A stretch of DNA of 51,952 nt from Rhodothermales bacterium (lineage in GTDB: Bacteria > Bacteroidota > Rhodothermia > Rhodothermales > UBA10348), in NCBI GenBank assembly GCA_028284865.1, contig JANQQV010000028.1, positions 1-51,952 of the forward strand, in the 5' to 3' direction. The notes under the pieces are model-generated. The model had not been told where the DNA came from. It was given only the letters and a program-made list of their open reading frames with translations, and searched no databases. A program made the position numbers and the translations under genes. Of the stretch, positions 1-51,952 are shown one piece after another; within the stretch, counting starts at the first letter, position 1, and every line of letters begins with the position of its first letter.

Positions 1-267
1 TTGCAAGCCACGCGCCAAAAACCTGGCACGCCCCCCAAAACCCTCCAAACAGCCTGCAATCAACGATCAGTCATCCGTGCCAACACGAAAAGTGTTTCGA
101 CAGCGAAACAGACCTGGTGCGATTGGATGACAAAACGGGGTGCGCAACGCCAGTTCAACGTGGCGCCAGGAGAGCAAAGGCTGTAACAATGACGCCCGAT
201 CGCCCGTGTAGGGCGAAACAGGTCATCGATGAAGACGCAACTCATCGAATCAACCGGACCTCCTCCC
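1..267. other. Intergenic/upstream region with no supported gene
   Basis: This stretch precedes the FtsX-like permease. Short open frames cross it on both strands, but none has a recognisable domain, signal peptide or convincing start, and they contradict one another. I see no strong hairpin. It probably holds the end of an upstream intergenic region and the promoter of the permease gene. Confidence 0.5.
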
Positions 268-2691
268 ATGCTTCGCAACGTTCTCCGGATCTCGCTTCGC
301 AATCTGAAGCGGCATCGCGGCTTTTCCTTCATCAACATCACCGGCCTGGCTACCGGGATGGCGGCGTTCGTATTGATCGCCCTGTTCATCCGGCACGAGT
401 TCAGCTATGACCAACACAACGAGCACGCAAGTGACGTCTATCGCGTCATACTGGACGCGGCGGTGGGCGGTCAAGAGATCCTGACGGCCAGTTCTCCGGC
501 TGTGATGGCGACCCAGTTCCAGAGCGACTTCCCGGAAGTGGTGTCGGCAACCCGCATCGATAACTTCGGCGAGTCATTGATCACCGTCGACGACGTACCG
601 TATTACGAGACGGGTCTGATGATGGCGGACTCGTCCGTATTCGACGTGTTCACGTTGCCCCTCTTAGCTGGAGACGCCGCCACTGCGCTCAACCGACCGA
701 ACGCGATGGTGATTTCGGCGACGACGGCGCGCAAGTACTTCGGAGACGGGGACGCGGTCGGACAGATCATCCAGTATGACAATCGTGTCGACTATGAAAT
801 CACGGGCGTGTTCGAAGACGTACCCACCACCTCGCACTTTCGCCCGGACCTGATCGCCTCTTTCCTGACGAACTCCCGGTGGAACGACCCGGAATGGCTG
901 AACAACTCGTTCTTCACCTACATCCGATTGGCGCCGGGTACTGATCCCGCGCAGTTGACGGCCAAGTTTCCCGACTTCCTGCGCACGTATGTCGGTCCGC
1001 GCATTGCGCAGTTTGCCGGAATGCCCTACGACGATGCGCTTGCGAGCGGGTTCAAGTACACCTGGCAACTGGAGCAGTTGTCTGACATCTATCTGACGTC
1101 CCAGGCAGAAGATCAGCTCGGTCCCACAGGCGATGTGCGTTACCTCTACATCCTGGGAGTCATCGCCTTGTTTGTGCTGGCCATCGCCTGCATCAACTTC
1201 ATGAACCTGTCGACCGCACGTGCGACGGGTCGCGCCCGCGAAGTAGGCGTGCGGAAAACGCTGGGATCAGATCGGGCGCAGCTCATTCGCCAATTCCTTG
1301 GCGAGTCGCTTGTCCTCTCGCTGCTTTCCATGGTGCTTGCGTTTGGCCTCGTGATTCTCCTGCTGCCGGCGTTCTCCGCGGTGACCGGTTCAACACTGAC
1401 CTTCACGCCGTGGTTGGTAGGTACGGTGGTCGTGGTTGCGATCGGTACGGGCCTTCTGGCCGGCTTGTATCCGGCATTCGTCCTGTCGGCCTTTCAGCCG
1501 GCGCTTGTACTAAAGGGCTCGTTCGCATCCAGTCGCAAAGGCACCTGGTTGCGCTCTGCGTTGGTCGTTTTCCAGTTTTCGATCTCGGTTGTCCTTCTGG
1601 TTGGAACGGGTGTTGTCTACAAACAGCTTGCGTTCATCCAGGATCAAGACCTTGGTTTCGATCAAGACCATCTGGTTGTTGTGCCCATCGAGACGCGGGC
1701 GGCTCAAGACAATCTTGAGACGTTCCGCACAAGCCTGATGCAGGATACACGCATCGTGAATGTGGCTGCTAGCGGCATCCTCCCGGGTCCTGATCGCATT
1801 CACAACAACACCGGCTTCCGGGGCGAGGGCATGCGGCAGGAAGACTTCTTCATTGCAGGCAGCGGCCAGATTTCGGCGGACTATGTTGAAACGCTGGATC
1901 TGCAGATGATCGCCGGTCGTGATTTCAGCGCAGATACGCCAACAGACTCGTCCGGCGCCATCATCAGTCGAGCAGCTGCTGCCGAAATGGGTTTGTCTCC
2001 TGAGGAAGCCGTCGGCAAATGGGTCTCCAGACTGGGGGCGAATGACGACGGATCCGATATGGTGATGACGATTCTTGGCGTGTTCGAAGACGCCAATTTC
2101 GAGTCGGCGCATACGCTCGCTCGTCCTCTGGTGCTGACCCACTACGAGCAGTGGATGAGCTACGGCATTGTTCGCGTGACTCCTTCGGACATGGAGTCAA
2201 CGTTGGCAGCTATCGAAGCGGCTTGGTCGGCTTGGGAGCCGGGATATCCATTCCGCTATCACTTTGTCGACTCCGACTATCAGCAGTTCTATGAGCAAGA
2301 GCAGCGCTTGGGAAGTCTCTACACCGGGTTCACCATCCTGGCCATCATCATTGCCTGCTTGGGCCTGTTTGGCCTGGCTTCCTTCGTCACCGTACTTCGC
2401 CGAAAGGAAATCGGAGTCCGGAAGGTGATGGGGGCCACGGTTCCGAGCATCGTAATGCTGCTTTCCCGCGAGTTCACCATCCTGGTGCTGGTGGCGTGCG
2501 CCATCGGATTCCCGGTGGCCTGGTACGCCATGGACCTGTGGCTGGCCGAGTTCGCCTATGCCACTTCCATTGGTTGGTTCGTGTTTGTGGGTTCCGGCGT
2601 GATCGCACTCGGAATTGCCTGGCTGACGGTGGGTTGGCAGTCGGTTCGCGCGGCAACGGCTGATCCGGTCAAGAGCCTGCGTTACGAATAG
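268..2691 (+). CDS. FtsX-like ABC transporter permease (MacB-type, two-domain)
   Basis: Integral membrane permease of the MacB/FtsX superfamily, about 807 residues. The N-terminus (RNLKRHRGFSFINITGL) is the typical start of the Bacteroidota/Rhodothermota two-domain form. A first membrane helix is followed by a periplasmic MacB core domain (about residues 45-290), a three-helix FtsX block (about 290-420) with a REVGVRKTLG signature, a fourth helix, a second periplasmic domain, and a C-terminal FtsX block with RRKEIGVRKVMGA. Members usually work with a separate ATPase to move lipoproteins, peptides or drugs, or to transmit mechanical force; no ATPase gene lies in this window, so the substrate is unknown. 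The open frame extends to 229, but ATG 268 starts the conserved family N-terminus and is preferred. Confidence 0.88.
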   Translation: MLRNVLRISLRNLKRHRGFSFINITGLATGMAAFVLIALFIRHEFSYDQHNEHASDVYRVILDAAVGGQEILTASSPAVMATQFQSDFPEVVSATRIDNFGESLITVDDVPYYETGLMMADSSVFDVFTLPLLAGDAATALNRPNAMVISATTARKYFGDGDAVGQIIQYDNRVDYEITGVFEDVPTTSHFRPDLIASFLTNSRWNDPEWLNNSFFTYIRLAPGTDPAQLTAKFPDFLRTYVGPRIAQFAGMPYDDALASGFKYTWQLEQLSDIYLTSQAEDQLGPTGDVRYLYILGVIALFVLAIACINFMNLSTARATGRAREVGVRKTLGSDRAQLIRQFLGESLVLSLLSMVLAFGLVILLLPAFSAVTGSTLTFTPWLVGTVVVVAIGTGLLAGLYPAFVLSAFQPALVLKGSFASSRKGTWLRSALVVFQFSISVVLLVGTGVVYKQLAFIQDQDLGFDQDHLVVVPIETRAAQDNLETFRTSLMQDTRIVNVAASGILPGPDRIHNNTGFRGEGMRQEDFFIAGSGQISADYVETLDLQMIAGRDFSADTPTDSSGAIISRAAAAEMGLSPEEAVGKWVSRLGANDDGSDMVMTILGVFEDANFESAHTLARPLVLTHYEQWMSYGIVRVTPSDMESTLAAIEAAWSAWEPGYPFRYHFVDSDYQQFYEQEQRLGSLYTGFTILAIIIACLGLFGLASFVTVLRRKEIGVRKVMGATVPSIVMLLSREFTILVLVACAIGFPVAWYAMDLWLAEFAYATSIGWFVFVGSGVIALGIAWLTVGWQSVRAATADPVKSLRYE

Positions 2692-2745
2692 CACGCCAAG
2701 GAGACGATTCATTCTTAACCCCGTCAGACCATCTCTGACACTTCA

Positions 2746-2776
2746 CGCGGCCCGGCAGCAACCCTGCCGGGCCGCG
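2746..2776 (+). terminator. GC-rich hairpin after the permease gene
   Basis: A perfect 13-bp inverted repeat (arms 2746-2758 and 2764-2776) has a 5-nt loop and lies between the permease stop and the next gene. No run of T follows, so it may be a weak or factor-assisted terminator or an mRNA-stabilising stem. Confidence 0.6.
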
Positions 2777-2822
2777 CGGGTCTAATTCCTACCCAGACCA
2801 CAGAACCGTTCCTCCCCGATTC

Positions 2823-3572
2823 ATGCTTCGCTTGCTCGTATTCGTGATCGTCCTGATCACGGCTTCCGGCTGTACGTCCGTTCGCGTTCCGGCTGAAATG
2901 GCCTCCATCGGGTTCGAATGGGTACGGATCGACGGGGGACCCTACATGATGGGAGACCTCTCCGAGAACAATGCGGATGCGCTCCCGGTCCATGGTGTTC
3001 GCGTGGAGCCCTTCTACATCTCCCGGTACGAAACCACGCTCGAGCAGTACGATCTGTTTGCCGAGCGGACCGGTCGAGAGACCGTGCTTCCCGATCAAGC
3101 AAGCCGTGGCACACGTGCAGCTGGGAATCTGTCCTGGGAAGATGCCGTAGCGTTCTGCGACTACATGGGGGGCCGCCTGCCGACTGAGCAGGAGTGGGAG
3201 TTTGCCGCGGCAGGCGGAATGGCCAAGCAAATCTATCCCGGTACCAATGATCCGGACGAAGTCGACGACTTCGTCCGTCACCGCGTCAATTCGATGGCCG
3301 AGTCCTTCCCGGTCGGCCGGAAGAAGCCCAACTTGTTCGGGCTCTACGACATGGGGGGCAACGTAGCGGAATGGATCGGCGACTTCTACGAGTTCTATCC
3401 CGAACCAGGCGAGGACCCGGACTGGATCAATCTGAATCAGCGCGAATTGCGCCTGGCGCGAGGTGGGGGGTTTTCTGCCGAGGTGTACGTCGCCCAGACG
3501 TATTGGCGAGCCGGGACCCTGGGAACGGTCACCACGCCCACGATTGGGGTTCGCTGTGTAAGGGATCCTTGA
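2823..3572 (+). CDS. SUMF1/FGE-fold lipoprotein, probably not a catalytic FGE
   Basis: Exported lipoprotein of 249 residues with the formylglycine-generating-enzyme (SUMF1) fold. A hydrophobic leader ends in a lipobox (TASGC, Cys at about residue 17). Family landmarks follow: WVRIDGGPYMMGD, VEPFYISRYETT, WEDAVAFCDYMGGRLPTEQEWEFAA, LYDMGGNVAEWIGDFY and a terminal RLARGGGF...GVRCVRD. True FGEs carry a pair of active-site cysteines in the last third, between the RGGS-like segment and the C-terminus; the only Cys there is the one in the terminal GVRCV strand, so copper-dependent sulfatase activation is unlikely. Such folds also serve as binding modules (for example GldK-like proteins). It stands alone between a hairpin and the feo operon. 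Confidence 0.8.
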   Translation: MLRLLVFVIVLITASGCTSVRVPAEMASIGFEWVRIDGGPYMMGDLSENNADALPVHGVRVEPFYISRYETTLEQYDLFAERTGRETVLPDQASRGTRAAGNLSWEDAVAFCDYMGGRLPTEQEWEFAAAGGMAKQIYPGTNDPDEVDDFVRHRVNSMAESFPVGRKKPNLFGLYDMGGNVAEWIGDFYEFYPEPGEDPDWINLNQRELRLARGGGFSAEVYVAQTYWRAGTLGTVTTPTIGVRCVRDP

Positions 3573-3651
3573 CCGATCGTGCCGGGGGAGCCGCTTTGGG
3601 CCACCTTGTCCAAATATTTACGGTACATTCTCGCGCACCGGAGCCTGCCCA

Positions 3652-3672
3652 TATTTAGATTATGTCTAAATA
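3652..3672. promoter_or_regulatory. Perfect palindrome upstream of feo operon, candidate DtxR-family operator
   Basis: The arms TATTTAGA (3652-3659) and TCTAAATA (3665-3672) are exact inverted complements around a 5-nt centre. The site is AT-rich in GC-rich surroundings and lies 108 bp before the first feoA codon. DtxR/IdeR/MntR-family metalloregulators bind palindromes built on TTAG...CTAA half sites, and feo operons are typical targets, so iron-dependent repression is the natural reading. The binding protein is not in this window. The operator assignment is inference; the palindrome is directly visible. Confidence 0.65.
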
Positions 3673-3779
3673 AAGGGCGAAGCTGCTCTCAGCGTTGTCA
3701 TCAAAGGGCCCCAAGAACGGAGACCCCACCATCTCTCCCGATGATGCCAAGCTGACCCCGAAATCATCCCGCAACACCG

Positions 3780-4022
3780 ATGAGTCCCATCACTCTGCCA
3801 CAACCCCTGACATCGTTCATGAACGGCGTCGTGGTACAGTTGGCATTTATGTCGATGCTACCTGCGGAGGCAGCACGACTTCGGGATCTCGGTATCAGGG
3901 AAGGCAGTCGCGTCCAGATTCTGCGAAACCATGACTGCCTGGTTTGTGGCGTGGAAGCCAGTCGAGTTGTGCTCAGGAGGGAAGTCGCACAGAATGTGTT
4001 CGGCGTCCTGCAGCCTGCATGA
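3780..4022 (+). CDS. feoA: FeoA-domain protein, first copy
   Basis: Small cytosolic SH3-like FeoA protein (80 residues) that assists the FeoB ferrous iron channel. After a short leader, family features are present: MLPAEAARLRDLGIREGSRVQILRN (the LxxLGIxxG turn), CLVCGVEASRVVLRREVAQNVFGVL. It carries two cysteines (CLVC), which many FeoA proteins lack; whether they bind metal is unknown. Its TGA overlaps the start of the second feoA (ATGA at 4019-4022), indicating translational coupling. It is the first gene after the 3652-3672 palindrome. Confidence 0.85.
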   Translation: MSPITLPQPLTSFMNGVVVQLAFMSMLPAEAARLRDLGIREGSRVQILRNHDCLVCGVEASRVVLRREVAQNVFGVLQPA

Positions 4023-4240
4023 CACTGACTGATCTGAAACCGGGCGATCGGGCCCGCATCGTGGCCTGGTCCACGGACGTTCCACCTGCGCGCTTATTGG
4101 AGATGGGCATGCTGCCTGGATCCGAGATCGAGCTCGTGCGCTACGCCCCGCTCGGTGATCCGATTGATATCAAGGTTCGCGGATTTCACCTTTCGATTCG
4201 AAAGTCCGAGGCCAGCCTCGTTCAGGTCGATGTGATCTGA
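4019..4240 (+). CDS. feoA: FeoA-domain protein, second copy
   Basis: Second FeoA-type protein, 73 residues, beginning MTLTDLKPGDRARI. It has the canonical FeoA pattern: a strand leading to ARLLEMGMLPGSEIELVRYAPLGDPIDIKVRGFHLSIRKSEA, including the G-(D)PI-x-x-x-VRG strand. The open frame reaches upstream to 3944, but the family N-terminus and the ATGA overlap with the first feoA fix the start at 4019. Only 5 bp separate it from feoB. Tandem FeoA genes before FeoB are known; the two probably bind FeoB's cytosolic side as a pair. Confidence 0.9.
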   Translation: MTLTDLKPGDRARIVAWSTDVPPARLLEMGMLPGSEIELVRYAPLGDPIDIKVRGFHLSIRKSEASLVQVDVI

Positions 4241-4245
4241 TCTCC

Positions 4246-6486
4246 ATGGCAGATTCCGCAACCACAACACTCCGGCGCGTTGCCTTGATCGGCAACCCGA
4301 ATGTGGGAAAAACCACCCTCTTCAACCTCCTGACGGGTATGCGTCAGAAGGTGGGAAATTATCCGGGTGTCACGGTTGAGCGGAAAGTGGGTCGTCTCGA
4401 CGGCGATCCGCCGATCGAGATCATCGACCTCCCGGGATCATACAGTCTGAGCCCCAAGTCGGCTGACGAGCGTATCGCCTACGACGTGCTGATGGGTCAT
4501 CTGCCGGGCGAAGCCGTGCCTGATCTCGTCGTGTGTGTTGTGGATGCGTCCAACCTGGAGCGCAATCTCTACCTCGTCTCCCAGGTCATGGATACGGGTC
4601 TGCCGACCCTGGTGGCGCTGAACATGACCGACGCAGCCGAAGAGGCTGGCCTGAGTATCGACACAAAGAAGCTCGAGGAAGAGCTTGGCGTTCCGGTCAT
4701 TCCGATGGTGGCCTCGCGCAATGAAGGCGTTGGAAAGCTGAAGTACCGGATGCGCCAGCAAGAGCTTCCGCCAACAGCCGAGCGGCAGTGGGACATCATG
4801 CCTGTCGTGGATGAAGGGCTGCCCTATCTCGTCGACCTGCTCACAGAGCACGTTCATGAAGAGGGTCGGCGCATTGAAGTGCTGCAGTGTCTGACGAATG
4901 ACGCGATGCTCGCGTACTGGAAAGACCGGGCGCCCGCTTTCCATGCTGCGATTCTCGAAGAGCGCTCACGCCTTGAGGGTCTGAAAGCGCCCTACCAGCA
5001 GTCTGAAATCATGGGTCGCTACAACTGGATTTCCCCCGTTGTGGCTCGAGTGGTCAGCCGCAGTCGCGGAGACAGTGAACCCACGCTTTCCGATCGCATC
5101 GACGCCGTGCTGACCCATCGCGTGGCCGGGCCGGTTCTTTTTGGACTATTGCTGCTCCTGATCTTCCAGGCTGTCTTCACGTGGGCGACGCCCGCCATGG
5201 ATCTGATCGAAGCCGGTGTCGGAAATCTGGGTGATCTCGTCCGCGCGAACGCGCCGGCGAGCATGTTCACGGACCTTGTGGTTGATGGCGTGATCGCCGG
5301 AGTTGGCAACGTGGCGGTATTCCTGCCGCAGATCCTGCTCCTGTTTTTCTTCCTGGGCTTGATGGAGGACACGGGGTACATGGCCCGATCGGCCTTCATC
5401 ATGGACCGGATCATGAGCAAAGTGGGCCTCTCCGGCGGATCCGTGGTCCCGCTGCTGTCTTCGTTCGCCTGCGCCATCCCCGGCATCATGGCGGCTCGCA
5501 CGCTGGCCAATCCCCGTGATCGCCTCATCACGATCATGGTCGCCCCGTTGATGAGCTGCTCGGCGCGATTGCCCGTCTACACCCTCTTCATCGCCGCCTT
5601 TCTGCCGACTGGTGCCGTGCTGGGCATTTTCACCTGGCAAGGCGTGGCCATGTTCTCGATGTATCTGCTCGGCACGGTGATGGCGTTCGTGGCGGCCTTC
5701 GTACTACGTCGATTCGTCTTCACCAAAGGCGATTCGTCATTCTTCGCCATGGAATTGCCCCCGTACCGGATGCCGAGATTCCGTCAGATTTTCTGGCGAC
5801 TGATCGATCGCTCGAAGGCCTTCGTCGTCCGGGCCGGTAAAATCATCTTCGGGATGTCCATCATCCTCTGGGTGCTGGCCACATTCCCGCAGTCCGACGC
5901 ACCTGAGGCCATTGTGGCCGAACAGGCCGCTTTGTCGGAAGAGAAGGCGGAGCGTGTCGAGGGCCTGGTGAACGGAGGCGTTGTGCGTGCGGAGGCCGAA
6001 GCGCTGATCGAGAACGAGTTTACGGACGAAGCCCTGGCCATTGAGGCGCGTCTTGCGGCGTGGCAGGTCGAGCGTTCGTTCATCGGTCGCATGGGCAAAT
6101 TCATCGAGCCGGTCATGCAGCCGTTGGGCTTCGACTGGAAGATCTCGGCTGGAATCATCTCGGCTTTTGCCGCGCGCGAGGTCATCATTTCGGCGCTGGC
6201 CACGATCTACAGCGTCGGCGATGTCGAAGAGGATAGCCCGCTGTTGCGCGATCAGCTCAAGGCAGACACGTATGCGGACGGTTCGCCCGTCTACACACCG
6301 CTCGTGGCCGTGAGCTTGCTGGTCTTCTTCGTATTGGCGCTGCAGTGCATGAGCACCTTGGCCATCGCTCGTCGGGAGACCAACTCCTGGAAATGGCCCG
6401 CTGTCATGTGGCTCTACATGACCGGTTTGGCCTACCTCTTTTCCCTGGTGATCTATCAGGGCGGACAAGCGCTCGGGTGGGGTTGA
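4246..6486 (+). CDS. feoB: Ferrous iron transport protein B (GTPase-coupled channel)
   Basis: Inner-membrane ferrous iron importer, 746 residues. The N-terminal G domain shows G1 GNPNVGKTT (residues 16-24), a G2 Thr within NYPGVTVE, G3 DLPG (61-64) and G4 NMTD (126-129), then a helical GDI-like domain to about residue 275. The membrane part has two Gate motifs: SSFACAIPGIMAARTL...MSCSARLPVY with conserved cysteines, and ISAFAAREVIISALATIYSVG. An acidic, Ala/Glu-rich insert (about 560-615) lies between the two halves. Size and order match full-length FeoB. It is the last gene of the feoA-feoA-feoB operon and probably under iron control through the upstream palindrome. Confidence 0.97.
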   Translation: MADSATTTLRRVALIGNPNVGKTTLFNLLTGMRQKVGNYPGVTVERKVGRLDGDPPIEIIDLPGSYSLSPKSADERIAYDVLMGHLPGEAVPDLVVCVVDASNLERNLYLVSQVMDTGLPTLVALNMTDAAEEAGLSIDTKKLEEELGVPVIPMVASRNEGVGKLKYRMRQQELPPTAERQWDIMPVVDEGLPYLVDLLTEHVHEEGRRIEVLQCLTNDAMLAYWKDRAPAFHAAILEERSRLEGLKAPYQQSEIMGRYNWISPVVARVVSRSRGDSEPTLSDRIDAVLTHRVAGPVLFGLLLLLIFQAVFTWATPAMDLIEAGVGNLGDLVRANAPASMFTDLVVDGVIAGVGNVAVFLPQILLLFFFLGLMEDTGYMARSAFIMDRIMSKVGLSGGSVVPLLSSFACAIPGIMAARTLANPRDRLITIMVAPLMSCSARLPVYTLFIAAFLPTGAVLGIFTWQGVAMFSMYLLGTVMAFVAAFVLRRFVFTKGDSSFFAMELPPYRMPRFRQIFWRLIDRSKAFVVRAGKIIFGMSIILWVLATFPQSDAPEAIVAEQAALSEEKAERVEGLVNGGVVRAEAEALIENEFTDEALAIEARLAAWQVERSFIGRMGKFIEPVMQPLGFDWKISAGIISAFAAREVIISALATIYSVGDVEEDSPLLRDQLKADTYADGSPVYTPLVAVSLLVFFVLALQCMSTLAIARRETNSWKWPAVMWLYMTGLAYLFSLVIYQGGQALGWG

Positions 6487-6534
6487 TCCTGCTGCGACTG
6501 CGCTGAACGGCCTAGTGTGATAGCAGCCGAGGGT

Positions 6535-7092
6535 TCAGTGATCCATCTGGCTGTGGTCCATGTTGCGATGGTCCATCGTTCCATCACCATAGCCACGAAG
6601 CTGCTGGTACATGTGCCGCTGATGCATCGAGAGGATGGGTGTCATCTCAAGATGGGTCTTCAAGTGCACAGCGCGAAGCATACCTTCCACGGACCCGATC
6701 TGAACGGTCAGGGTCTGGATCAGGTCAGCATCGATGTCAGTCGAGGCAAACGCGGCGTCCAGTTCGGCTTCTTTTTCGATCAGTTGCTTGCCCAGTGAGA
6801 TGGCCTCTTCTTGCATGGCCGCAAACAAGGCTTCCGTTTGCTCACGTTGCTCCGCGGTTAGTTGGAGTTCATCGGCCAATTCCAGGACGTGTTTGGGTCC
6901 CGGGTACCCGTTGAGCTCGGCAGCGAGTGCATAGCCCATCCCTGCTCCACTCAAGAGCCCATCGATGTCCGCATCGGACAGGGCCTTGATTTCCCGCGTT
7001 TCGAGACCCGCATAGGGGGTCTCGTGCTGATGATCCTGTCCCCAAACTGTGGTGGCCAGGCTGGCCAGGAGAAGAAGAGTGGTAAGTCGCAT
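6535..7092 (-). CDS. Spy/CpxP-like periplasmic protein with His/Met-rich tail
   Basis: Exported helical protein of 185 residues. A signal peptide ends near VWGQ. The middle holds an LTAEQREQTEALFAAM segment, the LTxxQ signature of Spy/CpxP/CnrX-like periplasmic proteins, followed by long amphipathic helices with MQEEAISLGKQLIEKEAELD. The C-terminus is MDHRNMDHSQMDH, a repeated Met-Asp-His motif that looks metal-binding, and the mature N-terminus is also His-rich (DHQHE). Relatives act as periplasmic chaperones or metal sensors. It follows the FAD oxidoreductase gene by 9 bp on the same strand, so they are probably co-transcribed, and it converges on feoB. Metal binding is inferred from composition. 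Confidence 0.78.
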   Translation of the reverse strand: MRLTTLLLLASLATTVWGQDHQHETPYAGLETREIKALSDADIDGLLSGAGMGYALAAELNGYPGPKHVLELADELQLTAEQREQTEALFAAMQEEAISLGKQLIEKEAELDAAFASTDIDADLIQTLTVQIGSVEGMLRAVHLKTHLEMTPILSMHQRHMYQQLRGYGDGTMDHRNMDHSQMDH

Positions 7093-7101
7093 GGTTTAAC
7101 C

Positions 7102-8772
7102 TCAATCGAATTTCCATCGTAGCTGGGCGCCCAGCCGGACGAGATCATCCTGCAGCGCTTTGACGCGATCAGGCGATCCGTGAATGGCGGGGGGTAATTC
7201 TCCCGTCAGCTTGCACTGGGCAGCCAAGGCGCCCGCGGCCTCCCCAATACTCCATTCCACCGGGTGCAGTCGGAAGCATCCGTTGGTGACGTGGGTGGTG
7301 CCGATGTTTTTGGCCGCCGCGATCAGGTTGTCGATCCGAATGGGAATGAGACTCCCCAGCGGTATCTCGAATGGAAGCGCCGCAACGTCGATGTAGTTGT
7401 CGCCTGACGTGGACGGATGCAGATCAATTCGGTAGTGGCCAACGCCCACGCTGTCCGGGAATTGCTCGGCTTGAGTCAGGCCCACACTGGCACGCGCTTC
7501 CTCGCCGACGTGGTGTTCATGGACGGTGGTGCGGGCGCGGATGCGCCGGGCCTCGCGGATGTAGGGCGCCATCGCCAGTCCGTCCGCTGTACCAAGAATG
7601 TCCGGCATCGGAAACAGGCCCGGCCATCCGCGCCCGCCATCCGGTCGTTCCACTTCCATTCGGAGCCAATGGATCAGGCTTCGGGTCAGCTCTTTGGAAG
7701 CTTCTTCGTGGGTGATCCGTTCGGCCTCAGTCACATCGATCAGTCGCCCATCCAGGTAGTCATTCTGAGGCCAGTTCAGCAGGGTAACTCCGCCGTTGAC
7801 CGGCCAAGTCCGCCCCGCCTCCTGAAGTCTTCGATAGACCCACAGATTGAATCGCTCCGTCTGGGCACGAGGCGTCGGATCGAAATCGAGCCGGCGTGGC
7901 TCCAGCGAGATCGGATTGGAATAGCTCAGGTCCAGCAATTTACCCGGCCAAGCCGGCTGCAGTGCCGGGACATAGTCGCGCCAGTAGGTATAGGAGTCCG
8001 GTGGTTCGAGAAGCGCTTCGTCGACACCACCCGGTGTGCCCAGCTGGTCGGGTGAAAAAGCCGGATCAAATCCGATGGCAGCGCACCACGTGAACGCCTG
8101 CTCGTTTGCCGGATCAGCTTCCTCGGTAGCATGCGGTTCGCCATATGCAGCCTGCCCCTCGCTACCCGTCACGTACTCCGCACCTGTCAGCGGGAGGAGG
8201 TCCCCACGCTCGGTGGCATCGATGAAGACGGGCGCTTCGATGACGAAGCTCGTTCCATCGAGCAGTGAGCGCATCTGAACGGCGTCGATGTGGTCGCGGT
8301 GGCCGCTTGCTATTTCCGGCACACAATTCGGAATGAACTGGATGCGACCATCGTGTTCGCCCAACATTTCCAGAAGTACCTGGGTGGCGACGGAAGGCGC
8401 ATGGCAAATGCGGGAAACGCCACACGCGCCCGGATTGAACGCCGTAAAGCCGGACTGCCACGCTTGGCCATAGCGTTGTCGCACGCGATGCCGGAAGTCG
8501 CCATAGGAAAACGGAGCCCCCTGCTCTTCAATCCACTGGTGTTCATCCGGAGGGACACCTTGCGATGTGAGCTGGCCGCCAGGAATGGGCATTTCCTCCG
8601 TCAGGATCACGTTTAATCCCCGGACAGCCGCGGCCAGAGCAGCAACGACTCCTCCGGTAGACGCTCCGATAATGGCGACATCCGCTTTGTGTCCGCTGGA
8701 ACACCCGGTAAGCCACAACGGGCTTGCCAGCGCAGCCAGTGCCGATGTCTGCAGGAAATGTCGTCGCCTCAT
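7102..8772 (-). CDS. FAD-dependent oxidoreductase, Tat-exported lipoprotein
   Basis: Flavin-dependent oxidoreductase of the FAD_oxidored type, 556 residues. The N-terminus has a twin-arginine signal (MRRRHFLQTSALAALASPLW) ending in a lipobox LTGC, so it is probably exported folded with its cofactor and lipid-anchored. A Rossmann FAD-binding segment follows (VAIIGASTGGVVAALAAA, then an acidic residue after the second strand). FIDATERGDLLPLTGAEY and the late LIAAAKNIGTTHVTNGCFRLHPVEWSIGEAAGALAA match the family's FAD-binding ends. Substrate is unknown; relatives occur in polysaccharide or xenobiotic catabolism. It is divergent from the R2lox fusion gene (73 bp apart) and upstream of the Spy-like gene. 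Confidence 0.85.
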   Translation of the reverse strand: MRRRHFLQTSALAALASPLWLTGCSSGHKADVAIIGASTGGVVAALAAAVRGLNVILTEEMPIPGGQLTSQGVPPDEHQWIEEQGAPFSYGDFRHRVRQRYGQAWQSGFTAFNPGACGVSRICHAPSVATQVLLEMLGEHDGRIQFIPNCVPEIASGHRDHIDAVQMRSLLDGTSFVIEAPVFIDATERGDLLPLTGAEYVTGSEGQAAYGEPHATEEADPANEQAFTWCAAIGFDPAFSPDQLGTPGGVDEALLEPPDSYTYWRDYVPALQPAWPGKLLDLSYSNPISLEPRRLDFDPTPRAQTERFNLWVYRRLQEAGRTWPVNGGVTLLNWPQNDYLDGRLIDVTEAERITHEEASKELTRSLIHWLRMEVERPDGGRGWPGLFPMPDILGTADGLAMAPYIREARRIRARTTVHEHHVGEEARASVGLTQAEQFPDSVGVGHYRIDLHPSTSGDNYIDVAALPFEIPLGSLIPIRIDNLIAAAKNIGTTHVTNGCFRLHPVEWSIGEAAGALAAQCKLTGELPPAIHGSPDRVKALQDDLVRLGAQLRWKFD

Positions 8773-8845
8773 GAGGAATCGGGGAGATTGAACTGTCTTT
8801 TGATCCGGATCCAGCTATCTTTTTCGACCACAAAGCGAGACCACC

Positions 8846-10126
8846 ATGGACCGATTCACACCGACCTGGGCGAATGCCTGGGCAACCGAGCTCAGCCAAG
8901 ATACCGAGTGGGCTGCTTCCTCAACCAATTGGAAGTGGAGCGTACTCGTCAAAGTGAACGATCACTCCTCGTGGTTGCTGGACCTGTACAAAGGCGAATG
9001 CCGATCGATTACTCAGGATTCCGGAAATGGCTCTGCGGACTTTGTTTTGGCAGCAGGGGTAGATGTTTGGAGTCGCATTCTGGACGGTGACCAGTCGCCC
9101 ATGGTAGCCATCATGCAGGGGGCCGTTCGCCTGGAAAAGGGGTCCATCCTTACGCTCGGACGATTCTCGAAGTCGGCAACACTGATGCTGGAAGCGGCCA
9201 TCCGCGCAGAAGGCGGAACGGTTGAATCTGCACCGCCGTCGGTGTCTGCAGGCGGAGACGGCGCCGTGGCATCCGATCATCATGTTTCGTTCCGGACGAC
9301 TTCTGGCAGTGGGTTGAATCATGATTCCCTGCCGATGCAGCTATATCACAAGGCCAAGCGCCTTGGTATCTGGGATCCACGGGATCTGGACATGTCGAGC
9401 GATCGCGGGCACTGGGTGGCCCTCGCATCGGAAGAGCGTGATGTGCTCACCCGTCTGCTGGCCATGTTTCAGGCTGGTGAAGAGGCGGTTACCCTTGATT
9501 TGCTACCGCTCATGCGCGCTCTCGCGCTCGATGGCAGGTTGGAAGAGGAGATTTACCTGACCACTTTCCTGTTCGAGGAGGCCAAGCACGTTGAGTTCTT
9601 CCAGCGCATCTTCTCCGAGGTGGTTCAGGTGGATGAAGATCTTTCACACTACCACACGGCCTCGTACAAGGAGCTGTTTTACGAGAAGCTACCCGAAGCG
9701 CTCAATCGCTTGGATACCGATGCTTCGCCCGAAGCCTTGATCGCGGCCTCCGTTACGTACAACATGGTCGTGGAAGGTACGCTTGCGGAGACGGGCTATC
9801 AGGCGTTCTACACCGTGCTCGAGGAGCGCAGCATCATGCCGGGGGTAACAGAAGGAATCCGCTTGTTGCAGCGTGATGAGTCCCGTCACATTGCGTTCGG
9901 TGTTCATCTGATCAGACGATTGATAGAAGAGAACCCACCCCTGATGGGCGTTTTCCAGTCAAGAATGGCAGAACTGATGCCGCTGGCGATGGCGTCCATC
10001 ACGGAGTTGTTCGCCTGCTACGATCCGATGCCTTTCGGACTGAAAGAGGAGGACTTCGTGCAGTTTGCGATGGACCAGTTCGGCAAACGCATGCGGCGGA
10101 TCGAGCAGGGCATGGGTGTTTCGTAA
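8846..10126 (+). CDS. SCP2 lipid-carrier domain fused to R2-like ligand-binding oxidase (R2lox)
   Basis: Two-domain protein of 426 residues. Residues about 5-118 resemble an SCP2-type lipid-binding domain (WANAWATELS...; MQGAVRLEKGSILTLGRF). A Gly/Ser/Ala linker (about 122-158) leads to an R2-like ligand-binding oxidase domain (about 160-426; KAKRLGIWDPRDLDMSSDR). All expected metal ligands are present: Glu212, Glu245, His248, Glu310, Glu345, His348, as is the Val215/Tyr305 pair that forms the ether crosslink in R2lox. Recalled numbering of the Geobacillus enzyme (E69, V72, E102, H105, Y162, E167, E202, H205) fits with a constant offset of 143, so the core aligns without gaps. R2lox proteins hold a Mn/Fe cofactor and a bound long-chain fatty acid; their reaction is unknown. 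The fusion suggests lipid delivery to the oxidase. No signal peptide, so cytosolic. Confidence 0.93.
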   Translation: MDRFTPTWANAWATELSQDTEWAASSTNWKWSVLVKVNDHSSWLLDLYKGECRSITQDSGNGSADFVLAAGVDVWSRILDGDQSPMVAIMQGAVRLEKGSILTLGRFSKSATLMLEAAIRAEGGTVESAPPSVSAGGDGAVASDHHVSFRTTSGSGLNHDSLPMQLYHKAKRLGIWDPRDLDMSSDRGHWVALASEERDVLTRLLAMFQAGEEAVTLDLLPLMRALALDGRLEEEIYLTTFLFEEAKHVEFFQRIFSEVVQVDEDLSHYHTASYKELFYEKLPEALNRLDTDASPEALIAASVTYNMVVEGTLAETGYQAFYTVLEERSIMPGVTEGIRLLQRDESRHIAFGVHLIRRLIEENPPLMGVFQSRMAELMPLAMASITELFACYDPMPFGLKEEDFVQFAMDQFGKRMRRIEQGMGVS

Positions 10127-10234
10127 CCTGAGACGGAACGACACGTCTGGTAGGAACCGGCAAAGGCATTCGGGTTTGTAGAGCGCAACCCACTTGCATT
10201 TAGCTGATTGCGAACCATCATCTCCACCGCTGTC

Positions 10235-11242
10235 ATGTCCTCTCGTCTGTTAACCAAAATGCTGTTCCTGGCCGTTCTCGCGACCGGGTTTGCCACCGCT
10301 GAGTCATCCGCCCAAATGATGGCCAGCGAGCGGAGCCAGATCCACCAAAAGATCAATGGCGTGGATGTGGTGATCGACTACTCTCGCCCGTCAGTTCGAG
10401 GTCGTCTTCCTATCTGGGGAGGGATTGAACCGTGGGATATTCTTTGGACGCCTGGAGCTAACGCATCCACGACGTTCAAATTCTCGGAAGACGTGAAGCT
10501 GAATGGTGCCGAAGTGGCGGCTGGCAAGTACAGCGTTTGGTTCGAGCTGCTGGAAAATGACCCTTGGAGTCTGGTGCTATTTACCGATACGACTGCTTTC
10601 CACGTGCCTTATCCGTCAAAGGACAGCTCCCATGTGGCGGTCGGGATCACGCCGGAGGAAGCCCCCTCGTTTGTAGAGACCCTTCGTTTTGACATCGAGA
10701 ATGTTCGGGTGGACGGCGCAGACATCGAATTTCGCTGGGGCAATACGCTCATTCCGATTCGGCTGGATGTCGATCCTGGCTATGACATGGTTTTCGATGC
10801 CAACGAAGCGGAGCGGTATGTGGGCGACTGGGTGCTGGATACCAGCATGGCACGTCCGGCAGACAGCCTCATCGTCGAGTGGCGGAAGGACATGCCCGAA
10901 GAGCAGATCGAGGATTTCGAAAACTGGCTTCTAGGGTTTTCAGCGGATCTAAAAGTTCGCATTGTGCATGATGCCGAGACAGGGCATTTGCTGGGCTATC
11001 GCCCGACGGTAGCTGAATTGCGGGGGGATGATCCCGACGAAGTGGCCTTCGTCATGATCCGGGAAGCTGAGGGGATCTTCATCGAAGGAGTGCTTGAAGA
11101 CGGTGAGCTCATGTTCGTCTTCGATTGGACGCTTTGGGAATTCGACTTCGATGACGACGGCCGCGCATCGGACTACGTGCTTCGAGCGAAGCGCAACGAC
11201 GAAGTCGAGGGCCGCGCGGTCCGGGGTGGCGCTGGACGCTGA
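10235..11242 (+). CDS. DUF2911 domain exported protein
   Basis: Secreted protein of about 335 residues with a signal peptide (LLTKMLFLAVLATGFATAESSAQ). The DUF2911 signature follows: DYSRPSVRGRLPIWGGIEPWDILWTPGANASTTFKFSEDVKLNGAEVAAGKYSVW. The C-terminal half (from about residue 185) is acidic, ends in FDFDDDGRASDYVLRAKR, and is not recognised. DUF2911 proteins are common in Bacteroidota and of unknown function. The open frame begins at a TTG at 10208, but ATG 10235 directly precedes the signal peptide and is preferred. A strong terminator follows. Confidence 0.82.
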   Translation: MSSRLLTKMLFLAVLATGFATAESSAQMMASERSQIHQKINGVDVVIDYSRPSVRGRLPIWGGIEPWDILWTPGANASTTFKFSEDVKLNGAEVAAGKYSVWFELLENDPWSLVLFTDTTAFHVPYPSKDSSHVAVGITPEEAPSFVETLRFDIENVRVDGADIEFRWGNTLIPIRLDVDPGYDMVFDANEAERYVGDWVLDTSMARPADSLIVEWRKDMPEEQIEDFENWLLGFSADLKVRIVHDAETGHLLGYRPTVAELRGDDPDEVAFVMIREAEGIFIEGVLEDGELMFVFDWTLWEFDFDDDGRASDYVLRAKRNDEVEGRAVRGGAGR

Positions 11243-11250
11243 CGCACGAG

Positions 11251-11283
11251 AAAAGGGGGAGCCGGTTGGCTTCCCCTTTTTTA
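11251..11283 (+). terminator. Rho-independent terminator after DUF2911 gene
   Basis: AAAAGGGG (11251-11258) pairs with CCCCTTTT (11273-11280); an inner GCC/GGC pair shortens the loop, and further T residues follow. It sits 9 bp after the stop codon. The A-run/T-run symmetry would let it work in either direction, but only the plus-strand gene ends here. Confidence 0.88.
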
Positions 11284-11422
11284 CCCTGCTCAACTTCAGG
11301 TAGGTAAACTACCAGGGGAGGCCATCGATCGCCTGCAAATCCCGCTCATCGCATCGAGGCCTGAATAAGTGGCGATCTGCATGCAGACCTGCTATGTTGG
11401 GATTCAGCCCACCAGATCTGCC

Positions 11423-12628
11423 ATGAGAGTCCGCGCATTCATTCCTGTCGCCTGTACGGCTCTGCTGTTCGCATTCACCTCATGCACTTCGCCGCCATCA
11501 TTTGACGCGCAGGGTTCATGGGCCGTGACCTTCGACAGTCTCCGTGGTGCCGATTCAGGCGTCCTTGACATCGCTGGAGATTCTGACGATTTGTTGGGTC
11601 GATTGGTCATCGACAGAACGCCACCAAGGATCTATGCACTCAGGTACGAGTCTGCGAGTGCCGATTCCATCGTGTTCTCGCTTTCTGGCGGCGGTCGGTT
11701 CATTCTGGCGTCCGATACTTCAGGGTGGCAGGGACACTTCACCTACTTCGGAATCGATACGTCCCTGAAGGCCGAGCGCACTGGTCCGCCTGATCCGGGA
11801 CTCGAAGAGCTTGCGTCCCCTTCTCCGATTTCTCCTGGCGTCGTTTCCACAGGTGCCGACGAGACGTTTCCCACGCTGTCTCCCGATGGACAAGTGATGT
11901 ATTTCTCCAGAGAAGGAGTCATCCTGAGATCGGCACGGATCGACGAGCAATTTGGCGCGCCGGACACGGTGTCGTTTTCCGGTGTATTCCAGGACTCTGC
12001 TCCGTACCTCTCATCGGATGGCAGCCGGATGTTGTTCACGTCCCGGCGTCCAAATCCGGAAGCTCCGCTACCTGAAGGACAGCGTGTTCGTCAGAATATC
12101 TGGAGTGTAGATGCCGTTGAAGGCGGCTGGGGGATTCCACGGCCCTTGCCTTCGCCGGTCAATGTCGATACACTTGGTGACTACCATGCTGCCATGGCTG
12201 ACGACGGGAGTTTGATATTCGTGTCTTTCAATCGCGAAGGCGGATTCGGACGTTCCGACTTGTATGCGGCCGAGCCCTCAGAAGGCCAGTGGGCGGTATC
12301 GAACCTCGGAAGGGACATCAATTCCGAAGCCAGCGAGGCAGATCTGTATCTGGACCCTCAGAAGCGCTTCATGATCATGGTTTCTACCGATCGCGACGAC
12401 TCCTTTGGTGCGGACGATTTGTACCTGAGCGTCCGGTCGGGGGATGGTGGCTGGGAAGCCCCGATCAATTTGGGAATGGCGGTCAATTCGTTCGCCTATG
12501 AGTACAGGCCGTGGATTGACGAAGCGTCTGAAGCCCTGTTTTTTGTCAGTTTCAGGCGGGGTACGGGGGACTTGTACAAAGTGCCAATCGCCGACATTCC
12601 ACTCCTATTGCCATTCTTCAGCCCATGA
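11423..12628 (+). CDS. TolB/PD40-type beta-propeller lipoprotein
   Basis: Exported lipoprotein of about 401 residues. The leader MRVRAFIPVACTALLFAFTSCTS has a lipobox ending in Cys. Residues about 25-125 form a small beta-rich domain; the rest is built of WD40-like PD40 blades with repeated phrases: FPTLSPDGQVMYFSR, APYLSSDGSRMLFTSRR, YHAAMADDGSLIFVSFNR, FGRSDLYAAEPSEG, FGADDLYLSVRSGDGGW, EYRPWIDEASEALFFVS. Such propellers bind partners in the periplasm or outer membrane; no enzyme motif is visible. The frame opens at GTG 11369, but ATG 11423 fits the lipoprotein leader. The stop overlaps the next start (ATGA at 12625-12628), so the two proteins are probably made together. Confidence 0.85.
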   Translation: MRVRAFIPVACTALLFAFTSCTSPPSFDAQGSWAVTFDSLRGADSGVLDIAGDSDDLLGRLVIDRTPPRIYALRYESASADSIVFSLSGGGRFILASDTSGWQGHFTYFGIDTSLKAERTGPPDPGLEELASPSPISPGVVSTGADETFPTLSPDGQVMYFSREGVILRSARIDEQFGAPDTVSFSGVFQDSAPYLSSDGSRMLFTSRRPNPEAPLPEGQRVRQNIWSVDAVEGGWGIPRPLPSPVNVDTLGDYHAAMADDGSLIFVSFNREGGFGRSDLYAAEPSEGQWAVSNLGRDINSEASEADLYLDPQKRFMIMVSTDRDDSFGADDLYLSVRSGDGGWEAPINLGMAVNSFAYEYRPWIDEASEALFFVSFRRGTGDLYKVPIADIPLLLPFFSP

Positions 12629-13929
12629 AGCGCTTCCTGATCATCGTTCTTTTTCTGATTGGTTGGTCGCTTCCCGCGGCTGCCCAGATTTCTGTGCAAG
12701 ACATCGAATGGAATCCTACTGAGCGGGACACGCTCGCGAATTCCATCCAGATGAACTTCGAGGTTGTCTGGCCCGAGACTGAACCCACGGGCGAGGAGGC
12801 AGCTTGGATATTCGGGAAGTTTGAACGTGCTGCTGGGGTGTGGGGCGATATACGATTTGATGCTCCCCTTTCCAGAGTCGCCGTTTCAGTAATCCCCGTT
12901 ACGCTCCCAGCGGGATACGCGCATGGTTTGCTTGTGCATCGTCCTCGCGGAAGCAACCGTGCGCAGGTTGAGGCGACCTGGACTCTTGAAGCCAGCTTCT
13001 TCGACATGCCTGATAGTGGTGTCGATGTCCTGATGTGGGGAGTCGATATGGTGAAAGTACCGGAGGGAGCGTTTGCGGTTGGTGGTGCAGAGGGCTCGTC
13101 CATGACTTATCAGGCTTTTCGCGCCGGTGGAACCGACGACGAACCGTTTACCATCGCGTCCGAGGCGGCAATCGAAGTTGGCGACGCAACGGGACAGTTG
13201 GCATACAGCGTCGCTGAGGGAGAAGCATATATCGGTGGCGATATGGGAGGCCCGATCCCCGATCTCTTTCCGAAGGGATACGAAGCCTTCTGGGTGATGA
13301 AGTACCCGCTGACACAAGGTCAGTACGCAGCTTTTCTTTCAGCAATTGGACCCCGCGCGCGCTCATCCCGAGACATCACAACGAACGCTGGGTATCAAGA
13401 GCAAGGTGGCTCAATCAATTGCGGCGAGAATTGCTCAGCAACCTTCCCGGACCGTGCGGCAAACTTCTTGAGTTGGGCGGATGCGATTGGTTGGGCTTCG
13501 TGGGCAGGCCTCAGGCCGATGACGGAGTTCGAGTATGAAAAGGCAGCTGCGGGTACGCCCTTTCTCGAATCACGCTACGCCGATGGCGAGCTACCTGAAT
13601 CCGTATATGATTCGGCTCGTGTGTCGGACCTCGGAGTGGTCGACATGCGAGGCGGGCTGTGGGAGCGCGTCGTCTCCGTTGGAACCCCACAGGGTCGCGC
13701 CTTTCGAGGATCGCCCGGACAAGGCTTCGTTGACGACCTGGGGTACCCATACGGATTCACGAATCCTGATTGGCCAGGACCCCGTGCCCTTGGATCTGGA
13801 TACAGAGGCGGTACAGAAGGCCTTCAGGGTTTGTCGGAGCGGACGAACCGTACGTACGGTGCGTATGAGGCGACATACGGCAACAACAGTCAGGGATTCC
13901 GAGCAGTGCTTTCGGCTCCGAACGACTGA
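12625..13929 (+). CDS. SUMF1-fold exported protein, second copy
   Basis: Secreted protein of 434 residues, signal peptide ending PAAAQ. Residues about 20-145 form a beta-rich domain. The rest is SUMF1-like: VPEGAFAVGGAEGS, FPKGYEAFWVMKYPLTQGQYAAFLSAIGP, FPDRAANFLSWADAIGWASWAGLRPMTEFEYEKAA, VVDMRGGLWERVVSVG, GYRGG..., NSQGFRAVLS. No cysteine pair occurs in the final third where FGE catalytic residues lie; the two Cys (NCGENC) sit mid-domain. I read it as a structural or binding module. A segment between the SUMF1 elements (about 155-205) is an insertion compared with the shorter copy at 2823-3572. Coupled to the propeller lipoprotein by an ATGA overlap. Confidence 0.8.
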   Translation: MKRFLIIVLFLIGWSLPAAAQISVQDIEWNPTERDTLANSIQMNFEVVWPETEPTGEEAAWIFGKFERAAGVWGDIRFDAPLSRVAVSVIPVTLPAGYAHGLLVHRPRGSNRAQVEATWTLEASFFDMPDSGVDVLMWGVDMVKVPEGAFAVGGAEGSSMTYQAFRAGGTDDEPFTIASEAAIEVGDATGQLAYSVAEGEAYIGGDMGGPIPDLFPKGYEAFWVMKYPLTQGQYAAFLSAIGPRARSSRDITTNAGYQEQGGSINCGENCSATFPDRAANFLSWADAIGWASWAGLRPMTEFEYEKAAAGTPFLESRYADGELPESVYDSARVSDLGVVDMRGGLWERVVSVGTPQGRAFRGSPGQGFVDDLGYPYGFTNPDWPGPRALGSGYRGGTEGLQGLSERTNRTYGAYEATYGNNSQGFRAVLSAPND

Positions 13930-13939
13930 CCGATCCTTG

Positions 13940-14036
13940 TCGGGGTGGCCGGATTTTGCTTCGCACAATCCCTTCCCCTCCGCCAAACTGGCTTGAGCGA
14001 GCTCAGCTCGTTTGTCTGTCGGGGTGGCGGGATTTT
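13940..14036 (-). repeat. Two tRNA-Pro 3'-tail repeats downstream of the tRNA
   Basis: The last 18 bases of tRNA-Pro recur, read on the plus strand as TCGGGGTGGCGGGATTTT at 14019-14036 and with one change (TCGGGGTGGCCGGATTTT) at 13940-13957; the tRNA copy itself is 14153-14170. Each extra tail is preceded on the tRNA strand by a shared box of about 24 nt (14111-14088 and 13988-13965; 20 of 24 identical) and a small palindrome (GGTGGTC/GACCACC at 14043-14059; CGAGCT/AGCTCG at 13998-14010). The layout resembles the tail repeats after E. coli tyrT. They may be transcribed with the tRNA if its terminator leaks. Confidence 0.75.
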
Positions 14037-14112
14037 CCTCTCGGTGGTCTCCGACCACCTCGGAGGCTCGCTCCGCTCGTCACACGGACAATCCCTGACC
14101 CCTCCGTAAACC

Positions 14113-14143
14113 AAAAAAGACAGACCTACGGCCTGTCTTTTTT
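14113..14143. terminator. Bidirectional rho-independent terminator
   Basis: AAAAAAGACAG (14113-14123) pairs with CTGTCTTTTTT (14133-14143) around a 9-nt loop. A-run and T-run on the two sides give a U-tract in both directions, so it can end tRNA-Pro transcription on the minus strand and reading from the SUMF1 gene on the plus strand. Confidence 0.9.
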
Positions 14144-14152
14144 GCTTCACAG

Positions 14153-14226
14153 TCGGGGTGGCGGGATTTGAACCCACGACCTCGTCGTCCCGAACGACGC
14201 GCGCTACCGGGCTGCGCTACACCCCG
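14153..14226 (-). tRNA. tRNA-Pro (anticodon CGG)
   Basis: Read on the minus strand the 74-nt sequence folds as a full cloverleaf: acceptor CGGGGTG pairs with CACCCCG plus discriminator A; D-arm GCGC/GCGC; anticodon stem CGTCG/CGACG with loop TTCGGGA, giving anticodon CGG followed by G37 as expected for proline; T-arm GTGGG-TTCAAAT-CCCGC. CCA is not encoded. It reads codon CCG, and a terminator lies 9 nt beyond its 3' end. Confidence 0.96.
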
Positions 14227-14309
14227 AGGGCCGGGTCAAATGCATGCTGCAAAACCAGGTTCCACTCCGCAAAGTGAGCGGGCTCGATTCCGGCAAACAA
14301 CTCTCAGCG

Positions 14310-16211
14310 TCAGACTACGCCTTCGTACATCGACTCGATCAGCTCGCCGTAGTTGGCTTCGATCGCTTTGCGCTTGAGCTTCATCGTCGGCGTCATCATG
14401 CCGTTCTCGATCGAGAATGGCTCGAGCACCAGCCGGAAGCCGCGAATCTTTTCGTGGGCTGCTGCCGTGCGTGAATAGGAACGGAACAGCTGGTCGAAGA
14501 CGCGCTGAACATCGTCTGTCGCCAGGATGTCTCCCAGCTTGGAAGCCTCAAGGTTCTGCTCTTTGGCGTAGCTGCGGATCACTTCTTCGTCCGGAACGAC
14601 GAGGGCCGTCAAGTACTCGCGCGCTTCGCCAATGACCATGATCTGATCGATCCATGGTTCGTGCTTGAAGCCTTCTTCGATCGGGCCTGGGTAAATGTTC
14701 TTTCCACCGGCAGAGACCAGCATATGCTTGATGCGGTCGGTGATCATCAGGAATCCGTTGTCAAAACGCCCCACATCTCCCGTGTGATACCATCCGTCTG
14801 CGTCGATGGCATCGGCTGTCGCTTCCGGATTATTCCAGTAGCCTTTCATGATGTTGGGACCCTTGGCCAGGATCTCCCCGCTTTCGGTCGTGAGTGAGCT
14901 GGGATAATCATCCCCGCTCTGGATGCCGAGCATTTCGCCCGAATCCGGATTCTGGATGGCCACCTGGACACCTGGAATGATGTGGCCAACCTTGCCGTAC
15001 TGCGGGTCATCGAACGGCGAGATCGAAAGCACGGGTGCTGTCTCGGTCAGGCCGTACCCTTCCACAATGGGAATACCTGCCGAGAAGAAGAATTCGCCGA
15101 TGGCCTTCGGAAGCGCTGCGCCACCTGAAACCCCGAATTCAATGTGCCCGCCCAGCTTTTCATGGAGCTTCGAGAATACCAGCTTGAAGGCCAGCTTGTA
15201 CTGACCCGCCAGGATGGGATTGATACTTTCGCCGCGAGCCTTCTTCAGATTATATCTGAAACCGACGCTCTGGGCCCATTCAAAGATCTTTTTCTTGGCA
15301 CCGCCACCCTCCTCGACGGACTTGCTGACCGCGTTGAAGATTTTCTCGTACAGGCGGGGTACAGACAGCAGGACGGTGGGCTTGACGTCCAGGATGTCCC
15401 GCGTCACGGTGTCAATGCTGCGGGCATAGGAAATGGTCATTCCGCTGGCCAGCGTGCCCAGGTATCCTCCCAGACGCTCGAACGAATGACAAAGCGGAAG
15501 GAAGGACAAATGGCGACCACCCTCGCGCAAGCGCAACCGCTGGAGTGAGGCTTTCAGGTTCTCACAAAGGTTTGAATGCGACAGCATGACGCCCTTTGGA
15601 TTGCCCGTTGTGCCGGACGTGTAGATCAGCACGGAAAGGTCGTCCGGCTTCACGGCACGTTCGTTGGCGCGGATGGCATCCTCATACTCCTCGTAGAACT
15701 CAAAGCCGCTGTCCATGGCCTCATCGAACACATCGACGTGATCCGCATCCTCGACATCATCCGGGACTTCGACCATCGAGACGATCTTCTTCAGATCCGG
15801 ACACAGGTCATAGATCTGCAGGGCCTTGCGCAGCTGGATGCGCGTCGAGACCACGAATACGGACGCTCCCGAATCGTGCACGATGTAGCTGACTTCCTTC
15901 GGCGGCAGCGTCGTATAGAGCGAAACATTGACAGCTCCGAGCAGCTGGGTTGCCATGTCGGCATAGGCCCATTCAGGCCGGTTCTCCGAGAGGATGGCCA
16001 CACGGTCACCAGGACGAACGCCCTGGGCATACAGGTAACCCGCCATGGCGCGCGCCTTGTCCCGGAATTCCGGCCAGGTTACGTCCACCCATTCAGAGGA
16101 GTCCTTGTCAACGTACCTGAGCACAGTCTGGTTTTTCCCCTGGTGGTAATCCACCAGACGATTGAAGAGCTGAGGTACAGTATTGAAGTCAACGAGCGAG
16201 TTATTCGACAT
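14310..16211 (-). CDS. Long-chain acyl-CoA synthetase (AMP-forming)
   Basis: Cytosolic or membrane-associated fatty-acid:CoA ligase of the FadD/FAA1 type, about 633 residues, activating fatty acids through acyl-AMP. Motifs in order: P-loop-like YTSGTTGNPKGVMLSH, LSFLPLCHSFER, EGYGLTETAPVLS, GWYHTGDVGRFDNGFLMITDRIKHMLVSAGGKNIYP, and a C-terminal PTMKLKRKAIEANY with the catalytic Lys region. The length and the middle insert (GGGAKKKIFEWA) match the long, eukaryote-like FAA1 subgroup. ATG 16211 (MSNNSLVDF) is preferred over the in-frame TTG at 16220. It is divergent from the MarR gene with 131 bp between, so the operator in that gap could affect both. Confidence 0.93.
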   Translation of the reverse strand: MSNNSLVDFNTVPQLFNRLVDYHQGKNQTVLRYVDKDSSEWVDVTWPEFRDKARAMAGYLYAQGVRPGDRVAILSENRPEWAYADMATQLLGAVNVSLYTTLPPKEVSYIVHDSGASVFVVSTRIQLRKALQIYDLCPDLKKIVSMVEVPDDVEDADHVDVFDEAMDSGFEFYEEYEDAIRANERAVKPDDLSVLIYTSGTTGNPKGVMLSHSNLCENLKASLQRLRLREGGRHLSFLPLCHSFERLGGYLGTLASGMTISYARSIDTVTRDILDVKPTVLLSVPRLYEKIFNAVSKSVEEGGGAKKKIFEWAQSVGFRYNLKKARGESINPILAGQYKLAFKLVFSKLHEKLGGHIEFGVSGGAALPKAIGEFFFSAGIPIVEGYGLTETAPVLSISPFDDPQYGKVGHIIPGVQVAIQNPDSGEMLGIQSGDDYPSSLTTESGEILAKGPNIMKGYWNNPEATADAIDADGWYHTGDVGRFDNGFLMITDRIKHMLVSAGGKNIYPGPIEEGFKHEPWIDQIMVIGEAREYLTALVVPDEEVIRSYAKEQNLEASKLGDILATDDVQRVFDQLFRSYSRTAAAHEKIRGFRLVLEPFSIENGMMTPTMKLKRKAIEANYGELIESMYEGVV

Positions 16212-16304
16212 GATGAACAACCAGAGTGGTGGACGACAGGTGGGGCTGCGGGTTGAGCATAGACTATCAGAACGATCGAAGCGCTTCCGGGTTGCCGCAG
16301 GGAC

Positions 16305-16333
16305 TTGACAATAGGTGTTACAACACGTAAATT
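16305..16333 (+). promoter_or_regulatory. marR promoter with embedded operator
   Basis: A perfect -35 TTGACA (16305-16310) is followed by a 17-bp spacer and a -10-like TAAATT (16328-16333). The spacer contains GTGTT-AC-AACAC (16315-16326), an exact inverted repeat that also occurs before yceI. Placement between -35 and -10 is ideal for steric repression by the MarR product. The -10 ends only 9 bp before the ATG at 16343, so the mRNA would be leaderless or nearly so. Confidence 0.7.
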
Positions 16334-16342
16334 CGCAGTGTT

Positions 16343-16807
16343 ATGTCAAAAACCACATCCACATCATCAGCTGCCAGGCGAGGTACTCGCATCGAGGAAG
16401 ACGTCTCCCTGGAGATTCTTCGGACGGCCGCGGGTTTGGAGCATTTTCTGGCCGAGGGCCTGAAGATGCACGGTTTGACGATGACGCAATACAACGTGCT
16501 TCGCATCCTTCGGGGAGCAGGACCTGCTGGTCTCTGCCGAAACGATGTCGGAGCGCGCATGATTGCCCCCGTTCCTGATGCGACTCGACTGATCGACCGG
16601 CTCATTTGTGCCGGTTATGCGCAAAAGGACAAAGATCCTGACGATCGGCGATATACCACCACACGGATTACCGAGAAGGGGCTTGAACTACTTTCCAGTC
16701 TGGATGAACCCATTCTGGAAATGCACCGCTCCCAATTCGGCCACCTTTCGTCTGACGAACTTCAAACCCTAACCACCTTGCTGAAAGCAGCACGAAATCG
16801 ACCATGA
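16343..16807 (+). CDS. MarR-family transcriptional regulator
   Basis: Winged helix-turn-helix repressor of 154 residues. The domain runs from about 25 to 145: LTMTQYNVLRILRGAGPAGLCRNDVGARMI (HTH), VPDATRLIDRLICAGYAQKDKDPDDRRYTTTRITEKG (recognition helix and wing with the DxRR signature). MarR proteins bind palindromes as dimers and release on small-molecule or oxidant signals. The same GTGTT-NN-AACAC operator lies in its own promoter and before yceI, suggesting autoregulation and control of yceI, possibly also of the divergent acyl-CoA synthetase gene. One Cys lies in the HTH region (GLCRND) and another in the recognition part (LICAGY); redox sensing is possible but unproved. Confidence 0.92.
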   Translation: MSKTTSTSSAARRGTRIEEDVSLEILRTAAGLEHFLAEGLKMHGLTMTQYNVLRILRGAGPAGLCRNDVGARMIAPVPDATRLIDRLICAGYAQKDKDPDDRRYTTTRITEKGLELLSSLDEPILEMHRSQFGHLSSDELQTLTTLLKAARNRP

Positions 16808-16825
16808 CTTTTTTTGGAACTATAG

Positions 16826-16851
16826 GTGTTGTAACACATGTGTTGCGACAC
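16826..16851. promoter_or_regulatory. Double MarR-type operator upstream of yceI
   Basis: GTGTT-GT-AACAC (16826-16837) is an exact inverted repeat of the same form as the marR promoter site, and both are preceded by the bases TAG. A second, imperfect copy GTGTT-GC-GACAC (16840-16851) follows at once, about 14 bp apart centre to centre. Tandem sites suggest cooperative binding. The nearest downstream gene is the YceI protein at 16915. Confidence 0.72.
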
Positions 16852-16914
16852 GCACTAATCGCCGTAACGCTCTTTTTCACGTCCCCCGTTGACACAACCT
16901 TGAACGAGGTACCC

Positions 16915-17472
16915 ATGAACACCACCGCAGAAACCCAGGCCACGACCACCTGGCAGATTGATCCCGCACACACCCAGGTCGGATTCACGATCAAGCACAT
17001 GATGTTTGCCAAAGTGCGGGGTGCATTCAATGAATTCGAAGGATCGCTCGTTCAGGGCGAAAATGGTGACCTTGCTGGTGGCACCTTCTCCGCTACGATC
17101 CAGACAGGCTCCATCGACACGGGCAACGCTGATCGCGACGGTCACCTTCGCTCGGGCGACTTCTTTGATGCAGAAGCTTTCCCGACCATCACCTTCACCA
17201 GTACCAGTGTCGTTCGCGTTGCTGACGGCCAGCTGCAGGTCAACGGTGAACTGACGATTCGTGACGTCACCAAGTCCATCACGCTGGACGTCACCGAGAC
17301 GGGTACCGGCATTGATCCTTGGGGCAACATGCGTGTCGGAATCCAAGCGGAAGGCACAATCAATCGCAAAGACTTCGGTCTGACCTGGAATCAGGCACTC
17401 GAAGCGGGTGGTGTCCTCGTAGGCGAGGAAGTCACGCTGTCCATCGAAGCCCAGGCAGTTGCTCAGGGCTGA
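16915..17472 (+). CDS. YceI-family lipid-binding-like protein
   Basis: YceI domain protein of 185 residues, a lipocalin-like barrel that in relatives binds polyprenoid or fatty amide ligands. Motifs: TTWQIDPAHTQVGFTIKHMMFAKVRGAFNEFEGS at the start, GNADRDGHLRSGDFFDAEAFPTITFTS in the middle, LTIRDVTKSITLDV, and WGNMRVGIQAEGTINRKDFGLTWN near the end. The frame extends upstream to 16804, but the extension crosses the operators and overlaps marR; ATG 16915 has a GAGGT ribosome site 4 bp before it and begins the family domain. No signal peptide with this start, so it is probably cytosolic, as in several Bacteroidota members. Probably controlled by the MarR protein. Confidence 0.9.
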   Translation: MNTTAETQATTTWQIDPAHTQVGFTIKHMMFAKVRGAFNEFEGSLVQGENGDLAGGTFSATIQTGSIDTGNADRDGHLRSGDFFDAEAFPTITFTSTSVVRVADGQLQVNGELTIRDVTKSITLDVTETGTGIDPWGNMRVGIQAEGTINRKDFGLTWNQALEAGGVLVGEEVTLSIEAQAVAQG

Positions 17473-17560
17473 ATGAAATGAAGGAGAGGCGCTTCCACCA
17501 CGCGCCGATCCTCATCACTGAGAGGGAGGAAGTCCTGTAAGATTTCCAGTGAGTGGGGAT

Positions 17561-17592
17561 ATGCCGGGGCGCCCTGTAAGGCGGCCCGGCAT
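17561..17592. terminator. Hairpin between yceI and pyrD
   Basis: The arms ATGCCGGGGCGCC (17561-17573) and GGCGGCCCGGCAT (17580-17592) pair with one mismatch around CTGTAA. It lies between convergent genes and could end both. The T-tract is poor on either side. Confidence 0.6.
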
Positions 17593-17639
17593 TCTCATGT
17601 TTGGGCGTTGCGTCAGTTCGAGTGACGTACTGAACGGCA

Positions 17640-18761
17640 CTATTTCTCGGACTCGATACCGACAATGTGGGCCACAGACGAGTGTCCGTCCTCTTCCATC
17701 AACTTGACCAGTCCCTGCTTGATGGAGCGAATCAATCCCGGGCCTTCGTATACCAATCCCGTGTACACCTGAATCAATGACGCCCCGGCCTTAATGCGCT
17801 CGTAGGCTTGTTCGGCTGACGCGATTCCGCCCACTCCAATGATGGGCATCTTCCCTTTCGTCTTGCGATAGAGGTACTTCACCAATCCATTGGCGCGTTC
17901 ACGGATGGGCTGACCACTCAGCCCGCCTTTGCCGATCCGTTCGATTTCCTGAGGGGAAGTCATCAGGTTCTGCCGATCGGAAGCGGTATTGGTAGCGATG
18001 AATCCATTCACTTTGTGAGCGAGGGACACCAGCAAGATTTCGTCGAAAAAACTATCCAGGACGAAATGGGCTGTGTGAGGCGGAGAGACCTTGACCAGCA
18101 CCGGCATGCGACGCTCCATTTGGCTCCGCTCCCGCATGATGGCTGTCAGCAGTTGATCCAGTGCATTGGGATCCTCAAACGTCTTGCCTTCTTCCGTATT
18201 CGGGCAGGAGATATTCAGCGCCACGTAATCGGCGTGCGGCGCTAGAATGCGGAAGCTCTCGCAGAAGTCCTCAATGGCTGCATCGCCCATGATGGACGGA
18301 CTGTGCGTCTTGGCAATGTTCACCCCGACCGGAAAAGCGATCTGCCCAGCGTGCTGCTTGAGTCGCGGTTGAACTGCTTTGGCACCCACGTTGTTGAGAC
18401 CCATCCGGTTGATCAAAGCTTGATCCTCGGGCAGGCGAAACGCCCTGGGTTTCTTGTTGCCCTTGCTCTTAAGAGCGCTAACACTCCCAACCTCGACGAA
18501 TCCGCATCCCGCTTTCCGGAAGAACGGAATCATGCGGGCATTCTTGTCGAACCCGGCAGCCAGTCCCACAGGGTTGGCGAATGTCTTTCCGAATATCTCC
18601 TGATGCAGGCTGGGGTGAGCAAACTCATACATCGCGTCCAGCATGAACGGAGTCACCTGCTGTGCGAACCGCGCTGAGAGCGAAGCCACATTGTGGGCCG
18701 TTTCAGGACCGAGGGCAAAGAGGGCGGATCGGAATCGGGAATACATGCGTTCAGATGGCAA
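17640..18761 (-). CDS. pyrD: Dihydroorotate dehydrogenase, class 2-like (quinone type)
   Basis: Pyrimidine biosynthesis flavoenzyme oxidising dihydroorotate to orotate, 373 residues. The N-terminal helical extension (about 1-50) and FANPVGLAAGFDKNARMIPFFRKAGCGFVEVGSVSALKSKGNKKPRAFRLPEDQALINRMGLNNVGA match the membrane-associated class 2. FMN-binding parts follow: VLVKVSPP, GFIATNTAS, GKGGLSGQPIRERA, IIGVGGIASAEQA, AGASLIQVYTGLVYEGP. Oddly, the active-site loop reads NISCPNTEEGKTF: Cys186 stands where class 2 enzymes usually have the catalytic Ser (SSPNT), as in class 1 enzymes. The codon is TGC at 18204-18206 (minus). The start is ATG 18761; ATG 18746 is an alternative. Confidence 0.9.
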   Translation of the reverse strand: MPSERMYSRFRSALFALGPETAHNVASLSARFAQQVTPFMLDAMYEFAHPSLHQEIFGKTFANPVGLAAGFDKNARMIPFFRKAGCGFVEVGSVSALKSKGNKKPRAFRLPEDQALINRMGLNNVGAKAVQPRLKQHAGQIAFPVGVNIAKTHSPSIMGDAAIEDFCESFRILAPHADYVALNISCPNTEEGKTFEDPNALDQLLTAIMRERSQMERRMPVLVKVSPPHTAHFVLDSFFDEILLVSLAHKVNGFIATNTASDRQNLMTSPQEIERIGKGGLSGQPIRERANGLVKYLYRKTKGKMPIIGVGGIASAEQAYERIKAGASLIQVYTGLVYEGPGLIRSIKQGLVKLMEEDGHSSVAHIVGIESEK

Positions 18762-18863
18762 CCGACGAGCTCGTCCTGACTAGACAGGCGGGGTCAGCAA
18801 GATACATCAATCCGGCAGCCCGCGTCCGTGTCCATCACGACGATTTCTGCCATTCCCGAGCCC

Positions 18864-19661
18864 ATGGAATTGACGCTATACCAGGTCGATGCGTTCACCT
18901 CAGAACCCTTTGCTGGCAATCCGGCAGCAGTATGTGTTGTGGAGGAGCCGCTGCCTGACTCGCTCATGCAGTCCATCGCCAACGAAATGAATCTCTCCGA
19001 GACGGCGTTCGTGCGGAGGCGAGAGGATGGCCGATGGCATTTGCGGTGGTTCACGCCGCTGGCAGAAGTGGATTTGTGTGGTCACGCAACGCTGGCCACA
19101 TCGCACGTTCTGTTCGAAAAAGGGTTTGCCGATTCGGAGTCACCCATTGAATTTGAAACACTCAGCGGCACGTTGGTCGTGACGCGAGAATCGACCGGAC
19201 TATTAGTGATGGATTTTCCGGCTGAGCCGGCTACGCAGGGCTTCCCGGACGAGTTTATTGATAATGCCCTCAACACCAATGCCATTCAGCACGCCGCCAA
19301 TCGCATGGACGCTTTGGCTGAAGTGGAGAGTGAAACCGTCTTGCGCGAATTGCGCCCAGACATGACGGCCATTGGGGCTCTCGACATCAGGGGACTGATC
19401 GTAACGGCGCCTGCAGACAGTCCTGAACTGGATTTCGTTTCGCGCTTCTTCGCGCCACAGTGCGGCGTTCCCGAAGACCCGGTGACGGGATCAGCCCACT
19501 GTTGTCTCGCACCCTGGTGGTCTGAGCGGTTGGGCAAGACGCGCATGCGTGCGCGTCAGATTTCGCAGCGTGGTGGGGAAGTAGATGTCGAGCTGAAGGG
19601 CGATCGCGTTCTCTTGCGCGGTCAGGCAGTCACCGTGCTCATTGCAACCATGAACGTCTGA
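18864..19661 (+). CDS. PhzF-family isomerase-like protein
   Basis: Cytosolic protein of 265 residues of the PhzF (phenazine biosynthesis-like, diaminopimelate epimerase fold) family. Motifs: LYQVDAFTSEPFAGNPAAVCVVEEPL, NEMNLSETAFV with the catalytic Glu46, WFTPLAEVDLCGHATLATSHVLF, FFAPQCGVPEDPVTGSAHCCLAPWW, and a C-terminal QISQRGGEVDVEL. In PhzF itself the Glu moves a proton in DHHA isomerisation; most family members have unknown substrates and no phenazine cluster, as here. The frame opens at 18828, but ATG 18864 begins the conserved N-terminal strand. Divergent from pyrD. Confidence 0.92.
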   Translation: MELTLYQVDAFTSEPFAGNPAAVCVVEEPLPDSLMQSIANEMNLSETAFVRRREDGRWHLRWFTPLAEVDLCGHATLATSHVLFEKGFADSESPIEFETLSGTLVVTRESTGLLVMDFPAEPATQGFPDEFIDNALNTNAIQHAANRMDALAEVESETVLRELRPDMTAIGALDIRGLIVTAPADSPELDFVSRFFAPQCGVPEDPVTGSAHCCLAPWWSERLGKTRMRARQISQRGGEVDVELKGDRVLLRGQAVTVLIATMNV

Positions 19662-19773
19662 CGCGGCAAGGCCTGGGGAGCGTACCAGCCTCGCGTCTAG
19701 TATTTCGTCTGGCCTTGCGACCAACCCGGCGGCGACCCACTCCTTACTCCAATCTGCCCAAATTGAAAGGGGG

Positions 19774-19811
19774 CGTGCGGGGCGGGCGGCGCCCACCGCC
19801 CGCCCCGCACG
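19774..19811. terminator. Long GC-rich hairpin between convergent genes
   Basis: A perfect 16-bp inverted repeat (arms 19774-19789 and 19796-19811) encloses a 6-nt loop CGCCCA in the 227-bp gap between the convergent phzF-like and protease/barrel genes. AAATTGAAAGG precedes it, giving the minus strand a partial U-rich exit; the plus side lacks a T-run. Confidence 0.7.
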
Positions 19812-19888
19812 GATCACCTCGTCAGAGGGACCCTAGAAAGTGTTGCGTCGTGGCCCAACAGGCTTGAGCCGTTGCTGGGCCGCGAGCG

Positions 19889-22800
19889 TTACCAGCCCGG
19901 AATGATCTGGAAGCCGAAGTGAGCACCCTTGATCGGACGCTGGAACGGCTTGGCGTAGAAGATCTCCAGAACCGTGTACCCGAAGAGGTTTACACGGGTC
20001 GAAACGCCTGTTGAGAATACCGGAATGCGTTCTGCGCTCTGGGAGCTCTTGAACCAGTCCCGAACAGAACCCAGCTCCGGAGCTTCATCAGCTGTCCACG
20101 CCAGTCCGCCGTCAACGAAGAAGGTGACTTCGGTCGGCAGGTACGGGAAGTTCAGGAGTCCAAATGCTTCTGTACCCAGCACAGGGACACGCAGCTCAAC
20201 CGAAGCCGTCGCCATGCGCGTTCCCAGCAAGCGAGCCTGTTCCGCACAGATGCCGTCAGGTGTCGGCGTGCACTCTCCCAGGTCATCGAACGAAGAGAAG
20301 GAATACCCCCTTACGAATCCGATGCTGTTGGCGTACCCCAGATACTCGCGCGTGAACAGGGAATTGCCAGACTCTTCAGCGCCGTAGTTGCCTACGTGGA
20401 GTCCACGCACGGCAAGCGTAATCGGGCTGAACTGCAGGTATTTCCGCCAGTCTGCCTGCACGCGAACGAACCGCTCCGTTCCGATGAAGGGCGAGACCTC
20501 AAAGCGTGAGCGACCACCACGTACGGGCGATGTGAATCCGAAGAACGAGTAGTCGGATACGAACGCCAATCCAGTCGTCGCGAAGTACTGGGCGTCGGGC
20601 TCGGAGTCGTTGAGCTGTCGACGATCCCGTGTCACAAAGCCTGTTAACGGATCGAAACGGAACGTGTCAAGCTCATAGTCGAACCCGTACCGGGTGAATC
20701 CACCAGACGCTTCGATGCGACGCGTGGTCGTGAATGGATACGAGGCAATACCCTCAATCTGATCGATGTAGATGCGTTGCCTGAGATTGAGGATGCTCTG
20801 ACCATCGTTGCCGATGAACGAGGACCCAAACAGGATCGGGATATGACCTGCCTGCGCTCCCCAGTTCAGCCGGTTTTCGCGATTCAAGTAAGCGACCTGC
20901 GCACCGACATCCTTGAGCGTTCCATTGGCCTGCGCAATGAGGGTCAGGTTCTGATTCCCCAGCATGTCCGAGAAGAAGAAACCAACACCCCCGGAGACCC
21001 CAGCACCGTACAATCCACCGGCCTGAACGCCGACGGTTGGTGGAGCTACATAGTCGAGGATGAGACGAGGGTTGTATGCCTCGGCAGAGTATTCCTCATC
21101 CGGTGGTAGTCCCGTCAGTGGATCTTCCAGATAGTTGCTGACCAGGCCTTCGTTCAATGCCGAAGCAGGCGGAAGGATGGCAGCGATCGGATTGGCTTCG
21201 AGCGTGGTGAAGTCCACCGGCTCGCCTTCCAACTCGTCGCTCTCCTTGGCAAAAACAGTGTACTGACCTCCCGAAAAGACCGAGAACATCATCCGCCCGT
21301 TCTGAGCGGCCACAGACATCGCCGGGCTCATGGACGTGATACCGGAGACGCCAGTCTGCAGATGCGTCAAGCGATAGACCTCGTCTGAGTTCAGGTCCAG
21401 CCGGTAAGCATCCTTAAACCCGTCGTGGTCCGAGATGAAGTAAAGCTGGTTGCCATCCGGCGAGAACTGCGCATTGTGATGCATGCCCTCGAACGGACGG
21501 TGCACCTCGATCTCCAGAGTCTCTGTGTCGATGACAGCAAGGCGTGGCTCACCCCATTCCAGCGTGCGGAAGTTCGATCCGGCCTCACCACGATCGGTCG
21601 TGAACGCAAGCTGGCGACCATCCGGGTGCCATGCCGGCTGCAGATCAGCAAACCGGTCGTTGGTCAGCTGACGGACCTGGCCCGACTCCATGTTGAGCAG
21701 GTACAGGTCAGAGATGCCGCCGTCCATACCAGAGAATGCAATCTGATCGCCTTCCGGTGACCAGGCCAGATTGGTGATAGCCGTCACGCCATCGACCTTG
21801 AATCGGCGAACGATATCACCTTTCGTCCAGTCCAGGACGGAAATTTCGTTGTCACCCTCTACGAACGTGATGAAGGCGAATTCGCGTCCATCCGGTGACC
21901 AGGAGCCTGCCGAGGAAATGAATCGGATGGCGTCAAAGTGCGCATCTCGATTACCTCCTTTCAGTCGACGAATGACCTGACCGGTGTTGGCATCCGCGAT
22001 GAACAGGTTGATCTCAAACAGGTCCTTTTCAGACAGGTAGGCCACGTACTGACCATCCGGACTCACGACCGGGGCCACGTTCATGTTGCCCGAGTCGATA
22101 TCACTCGAAAGTACCTCGCGTCCCGCCTGCGCCACGCTGTCGCGGTCGGCAGTCAACGGGAGGTAAGTATCCTTGACGGTGTTGATCCACTCGGTCGACA
22201 GCGAATCCGCTGTAATGCCGAGCGTGTAGACGAACGCTGAATCGACGCCTACGCGACCAGCCATCTTGAAGAGGTTGGCCACGGCGACATCACCGTACTT
22301 GCCTCCGACATAGGCCAAATAGGCCTGCCCGTATCGGTACGGGAAATAGCTCATGTCCCGCGAGATCATCCCGATCGTGGGAAGATCATCGCGAAGCGCA
22401 GCGTCGCGCATCCACATGGCGGTGTGCGCATCAACACGGCCGACTGAGAAATATTCGGCCATACCCTCTGTCAACCAGAGCGGAACGAGCTGGAAGGCAA
22501 AACGCACCGAGTCCGTCCGTGAAAGGGCGATGTCGTACTGGAACGAGTGAACCAGCTCGTGCCCGAGGACGTGGTCGGTATCGGCATAGATGCCGGTCAG
22601 CGGCATGATGACGCGCTGCTTCAGGCTTTCCGTCACACCGCCCGTACCCTCTCCGATGGAGCCACCGATGGCGTTTGTCTGATGGAAGTCTGCGTCGTTG
22701 GCGTAGAAGATGATCGGCTTGCGATCGTAGAACTCACGCAGGAAAGTCCGGCTGTGACGCTGGTACCAGCGCTCTGCCATGCGGGACGCATCCTGGACAG

Positions 22801-22993
22801 CAAGGCGCTCTTCCGGATACAGATAGAACTCGAAGTGGTCGGTCTGGAAAGACTCCCACTCAAAGTCATCGTACTGGACCTTGTTGCGCCCGAAATACTG
22901 GGCGTTGGCCACGACAGGTAGCAGCCCTCCGATGAGGATGGCGATCAGGAATGCTCGGGACAACCGCGCAACGGGAGATGGGCGGCGTGTCAT
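19889..22993 (-). CDS. Peptidase MA-like / TolB propeller / BamA-like barrel outer membrane protein
   Basis: Large exported protein, about 1034 residues; numbers here count from the upstream ATG at 23008. A signal peptide ends VVANAQ. Residues about 40-270 resemble a gluzincin (peptidase MA-like) domain: HELVH at 150-154 inside DHVLGHELVHSFQYD, with WLTEGMAEYFS giving the third zinc ligand (Glu181). Residues about 290-620 are PD40 propeller blades (VAPVVSPDGQYVAYLS, SWSPDGREFAF, LAWSPEGDQIAFSG, PAWHPDGRQLAFTTD, AQFSPDGNQLYFISDHDG). From about 690 to the end the pattern is an outer-membrane barrel of the BamA/surface-antigen kind (GVGFFFSDMLGNQNL, FVRGYSFSSFDDLG), ending GAHFGFQIIPGW with an aromatic last residue. 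Its substrate is unknown. ATG 22993 (MTRRPSPV) or ATG 23008 could start it. Confidence 0.88.
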   Translation of the reverse strand: MTRRPSPVARLSRAFLIAILIGGLLPVVANAQYFGRNKVQYDDFEWESFQTDHFEFYLYPEERLAVQDASRMAERWYQRHSRTFLREFYDRKPIIFYANDADFHQTNAIGGSIGEGTGGVTESLKQRVIMPLTGIYADTDHVLGHELVHSFQYDIALSRTDSVRFAFQLVPLWLTEGMAEYFSVGRVDAHTAMWMRDAALRDDLPTIGMISRDMSYFPYRYGQAYLAYVGGKYGDVAVANLFKMAGRVGVDSAFVYTLGITADSLSTEWINTVKDTYLPLTADRDSVAQAGREVLSSDIDSGNMNVAPVVSPDGQYVAYLSEKDLFEINLFIADANTGQVIRRLKGGNRDAHFDAIRFISSAGSWSPDGREFAFITFVEGDNEISVLDWTKGDIVRRFKVDGVTAITNLAWSPEGDQIAFSGMDGGISDLYLLNMESGQVRQLTNDRFADLQPAWHPDGRQLAFTTDRGEAGSNFRTLEWGEPRLAVIDTETLEIEVHRPFEGMHHNAQFSPDGNQLYFISDHDGFKDAYRLDLNSDEVYRLTHLQTGVSGITSMSPAMSVAAQNGRMMFSVFSGGQYTVFAKESDELEGEPVDFTTLEANPIAAILPPASALNEGLVSNYLEDPLTGLPPDEEYSAEAYNPRLILDYVAPPTVGVQAGGLYGAGVSGGVGFFFSDMLGNQNLTLIAQANGTLKDVGAQVAYLNRENRLNWGAQAGHIPILFGSSFIGNDGQSILNLRQRIYIDQIEGIASYPFTTTRRIEASGGFTRYGFDYELDTFRFDPLTGFVTRDRRQLNDSEPDAQYFATTGLAFVSDYSFFGFTSPVRGGRSRFEVSPFIGTERFVRVQADWRKYLQFSPITLAVRGLHVGNYGAEESGNSLFTREYLGYANSIGFVRGYSFSSFDDLGECTPTPDGICAEQARLLGTRMATASVELRVPVLGTEAFGLLNFPYLPTEVTFFVDGGLAWTADEAPELGSVRDWFKSSQSAERIPVFSTGVSTRVNLFGYTVLEIFYAKPFQRPIKGAHFGFQIIPGW

Positions 22994-23008
22994 GCTGAGA
23001 TGGATCAT

Positions 23009-23365
23009 AGAGATTCCGAATGTTGGGCTTCCGGTCGAGCGGGAGAGGACAACCCGGAAGAAGTCAGCGAAAAACAGCTTTCGGCGGGCAATCGGGGATC
23101 CCTACGTAGGCGGAGCCACGTGTTCGGTTACGAACGGGTGGTGCGGAGCCTGGTTGCAAACCGAAAGAAATGTCTGCGAGTCTATAGACGCAATTTCTGC
23201 GCCCGAAAATGGGCATTTCACGGTCAGCGGTGGGCCTTCGAGAGTGATCTGGATGAAAGCGCGGATGAACGGAACCCACGGGTTGCACGCGCGATTTGAA
23301 AGTAGTCCGGATGTCCTTCAGGGAGGACACGCCTCTTTTTTCGCCTGTAGACTTTGCTGATCACC
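23009..23365. other. Intergenic region between divergent genes
   Basis: About 345-370 bp separate the divergent barrel-protein and mrdA starts. Short frames on both strands carry no recognisable domain. Two perfect 10-bp palindromes are visible, CCTACGTAGG at 23101-23110 and GTCTATAGAC at 23180-23189. The region presumably holds both promoters, but I cannot place -35/-10 pairs with confidence. Confidence 0.5.
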
Positions 23366-25210
23366 ATGGATGAGGGACGCTCCCGCCTTCGAATCTTTGT
23401 TGCCCTCGTTACGGTCATCCTGGGAATCCTGACACTCAGGCTTGGCAAACTGCAGATTGTCGAGCGCTCGAACCACACGGGACAGTCGGTGAACAACGCG
23501 GTGCGCGAGTGGCGCGTCCAGCCGCCTCGAGGGAGGTTCTACGACCGCAATGGCGTCTTGATGGTGGACAATGAGCCGCGCTTCACGCTCTTCGTCACGC
23601 CAAGGTATTTCGATGAGGAGACGATCCCCCTCGTATCCCGCCTGCTCGAGCAGCCGGATTCGTTGATCGAATCGCGCTACCGTGCTGCCGCAAAGAATCC
23701 CTTCCGTCGCGCGCCTCTCCAAGCCGACATCTCATTCGAGGAGCTCAGTCGCGTACTCGAGCAGCGTTCCCATTTGCCGGGTATCGACTACGAGATCACC
23801 CAGAAGCGACAGTATCACACCGACGCGAATATGACGCATGCCTTGGGGTATGTGCGCGAGATCTCTGAGTCTGCGTTGGAGGAGTTTTCCGAGGAAGGGT
23901 ATGTCTGGGGCGATCCGTTCGGGCAGGGTGGCCTGGAGCGGCAATATGAGCGCGAAGTCCGCGGTGTACCCGGCTCGGATTTCAAGATGATCAATATCAA
24001 AGGTCAGGTCGTTGCCGAGTACCTCGATGGGAGCCAAGACAGACCGGCCAAGAATGGTCTCGATCTGAACCTGACGATTGATGCGGATCTCCAGGCTTTT
24101 GCCGAGAGCCTGTTCGTAAACAAGCGCGGTGGGGCGCTGGCGCTCGATCCCCGAAATGGAGAGATCCTGGCCATGGTATCAGCGCCGGACTACGATCTCG
24201 AGATGTTTACGCATCGTCTTGATCCGCAAGTGTGGGACAGCATCAACGCGCACCCAGACAAGCCTATGTTCAATCGGGTGACCCAGAGCAAATTCATGCC
24301 TGGCTCCACGTTCAAGCCGTTGGTTGCACTGTTGGCGTTGGGGGTGGGCGAGATTGATGAGCACACCACGGTTCATTGTCCAGGGTACCATCCGCTTGGT
24401 CGAGGCCTGCGGTATAAGTGCCTGGAAACGCACGGATCAATCAACGTTGTCGAAGCGATCAGGTATTCCTGCAACACGTTCTTCTTCGAGATGATGCGGC
24501 GCATCGACGTCAACTCGCTGAATCGTTTGACGACCACGTTGGGGTTTGGCTCGCGTCCCTATCTGGATATCGCGGCTGGAGAGGTCGAACGTGGAAACGT
24601 ACCAGATTCAACCTACTACAATGAGCGATTCCCTGGAATCGGTGGTTGGGGTCAGGGACATGTCATGAATCTGGGCGTCGGTCAGGGAGAGATGGAAGTG
24701 ACTGTTGTCCAGCTTGCCAGGTATATGGCGGCAATTGCTAATGGGGGCACCCTGGTCACTCCGCACTTTGTGCGCAGCATGATTGATCCAGAGACGGGTG
24801 AGGAAATCATTCCCGAGTACCCGGAACCGGTTACACTTGACCTGAACGAGACGTACCTGGAGCTCTTGCGCAAAGGAATGCGGCAAGTGATGGAAGAAAC
24901 GAGTTGGTGGCTGGAGATCCCGGGAATACCAGCGATCGGAAAAACAGGTTCGGCGCAAAACAGTCGCGGCGATGAAGACGATTCCGTCTTCATTATGTCA
25001 GCACCCGCCGAAAACCCCGAAATCGCTATCGCGGTGTTTGTAGAGAATGCGGGCTACGGATCCGGAGCAGCAGGCCGAACTGCCAGTTTCATGGCTGAGC
25101 GGTATCTCAAAGGCTATTACGATCCGAGTCGGCAATGGGTGCTGGACCAGATGTTCAGGGAGCAGAACAGCGCGCCTCTGTACGGTACTGTAGAAGGACC
25201 GACGGGATAA
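23366..25210 (+). CDS. mrdA: Penicillin-binding protein 2 (elongasome transpeptidase)
   Basis: Class B penicillin-binding protein, about 614 residues, cross-linking peptidoglycan during cell elongation. One N-terminal membrane helix (FVALVTVILGILTLRLGKLQI) precedes a pedestal domain starting VREWRVQPPRGRFYDRNGVLMVDN. The transpeptidase domain has the three active-site motifs: STFK (Ser314-Lys317), SCN (368-370) and KTG (526-528), with GALALDPRNGEILAMVSAPDYD ahead of them. The frame begins at 23354, but ATG 23366 (MDEGRSRLRIF) gives the usual short cytosolic tail. It is 7 bp from rodA, the standard PBP2-RodA pairing. Confidence 0.95.
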   Translation: MDEGRSRLRIFVALVTVILGILTLRLGKLQIVERSNHTGQSVNNAVREWRVQPPRGRFYDRNGVLMVDNEPRFTLFVTPRYFDEETIPLVSRLLEQPDSLIESRYRAAAKNPFRRAPLQADISFEELSRVLEQRSHLPGIDYEITQKRQYHTDANMTHALGYVREISESALEEFSEEGYVWGDPFGQGGLERQYEREVRGVPGSDFKMINIKGQVVAEYLDGSQDRPAKNGLDLNLTIDADLQAFAESLFVNKRGGALALDPRNGEILAMVSAPDYDLEMFTHRLDPQVWDSINAHPDKPMFNRVTQSKFMPGSTFKPLVALLALGVGEIDEHTTVHCPGYHPLGRGLRYKCLETHGSINVVEAIRYSCNTFFFEMMRRIDVNSLNRLTTTLGFGSRPYLDIAAGEVERGNVPDSTYYNERFPGIGGWGQGHVMNLGVGQGEMEVTVVQLARYMAAIANGGTLVTPHFVRSMIDPETGEEIIPEYPEPVTLDLNETYLELLRKGMRQVMEETSWWLEIPGIPAIGKTGSAQNSRGDEDDSVFIMSAPAENPEIAIAVFVENAGYGSGAAGRTASFMAERYLKGYYDPSRQWVLDQMFREQNSAPLYGTVEGPTG

Positions 25211-25217
25211 GGCTAGC

Positions 25218-26477
25218 GTGCGCAGACGATACACAAATCTCGACCCTGTCGCGCTTCTGGCGTGGGCGGCTTTGGTCATCATCGGGATCATGGCCATCTA
25301 TTCGGCTACGCATGGTCCCTCGTCCGAATTCTACCAGTTCAACCCGCGGCAGAATTTCAGCAACCAGATCATGTGGCTGGGCATCTGCCTGGTCGGAATG
25401 GTCATTGCGCTGGTTTTGCCCATCCGCTTCTTCCAACAAGCGGCCTTCCCGATATACGGCGTTACCATCCTGCTTCTGTTGGCAGCGCTGGTCTTCGGAC
25501 GCGAGGTGAACGGCGCAAAATCGTGGCTGTACTTTGGCCCGATCGGCCTTCAGGTGTCTGAAATGGCGAAGGTCGGGACGATCCTTGCCGTCGCTCAGGT
25601 GGTCGGCATGCGTCGACCCAAGACCATGGATCTGCGTTTCGCCTTCCTTCTCGTAGGCGTAATCATGTTGCCGGCGGCCTTGATCGTCCTTCAGAATGAC
25701 ACGGGAACGGCGCTGGTTTTCTTCGGGCTCGTGCCGATCGTCCTGTTCTGGTCCGGCCTGGATATGAACCTGTTGATGATGATGATTGCGCCGGCAATCG
25801 CTGGGTATTTCGCGATTGTATCGATGCCCACCGCCATCATTTTCGTGTTGCTGTTCATCGGCTTCATGTACTGGCGAACACGTGACACGCGCATCAGCAT
25901 CGTCACCGCCATCATGACAGGTGGAGTGGTAGCACTGGCCAACGTGGCCATCACCATGGTCCTCAGCGACTATCAGGTCCAGCGGATCATGTCATTCACC
26001 GATCCTGGGGCCGAGCAGTTTCGTCAAAACGTGGGCTTCCACCAGGTGAACTCGATGGCAGCCATCGGGAGTGGAGGCTGGTTCGGCAAAGGATTCCTGG
26101 AGGGCACCCAGACGCAGGGCGGTTACGTCTTTGAGCAGAGCACTGACTTCATCTTTTCCGTCATTGGGGAAGAGTGGGGCTTCTTTGGAAGCCTGGTGGT
26201 GATGATCCTGTTCGCCGTGCTGTTGATCCGCTTGCTGCAGCTGGGCGCCAACATGAAGCACCCGTTCGGCGTGCTGATCGCCGCAGGTGCGGCGGGGATC
26301 TACCTCATCCACATCTTCATCAACATCGGGATGGCGACCTCGCTACTCCCTGTGATCGGGATTCCGCTGCCATTCATCTCCTACGGCGGATCAGCGCTGC
26401 TCGCCAACACCGCCTTGTTGGCCATCGTCCTGTCACTGCATCTCAAGAAGGACGATTTCTCGATATACGGGTACTGA
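25218..26477 (+). CDS. rodA: Rod-shape determining protein RodA (SEDS glycosyltransferase)
   Basis: Integral membrane peptidoglycan polymerase of the SEDS family, 419 residues, about ten membrane helices. It starts at GTG (MRRRYTNLDPVALLAWAALVIIGIMAIYSATHG). Family motifs: GREVNGAKSWLYFGPIGLQVSEMAKVGTILAVA, LIVLQNDTGTALVFFGLVPIVLFWSG (with the catalytic-region Asp), GSGGWFGKGFLEGTQTQGGYVFEQSTDFIFSVIGEEWGFFGSL, and GIPLPFISYGGSALLANTALLAIVLSLH. The segment between about residues 185 and 270 is a little longer than in E. coli. It works with the PBP2 encoded 7 bp upstream, so cells are probably rod-shaped. Confidence 0.96.
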   Translation: MRRRYTNLDPVALLAWAALVIIGIMAIYSATHGPSSEFYQFNPRQNFSNQIMWLGICLVGMVIALVLPIRFFQQAAFPIYGVTILLLLAALVFGREVNGAKSWLYFGPIGLQVSEMAKVGTILAVAQVVGMRRPKTMDLRFAFLLVGVIMLPAALIVLQNDTGTALVFFGLVPIVLFWSGLDMNLLMMMIAPAIAGYFAIVSMPTAIIFVLLFIGFMYWRTRDTRISIVTAIMTGGVVALANVAITMVLSDYQVQRIMSFTDPGAEQFRQNVGFHQVNSMAAIGSGGWFGKGFLEGTQTQGGYVFEQSTDFIFSVIGEEWGFFGSLVVMILFAVLLIRLLQLGANMKHPFGVLIAAGAAGIYLIHIFINIGMATSLLPVIGIPLPFISYGGSALLANTALLAIVLSLHLKKDDFSIYGY

Positions 26478-26542
26478 CCGGGAGTTAATCACCCACTCAA
26501 GAGCGCCGATACCAAGACAGAGTCCATCAAAACGTTTCTGTC

Positions 26543-27190
26543 ATGGTTCAGTCATTCTCGCTTCTTCGCTCGCATGCCGATGCGGATATGCCCTCTGTCA
26601 CGGGCGTGTTGGGTCAGGCCATGGTGTTTGTTCTCGTGCTTGTTGGCCTGGCCGTTGGCCTGACACCCGCCGACGAAGCGCTCGACTACCATTTCACGGA
26701 TGAGAACGGCTTCATCACCGCTCTTTCTGCGTTTTTCCTGGCTGTCTCGTCGGCATTCTGCGTAGCGCGGCTGGCGCTGTTTCCCTCCGGATCATTTCGG
26801 CAGAAATACACCTGGACCCTGCTCGCATCAGGGTTCGCGTTCCTGGCCATCGACGAAGTGTTCATGATCCATGAGCAGATCGGGTGGTGGATGGACGATG
26901 CCTACTCCTCCGGTCCGTTCCGCAATTGGAATGACATTGTCGTTATCGGTTATGGCGTGATCGCAATATTCCTGTTCGCTCCAACGGCGCGCGTCCTGGC
27001 CCGTCTACCCGTGATGCCGTTCTTGATGATGGCCGCGTTCCTGGCCTACACGGCACACACGGCCATTGACTCCCTGGCGACCAATGCCACGGTAGCCAGC
27101 ATGATCGTGGAAGAGAGCTTCAAGTTGCTGTGCGCACTTCTGCTTGCTGCCAGTGCTTTCGAAGGGTTGAAAGCCGTCTCGAAGGACTGA
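26543..27190 (+). CDS. Six-helix membrane protein of unknown function
   Basis: A hydrophobic protein of 215 residues (200 if it starts at ATG 26588) that I do not recognise. Six likely membrane helices: VTGVLGQAMVFVLVLVGLAVGL, FITALSAFFLAVSSAFCVARLAL, YTWTLLASGFAFLAIDEVFMIHE, NDIVVIGYGVIAIFLFAPTARV, MPFLMMAAFLAYTAHTAIDSLA and SFKLLCALLLAASAFEGL. Charged or polar residues lie in or beside helices: DE-x4-HE in the third, H-x4-D in the fifth, EES before the sixth. That pattern could form a buried metal or proton site, but this is inference. It follows rodA by 65 bp and converges on sdaA. Confidence 0.72.
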   Translation: MVQSFSLLRSHADADMPSVTGVLGQAMVFVLVLVGLAVGLTPADEALDYHFTDENGFITALSAFFLAVSSAFCVARLALFPSGSFRQKYTWTLLASGFAFLAIDEVFMIHEQIGWWMDDAYSSGPFRNWNDIVVIGYGVIAIFLFAPTARVLARLPVMPFLMMAAFLAYTAHTAIDSLATNATVASMIVEESFKLLCALLLAASAFEGLKAVSKD

Positions 27191-27226
27191 TCGCCAGCGG
27201 CGACTCTCGGCAATTCCACATTGACT

Positions 27227-28609
27227 CTAGCACTCGGTGATGCTGACGGCGAGACCGCCGAGGGAGGTTTCCTTGAATTTGTGGGACATTTCCTCCCCCG
27301 TCTGTTTCATCGCCGAAATGCAGGCATCGAGCGTCATGATGTGGTGACCACTGCCGCGTAATGCCAGCGAGGCCGCCGTGAACGCTTTGATGGCTCCGAA
27401 TCCATTGCGTTCGATACAGGGGACCTGTACCAGGCCTGCAACGGGGTCGCATGTCAGCCCGAGATGGTGCTCAAGCGCGATTTCCGCGGCGTTCTCTACC
27501 TGGGCGACCGTGCCACCGAGCACAGCGCAGAGTCCGGCGGCGGCCATGGCGGAGGCCGAGCCGACCTCACCCTGACAGCCCACTTCGGCGCCAGAAATAC
27601 TGCTACGGTGTTTGATCAGGCCGCCAATGGCCGCCGCCGTCAACAGGAAATCGTGCACACCGTCCAGATCCAGCCCCTCGTGTTCGACCATGTAGTACAG
27701 CACGGCTGGAATGACGCCCGCCGCGCCATTCGTAGGTGCGGTGACGACCATGTGGCCCGCGGCATTCTCCTCATTCACGGCCATGGCGTAGGCGCACAGC
27801 CAATCGTTCATGCTCACACGACCGCGACCGGCGGCCAGCTCCTCCTTCAGGTGTCGCGCGCGCCGTTTGACGTTCAATCCGCCAGGTAGCGTACCGTCCG
27901 TGGACAGGCCATTCTCGACACACGCCTTCATCACGGACCAGATTTCGTCCAGGCCGCGATCGAGCTCTTTGTCGCCGTGATATTTGTGTTCGTTCTCCCG
28001 CTTCATGCCGGCAATGGACAGACCGGAAGCTGCCGACATCGTGAGCATGTCCCGGCCCGATTCGAACGGATACGGAAACCCCGTTGCGTCCTCCATGGCC
28101 AGCGGTGCCTCGATATCATCGATTTCATCTTCGCCCGTGATGAAGCCACCCCCGATCGAGAAGTATCGACGTTCCAGAACGGGCTCCTCGTCGCGGACCA
28201 ACTGGAAGATCATGCCATTCGGATGCTCAGGGAGGGGTTCGCCGCGATCAAAGATCACATCATCGGGAGGGGCGAATGCCGCGCTCCATCCATCACCCTC
28301 GACGCGTACGCCCTGCCAGAGCTCGGCCATGAGATCATTGACGTTCTCCGCGATCAGACTCCGGGGCGAGTACCCATTCAGTCCGAGCACGACTGCCCTG
28401 TCGGTAGCGTGTCCCTGTCCTGTCCAGGCCAGAGATCCTTTGAGAATGCAACGGATCCGGATCGCGCTGGCATCGACACTCATTGAGCCACTATCGGCCT
28501 GCCGGCGAATGCATCGGCGAAAGGCCAGCGCAGCCACCATCGGGCCCATGGTGTGGGAGCTCGATGGACCGACGCCCACCTTGAACAAATCAAGCGCAGA
28601 GATGAACAT
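27227..28609 (-). CDS. sdaA: L-serine dehydratase (iron-sulfur, single chain)
   Basis: Cytosolic L-serine ammonia-lyase, 460 residues, converting serine to pyruvate and ammonia with a [4Fe-4S] cluster. The N-terminal beta domain begins [24 protein letters not shown] and runs to about 170; the catalytic alpha domain holds [55 protein letters not shown] and [20 protein letters not shown]. The cysteines in GCQG, LTCDP and VPC match cluster ligands. Both domains are in one chain, as in E. coli SdaA. It probably shares a short minus-strand unit with the DUF2306 and NTF2-like genes upstream (15 bp gap). Confidence 0.96.
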
Positions 28610-28624
28610 GTGTTCGTGATTCAG

Positions 28625-29224
28625 CTACTTCCGGGTGAGAATCATCCACTCGGCAATGATCAGATTGGGGACCCAGCACAGCCAGGCGATGGCCGTGTAC
28701 GCAGCCTCGAATTCCATGCCCATCGCACCGGTCAGGACAGGTAGGAGGATTCGCAGGGAGACCGCTGCCAGGGTCAATGAGAAGTTGCGGATCATCCACA
28801 TCCGGTGAGAACCCTTGTTGCCTTGCCGGATCCGGATCCAAGCGAAGGCAATGGAGACCAACCAAAGAATGGCCAGCGCCGCAAAGCCGGTTTGCCCGGC
28901 GAAGCCGCCGAAGGTCAACTGGGAAAGAAAGAGCCCGGCAAGCCCCGCCCAGATGACCGCCAGCGCATACATGCGCCCGAGCCATCGATGCCATGCCATA
29001 TGCTTGCGCCGTAGCCAGGGACTGAACTGGATGGGTCCGAGAAGCAATGCCAGCCCGCCCCCGATCACATGGCCATAGCCTGCAAAAGGGTAGGTGGTGA
29101 AGCGATCCCGTATGGCCTCCGGAACGACATCGTCAGGAAGGAACATGAAGGCGAACCCATACAGGGCGATCATCACGGAAAGGACCGACAGGACGCGGAA
29201 TGACCATTTCCGGACCATGATCAC
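28625..29224 (-). CDS. DUF2306 membrane protein
   Basis: Membrane protein of 199 residues with about five to six helices, matching the DUF2306 pattern: YPFAGYGHVIGGGLALLLGPIQF, RRKHMAWHRWLGRMYALAVIWAG, and GSHRMWMIRNFSLTLAAVSLRI. The conserved His residues (GH, WHRWLGR, HRMW) suggest haem or metal binding, as speculated for this cytochrome-b-like fold, but function is not known. The start is either GTG 29224, which overlaps the upstream stop as GTGA, or ATG 29218. It follows the NTF2-like gene directly and precedes sdaA. Confidence 0.85.
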   Translation of the reverse strand: MIMVRKWSFRVLSVLSVMIALYGFAFMFLPDDVVPEAIRDRFTTYPFAGYGHVIGGGLALLLGPIQFSPWLRRKHMAWHRWLGRMYALAVIWAGLAGLFLSQLTFGGFAGQTGFAALAILWLVSIAFAWIRIRQGNKGSHRMWMIRNFSLTLAAVSLRILLPVLTGAMGMEFEAAYTAIAWLCWVPNLIIAEWMILTRK

Positions 29225-29709
29225 TCCTCGGAGGTGTCAAACATCCAGCCCATGATCCACCAGCGATCTCCATCGTGCCAGAGCGTAATCGTATTGACGC
29301 CTCCGGTGTACGGTTCGCCATCAGGCTCGCGCGACGCCGCATAGCGACTCCACACGTGAGCCATATTGCCATGTCTGAGAACTTCGCGATCGACTTCCCA
29401 CTCCCAGAACGGCTGGCTGCGAGGAGCATTGTCGCCATAGAACCCTTCGAGCGTCATCCGATTGACGAAGGCATTGCCGTCGGCGTCTTCGCCAGCAATG
29501 GCGACCCAGGCTTCCGGGTGATGAAGCGTTTTGTCGCGAGCATAGTCGCCAGGCTCACCTGCTGGGCCGGAAACGACTTCATAGTAGGCTTTGATGATGG
29601 CATCGATACTCTCGACATCGGCCGGGTCAGCCTCCTGGGCGTGTGCCATTGGCGCGAGCAGCAAGACGGCCACGAGCATGGCCCCCAAAAAGGGAATTCG
29701 GTTGAACAT
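29221..29709 (-). CDS. Exported NTF2/SnoaL-like protein
   Basis: Secreted protein of 162 residues: signal peptide MFNRIPFLGAMLVAVLLLAPMAHAQ, then one cone-shaped NTF2-like domain (DUF4440/SnoaL type). Features are SIDAIIKAYYEVVSGPAG at the first helix, LEGFYGDN, MAHVWSRYAASREPDGEPYTGGVNTITLWHDGDRWWIMGWMFD at the end. Such proteins are often ligand binders or weak enzymes; substrate is unknown. Its TGA overlaps a possible GTG start of the DUF2306 gene, so the two are probably co-translated. Confidence 0.82.
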   Translation of the reverse strand: MFNRIPFLGAMLVAVLLLAPMAHAQEADPADVESIDAIIKAYYEVVSGPAGEPGDYARDKTLHHPEAWVAIAGEDADGNAFVNRMTLEGFYGDNAPRSQPFWEWEVDREVLRHGNMAHVWSRYAASREPDGEPYTGGVNTITLWHDGDRWWIMGWMFDTSEE

Positions 29710-29790
29710 GGTTCAGGCGGGTTGGATAAAGGAGTCGAAAGGTACGCAGGACCAGCTGTTGTCGCTTCGTGGGCTATGCCCTCTAGTTGG

Positions 29791-30204
29791 TCACTCGGAC
29801 ACTTTCATTCTGGAGAATGGAAAGCCTCCACATCCGTCCCGAGGAGAGGATCGGTCCGCAGATTCGGCTTCGAGGGCCTCGGAGGCGGTATCGACGTCCC
29901 ACACAGCGTAGCAGTATGCCCACTCCCAAGGCGCCATGTCTTCAAGAGTCAACCAATCGACCCGCGTGAAGCGAGCGTTCGTGGAATCCGTCGCTGGCGA
30001 TTCCAATAGCAATCGGTGCTCGGCAACGGCTACGATGCGGTACAGCGTCCTTGGCGTTTGATGCCACGTCGAGTCAGTGATCGAATATGTGATGCCGTAA
30101 TCATCAGCAAAGTCGCCACGAGGGAAATCCATGGCTGCAGGTCTGCAACCCGTCACGATCAGTAGCGCGGCATACAAGGCGGCTTTGCACAGGGATGAGT
30201 TCAT
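29791..30204 (-). CDS. Small lipoprotein, unknown function
   Basis: A 137-residue protein with a lipoprotein leader, MNSSLCKAALYAALLIVTGC, so lipid-anchored after export. I recognise no domain. The mature part has alternating strands (YGITYSITDSTWHQTPRTLYRIVAVAEHRLLLES), a Trp-rich section (PWEWAYCYAVWDV) and a Gly/Cys segment near the end. Its ATG overlaps the stop of an upstream frame (ATGA at 30201-30204), suggesting a two-gene unit. Confidence 0.7.
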   Translation of the reverse strand: MNSSLCKAALYAALLIVTGCRPAAMDFPRGDFADDYGITYSITDSTWHQTPRTLYRIVAVAEHRLLLESPATDSTNARFTRVDWLTLEDMAPWEWAYCYAVWDVDTASEALEAESADRSSPRDGCGGFPFSRMKVSE

Positions 30205-30572
30205 GAATGCAGAATCGGGGTGGGTTCGTGTGTTCGCAACGTGAAGCGATCACCCGGACAAGGACTCCGGGGAAGCAAGGGCAGAAGATAGCGTTTCGCG
30301 GGTGGGAGCTCGACTGTGAAGCGGTTTTCATCCATTTCGGGCAGGATTGCAGAAACGCGGGGAAGCTCATCATCACATAGGACTACATCGCCAGAAAACC
30401 AGGATCCCACTCTGATTCCGACATCCCGCCCGTCCTCGGAATCTGCCGCTTGGCGCAACCAGAATCCGTTCGTCGATCGAAAGGTGCCGTTGTCCTCGTC
30501 GGCGCGCTTATTCGCGCGCCACACCCACGCAACGCATCCCCTTGACCCATGTCTACCGCAGCCCGCGTTCAA
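30201..30572 (-). CDS. Possible small protein coupled to the lipoprotein gene
   Basis: An open frame of up to 123 residues ends with an ATGA overlap onto the lipoprotein gene, which favours a real gene. The C-terminal part looks protein-like (GIRVGSWFSGDVVLCDDELPRVSAILPEMDENRFTVELPPAKRYLLPLLP) but I recognise no family. The annotated ATG at 30572 would overlap the divergent kinase gene by 24 bp, and the first 25 residues look like non-coding translation; an internal GTG may be the true start. If it is not a gene, 30205-30548 is intergenic and holds nothing else I can name. Confidence 0.4.
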   Translation of the reverse strand: MNAGCGRHGSRGCVAWVWRANKRADEDNGTFRSTNGFWLRQAADSEDGRDVGIRVGSWFSGDVVLCDDELPRVSAILPEMDENRFTVELPPAKRYLLPLLPRSPCPGDRFTLRTHEPTPILHS

Positions 30573-31691
30573 GCCGCTACCATACCCCGCCCCTGGGCGG
30601 ACTGGTTCAACCTGCCAGCTTATTTGCTGGTGTGGTCGATTCCTGGTGTAGCCGCTCTAAGCTTCTACTACCTGAATCAGACGGTAACGGCCCAGCCTCT
30701 CAACTGGTCGTACGCGTTGGTGTCTACGCTTCCCAACTGGTACATCTGGGCTTTTCTGACGCCGGCCATCATTCGGATCACCCAGACCTTTCCGCTGGAG
30801 CAAGACAGTTGGAAAAAGGTGATTCTGACCGTCCACATCCCGGCGCTGATTGCCAGCATGCTGGTCCATTCAGCCGTCAATCTCATGCTGTTCCGCACAG
30901 CAGGGCTGCATGAAGAGGTCACCTTTGGACTTTATCAAGTCCACTTCTTCACCCGGATCCATGCCAACATTTTCACCTACATGGCCATCGTGGGGCTTTT
31001 CTCGGCGTGGGAATACTATCGTCGATACATGAACCGGGAAGCGCAGACATCCGCGTTGCAGGTCCAGCTGGCACAGGCCAATCTGCGGGCGCTGAAGATG
31101 CAGATCCACCCGCACTTCCTGTTCAACACGCTCCATTCGGTCGCCGCGCTTGTCCGCAAGTCGGAAAACAAGCTGGCGGTCAACATGCTCGGCCAGTTGG
31201 GAGAGTTTCTTCGTCTGGCTCTTGAGAACAAAGGGCAGCAGGAGATTCCGCTCGAGCAGGAATTGGATTTCCTGCGCCGGTACCTGGCCATCGAACAGAC
31301 CCGATTCGGCGATCGCTTGAGCGTCGAGATCGAGATGGATGATGCCGCGCATGGCGCTTACGTACCAAACCTCATTTTGCAGCCCATCGTGGAGAACGCC
31401 ATTCATCATGGCATCTCTCCATCGATGGACGAAGGCAAGATTCGCATTGAAGCTCGCCTTGAAAACGGCTCTGTCAGCATGACAGTGGCCGACAACGGTC
31501 CAGGCCTCCGCAACCCGGAGCGACTGAACAAAGGGGTCGGCGTCGGAAACACCCAGGAGCGCCTTGAAAACCTTTACGGAACTGAGCAGGACTTCAGCTT
31601 CCGGAATGGTGAGCTGGGTGGACTGGAAGTCAACATCCGCGTGCCGTTCACCACGCAACCCATCATGCAATTACCCAACGAAGTAGAGTAG
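30549..31691 (+). CDS. LytS/YehU-type sensor histidine kinase
   Basis: Membrane histidine kinase of 380 residues. Four helices lie in the first 155 residues with little extracellular loop. A coiled linker (MNREAQTSALQVQLAQANLRALKMQ) leads to the His_kinase domain: IHPHFLFNTLHSV, with His189 the expected phospho-acceptor, then RLALENKGQQEIPLEQELDFLRRYLAIEQTRFGDRL. The ATPase part has an N-box (PNLILQPIVENAIHHG) and G-boxes (VADNGPGL, GVGVGNTQERLENLYG). The signal is unknown; such kinases with bare helices often sense membrane or small-molecule cues. The partner LytTR regulator starts 2 bp after the stop. Confidence 0.94.
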   Translation: MSTAARVQAATIPRPWADWFNLPAYLLVWSIPGVAALSFYYLNQTVTAQPLNWSYALVSTLPNWYIWAFLTPAIIRITQTFPLEQDSWKKVILTVHIPALIASMLVHSAVNLMLFRTAGLHEEVTFGLYQVHFFTRIHANIFTYMAIVGLFSAWEYYRRYMNREAQTSALQVQLAQANLRALKMQIHPHFLFNTLHSVAALVRKSENKLAVNMLGQLGEFLRLALENKGQQEIPLEQELDFLRRYLAIEQTRFGDRLSVEIEMDDAAHGAYVPNLILQPIVENAIHHGISPSMDEGKIRIEARLENGSVSMTVADNGPGLRNPERLNKGVGVGNTQERLENLYGTEQDFSFRNGELGGLEVNIRVPFTTQPIMQLPNEVE

Positions 31692-31693
31692 CT

Positions 31694-32467
31694 ATGGAAG
31701 CTCCGTTGAACGTGGTTATTGTCGATGACGAGTCGCTCGCACGAGACACCGTGCGACTGCTGCTCGAAGAAGTCACAGATATGGAAGTCGTCGCTGAAGC
31801 AGCGGACGGCGTTCAGGCCGTGGAAGCCATTCGTGCCCACGACCCCGACCTCGTCTTCCTGGATGTACAAATGCCAGGTCTGACGGGATTGGAAGTCGTC
31901 TCCGAAGTGGGGGCCGACCGGATGCCTCCGGTAGTATTCGTGACGGCGTACGACGAGTATGCGGTCAAGGCATTTGAAACGAGCGCCATCGACTATCTGG
32001 TCAAGCCGTTTTCAGATGATCGATTTGAGGCGGCACTCGATCGGGCACGCAGCCAAGTACAGCAGGTCCGTCGTGCTGATCTCGAGAACCGTCTGCGCCA
32101 GCTTCTTGCAGAGACGCGCACCCCTGCTGCGCCCAAGCAGGATGTCCGCTTCATGATCAAGGAGCGCGGCTCCATCCGCTTTGTGGAAGCGGGCGAGATC
32201 AATTGGGTCGAAGCTGCCGGTGACTACGTCATTCTGCATGACGGTGAGAGCAAGAGCATGATTCGCGAGACGATGACCGGGATGGAGAAAAAGCTCCCCT
32301 CGGATCGCTTTGTCCGGATCCACCGGTCGACCATCGTAGCCATTGATGCGATTCGCGAGATCAAACCCTACTTCCACGGTGACTACATCGTGTACCTGAA
32401 AGACGGTACCGAACTGAAGTTGTCCCGGCGCTACTGGCCGCATGTGGAAGAGGTCCTCGGAGGGTGA
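31694..32467 (+). CDS. LytTR-family response regulator
   Basis: Response regulator of 257 residues. The receiver domain (about 5-122) has the acidic pocket DDE (11-13), phospho-acceptor Asp57 (FLDVQMPG), Thr of VTAYDEYA, and Lys of IDYLVKPF. A linker with many Arg and Gln precedes a LytTR DNA-binding domain (about 155-255: [60 protein letters not shown]). Paired with the kinase immediately upstream. Targets are unknown; the fasciclin gene that follows after 158 bp is a candidate. Confidence 0.95.
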
Positions 32468-32625
32468 CCAGCCGTTCGCCGACGGCCATCGCCGCTTGTC
32501 GAGACGGAGCGCACTCCATCTCAATAGAGTGTCCGTCGCTCGAAAAACCCCGTAGACTTCGGCCAGATGATGATTCGAATCGATCGGATCAGTTGAACAC
32601 ACCCCGACATCACCACCACAGAACA

Positions 32626-33114
32626 ATGAAGAATTTCCTCACGCTCGCACTCGTAGCCATCTTGGCCATCTGGAGTGCTCCTGCAGCCACGGCGCAGGCA
32701 GACACCGACAAAGACATCGTTGATATCGCTGTCGAAGCCGGCACGTTCAACACGCTGGTCGCAGCCGTTCAGGCCGCCGATCTCGTTGACGTCCTCAAGG
32801 GCGACGGTCCTTTCACGGTCTTCGCTCCGACCGACGAGGCATTTGCTGCCCTTCCGGAAGGCACGGTAGAAAACCTGCTCAAGCCGGAAAACAAAGATCA
32901 GCTGATTGCTGTCCTGACCTACCACGTCGTTCCAGGAAAAGTCACGTCCGCTGACGTTGTCAAGCTGACGGAAGCCACGACGGTACAGGGCTCCACGATC
33001 GACATCAAACTGAAAGGAGACAAAGTTCTCGTCGACGGTGCAACCGTAGTCGCGGTTGACATCGCAGCCAAGAACGGCGTCATCCACGTCATTGACGCGG
33101 TGATCCTTCCGTAA
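32626..33114 (+). CDS. Secreted fasciclin (FAS1) domain protein
   Basis: Exported protein of 162 residues: signal peptide ending AATAQ, then one FAS1 domain. Both family motifs are clear: [23 protein letters not shown] (H1 region), [13 protein letters not shown], and [11 protein letters not shown] (H2 region). FAS1 domains mediate adhesion or matrix interactions. The frame runs upstream to 32464 but the extension lacks a plausible leader; ATG 32626 starts the signal peptide. It is a close paralogue of the lipoprotein at 33949-34461, with long stretches of matching DNA. A strong terminator follows. Confidence 0.93.
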
Positions 33115-33137
33115 CGTCATCGGAAGACACCAGTCAT

Positions 33138-33174
33138 AAGGGGGCACCTCGGCGGGGGGTGCCCCCTTTTCTTT
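33138..33174 (+). terminator. Rho-independent terminator after first fasciclin gene
   Basis: GGGGGCACC (33140-33148) pairs with GGTGCCCCC (33158-33166) around a short loop, flanked by AA and TTTT so the stem extends, and followed by TTTTCTTTT. It lies 25 bp after the stop codon. Confidence 0.93.
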
Positions 33175-33259
33175 TGCCCGCACATTTTTGGGTTGGCCTT
33201 TCGTTAAGGAGCCGTGTTCATACTGAAAGCCGACCTCATTCAGGAAGCCCGATTTCGCC

Positions 33260-33709
33260 ATGATCACCCACCATCACCGATCCGAGCAGTGGATCGACAA
33301 ACCTCGCGATGAGGTTTTTGCCTTTTTCTCCAATGCTGCCAACCTGGAGCGCATTACCCCTGAAGAGTTGAGCTTCCAGATTCTGTCAGAGCAGCCCATC
33401 GAAATGAAGGTCGGAGCGTTGATCGACTATCAGATCCGCCTGGCCGGTATTCCATTCAAGTGGAAAACCGAGATCACGGGCTGGAATCCACCCCACGAAT
33501 TCGAGGATACCCAGTTGAAGGGTCCTTACGCCAAGTGGATTCATGTGCACCGGTTCGAGGACCACGGCGATCGAACGTTGATCGTTGACGAGGTCGAATA
33601 CGCACTCCCCCTCTCGCCGCTCGGCGATCTGGTTTATCCGCTGATCAAGCTTCAGCTCGGCCGCATTTTCGACCACCGGAAGAAGGTGATAATCGACGTG
33701 TTTTCATAG
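33260..33709 (+). CDS. SRPBCC (START/cyclase-like) ligand-binding protein
   Basis: Cytosolic protein of 149 residues with the SRPBCC helix-grip fold. Typical features: opening strand and helix SEQWIDKPRDEVFAFFSNAANLERITPEELSFQIL, a beta core (GALIDYQIRLAGIPFKWKTEITGWNPPHEFEDTQLKGPYAKWIHVHRFED) and the C-terminal helix. Many members bind lipids or aromatic ligands; some are cyclases. No catalytic motif is evident. It stands between the two fasciclin genes without obvious co-transcription. Confidence 0.88.
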   Translation: MITHHHRSEQWIDKPRDEVFAFFSNAANLERITPEELSFQILSEQPIEMKVGALIDYQIRLAGIPFKWKTEITGWNPPHEFEDTQLKGPYAKWIHVHRFEDHGDRTLIVDEVEYALPLSPLGDLVYPLIKLQLGRIFDHRKKVIIDVFS

Positions 33710-33948
33710 CGTCGGAGCGCGAATCGGGTCGGCGGATCAGTGCGTCAATCATGCTGCGAAAACGCGCTCTGATCGCTTCTTGAGCCGGTTTTGTGGTGGT
33801 TTGGTGAACCTCTTGAAAACCACTGCCTCTTGTCGCGTGCAGGTGCCGCTTATCGACGATTGATAGGGCCAGGGGCCACAGTGGGAGATCTTTCAAACTG
33901 TAACCCCGCCGGGACCCTCCGGCACCACCAAATCTTTCGAGAGGGATC

Positions 33949-34461
33949 ATGAAAGCTTTTTCCAAACTCACCGCACTTTTTCTGATGCTGGTCCTCGTCG
34001 GTTGCGACAGCGACAGCAATTCCAATGATGAGATGGAAGCACCTGCAAGCAATATCGTCGAGACGGCGATTGCAGCTGGTTCTTTCAACACGCTGGTAGC
34101 AGCAGTTCAGGCCGCTGACCTCGTAGACACGCTCACGAGCGCAGGCCCGTTCACGGTCTTCGCTCCGACCGACGAAGCATTTGCCGCACTGCCAGCTGGC
34201 ACGGTAGAGTCCCTGCTTCTCCCTGAGAACAAGGATCAGCTCGTCGCCATCCTCACGTACCACGTAGTTGCCGGCCAGGTCACGTCCGATCAGGTAGTTG
34301 GTCTGTCCAAAGCCGCAACGGTACAGGGTGCTGAGCTTGACATCGCCGTTGTCGACGGTGCCGTCAAGATCAACGACGCAACGGTTGTCTCCGCAGACGT
34401 CATGACGTCGAACGGTGTCATCCACGTGATCGATAGCGTCCTCCTGCCGCCGACCAACTAA
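33949..34461 (+). CDS. Fasciclin (FAS1) domain lipoprotein
   Basis: Exported lipoprotein of 170 residues. The leader [19 protein letters not shown] ends in a lipobox, followed by a flexible acidic Ser/Asn linker ([11 protein letters not shown]) and one FAS1 domain: [48 protein letters not shown]. It is nearly the same protein as the secreted 32626-33114 product apart from the lipid anchor, so the pair gives one soluble and one membrane-held adhesion module. The 239 bp before it contain small stems but no recognisable site. Confidence 0.93.
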
Positions 34462-34508
34462 GTCTGTCGCACTTTCGTCCGGGTTGACCATCATAACCCA
34501 CGGCGACG

Positions 34509-34541
34509 GGCCGGGCTGCGCATGCAGCCCGGCCTTTTTTT
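34509..34541 (+). terminator. Rho-independent terminator after second fasciclin gene
   Basis: GGCCGGGCTGC (34509-34519) pairs perfectly with GCAGCCCGGCC (34524-34534) over a 4-nt loop, followed by seven T. It is the strongest terminator in the window. Confidence 0.95.
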
Positions 34542-34626
34542 GTTTGGACCGGCGCTGCCGTGGTTGATTGCCATCATGAATCGATAGATTGAGCCGATTG
34601 TCTTCGCTCATTCAACGGTTCGAATC

Positions 34627-35742
34627 GTGACTTCCCGCCGCGCCTTCCTCAAGACCGCTTCTCTGGCCGCTGCCGCTTTGCCTTTTGCCGGGTGCGCCTC
34701 TGAAGCATCATCCAAATCGTTGAACATCCTGATTCTCGGGGGTACCTCGTTCCTCGGGCCCCAGCAGATCGCCTATGCGCTGGATCGAGGCCATTCCATC
34801 ACGACATTTACCCGCGGGCAGACAAGGCCGACGACCCACGCCGACGTGTTTGACCGGGTCGAGTCCTTGATCGGAGATCGCGAAAATGACCTTGAAGCCC
34901 TCAAGGGTCGTGAATGGGATGCCGTCATCGACAACTCAGGCCGTCAGGTCTCCTGGACCACCGCCACGGCCGAGTTGCTGAGGGATACGGTCGACCTGTA
35001 TGTCTACACCTCGTCGACCGGTGTCTACTACCCATACCTCGGGGATGACATCACGGAGGACACGGTCTTGAACACGGTCGTACCCGAAGGGATTACAGAC
35101 GTGCAGCAGCTGGAGTATGGCTACGGCGTGATGAAGACGCTGTCGGAAATGGAAGCCCGCCGTGTCTTTGGTGATGATCGCACCATCGTCGTCCGCCCTA
35201 CCTACATGATAGGCCCTGGTGACCGGACGGATCGCTTTACCTATTGGCCACTTCGACTGCGGGAAGGAGGACAGGTGATGGTACCCGGTCCGGATGACCC
35301 GGTCCAATACATGGATGTTCGGGATATCGCAGAGTGGATGATCCGGCTCATCGAGCAGCGGGCTATTGGCACGTTCAATGGCGTTGGTCCTGCCGGCACA
35401 ACATCCATGATGCAGTTCGTCCAGGAAGCCCATGCTGCCGTGCCGTCATCCGCTGAGTTCGTTTCCGTTGATGATCACGACTTTCTGATCGAGCATGGCG
35501 TTCACGACGCCGTGCCGTGGATCATGCCGGTCGGTGAGAACTATGGGTCAGCGCGTGCAAACCCGACGCGCGGCATCGAGAGCGGCCTGACCTATCGTCC
35601 ACTGGCTCAGAGCCTGCAGGATATCCTGACATGGTGGGATTCAGGCGTTATTGATGACGGCCGCCGAGCACGCCTGCTCGGTGCTGAATCGTCCCTGATG
35701 CAGCGCGAAGCTGCGATTCTGGAGGCTTGGTCCAACCGTTAG
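34627..35742 (+). CDS. NAD-dependent epimerase/dehydratase-like protein, Tat-exported lipoprotein
   Basis: Extended short-chain dehydrogenase-like protein of 371 residues with a GTG start. The leader has a twin-arginine motif (SRRAFLKTASLAAAALPFAGC) with a lipobox Cys, so it is probably exported folded and lipid-anchored. A Rossmann motif follows (NILILGGTSFLGPQQIAYALDRGHSITTFTRG). YVYTSSTGVYYPY holds a Ser-Thr-x-x-x-Tyr-like element, and YGYGVMKTLSEMEARRVFG supplies a Tyr-x-x-x-Lys-like pair (YGVMK); VRPTYMIGPGDRTDR is typical of the extended family. Secreted members of this group are common in Bacteroidota-like genomes and mostly uncharacterised; substrate unknown. Confidence 0.88.
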   Translation: MTSRRAFLKTASLAAAALPFAGCASEASSKSLNILILGGTSFLGPQQIAYALDRGHSITTFTRGQTRPTTHADVFDRVESLIGDRENDLEALKGREWDAVIDNSGRQVSWTTATAELLRDTVDLYVYTSSTGVYYPYLGDDITEDTVLNTVVPEGITDVQQLEYGYGVMKTLSEMEARRVFGDDRTIVVRPTYMIGPGDRTDRFTYWPLRLREGGQVMVPGPDDPVQYMDVRDIAEWMIRLIEQRAIGTFNGVGPAGTTSMMQFVQEAHAAVPSSAEFVSVDDHDFLIEHGVHDAVPWIMPVGENYGSARANPTRGIESGLTYRPLAQSLQDILTWWDSGVIDDGRRARLLGAESSLMQREAAILEAWSNR

Positions 35743-35921
35743 CCGCATGTTGAGCGCGGCCTGACCGTGGAAAGGCCCTGGTGAACAAGCGTCAAAAGTG
35801 CCGGGTGCAGCCCTACATCGGCCGTAGGGAAGCCTTGCCAGTGCAGGTCGCCGCCGCCTGCCCAGCGCGGGATGCATGTCGCCGGATCTTTGGGGCGCAT
35901 CCATCAGCCCGGTCGCAGATC

Positions 35922-37106
35922 ATGCGCCACTTAATCTTGCTCGCACTGGTCGGCGTATTCATCGCTGGCTCTGCACATGCTCAACAGGTTTCGTTCTTCG
36001 GGTTCGTCAAGTCCGAGACGATCCACGATACCCGTCAGGTTGCCCAGGTCCGTGAGGGTCAGTTTCTGCTGTATCCACTCTCGGAATTTGACGCGAATGC
36101 AGACGGACGAGATGACAACGCACAATCGAACCTGCTCATGGCCGCTTTTCAGTCGCGTGTTGGCGTTCGCGGCACCGAAGCATCCATTGCAGGCGGTCAG
36201 GTGACCGGTCTCCTGGAGGCTGACTTCTTTGGCCAGAACAACACGGCTGTCAGCATGCTGCGGCTGCGCCACGCCAACGTGCAGTGGTCTAAAGGCGCTC
36301 ATGTGCTGTTGGCCGGCCAGACCTGGTCGCCCATGTTCACGGCGGGCCTTCATCCAGGAGTTGTGGGTTTTGCAACCGGAGCCCCGTTCCAACCTTTTGC
36401 TCGCTTTCCGCAGGTTCGGTACACCGTGTCGTCCGGTGCGAATTCGCTTCTGCTCGCCGCATCCACGCAGCGCGATGCCTTCGAGGAGATCGGTGGCAGC
36501 AAGATGCAGCATCAGTCGGGACAACCCGCTCTCCATCTGCATGCAACCACCACGCGCGGGTCGATCACCCTGGGAGCCGGCGCGACGACCAAGAAGATTC
36601 TCCTGGAGCTTGAAGGCCCCACGTTCAGATCCAGCGCCGGCACGATGTACGGGCGTTGGGCCGGCTCGTCTTCAACACTTGTCGTGAAAGCCGTTTTGGG
36701 TGACGACCTGTCAGATCATCTAATGACCGGCGGCTTTTTCTCGACGACCACGGGCGAAGCTCTCCCGACCCGGGTCAGGACCGTCTGGGGCGAATGGACG
36801 CATCAGTGGACCGATCATCTGGACACCGGATTGTTTGCCGGTCACCTGCAGAATCTGGGAGTGGTTGGCGAAGACTCGGTGACTCCCGCCGAGCTATTCA
36901 TGCGTGCTCATGACATGGCCTCATTGGTCCGTTTGGCTCCACGCGTAGGCTACCGCGAATCCAATCTCCGAGTCGCCTTTGAAATCGAGATTACCAGCGC
37001 CAGGTACGCGACTGAATTTGATTCCTCGTTCCGTCCGCTGACCCAAAACGCTCAGGACCGTGTGACGAACGTCCGGTCCTTGCTTGCCGTCTATTATCAC
37101 TTCTGA
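35922..37106 (+). CDS. Outer-membrane porin-like beta-barrel protein (DcaP-like)
   Basis: Exported barrel protein of about 394 residues: signal peptide MRHLILLALVGVFIAGSAHAQ, then alternating strands. The start of the mature part, SFFGFVKSETIHDTRQV, and SRVGVRGTEASIAGGQVTGLLEADFFGQ followed by RLRHANVQWSKGAHVLLAGQTWSPMF resemble DcaP/short-chain carboxylate porins. It ends SLLAVYYHF, with the aromatic residue expected for barrel assembly. The frame extends to 35781, but only ATG 35922 yields a signal peptide. The MFS transporter begins 3 bp after its stop, so outer and inner membrane steps for one substrate are probably encoded together. Confidence 0.82.
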   Translation: MRHLILLALVGVFIAGSAHAQQVSFFGFVKSETIHDTRQVAQVREGQFLLYPLSEFDANADGRDDNAQSNLLMAAFQSRVGVRGTEASIAGGQVTGLLEADFFGQNNTAVSMLRLRHANVQWSKGAHVLLAGQTWSPMFTAGLHPGVVGFATGAPFQPFARFPQVRYTVSSGANSLLLAASTQRDAFEEIGGSKMQHQSGQPALHLHATTTRGSITLGAGATTKKILLELEGPTFRSSAGTMYGRWAGSSSTLVVKAVLGDDLSDHLMTGGFFSTTTGEALPTRVRTVWGEWTHQWTDHLDTGLFAGHLQNLGVVGEDSVTPAELFMRAHDMASLVRLAPRVGYRESNLRVAFEIEITSARYATEFDSSFRPLTQNAQDRVTNVRSLLAVYYHF

Positions 37107-37109
37107 TCC

Positions 37110-38405
37110 ATGCTGAATCCTGCTAATCGCTGGCGAGTCGTTCTCGGCGCGCTGCTCATCCAGATGTGCCTTGGGGCCATCTACGCCTGGTCTGTTTTCA
37201 CTCCCGATCTGCTCACGGCCGGCTGGTCAAAACTCCAGACCCAAATCGTCTTTGCCGTGGGTTTGGCGCTCTTCGCCCTTTCCATGGTGGTCTCCGGACG
37301 GTTGATGTCCACCTGGGGGCCGCGGCGATTGGCCGTGATAGGCGGGTTGACGCTGGGCGGCGGCTATGCATTCGCGGGACTGATGGGAGGTACGTCCTTC
37401 ATCTGGACGTTGCTCGGTGTGGGAGTGATCGGCGGCATCGGAATTGGAACGGCCTATGTCGTTCCCATCGCCGTCGGAATCCGGTGGTTTCCGGATCGCA
37501 AGGGAGTCATTTCGGGCGTAGCCGTGGCCGGTTTCGGATTCGGCGCCATGGGTTGGATCAAGCTGGCAGGGGCCTGGGGTGGCTTACTCGAAAGCATGGG
37601 CCTCGGCATGACATGGGTCCTCTATGGGGCCGTTTTCGCTGCGCTCGTCGTTACTGGAGCGATCTGGATGATCATGCCCGCTGACGGATGGCAACCTGAT
37701 GGCTACGTGGCGCCGTCCTCTCCGGGCACGGGTGGCGAGGACTTCACGCCAGGCGAGATGATGAAAACCCCCCAGTTCCACCTGATTTCGCTGACGTTCA
37801 TGGTCAGTGCAGGAGCGGGCCTGATGGCCATCGGGTTGATGAAGCTCTTTCCTGTGGAAGCGTTGACCGCGGGCGGCATGTCCGCAGCTCAAGCCAGCGC
37901 TGTAGCTGGTACCGCCATGGCCGTGTTCTTCAGCCTGGCCAACGGGATCGGCCGCGTCGCATGGGGGACCATCAGCGACAAGCTCGGCCGCAAGCGCTCG
38001 GTCGTGATCATGGCTGCCTCCCAGGGCATTCTGTTGCTGCTTTTCACCATGGCAGCCAGTGAAGCCTGGACGCTCTATCTGATGGCAACACTGATCGGGT
38101 TCAACTTCGGTGGCAACTTCGCGCTTTTTCCCGCCCTCACGGCAGATGAGTTCGGTATCCGGTCCGTGGGCAAGAATTACCCCTGGATATTCCTGGCCTA
38201 TGGTGTGGGTGGCATCGTATTCCCGATCCTCGGCGGTCTGCTGGGCGACATGGGCAACTTCCCGCTCGCCTTTACGGTGACCGGCGTCCTCTGTCTACTC
38301 GGAGCTGTAGCCGCATGGTTGGTCTTCCCGCCTCACCTTGACGAGGCCAAGCAGCCGTTTACCATCCACGGGTTCATACACAATGCGCACTTCTTCGGGC
38401 GATGA
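37110..38405 (+). CDS. MFS transporter, oxalate/formate antiporter (OFA) family
   Basis: Inner-membrane major facilitator with about 12 helices, 431 residues. The N-terminus NRWRVVLGALLIQMCLGAIYAWSVFTPDL is the OFA signature, followed by GRLMSTWGPRRLAVIGG, GIGIGTAYVVPIAVGIRWFPDRKGVISGVAVAGFGFGAMGW, and in the second half NGIGRVAWGTISDKLGRKRSVVIM and PALTADEFGIRSVGKNYPWIFLAYGVGG. OFA members carry oxalate, formate, lactate or similar small acids; which one cannot be told here. The porin gene 3 bp upstream makes an uptake pair likely. Confidence 0.93.
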   Translation: MLNPANRWRVVLGALLIQMCLGAIYAWSVFTPDLLTAGWSKLQTQIVFAVGLALFALSMVVSGRLMSTWGPRRLAVIGGLTLGGGYAFAGLMGGTSFIWTLLGVGVIGGIGIGTAYVVPIAVGIRWFPDRKGVISGVAVAGFGFGAMGWIKLAGAWGGLLESMGLGMTWVLYGAVFAALVVTGAIWMIMPADGWQPDGYVAPSSPGTGGEDFTPGEMMKTPQFHLISLTFMVSAGAGLMAIGLMKLFPVEALTAGGMSAAQASAVAGTAMAVFFSLANGIGRVAWGTISDKLGRKRSVVIMAASQGILLLLFTMAASEAWTLYLMATLIGFNFGGNFALFPALTADEFGIRSVGKNYPWIFLAYGVGGIVFPILGGLLGDMGNFPLAFTVTGVLCLLGAVAAWLVFPPHLDEAKQPFTIHGFIHNAHFFGR

Positions 38406-38427
38406 GCGCGTCACCGCGTCTCAAGAC

Positions 38428-38796
38428 CTAGAGCCAAAGGATTCCCGCAGACATCGCGAGCATCAGGAGAGCCGGGACCGATTTCATCATCGGATCCCCC
38501 ACCTTGAGGTGCATGGCGATAGCGCCGACCATCAATACGCCAACGATGGCAGCAGAAGGCCGGATGAGTTCTGGCATCCAGAATCCAAGGATCAAGGCAA
38601 CGGCTGCGCCGACTTTCAAAGTGCCTACAATGAAGAAGGCTGCGGAAGGCAGGCCATACGCGCTGAACTCTTCCTTGAGGTTCTTGGCAGCACCACCTCT
38701 ATAGGAGGTCGCCGACTTGGAGCGCAGCAGCCAGACGTTGAGAAGGCCTACGGCAACGATGAGTTGAAAGAGGGCGGGCAGGCTGAAATCAGGCAT
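38428..38796 (-). CDS. DoxX-like membrane protein
   Basis: Four-helix membrane protein of about 122 residues matching DoxX-like small proteins: FQLIVAVGLLNVWLLRS, GAAKNLKEEFSAYGLPSAAFFIVGTLKVGAAVALILGFW, IRPSAAIVGVLMVGAIAMHLKVGDP, and a final helix. The long frame starts at 38850, but ATG 38796 (MPDFSLPALFQ) gives the usual family N-terminus. It is divergent from another DoxX-like gene 68 bp away. Function of the family is unclear; some members belong to redox-linked membrane complexes. Confidence 0.82.
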   Translation of the reverse strand: MPDFSLPALFQLIVAVGLLNVWLLRSKSATSYRGGAAKNLKEEFSAYGLPSAAFFIVGTLKVGAAVALILGFWMPELIRPSAAIVGVLMVGAIAMHLKVGDPMMKSVPALLMLAMSAGILWL

Positions 38797-38864
38797 GGCA
38801 TTCTCCGATGTATGAACTGTCAGTATAGGAGAAACGAGGTGCTTTATCACGGGTTTGCCAAGGT

Positions 38865-39212
38865 ATGAGCAACCTGTTTATCACCCTCACTGCGCTCACG
38901 GGGGTATTCTTTCTTTACTACGGCATCTCCTGCCTGACGTCGAAGGCCATGAAGGCTGAGTTCGAACGATTTGGGGTACCCAAGCTTCGCATCCTGATCG
39001 GCATCCTGGAGATCATGGGGGGCGTCGGGCTGCTGGTTGGATTCGTGATTCCCATCCTTGGCGTGCTCGCGGCCTCCGGCATCGGCCTGCTGATGATCAT
39101 CGTCGTGATCCAGCGCATTCAGCAAGGCGACTCCCTGACCGAGATGGCCCAAGCGGCCGTCTTTGCCCTGATTGCGATCTGGCTAGCAGTATTTGGCTAC
39201 ATCCAACTGTAG
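38865..39212 (+). CDS. DoxX-like membrane protein
   Basis: Four-helix membrane protein of 115 residues, the same general type as its divergent neighbour: LTALTGVFFLYYGISCLTS, KAMKAEFERFGVPKLRILIGILEIMGGVGLLVGFVIPIL, AASGIGLLMIIVVIQRIQQGDS, and AAVFALIAIWLAVFGYIQL. The cytosolic E(E)F-x-x-(F/Y)G-(V/L)P motif recurs in both proteins. The shared 68-bp gap implies joint regulation from one control region. Function is unknown. Confidence 0.85.
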   Translation: MSNLFITLTALTGVFFLYYGISCLTSKAMKAEFERFGVPKLRILIGILEIMGGVGLLVGFVIPILGVLAASGIGLLMIIVVIQRIQQGDSLTEMAQAAVFALIAIWLAVFGYIQL

Positions 39213-39269
39213 CGCTCGTGCTTCTGCGAGGTCAGACCTGGGCTAAAGATGCGCCTACATCGAGGCCGT

Positions 39270-39764
39270 TCAATTACCGTCGCCTCGCGATGGGATGGGT
39301 GGTCGTTCAGGGCAGCCTTCGGTTTCAACCGTGTAGGTCAGCGAAACAGCCTTCCAACCGTCATTGGTTTTGACCAGGGACACCGTATCCACTCCGCAAT
39401 GCGTGAACTCACCGTTGAGGTGGAAGTCGTAGGGAGCCCACACCAGCGCGACCCCTTTCTGGACCAAGACCGTAGCGTCAAACAAGCGCTCGTGGTAGGT
39501 ATCGGTGGCATTTTCAACCTGCGTTGCGAACTCCTCTGCACTGGAGAAATAGGCCTGATGCGTACCATCCCGATCGGTCGTCGAGTAGAGGATTCCCTCG
39601 GGCATCATGGCTGTCCGGATCAGGCTGCCATACTTCTGATTGATCCCATCCATGATTTGTTGGGCTACAGCTAGGATGGCTGCTTCTTCAGGATCTTGTG
39701 CACACGCTACGACGGTGGCTGCACACATCAACAAGCAACAGATCAGACTACGCACGGTCGTCAC
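39270..39764 (-). CDS. Exported NTF2/DUF4440-like protein
   Basis: Protein of 164 residues with a hydrophobic leader ending VVACAQ, which could be either a signal peptidase I site or a lipobox (VVAC). The domain is NTF2-like: EEAAILAVAQQIMDGINQKYGSLIRTAMMPEGILYSTTDRDGT, VALVWAPYDFHLNGEFTHCGVDTVSLVKTNDGWKAVSLTYTVE. Two Cys may form a disulfide in the periplasm. Its start overlaps the end of the zinc-ribbon gene by 17 bp, so it is downstream in the same unit. Substrate unknown. Confidence 0.8.
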   Translation of the reverse strand: MTTVRSLICCLLMCAATVVACAQDPEEAAILAVAQQIMDGINQKYGSLIRTAMMPEGILYSTTDRDGTHQAYFSSAEEFATQVENATDTYHERLFDATVLVQKGVALVWAPYDFHLNGEFTHCGVDTVSLVKTNDGWKAVSLTYTVETEGCPERPPIPSRGDGN

Positions 39765-40281
39765 GGGTAGGTTCGGGAAAAGAAACGGCCAGTCCCGGAT
39801 AGTCCGGAATGATCTCGCGTACAGCGGCGTATGCGCTCATGATTTCCGAGAGCTCGCGGGCATTTGGCAAGTAAGCTTCCTTGCTGCGCGCATAGATCCT
39901 GCGTTCAGTATCGCACTTGATGCACCGCGCTGTCAGGACCCCCGTGTCAGCGCCCATGGCCGTGATTTGGACCAGTGCTGAGCCGCATGTCGAGCAAGGA
40001 GGTGACGTATACACTGAACTGCGGATTTCACGGAGTCGATCTTTCCGGGTCTCGAAAGCCATGACCGTCTCCTTTTTGGCCTGATTGGCTTGGGCGCGTT
40101 GCCGCTCCGCTTCGTCAGCCTCTCGCCGTTGCCGCTCTCGGGCTTCAGTTTGGCGGGCTCGTTGCTCCTTCAGCTCCCGACGCCGTTTCTCTTTGCGGAA
40201 CGCGATAACCGTCAACGGCAGCACGATGGCTGCCGCCAAGATGAACGTGATGGCCAGAACCTGGATCTGGGTGTCCGACAT
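39748..40281 (-). CDS. Membrane-anchored coiled-coil protein with zinc ribbon
   Basis: Protein of about 177 residues I cannot assign to a family. One N-terminal membrane helix (TQIQVLAITFILAAAIVLPLTVIAF), a very charged helix of about 50 residues rich in Arg, Glu and Gln (KEKRRRELKEQRARQ...), then a C-terminal domain with two Cys-x-x-Cys pairs (CSTC and CIKC, 29 residues apart) that should bind zinc. ATG 40281 starts just before the membrane helix and is preferred over the longer frame from 40320. The NTF2-like gene overlaps its 3' end. Confidence 0.75.
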   Translation of the reverse strand: MSDTQIQVLAITFILAAAIVLPLTVIAFRKEKRRRELKEQRARQTEARERQRREADEAERQRAQANQAKKETVMAFETRKDRLREIRSSVYTSPPCSTCGSALVQITAMGADTGVLTARCIKCDTERRIYARSKEAYLPNARELSEIMSAYAAVREIIPDYPGLAVSFPEPTRDDRA

Positions 40282-40320
40282 GGATTGGCGCGATACGGGG
40301 AGGCAGCACCAATAAAACAA

Positions 40321-40353
40321 AAAATCCGATCACCTGACGGCGAATCGGATTTT
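40321..40353 (-). terminator. Terminator after tRNA(CAU)
   Basis: AAAATCCGAT (40321-40330) pairs with ATCGGATTTT (40344-40353). On the minus strand it lies just past the tRNA 3' end and is followed by a T-rich stretch, as expected for a rho-independent terminator. Confidence 0.88.
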
Positions 40354-40357
40354 CGTG

Positions 40358-40430
40358 TGGGCCCGGTAGGACTTGAACCTACGACCTACCGATTATGAGT
40401 CGGCAGCTCTAACCACTGAGCTACGGGCCC
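40358..40430 (-). tRNA. tRNA with CAU anticodon (Ile2 or elongator Met)
   Basis: The minus-strand 73-nt sequence forms a full cloverleaf: acceptor GGGCCCG/CGGGCCC plus A; D-arm GCTC/GAGC with loop AGTGGTTA; anticodon stem GCCGA/TCGGT with loop CTCATAA, anticodon CAU; T-arm GTAGG-TTCAAGT-CCTAC. The short D-loop (GTGGTTAGAGC) and GACTCATAATC...GGTC...TTCAAGTCC resemble tRNA-Ile2, whose C34 is changed to lysidine, more than elongator Met. It lacks the unpaired 5' end of an initiator. CCA is not encoded. Confidence 0.9.
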
Positions 40431-40517
40431 TTGGGGGGCGCAAGATACGAGGTGTCACCGAGACGGTACGCTGAAGAAACCGAGATAATCGGCCTTCGGG
40501 GTTCGTCACCAGTCAGC

Positions 40518-41387
40518 TTACAATCCAATAGTCAGGGAGGCACCAGCCGGGCCGATGTCCAGCGCGAATCGATCGAGTTTGCCTTGATGCTTCCTTGCCA
40601 ACCAGTACCCCATGGAGCCACCCAGGAAGGAACCCGCCATGACGTCAGTTACCCAGTGTTGCTGACGCTGGAGCCGGGTGATGGCAGTACCTGTGGCAAG
40701 GACGCCCATCACGAAAGTGATCGGCCCGGGATAGTACACCATGTAGGGCATGACCAAAGCCCATGCGGTGGTCGCATGGCCGGATGGAAACGAACTGTTC
40801 GTGTTTGACAGCAAACTGAACGTAAATGCGCCTTCCTCCTCGTACGGGCGATTACGTCCCACCAGCGCTCGCTTGGACAAGGACGTGATCGCATAGGCAT
40901 ACACCATGGACTGCAGCGACGTGAACGTGGCATCCTGCAGCTTGGTGCTCGGGGTCAGCAGCGAAGCGCCGAACGCCCCGGCAGCAATGAACTTGGCTTC
41001 CGGCCCACCGAGAAAGTTGGCTACCTCGAGGAAATCGCCGATTCGGGAGTCGGACTTTCGACGTTGTTCCGACATGTCCTCATCCAGCAAGCTGATCGGC
41101 ACGAGGAGAACGGCTACAGTTCCGACCTTCTTGCCGCGCTCCCACGACCAGGACGTTCCCCAGTCCCGAGCATCCTGGACCATCCACTCTGCGAACCGGG
41201 TCGGGCCAGATTGACCAGCTGCCGGACGGATCAGGACCACGGACAAGATGAGTACGGTAGCCGCGGCGCAAGCGACGGTCTTGATTCGAGGGAGGATCAA
41301 CAGACTCCGAGGCGACAATGATTGGCTGTTGGGACGGTCAACGATACTATCGCCCCTTCGCCCGGTCAAACACGTCTGCGAATACAT
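40518..41387 (-). CDS. PAP2-family phosphatase
   Basis: Exported or membrane-bound PAP2 phosphatase, up to 289 residues. A leader helix (TVACAAATVLILSVVLIRPAAG) precedes the catalytic domain: KRALVGRNRPYEEEGAFTF (motif 1), SSFPSGHATTAWALV (motif 2, PSGH), and TRLQRQQHWVTDVMAGSFLGG (motif 3, R-x5-H-x3-D). Family members remove phosphate from lipids such as undecaprenyl pyrophosphate or phosphatidic acid. The ATG at 41387 overlaps the upstream DUF457 gene by 41 bp; in-frame TTG codons just before the leader are alternative starts, so the N-terminus is uncertain. Confidence 0.88.
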   Translation of the reverse strand: MYSQTCLTGRRGDSIVDRPNSQSLSPRSLLILPRIKTVACAAATVLILSVVLIRPAAGQSGPTRFAEWMVQDARDWGTSWSWERGKKVGTVAVLLVPISLLDEDMSEQRRKSDSRIGDFLEVANFLGGPEAKFIAAGAFGASLLTPSTKLQDATFTSLQSMVYAYAITSLSKRALVGRNRPYEEEGAFTFSLLSNTNSSFPSGHATTAWALVMPYMVYYPGPITFVMGVLATGTAITRLQRQQHWVTDVMAGSFLGGSMGYWLARKHQGKLDRFALDIGPAGASLTIGL

Positions 41388-42363
41388 TGCCCCGCGAAGA
41401 GAGCAGCGTAGGTATCTGTTGGAACGTGGTGTAGGTGCCCGTCGAATCCGGGATCAGTCGCCAATGGAAAATGGGAGTCCCATCCTCGTGAAGCCACGCG
41501 TCATTTCGACCGAACCGATAGTCGGTGAACCTCAATCCCAGCGAATCTGCCTCCACCGAATAAAAGCCTTTGGAGAACCACAGCAATCGCTCAACAGCGC
41601 GATCAGCCTCGTGACCTTCCAGTAGATGGGAGTTGCGAGGGACATCGATGAAAGAGCGGGGTGGTGCATTGTCAAAGATGGAAACCAGGCCCACGCGTAT
41701 GGTATCTCCGTCGAGGGCGAGACCTTGCCAGAGTACTGAATTCATCACTGTCGGTGACGAGATGATCTTCTCCGGGAAATGCGTCTCGGCTGCCAGCCCC
41801 TGCTTGAAGACCGAGTGGATGTACCCTTTGACACCCATCCCCCAGGTCAAATACAGCGTCGCGATCAGGATGCCGAGGCTGTTGCGCCACATTCGGGTTT
41901 TGGATCCAACCTCTGCTCTGAGAGCCAGAAGCAAGCCGACCACCAAAGGCAGTGTGAACAGCGGGTCGACGATGAAGATAGAGTCGATTCCAAAGGGGTG
42001 ATCGGTGAACGGCCAGAATATCTGGGTCCCGTAGACCGTGACCAGGTCGATGAAAATGTGGGATGCCAACACCACGAATACCATCAGCGTCCAGTCGCGC
42101 CAGGCCAGGCGGTCGCTTCGATGAATCCGGCTGAGTATCCAGGCGATGATGGGTGAGGCTATCAGAATAACCGGATACGAGTGGCTCGCACCGCGGTGCA
42201 CTGCCAGTGAGGAAACCGGATCCAGAAAGAGGTTGGCCACCACGTCCAAGTCTGGCAGCGTCCCCAGGACGGCTCCCCAGATCGCTCCCTTCTTACCCGC
42301 CTTCTGTCCGACGGTCGCCTCTCCGAATGCTGCCCCAAGGGCAATCTGTGTGATGGAATCCAT
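41347..42363 (-). CDS. DUF457/YdjM-type membrane-bound metal-dependent hydrolase-like protein
   Basis: Membrane protein of 338 residues. Family features: MDSITQIALGAAFGEATVG, GTLPDLDVVANLF, AVHRGASHSYPVILI (HRG-x-x-HS), ASHIFIDLVTVYGTQIFWPFTDHPFG. The Asp and His residues could bind metal, which gave the family its name, but activity is not proven. About four membrane helices lie in the first 180 residues; the C-terminal 160 residues are soluble and beta-rich. The PAP2 gene overlaps its 3' end, so both are probably co-expressed. Confidence 0.88.
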   Translation of the reverse strand: MDSITQIALGAAFGEATVGQKAGKKGAIWGAVLGTLPDLDVVANLFLDPVSSLAVHRGASHSYPVILIASPIIAWILSRIHRSDRLAWRDWTLMVFVVLASHIFIDLVTVYGTQIFWPFTDHPFGIDSIFIVDPLFTLPLVVGLLLALRAEVGSKTRMWRNSLGILIATLYLTWGMGVKGYIHSVFKQGLAAETHFPEKIISSPTVMNSVLWQGLALDGDTIRVGLVSIFDNAPPRSFIDVPRNSHLLEGHEADRAVERLLWFSKGFYSVEADSLGLRFTDYRFGRNDAWLHEDGTPIFHWRLIPDSTGTYTTFQQIPTLLSSRGNVFADVFDRAKGR

Positions 42364-42713
42364 GCGCTGAAACTATAACCCTCTCTCTCCCGGGACTCTT
42401 TGGATCGTCCCTCTTTGTCCTGCCCTTAATCCGGGCCCCTCTTCAGTGCAGTCGGACGGGGAAGCCTTACACGACAAATCGTGAAAGGGATGGGAATCTG
42501 CAGGCAATCAGGGCGTCGCTGATGAAACGCATCACCCGTTCCTGGCGAAATCGTTGGCGCACATGCGTCTGGCCAGATTGGACGTAAAAGAATCGAAAAC
42601 GAATAACAGGAAAATGGGCGGGAATTGTGAAAATGATAAATATCTATCTATGTACTTGGATATGAAATGAAGGCAATTTTATCTTTCGACCTAAATAAAT
42701 AAAGTCATCACGA
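42364..42713 (+). promoter_or_regulatory. AT-rich control region before the Lrp-type gene
   Basis: This 350-bp gap has no plausible gene. Its last 110 bp (about 42600-42710) are clearly richer in A and T than the rest of the window and lead into the Lrp-type regulator. A possible Bacteroidota-style promoter is TTGG at 42656 with TATCTTTC at 42680 (20-bp spacer), a weak match to TTTG/TAnnTTTG. AT-rich DNA would suit Lrp-type autoregulation. The first part (to about 42600) shows nothing I can name. Confidence 0.45.
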
Positions 42714-43205
42714 ATGGGCCGAATTGACGAAATAGACGCACGCATTCTGGAGTTGCTTCAGGAACGGGGACGCATCAAGCGCAATGAGATTGCGGAAGAT
42801 GTGTCCCTTTCGATTCCATCCGTAAGTGAACGGATGCGAAAGCTCGAAGAGAGGGGAGTGATCGACGGTTATCAGGCCGTGGTCAATCCTCGCCGCGTCG
42901 GATTCGACATACTGGCTTTCATTCGAGTGATGGTGGATGGCTCCCGGAATTACGATGGGTTTGTCGAGCGTGCATGTGAATTGGACGCCGTACAGGAAGT
43001 CCATTCTGTTACGGGCGATGGCTCTCACGTTCTCCGCGTTTTGATCCGGAATACCTCGGGTCTGGAACAGATCCTGTCCACCATTCAGTCATGGCCCGGC
43101 GTGCATGGCACGTCGACCTCCATTGTCCTGTCGAGCTTCAAGGACACCCGGGCTGTCCCGGTTGAACCGATGACGCTCTCCGAACCCCTCGAACTCGTCT
43201 CCTGA
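42714..43205 (+). CDS. Lrp/AsnC-family transcriptional regulator
   Basis: Regulator of 163 residues. The N-terminal winged HTH reads RIDEIDARILELLQERGRIKRNEIAEDVSLSIPSVSERMRKLEERGVIDGYQAVVNPRRVG, typical of Lrp/AsnC. The C-terminal RAM (ligand-binding) domain follows: DILAFIRVMVDGSRNYDGFVERACELDAVQEVHSVTGDGSHVLRVLIRNTSGLEQILSTIQSWPGVHGTSTSIVLSSFKD. These proteins sense amino acids. It lies 34 bp upstream of glutamine synthetase on the same strand, so it may regulate that gene and itself according to nitrogen or amino-acid supply. Confidence 0.94.
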   Translation: MGRIDEIDARILELLQERGRIKRNEIAEDVSLSIPSVSERMRKLEERGVIDGYQAVVNPRRVGFDILAFIRVMVDGSRNYDGFVERACELDAVQEVHSVTGDGSHVLRVLIRNTSGLEQILSTIQSWPGVHGTSTSIVLSSFKDTRAVPVEPMTLSEPLELVS

Positions 43206-43239
43206 CCTTCTCAAGACACACCACGCGTATTAAATCATC

Positions 43240-45417
43240 ATGAGTCGCAACGCATCGGACTTCAACGTCCTCGCCGCCACGAAATTCACCGCCAATGGCT
43301 CCAAGCCGAACCCGATGGATATCGAATCCATCTTCGGCGAGAACACCTTCGGATTGGAAGAGATGAAGAGCCGTCTCTCCCCGGAAACCTTCGCCAGCTT
43401 GCTGGCAACCATCGACAAAGGCGAGCGAATCAACGCGTCCATTGCCGATGAAGTCGCTGCGGCGATGAAAGAGTGGGCTGTCGAACGAGGCGCCTCCCAC
43501 TTCACGCACTGGTTCCAGCCGCTGACGGGAAACACGGCTGAGAAGCACGACTCGTTCATCACACCGAACAAAGGTGGTGGTGTTGTTGCCAAGTTCTCCG
43601 GTAAAGACCTCATCCAGGGAGAGCCCGATGCCTCAAGCTTCCCTTCGGGAGGCCTGCGTGCAACGTTTGAAGCCCGTGGATACACGGTTTGGGATCCGAC
43701 GTCTCCGGCCTTCATCATCGAGAACAAGAACGGATCCTACCTGGCCATTCCGACGGCATTCGCGTCCTGGTCCGGTGAAGCGCTGGATATGAAAACACCG
43801 GTGCTCCGCTCGATGCTGGCCATCGACAAGCAGGCGCGTCGCGTGCTGAATCTGTTCGGGCACGACGATGTTCAGAAAGTTACCTCCACGGTCGGCGTTG
43901 AGCAGGAGTATTTCCTGATTGATGAGGAGTACTACTATCGCCGCCCCGATCTGATGACGAGTGGGCGTACGCTCATCGGCGCGAAGCCCCCGAAAGGGCA
44001 GGAGCTCGATGATCACTACTTCGGGTCGATCCCGGATCGCGTGCTTAGCTGCATGTTGGAGACGGAGAAAGAACTGTACCGTCTGGGCATTCCGGTCAAA
44101 ACGCGTCACAACGAGGTCGCCCCGAGCCAGTACGAGATCGCTCCGATCTTCGAAAACACCAACATTGCCTGTGACCATCAGCAGCTGGTGATGATCACGC
44201 TGCAGCGAATTGCTCGCAAGTACGGCCTGGTGTGCCTGCTCCACGAGAAGCCGTTCCGCGGCCTGAACGGAAGCGGGAAGCACAACAACTGGTCGATTGG
44301 TACGGACACGGGCTTGAACCTGCTCGAGCCGGGCGACAATCCACATGACAACATCCAGTTCCTGTTCTTCTGCACGGCCGTGATCAGTGCTGTGTACAAG
44401 CACCAGGACCTGCTGCGGGTGTCGGTTGCTTCTGCTGCTAATGACCACCGTCTGGGTGCAAACGAAGCACCCCCTGCCATCATCTCGGTCTTCCTGGGCG
44501 AACAGCTCGAGGATGTCTTCAACCAGATCCAGGAAGGCACGGCCACTGAGAGCATCCAGAGCGGGCTGATGGGACTGGGTACTCCGGTCATTCCGGATCT
44601 TCCTCGCCACGCGGGTGATCGCAACCGTACGTCACCATTCGCCTTCACGGGCAACAAGTTCGAATTCCGCGCCGTGGGATCGAGCCAGTCGGTGTCCTTC
44701 TGCAACGTCGTCCTCAACACGATCGCCGCTGAAGCCCTCGATGGGATGGCCGGCAAGCTCGAAGCAGCTCTCGAAGGAGGTGCCTCGCTCGAAGCAGCCG
44801 TTGCCGATGTGGTTCGCGACACAGTGCGTGAAGCCAAGACCATCATCTTCGGTGGTGACAACTATTCGGATGAATGGCATGCTGAAGCTGAGCGTCGCGG
44901 TCTGTTGAATCTGAAGACGACTGTTGATGCGCTCGAGACTCTGATTTCGGAGAAGAACATCAAGCTGTTCGAATCCTACGGAGTGCTCACTGAACCTGAG
45001 CTTCGCAGCCGTGAAGAAGTCTGGTCAGAGCAGTACTTCATCAAGATCAATACGGAAGCCGAAATGACGGAGTCCATGGCTCGCACCATGGTCATGCCCG
45101 CATCCACGCGCTATCTCAAGACGCTCCTCGATTCGATCGAATTGGGCGACGATGTTGGCATCTCGGTCAAAGGTGTCCGTGAGGCAGCCAAGCATGTTGC
45201 TGCGTATGTCGATGAGCTTCAGGATTCGCTGACCGAGCTGATCGATGCCAACAAGGATCTCGGTGGCGACACCATCCATGAGAAAGTGCATCACATGCTG
45301 CACAACGTCATTCCGGCGATGAACAAGGTTCGTCACGCCTGTGACCGCCTCGAGCGGATCACGCCGGCAGACGAATGGCCAGTCCCGACATACCGCGACA
45401 TGCTGTTCGTCAAGTAA
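43240..45417 (+). CDS. glnN: Glutamine synthetase type III
   Basis: Nitrogen-assimilation enzyme making glutamine from glutamate, ammonia and ATP; 725 residues, the large GSIII type found in Bacteroidota, cyanobacteria and relatives. The N-terminal part has [23 protein letters not shown] and [26 protein letters not shown]. Active-site regions include [65 protein letters not shown], and [22 protein letters not shown]. The C-terminal extension ([26 protein letters not shown]) is GSIII-specific. It directly follows the Lrp-type gene and ends in a strong hairpin. Confidence 0.97.
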
Positions 45418-45442
45418 GCCGATCAAGCTGATGACATGGGTT

Positions 45443-45473
45443 GGGGCGCGCGGTGCATTGCACCGCGCGCCCC
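45443..45473 (+). terminator. Hairpin terminator after glnN
   Basis: A perfect 14-bp GC-rich inverted repeat (arms 45443-45456 and 45460-45473) has a 3-nt loop ATT, 25 bp after the stop. Only a short ATTTT follows, so termination may rely mostly on stem strength. Confidence 0.75.
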
Positions 45474-45539
45474 ACGTATTTTGACCGATATTGACCCTTC
45501 CTATTTGGGCACGCCGATTCGCCATCTCTCTGACCAGTC

Positions 45540-46064
45540 ATGGACAAGACCTTCCATATTCCCCGTGCAGGCACGACCGGCATTGTTGTGCTGATCGTCA
45601 TCGCGCTGGCGCTGCTACTGTTTGCAGGTTGGATGTTCAGCAAGCGCTCCGAAAGCCTGGCCGGCGCCATCATCGGTGTATCCGTCACCCTTCCACTGGC
45701 GCTGATGTTCACCTGGTTCCTGATTCAGCAGGGACGGTCCACGCTGACATTGACTACGGAAAGCTTGAAGCTCGACGTGCCCTGGTATGCCAAGCAGGTA
45801 TCGTTGGCCGATGTCGAGACGTCGGAGGTCAGGCTGCTGACAGATGGAGATGCCGAGGAGTGGTCATTCAAATGGCGAACCAACGGAATCGGGCTACCGG
45901 AATACCAGGTCGGCTGGTTCAGCACAAAGGCAGGACATCGGGTTCTCGCTGCCAAGACCAGAGGAGAAAACGTCCTGATTCCGACGACCAAGGGCTTTGC
46001 ACTAGTCGTTTCGCTCAATGACCCTGAGGTGCTGATCGAGGCTCTTCGCGGTACGGCACCATGA
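45540..46064 (+). CDS. Membrane protein with bacterial PH domain
   Basis: Protein of 174 residues: two membrane helices (IVVLIVIALALLLFAGWMF and AIIGVSVTLPLALMFTWFLI) and a soluble beta-rich domain resembling the bacterial pleckstrin-homology type: GRSTLTLTTESLKLDVPWYAKQVSLADVETSEVRLL, GLPEYQVGWFSTKAGHRVLAAKTRGENVLIPTTKGFALVVSLNDPEVLIEAL. The closing ND-x-E-x-LIEAL helix is typical. Role unknown. Its stop overlaps the next start as ATGA (46061-46064), pointing to coupled translation with the hydrolase. Confidence 0.8.
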   Translation: MDKTFHIPRAGTTGIVVLIVIALALLLFAGWMFSKRSESLAGAIIGVSVTLPLALMFTWFLIQQGRSTLTLTTESLKLDVPWYAKQVSLADVETSEVRLLTDGDAEEWSFKWRTNGIGLPEYQVGWFSTKAGHRVLAAKTRGENVLIPTTKGFALVVSLNDPEVLIEALRGTAP

Positions 46065-46999
46065 ACCGCTCGTTCAATTCGGGCAGCATGACGCTGCTGG
46101 TCGCAGTCGTTGTGGCGGCGCTTGGATGTGGCGCGCAGCCCAAACCATCCCAAGGACAGTCGCAGGGAGTTACAGAGCGCGAGATCCGATTCGAAAGCCG
46201 GGGGACGACACTCGTGGGAACGCTTTTTCTGCCTCCCGGTCAGGGTCCGCATCCCGTCCTCGTAGGCGGGCACGGATCGGGTCATGTCGATCGTTCGGAC
46301 ACCTACCAGCGTGAAATCGTGGAGCGATTCACGCCACAGGGCATCGCTTTCTTCATGTTCGACAAGAGGGGGGTCGGGGCCTCTGGTGGTGAATACGCCG
46401 GCAGCTACAGTAGCTCCATGGTGATCTATGCGGTGGACCTGCTGGCCGCCCTGGACGCTGTGGTGCAGCAGCCGGATGTTGATGCTCGACGCGCTGGTTT
46501 CTGGGGCATGAGCCAAGCCGGTTGGACGATCCCGATCGCTGCTTCGATGGCACAGGATCGCGTCGCTTTCTCGATCATCGTTTCAGGCCCCACGGTGAGT
46601 ATCTGGGAGGAGGTCGTGTATTCAGAGCTTACCGGCGAGACGGCCAGGCGACCCTCCGGAATGTCTGCCACTGAGATTGATGCCCGTTTGCGTGAGACAG
46701 AATCACTCGGGCTTGATGCGGCGGCGTTCATCGCTGAACTCAAGATGCCGGTGCTCTGGGTATACGGAGACAAGGACCAAAGCGTGCCGTGGCAACACAG
46801 CATCCGCGAACTCGAACGCATCACGGAAGAGTGGGGGCGTCCATTTGCTTGGGAAGTGATCGAAAACGCGAATCACGGGCTTCGACAATCCCGCACGGGT
46901 GGTCCGTGGGAAAGGCCCACGCCCTCAGCGCCGGCCACCGGGTATTTCGAAGCCATGGCCGCTTGGATGGGGCCGCTGGTAGGCATCGATCTGCAGTGA
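46061..46999 (+). CDS. Alpha/beta hydrolase, lipoprotein
   Basis: Exported hydrolase of 312 residues. The leader MNRSFNSGSMTLLVAVVVAALGCG ends in a lipobox. The alpha/beta hydrolase domain has an opening strand GTTLVGTLFLPPGQGPHPVLVGGHGSG (oxyanion region), DKRGVGASGG, a nucleophile elbow GMSQAG with the likely catalytic Ser, VLWVYGDKDQSVPWQHS with the Asp, and NANHGLRQ with the His. The arrangement suits an esterase or dipeptidyl-peptidase-like (Xaa-Pro or acyl) enzyme; the substrate is unknown. Coupled to the PH-domain gene by ATGA. Confidence 0.9.
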   Translation: MNRSFNSGSMTLLVAVVVAALGCGAQPKPSQGQSQGVTEREIRFESRGTTLVGTLFLPPGQGPHPVLVGGHGSGHVDRSDTYQREIVERFTPQGIAFFMFDKRGVGASGGEYAGSYSSSMVIYAVDLLAALDAVVQQPDVDARRAGFWGMSQAGWTIPIAASMAQDRVAFSIIVSGPTVSIWEEVVYSELTGETARRPSGMSATEIDARLRETESLGLDAAAFIAELKMPVLWVYGDKDQSVPWQHSIRELERITEEWGRPFAWEVIENANHGLRQSRTGGPWERPTPSAPATGYFEAMAAWMGPLVGIDLQ

Positions 47000-47052
47000 T
47001 CTTGCCTGCGTAGTCCGCGCGTTGCAGAGCCATCAGATGACGGATAGAGCGT

Positions 47053-47874
47053 TCAGGCCCGGTCGCGATGACGCTGCGAAGGGGATTCAGTGGACGCCTG
47101 GTCTTCCTCCAACGGAATCAAAGGAGTCTGTGAGTGCTCCTCTGGATCCAGCTGTTGAATCGATGCTGAGGCCTTTTGCTCAACAGACTGCTTGCGAGCA
47201 GCTCTGAGGGCTTTCTTGGAAGCGATCAGGTCGAGGCTCGTTTCAAGCTGGCGAAGCTTCTTGACTTCGCGATTCATGATCCGGTCGACTGCGAATCGAC
47301 CGAGGAAGAATAGGGCCGCAAACGTAGAGAGGATGACCGCTGCAGCGGGGAAGCCGGATAGTTCGAGTGATTCGAACACAATCGGAAGCGAGATGATCGT
47401 TCCGATGATGGTCGGGATATACATGGGAACGGCCACGACGGGCTCTGCCCAGAAAAGAGTGACCTTCGTCTTCCCGTTGGCAACGTGCGCCGTGACCTGA
47501 GACTTCTCCGTCTCTGACTGGCTCGTCCATTCGAACACGTTTTCCCTGGTCGAAACGACTCCCGGGTCCTTGAACGTGCTCCGAATGGCCCCAATCATCT
47601 CTTCCCAGGTGGCACTGTCGATCTCTCCGTCCAACACGAAATCATTCGCATAGCTGATCGGTCCGCCCCAGAAGTTCTTCGTTCGTTCGGGTCCCGACTG
47701 CTGCAGTTCTGCGGCCGCCTTCAGGATGAGGTCAGGATCGAGACCGGCCTCGGCGCCTACCTGCTGAAGCTCTTCGATGGACAGGCCCGCGGCGTTGGGC
47801 CCCGATTCGTCAAGCGACATTTCAGCGGCCCGCTTCAGAATGGCGCCAATCTGTTTTTCGTTGTAGAGCTTCAT
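47053..47874 (-). CDS. Membrane protein with N-terminal helical repeat-like domain, unknown function
   Basis: Protein of about 273 residues when started at ATG 47874 (MKLYNEKQIGAILKRAAEMS). The first 60 residues, ending GLSIEELQQVGAEAGLDPDLILKAAAELQ, form a short helical unit that I recall from uncharacterised proteins of this bacterial group. A soluble domain (about 62-145) and two membrane helices (VPMYIPTIIGTIISLPIVF and AAVILSTFAALFFLGRFAV) follow, then a charged tail. I do not recognise a function. It is divergent from the sigma factor gene (208 bp between); a link such as membrane-bound control of the sigma factor is conceivable but unsupported. The upstream extension to 48015 is unlikely. 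Confidence 0.72.
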   Translation of the reverse strand: MKLYNEKQIGAILKRAAEMSLDESGPNAAGLSIEELQQVGAEAGLDPDLILKAAAELQQSGPERTKNFWGGPISYANDFVLDGEIDSATWEEMIGAIRSTFKDPGVVSTRENVFEWTSQSETEKSQVTAHVANGKTKVTLFWAEPVVAVPMYIPTIIGTIISLPIVFESLELSGFPAAAVILSTFAALFFLGRFAVDRIMNREVKKLRQLETSLDLIASKKALRAARKQSVEQKASASIQQLDPEEHSQTPLIPLEEDQASTESPSQRHRDRA

Positions 47875-48082
47875 GGCCGTGGCGAATGATTCATCCGAGT
47901 ATACGACGATGGTCCGTTTGGATGCGTCGGGTTTTCCCTGCACGACCACAGTGCAACTCCGCAGCCGCGACTTCGTCTTGTTTGACGAGCGGCAGGCAGC
48001 ACAAACTACCGGCACGGCAGAGGTCTGTGTTGGCTATCTTGTGCGGCCGAAGCTTCTACCCCCACCAGTATCAACTCATCGG

Positions 48083-48694
48083 ATGGCGAAAGGCGCCAAA
48101 GACAACTCGCCTTCGCAGTCGAGCGAACAGGATCGACTGCTGGTCGCCCGTGCGCTCGAGGGTGATCAGAGCGCCTATCAGGAGTTGATGGACAAATACC
48201 GAGGCGCACTGTCCCGGCACGTCCAGCGGATGGTTCGCAAGCAGGGAGAAGTTGATGACCTGGTTCAGGAGTGCTTCATCAAGGCTTTTTCAGCGCTGAA
48301 GTCCTACTCCACCGATTACGCCTTTTCGACGTGGTTGTACAAGATTGCGACCAACCACACGATTGACTTCCTGCGTAAGAAGAAGCTGCAGACCATGTCG
48401 ATCGACCGGCCCATCCAGACGAAAGACGGCGAAGTCGAGTATGAGCTGCCGGATACGTCCTATCGCCCCGACCGTCATATCGTCGAGGATCAACGCAAGG
48501 CGCTCATTCAGGAAGCCATTGAGCAGCTTCCGGAGAAGTACCATCGCGTGATCGTGATGCGGCACCAGCAAGAAAAGTCCTACGACGAGATCGCTGCCGA
48601 ACTGGACCTACCTCTTGGTACCGTCAAAGCGCACATCTTCCGCGCACGTGGCCTGCTCTACAAGTATCTGCGCGACAAACGGCATCTCATGTAG
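48083..48694 (+). CDS. ECF-type RNA polymerase sigma factor
   Basis: Sigma-70 family factor of 203 residues. Region 2: DQSAYQELMDKYRGALSRHVQRMVRKQGEVDDLVQECFIKAFSALKSYSTDYAFSTWLYKIATNHTIDFLRKKK. Region 4: IQEAIEQLPEKYHRVIVMRHQQEKSYDEIAAELDLPLGTVKAHIFRARGLLYKYL. The linker (LQTMSIDRPIQTKDGEVEYELPDTSYRPD) is usual for the RpoE/SigW-like groups of Bacteroidota. The long frame starts at 47873, but ATG 48083 (MAKGAKDNSP) matches family length. No obvious anti-sigma gene follows; the next gene is convergent. Targets unknown. Confidence 0.93.
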   Translation: MAKGAKDNSPSQSSEQDRLLVARALEGDQSAYQELMDKYRGALSRHVQRMVRKQGEVDDLVQECFIKAFSALKSYSTDYAFSTWLYKIATNHTIDFLRKKKLQTMSIDRPIQTKDGEVEYELPDTSYRPDRHIVEDQRKALIQEAIEQLPEKYHRVIVMRHQQEKSYDEIAAELDLPLGTVKAHIFRARGLLYKYLRDKRHLM

Positions 48695-48700
48695 TCCAGC

Positions 48701-49252
48701 TTAGTCGCGGCCGGTAAAGCTCTTCAGCCTTTCGATCCCCATCTCGTTCATCAGGGCGATATTGCGCGCAGGAATGCCTTCCACATTGGGGTGAGCTTCC
48801 GCGGCCCGTTCGACATCGACTTCCCGAATCAGGTGAAGCATCGGATAGGGAGATCTGTTCGTGAAGTTCGAGGCATCATCAGGATCCGTCCCGGCGAACT
48901 GGTAGTCGGGATGGAAGCTGGCGATCTGAATCTCGCCTTCCAGATCCAGGTCGACGAGCACCTGGTCGGCTACCTCCAGGAAATCGAGGTAGGCATAGAA
49001 TTCCGTCAAGGCCGCGGGATGTACGAGCAATGACGTACCGATGGTGTCGTCTGCTACTATCCTGCCCAGTTCGGACTCGAGTACCGGAAGAAGATCCATG
49101 GCTGAAGGGGCATCCGTTACCTCGATCCGGATGCGCTCCTGCACCAACTCCCGCTTGGCAAACGGACACAGATTCAAGCCGATGACGAATGTCTCGACCC
49201 ATCGACGTGTATCCGCAGCGATCTGATTCTGCTGTGTTTCAGAAATTCCCAT
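48701..49252 (-). CDS. DUF1415 family protein
   Basis: Cytosolic protein of about 183 residues matching DUF1415: ETQQNQIAADTRRWVETFVIGLNLCPFAKRELVQERIRIEV near the start, ALTEFYAYLDFLEVADQVLVDLDLEGEIQIASFHPDYQFAGTDPDDASNFTNRSPYPMLHLIREVDVERA in the middle and HPNVEGIPARNIALMNEMG at the end. Conserved LNLCPFA and FHPDYQFAG suggest an active site, but no function is established. ATG 49252 (MGISETQQ) is preferred to the longer frame from 49267. It converges on the sigma gene 6 bp away. Confidence 0.9.
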   Translation of the reverse strand: MGISETQQNQIAADTRRWVETFVIGLNLCPFAKRELVQERIRIEVTDAPSAMDLLPVLESELGRIVADDTIGTSLLVHPAALTEFYAYLDFLEVADQVLVDLDLEGEIQIASFHPDYQFAGTDPDDASNFTNRSPYPMLHLIREVDVERAAEAHPNVEGIPARNIALMNEMGIERLKSFTGRD

Positions 49253-49386
49253 GAGGCACCGTACCACACGCTTGGGACGCAGTTTCCGACATCAACAGAC
49301 CGAATGATCAGCTGGAAGCAGGATCGTTATTCCATCAGGCGACCCGAAAGCGTATCATTCAGAATCGTCAGCAATCGAGATGTGCC

Positions 49387-50250
49387 ATGAATCGTTACCT
49401 CCCCGTCGTCCTCATCATTCTGGTACTTGGGTGTGACTCGGCCGACGACCGGGTCGAACCGACACTTGAAGCAAGGACCGTACTGACCAGCTCCACGTTG
49501 GCCTCGAGCAGTTCTGCACCGGCAGTCAAGACCAAGGGCTCCGACACGTTCATAACTCCCTCCAATGTGGCTGGAGAAGCGGTGTCCTTGTTGTTTGCCA
49601 TAGCCGGAGTACCCGACGAAGGAGTCGTCATCTTTGGTGATGGCCGCCCGGATATCGCTCCGGCCAATGCGACTACATTCGCATTTGATTTCCAATTGGC
49701 GTTTCCCATCGTTTCAACACCGTCGTGGGACACCTCCCGACCCGGTGGTCAATCCGAACACATGGCCCTCATCTTTGCACATGTTGATGTCGATTTCGAG
49801 GTGAACAACCAGGTGCATGCCGCTCGCATTGCCTTGGTGTCAAACAACGGCATGCAGCGAGGGGACAAGCTGATGGATGTCGGCTCGGGATATCAGTGGT
49901 TCGACCTGAATACCGGAGCATTCACATCCACCCGTCCGGCGAACCCGGCGCGCATCGCAGAGGTGGAAAGCTTCTTCGACAGTATCCGGCCCAACATGGT
50001 GTTCTTCCCATTCAACGCCTTTATGACCAACCCTCCGCTGTCTCTGCTGACGGTTGATCTGTTGCCCGCCAGTGGACTCGATATCCTTCTCGACTTCGAT
50101 GTGAATGACATGCTTGCCCTTGAGGGCGTTGCGTCCACCACGGGCATGACAACCGCAGACATCATCCAGACATTGACATTGAGCCAGGCCATTGGCGGGT
50201 TCGGGAATTCCGGCATCGAAGTTGATGCGACAGCGACGATCCTCCCGTAG
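49387..50250 (+). CDS. Exported lipoprotein of unknown function
   Basis: Lipoprotein of 287 residues: leader MNRYLPVVLIILVLGC with lipobox Cys, then a Ser/Thr-rich linker (about 17-55). The rest is beta-rich and globular-looking (FDFQLAFPIVSTPSWDTSRPGGQSEHMALIFAHVDVDFEVNN, NGMQRGDKLMDVGSGYQWFDLNTGAFTS), ending in a Thr/Ala strand (IEVDATATILP). I recognise no family. It is flanked by an unremarkable 119-bp gap upstream and 93 bp to the sulfatase gene, which is convergent. Confidence 0.72.
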   Translation: MNRYLPVVLIILVLGCDSADDRVEPTLEARTVLTSSTLASSSSAPAVKTKGSDTFITPSNVAGEAVSLLFAIAGVPDEGVVIFGDGRPDIAPANATTFAFDFQLAFPIVSTPSWDTSRPGGQSEHMALIFAHVDVDFEVNNQVHAARIALVSNNGMQRGDKLMDVGSGYQWFDLNTGAFTSTRPANPARIAEVESFFDSIRPNMVFFPFNAFMTNPPLSLLTVDLLPASGLDILLDFDVNDMLALEGVASTTGMTTADIIQTLTLSQAIGGFGNSGIEVDATATILP

Positions 50251-50343
50251 ACTGCATTGTTGGTCTCAGGCATCAACTGCGGCTCTGTATGGCCACTTTC
50301 GCAGTGTCCGGTCTTGCTCCTGAATGAGGGTAGTATTCGAGGT

Positions 50344-51678
50344 TTACCGTGCTGCGCTTCGCATCTCAGCCGTAAGCGAGCTATCCAGAAACCGCATGCG
50401 TTCGGACATTGAGGCTACCCGATTGGGAAACTCGGCTGCTCGGTTCAAGGACTCGCCAACGTCTGAACTCAGATCATATAGGCTAACTGGAAATGGCTCA
50501 TCACCGGGCCAGCCACGCGTTTTTGCCATGTGCAGCTTCCAATCGCCCACGCGAATGGCTTCGAGACCTCCATTGCGACCGTAGTAGAGCAGCTCGTCTC
50601 GAGGAGATACATTTGTCGACGGATCCAGAAACAGCTGGCTGATATCTATTCCGTCAATTTCCTCTGATGGCGGACCGGCTCCGGCCCAGCCCGTCAATGT
50701 GGGAACGAGGTCCATCGCTGATGAAAGGCCGTCGCTGACTGAGCCTGCCGGAATACGATCTGGCCAGCGCGCGATCATCGGTACCCGGAACCCGCCCTCC
50801 CAGGTCGAGGCCTTTCCGCCTCGTAAGGGGGCATTCGAGCCGATGTTTTCGCCCACCGTCGCGCCATTGTCCGACGTGAACAAGACGATGGTTCGCTCAT
50901 CAATGCCCTGATCGACCAACGCCTGCATGACTTTGCCGACGCTCCAGTCGATCTCCTGAATCACATCGCCATACAGCCCACGCGCACTTGAGCCCGCAAA
51001 ATCCTCGGATGCATATAGTGGCACATGGGGCATGTTGTGCGCGATGTAGAGGAAAAAGGGTTCATTGCTGTGCTGCTCAACGAAGTCAACAGCTGCCTCG
51101 GTATAGCGCCTTGTCAGATAGCGTTGGTCCGGACCACTTTCTATCTCGTCCATGTTCAGCATCAGGGGCAGCGGCGGCGACTGGAAGGGCGGATTCTTGT
51201 AGAGGTAGGAATCCATGTCATTGGAATAGGGCACGCCGAAGAAGTGCTCGAATCCCTGAGCATTCGGCATCCACTCCGGCCGGTGACCCAGATGCCACTT
51301 GCCAATCATTCCCGTTCGATATCCGGCTGGTGCCAGGAGCTCGGCCAGGGTCTCTTCAGCCGGATTCAGCCCATGCTCTGAAAATGGAAAAATCACGGCT
51401 TCGTGCAGCTCGAGTCGCTTCGGATACGAACCGGTTAGAAGCGCTGCCCGTGACGGCGTGCACACGGCGGCAGGCATGTAGAAGTTGGTGAAGCGAACCC
51501 CTTCCTGGGCCAACCGATCAAGGTGAGGCGTTTCAAACCCCTGAGCGCCGTATGCGCCCACGTCTGCGTAGCCCTGATCATCAGTGAAAATGATGATGAT
51601 GTTCGGAGGCGAATCCGCCGGTGGAGTGCAGCTCGTGCAGATCAAAAGCGCCAGGAGGAAAAGGAGGGGTCTGCGCAT
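50344..51678 (-). CDS. Sulfatase (arylsulfatase type), lipoprotein
   Basis: Exported sulfatase of 444 residues hydrolysing sulfate esters. The leader MRRPLLFLLALLICTSC has a lipobox. The metal site begins NIIIIFTDDQGYADVG (Asp33, Asp34), and the catalytic CTPSR at 73-77 is the Cys-type motif needing conversion to formylglycine. GYRTGMIGKWHLGH and TIVLFTSDNGATVGENIGSNAPLRGGKASTWEGGFRVPMIARWP are further landmarks, the second with Asp-Asn metal ligands. Activation requires an FGE or anaerobic maturase; neither SUMF1-fold protein in this window has the catalytic cysteines. The natural substrate, probably a sulfated polysaccharide or ester, cannot be read off. Confidence 0.95.
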   Translation of the reverse strand: MRRPLLFLLALLICTSCTPPADSPPNIIIIFTDDQGYADVGAYGAQGFETPHLDRLAQEGVRFTNFYMPAAVCTPSRAALLTGSYPKRLELHEAVIFPFSEHGLNPAEETLAELLAPAGYRTGMIGKWHLGHRPEWMPNAQGFEHFFGVPYSNDMDSYLYKNPPFQSPPLPLMLNMDEIESGPDQRYLTRRYTEAAVDFVEQHSNEPFFLYIAHNMPHVPLYASEDFAGSSARGLYGDVIQEIDWSVGKVMQALVDQGIDERTIVLFTSDNGATVGENIGSNAPLRGGKASTWEGGFRVPMIARWPDRIPAGSVSDGLSSAMDLVPTLTGWAGAGPPSEEIDGIDISQLFLDPSTNVSPRDELLYYGRNGGLEAIRVGDWKLHMAKTRGWPGDEPFPVSLYDLSSDVGESLNRAAEFPNRVASMSERMRFLDSSLTAEMRSAAR

Positions 51679-51813
51679 GGGAATTGTGGGTCCGGATGAC
51701 CTTGAGAATAACGGAAGCTCCTACCAGTTCAAATCCGGCCTCGAGAACAGCGCCGACATTTGGTATTTCCTTGACGCACAGCGAGATTTGGCGATCGACC
51801 CTCCGAATTTCCC

Positions 51814-51952
51814 ATGATCGGCACCACTCTTTCCCACTACGAAATCATTGCCGAGCTCGGTCGCGGCGGGATGGGCATGGTCTACAAGGCCCGGGATACG
51901 AAGCTGGACCGCGATGTGGCCATCAAGGTGTTGCCGGCGGCCGCCTTGGCCA
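51814..51952 (+). CDS. Serine/threonine protein kinase, N-terminal fragment cut by window end
   Basis: Only the first 46 residues are in the window: [29 protein letters not shown], then [16 protein letters not shown]. The glycine loop (GRGGMG) and the Lys of VAIK identify a Hanks-type bacterial protein kinase. Such genes in this group are usually long and carry C-terminal PD40 propellers or TPR repeats after a membrane helix, which cannot be checked here. It is transcribed away from the sulfatase gene, with 135 bp between. Confidence 0.9.

Follow-up and report, generated by a model that had tools for sequence, protein, structure and literature searches.

The gene described here, from a Rhodothermales bacterium, encodes an SCP2 lipid-carrier domain joined in a single chain to an R2-like ligand-binding oxidase (R2lox). 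The finding stands as a broader one than first noted, since this protein is the covalent form of an SCP2-R2lox partnership that recurs in many lineages, and whose function we infer. R2lox proteins are a well-studied group of Mn/Fe enzymes, but their role was long unknown, their natural substrate is disputed and functional support is thin. A carrier fused to, or encoded beside, R2lox in many lineages provides a direct handle on the function of these enzymes. If the reading proposed below is true, the protein would combine a lipid oxygenase with a delivery domain of its own, resembling SCPx in its logic.

The fusion gene and its two domains

The window, i.e. the whole stretch of 51,952 nucleotides that was analysed, contains an in-frame open reading frame of 426 codons, without an internal stop. 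Its parts and two neighbouring genes are as follows.

8846..10126, + strand: SCP2-R2lox fusion gene, 426 aa, start ATG, stop TAA, with orthologues of identical architecture
8846..9217, + strand: SCP2 domain, residues 1-124, TT1886-like subfamily, the sole PF02036 match in the genome
9218..9280, + strand: linker, residues 125-145, from the alignment of fused relatives and the predicted structure
9281..10111, + strand: R2lox domain, residues 146-422, from profile, PDB sequence match and fold
9479..9889, + strand: span with the metal ligands E212, E245, H248, E310, E345 and H348, the cross-link pair V215/Y305 and the tunnel alanine A314
7105..8772, - strand: FAD-dependent oxidoreductase (PF12831), divergent neighbour
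14313-16220, - strand: gene of long-chain acyl-CoA synthetase type (PF00501)

Both domains proposed in the initial annotation were recovered, with boundaries (5-118 for SCP2 and 160-426 for R2lox) that proved slightly narrow and are better set at about 1-124 and 144-424. The N-terminal part matches SCP2 above the curated Pfam gathering cut-off (PF02036, residues 32-97, E 6.9e-5, 23.6 bits versus 21.3), and the C-terminal part matches R2lox above the NCBIfam cut-off (NF006202, R2-like ligand-binding oxidase, residues 146-422, 7.7e-120, 399.6 bits versus 315). In PDB sequence searches, Thermus TT1886 (1wfr, 2cx7) matched residues 1-121 with E of about 1e-14, and MtR2lox (3ee4) matched residues 144-420. 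Pfam also assigned a domain of the ribonucleotide-reductase (RNR) small-chain type to residues 174-407; curated profiles did not identify the protein as RNR R2 (NrdB/NrdF), the best RNR equivalog reaching 57.3 bits against a cut-off of 309. A chance match to SCP2 is ruled out by the PDB match, the fold and the conservation of the domain. An assembly or frameshift artefact is likewise ruled out by the occurrence of the fusion, in frame, in 23 genes, covering 6/6 same-genus genomes, other families and one other phylum.

Judged by its residues, the active site of the R2lox domain is intact. The six metal ligands named initially (Glu212, Glu245, His248, Glu310, Glu345 and His348) and the Val215/Tyr305 cross-link pair are all present as described, and all eight positions are invariant in an alignment of relatives, 22 of them fused and 22 unfused. 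Each is numbered 143 higher than its counterpart in GkR2loxI, the counterparts being E69, E102, H105, E167, E202, H205, V72 and Y162, as listed in PMC10867098. The same offset equates A314 of the fusion with Gk A171, so that the tunnel alanine characteristic of R2lox is found here. A171 is conserved in R2lox and lines the fatty-acid tunnel, whereas RNR R2 has phenylalanine at this position, and R2lox of other species were shown to hold, in such a tunnel, a long-chain fatty acid that reaches the metals (PMC6399176).

In the predicted structure of the fusion (mean pLDDT 92.4, pTM 0.88), the R2lox domain superposes on 3ee4 at 1.3 A over 280 residues (Z 38.6), and the SCP2 domain on 2cx7 at 1.5 A (TM 0.87, by target length). 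The linker is unconserved; in fused relatives the final helix of SCP2 and the beginning of R2lox are 27-60 residues apart, and in the model pLDDT is low at about residues 132-137. A model of the fused protein from Chloroflexota gave pLDDT 91.5 and pTM 0.85. For two domains on a loose linker, pTM values of 0.88 and 0.85 suggest that the placing is predicted with some confidence, and that SCP2 and R2lox may adopt a defined relative position in the fusions of two phyla.

The fusion shares with the solved R2lox proteins (MtR2lox 3ee4, GkR2loxI 4hr0) a common fold, the six metal ligands, the Val/Tyr pair and the tunnel alanine, at about 40-44% identity in structural alignment; what it adds is the N-terminal SCP2 domain, which none of the matched solved R2lox chains has. 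The whole of that domain aligns with Thermus TT1886 (28% identity, 1.3-1.5 A to 2cx7), but TT1886 is a stand-alone protein, while the SCP2 of the fusion is tethered to an oxidase.

Distribution of fused and linked pairs

A combined profile search followed by domain mapping gave 127 distinct R2lox, 23 of them fused to SCP2. A further 11 non-fused R2lox have an SCP2 within 1.8 kb (immediately next to R2lox in 7, and 1.3-1.8 kb upstream of it in 4), SCP2 and R2lox always lying on the same strand. Co-occurrence of the two domains, for which the initial annotation had proposed a survey, is borne out. No SCP2 was present in the examined flanking stretch of 93/127 R2lox; these flanks differ in length (about 1.5 or 6 kb), so that the counts of linked pairs are lower bounds.

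The 23 distinct fused genes come from Rhodothermales, from two other families in its class and from one member of Chloroflexota (G1292). All six same-genus relatives searched carry the fusion, as does G016 of the same family, in which Cas3- and Cas6-like genes lie directly upstream of the fused gene (L037, 598-5586, - strand). G023, of the same family, shows R2lox remnants in two frames (L023, 1247-1716, + strand), apparently decayed or mis-sequenced. The source genome, which its closest named relatives place in Rhodothermales, contains one R2lox and, by PF02036, one SCP2, the fused one, which is the only SCP2 in the same-genus relatives as well.

Unfused SCP2 genes adjacent to or upstream of R2lox were found in Acidobacteriota (G101, G354, G116), Marinisomatota (G100, G468) and Bacteroidota (G863). 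Where a separate SCP2 gene immediately precedes R2lox, as it does in Acidobacteriota, Marinisomatota and another Bacteroidota genome, the gap between domain edges is 26-65 bp, and in a Marinisomatota copy the stop and start codons of the two genes overlap as TGATG. In the Bacillota genome G108 a weak SCP2 match (31 bits) comes after a divergent R2lox.

In a Bacteroidota draw of 394 genomes, R2lox is fused or adjacent to SCP2 in 19 of the 23 genomes with a strong R2lox; in Chloroflexota, one of about 37 R2lox is linked to SCP2, and the Pseudomonadota sample held one R2lox, with no SCP2 linkage. Among 100 relatives, SCP2 occurred anywhere in the genome in 18/20 of those with R2lox versus 35/80 of the others (Fisher p 2.7e-4, kinship not corrected).

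Gene context in the window and in relatives

The window's own neighbours are uninformative on the function of the fusion. An ADH/ALDH operon of the kind found in the alkane-metabolism cluster of GkR2loxI was not found around the gene. The FAD-dependent oxidoreductase is divergent and keeps its place next to the fusion in the genus but not outside it, and we do not claim it as an electron-transfer partner. The acyl-CoA synthetase gene, 4 kb downstream on the opposite strand, is near the fusion in five same-genus loci, which represents conserved synteny within the genus. At 3780-6486 (+ strand), 2.4 kb upstream of the fusion, lie FeoA-like open reading frames and a gene for a FeoB-like ferrous iron transporter; a FeoB-like gene is near the fusion in most same-genus genomes, and these genes possibly supply it with iron or reflect mere synteny. 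Most fused Rhodothermia loci have housekeeping neighbours, not alkane genes, the ADH/ALDH cluster having been seen in only part of the R2lox family. In one genome, G1128, lycopene cyclase and TspO genes lie near the fusion gene (L224, 4539-6193, - strand), the sole hint of an isoprenoid context.

Other arrangements were seen where the two genes are separate. Three genomes (G646, G607, G735), placed in the phylum of Thermoactinomyces vulgaris and hence in Bacillota, have an operon of TetR, SCP2, Zn alcohol dehydrogenase, R2lox and aldehyde dehydrogenase genes, which share one strand and in part overlap. On the plasmid pROB01 of Rhodococcus opacus B4 (L234, 3804-10828, + strand) the order is alcohol dehydrogenase, R2lox, FAD reductase, ferredoxin, aldehyde dehydrogenase, SCP2 and fatty acid-CoA ligase, likely a complete pathway of oxidation, electron donors included. 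This type of cluster appears again in R. opacus 9 and, with other genes interspersed, in R. oxybenzonivorans and in Rhodococcus BH4 and ZPP, followed in the latter two by permease and MCE genes. Mycobacterial plasmids carry TetR, R2lox, a 136-aa protein, acyl-CoA ligase and alcohol dehydrogenase, the 136-aa protein giving a sub-threshold SCP2 match (18.8 versus 21.3 bits). The SCP2s of the actinobacterial clusters were not detected by a TT1886-like profile, which indicates that a different SCP2 subfamily was recruited there.

In the haloarchaeon Natronococcus sp. AD-5, three TT1886-like open reading frames are located just upstream of a divergent R2lox; on this unannotated plasmid (L232, 1889-5392), two of the three SCP2-like frames are stretched by insertions of about 75 residues. 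Other haloarchaeal R2lox belong to clusters of fatty-acid-synthase-like or beta-oxidation genes that lack SCP2. Genes for wax-ester synthase, Fe-ADH and acyltransferase adjoin stand-alone relatives of the fused SCP2.

A proposed carrier for the oxidase

That SCP2 and R2lox are fused or encoded side by side in one archaeon and in numerous unrelated bacteria, often in the company of genes that process alcohols and aldehydes, points to oxidation of a lipid or hydrocarbon delivered by the carrier. SCP2 proteins carry lipids, and the joining of SCP2 to a lipid-metabolising enzyme has a precedent in SCPx, a thiolase combined with SCP2 (PMC9602805); SCPx differs in being eukaryotic, in its unrelated enzyme domain and in the C-terminal position of its SCP2. 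The statement of the initial annotation that the R2lox substrate is unknown is dated, as GkR2loxI of Geobacillus kaustophilus was reported in 2024 to be an alkane monooxygenase/hydroxylase (PMC10867098). That activity is weak: it was reported for crude lysate, and a double mutant in the metal ligands lost only 11-21 percentage points (PMC10867098). Like the clusters described above, that of GkR2loxI unites R2lox and genes for alcohol dehydrogenase, aldehyde dehydrogenase and acyl-CoA ligase, but PMC10867098 names no SCP2 there. Taken together, the carrier role of SCP2, the SCPx precedent, the fatty-acid tunnel of R2lox and the reported attack on alkanes make a carrier that feeds or clears the tunnel the simplest account. 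The best reading is that SCP2 acts as a tethered carrier by which a long-chain lipid or hydrocarbon is loaded into (or cleared from) the tunnel of R2lox.

We consider it rather probable that the fusion works as a soluble hydroxylase of lipids or hydrocarbons that brings along a carrier, with SCP2 supplying the R2lox tunnel. The SCP2 domain would take a long-chain hydrophobic compound (an alkane, fatty alcohol, fatty acid or similar) from the membrane or cytosol and pass it into the hydrophobic tunnel of the tethered R2lox domain. There the Mn/Fe (or Fe/Fe) site, after activation of O2 and receipt of two external electrons, would insert oxygen, and the product could proceed via alcohol dehydrogenase, aldehyde dehydrogenase and acyl-CoA ligase. 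The lipid transfer step and its direction, the substrate class and turnover by the enzyme are what we infer in this scheme. In its favour are the 23 fusions and 11 close pairs, the nearly touching junctions, the Bacillota, Rhodococcus, mycobacterial and haloarchaeal clusters, the lack of any second SCP2 in this genus, the neighbours of the stand-alone SCP2 relatives and the pTM values of the two models. Counting against it, 93/127 R2lox have no SCP2 in the flanks examined, among them nearly all those of Chloroflexota, and most fused Rhodothermia loci lie among the housekeeping genes mentioned above; so do the partial distribution of the ADH/ALDH cluster and the weakness of the alkane activity reported from lysate.

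The initial suggestion that SCP2 serves R2lox with a lipid substrate is upheld as regards the partnership, which is supported by repeated fusion and adjacency across phyla; these arrangements would also fit removal of a product, or docking to a membrane, instead of a hand-over of substrate. Traffic in the opposite direction, with SCP2 withdrawing the oxidised product (a hydroxy-lipid or fatty alcohol) from R2lox and passing it on to the membrane or the following enzyme, would agree with the Bacillota operon, in which SCP2 and R2lox flank an alcohol dehydrogenase, with the Rhodococcus SCP2 gene lying between those for ALDH and acyl-CoA ligase, and with the Fe-ADH genes directly after stand-alone SCP2 relatives. 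We regard it as unlikely, for in the fusion the partner of SCP2 is the oxidase itself and not a dehydrogenase.

The high pTM, suggestive of fixed docking of the domains, could instead speak for SCP2 as a lipid sensor, a membrane anchor or a dimer-stabilising module, whose part would be to regulate or position R2lox without any exchange of lipid between the domains. Free SCP2 genes of two subfamilies beside R2lox in several phyla are what one would expect of a carrier rather than of a structural clamp, and we hold such a module to be quite improbable. As to the compound itself, sterols are among the many lipids that SCP2 proteins bind (PMC9602805), and the lycopene cyclase and TspO genes near the G1128 fusion could hint at an isoprenoid, hopanoid or carotenoid in place of a straight-chain alkane or fatty acid. 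This is a single locus, set against other clusters that contain ALDH, acyl-CoA ligase, beta-oxidation or fatty-acid-synthase genes, and such a substrate seems very improbable to us.

Origin of the pair and earlier records

In a tree of SCP2 domains, 22/23 fused ones cluster together, including that of Chloroflexota. The R2lox tree requires about four changes for the fused rows, yet a single clade of fused R2lox is not rejected (AU p 0.333); linked-but-separate pairs are scattered. Either an old gene pair underwent one or a few fusions, or the two genes were brought together repeatedly, and the presence of two SCP2 subfamilies beside R2lox favours at least two assemblies. More tentatively, it is quite possible that SCP2-R2lox constitutes a recurrent two-part lipid oxygenase system of Bacteria and Archaea, in which a carrier loads a Mn/Fe hydroxylase, and which arose on more than one occasion, with SCP2s of different subfamilies, and became fused in Rhodothermia and a Chloroflexota member, the R2lox family oxidising carrier-borne lipids or hydrocarbons.

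A literature search for R2lox with SCP2 or a sterol carrier, or for an SCP-2/ribonucleotide-reductase fusion, turned up no publication; most subscription journals were outside its reach, and an earlier description is possible. Individual database records already annotate SCP2 and R2lox separately.

A separate matter is some acidobacterial R2lox-like genes (L096, L098, L099, L100) in open frames of 717-765 residues, which may have another kind of long N-terminal extension or may merely be long stop-to-stop frames.
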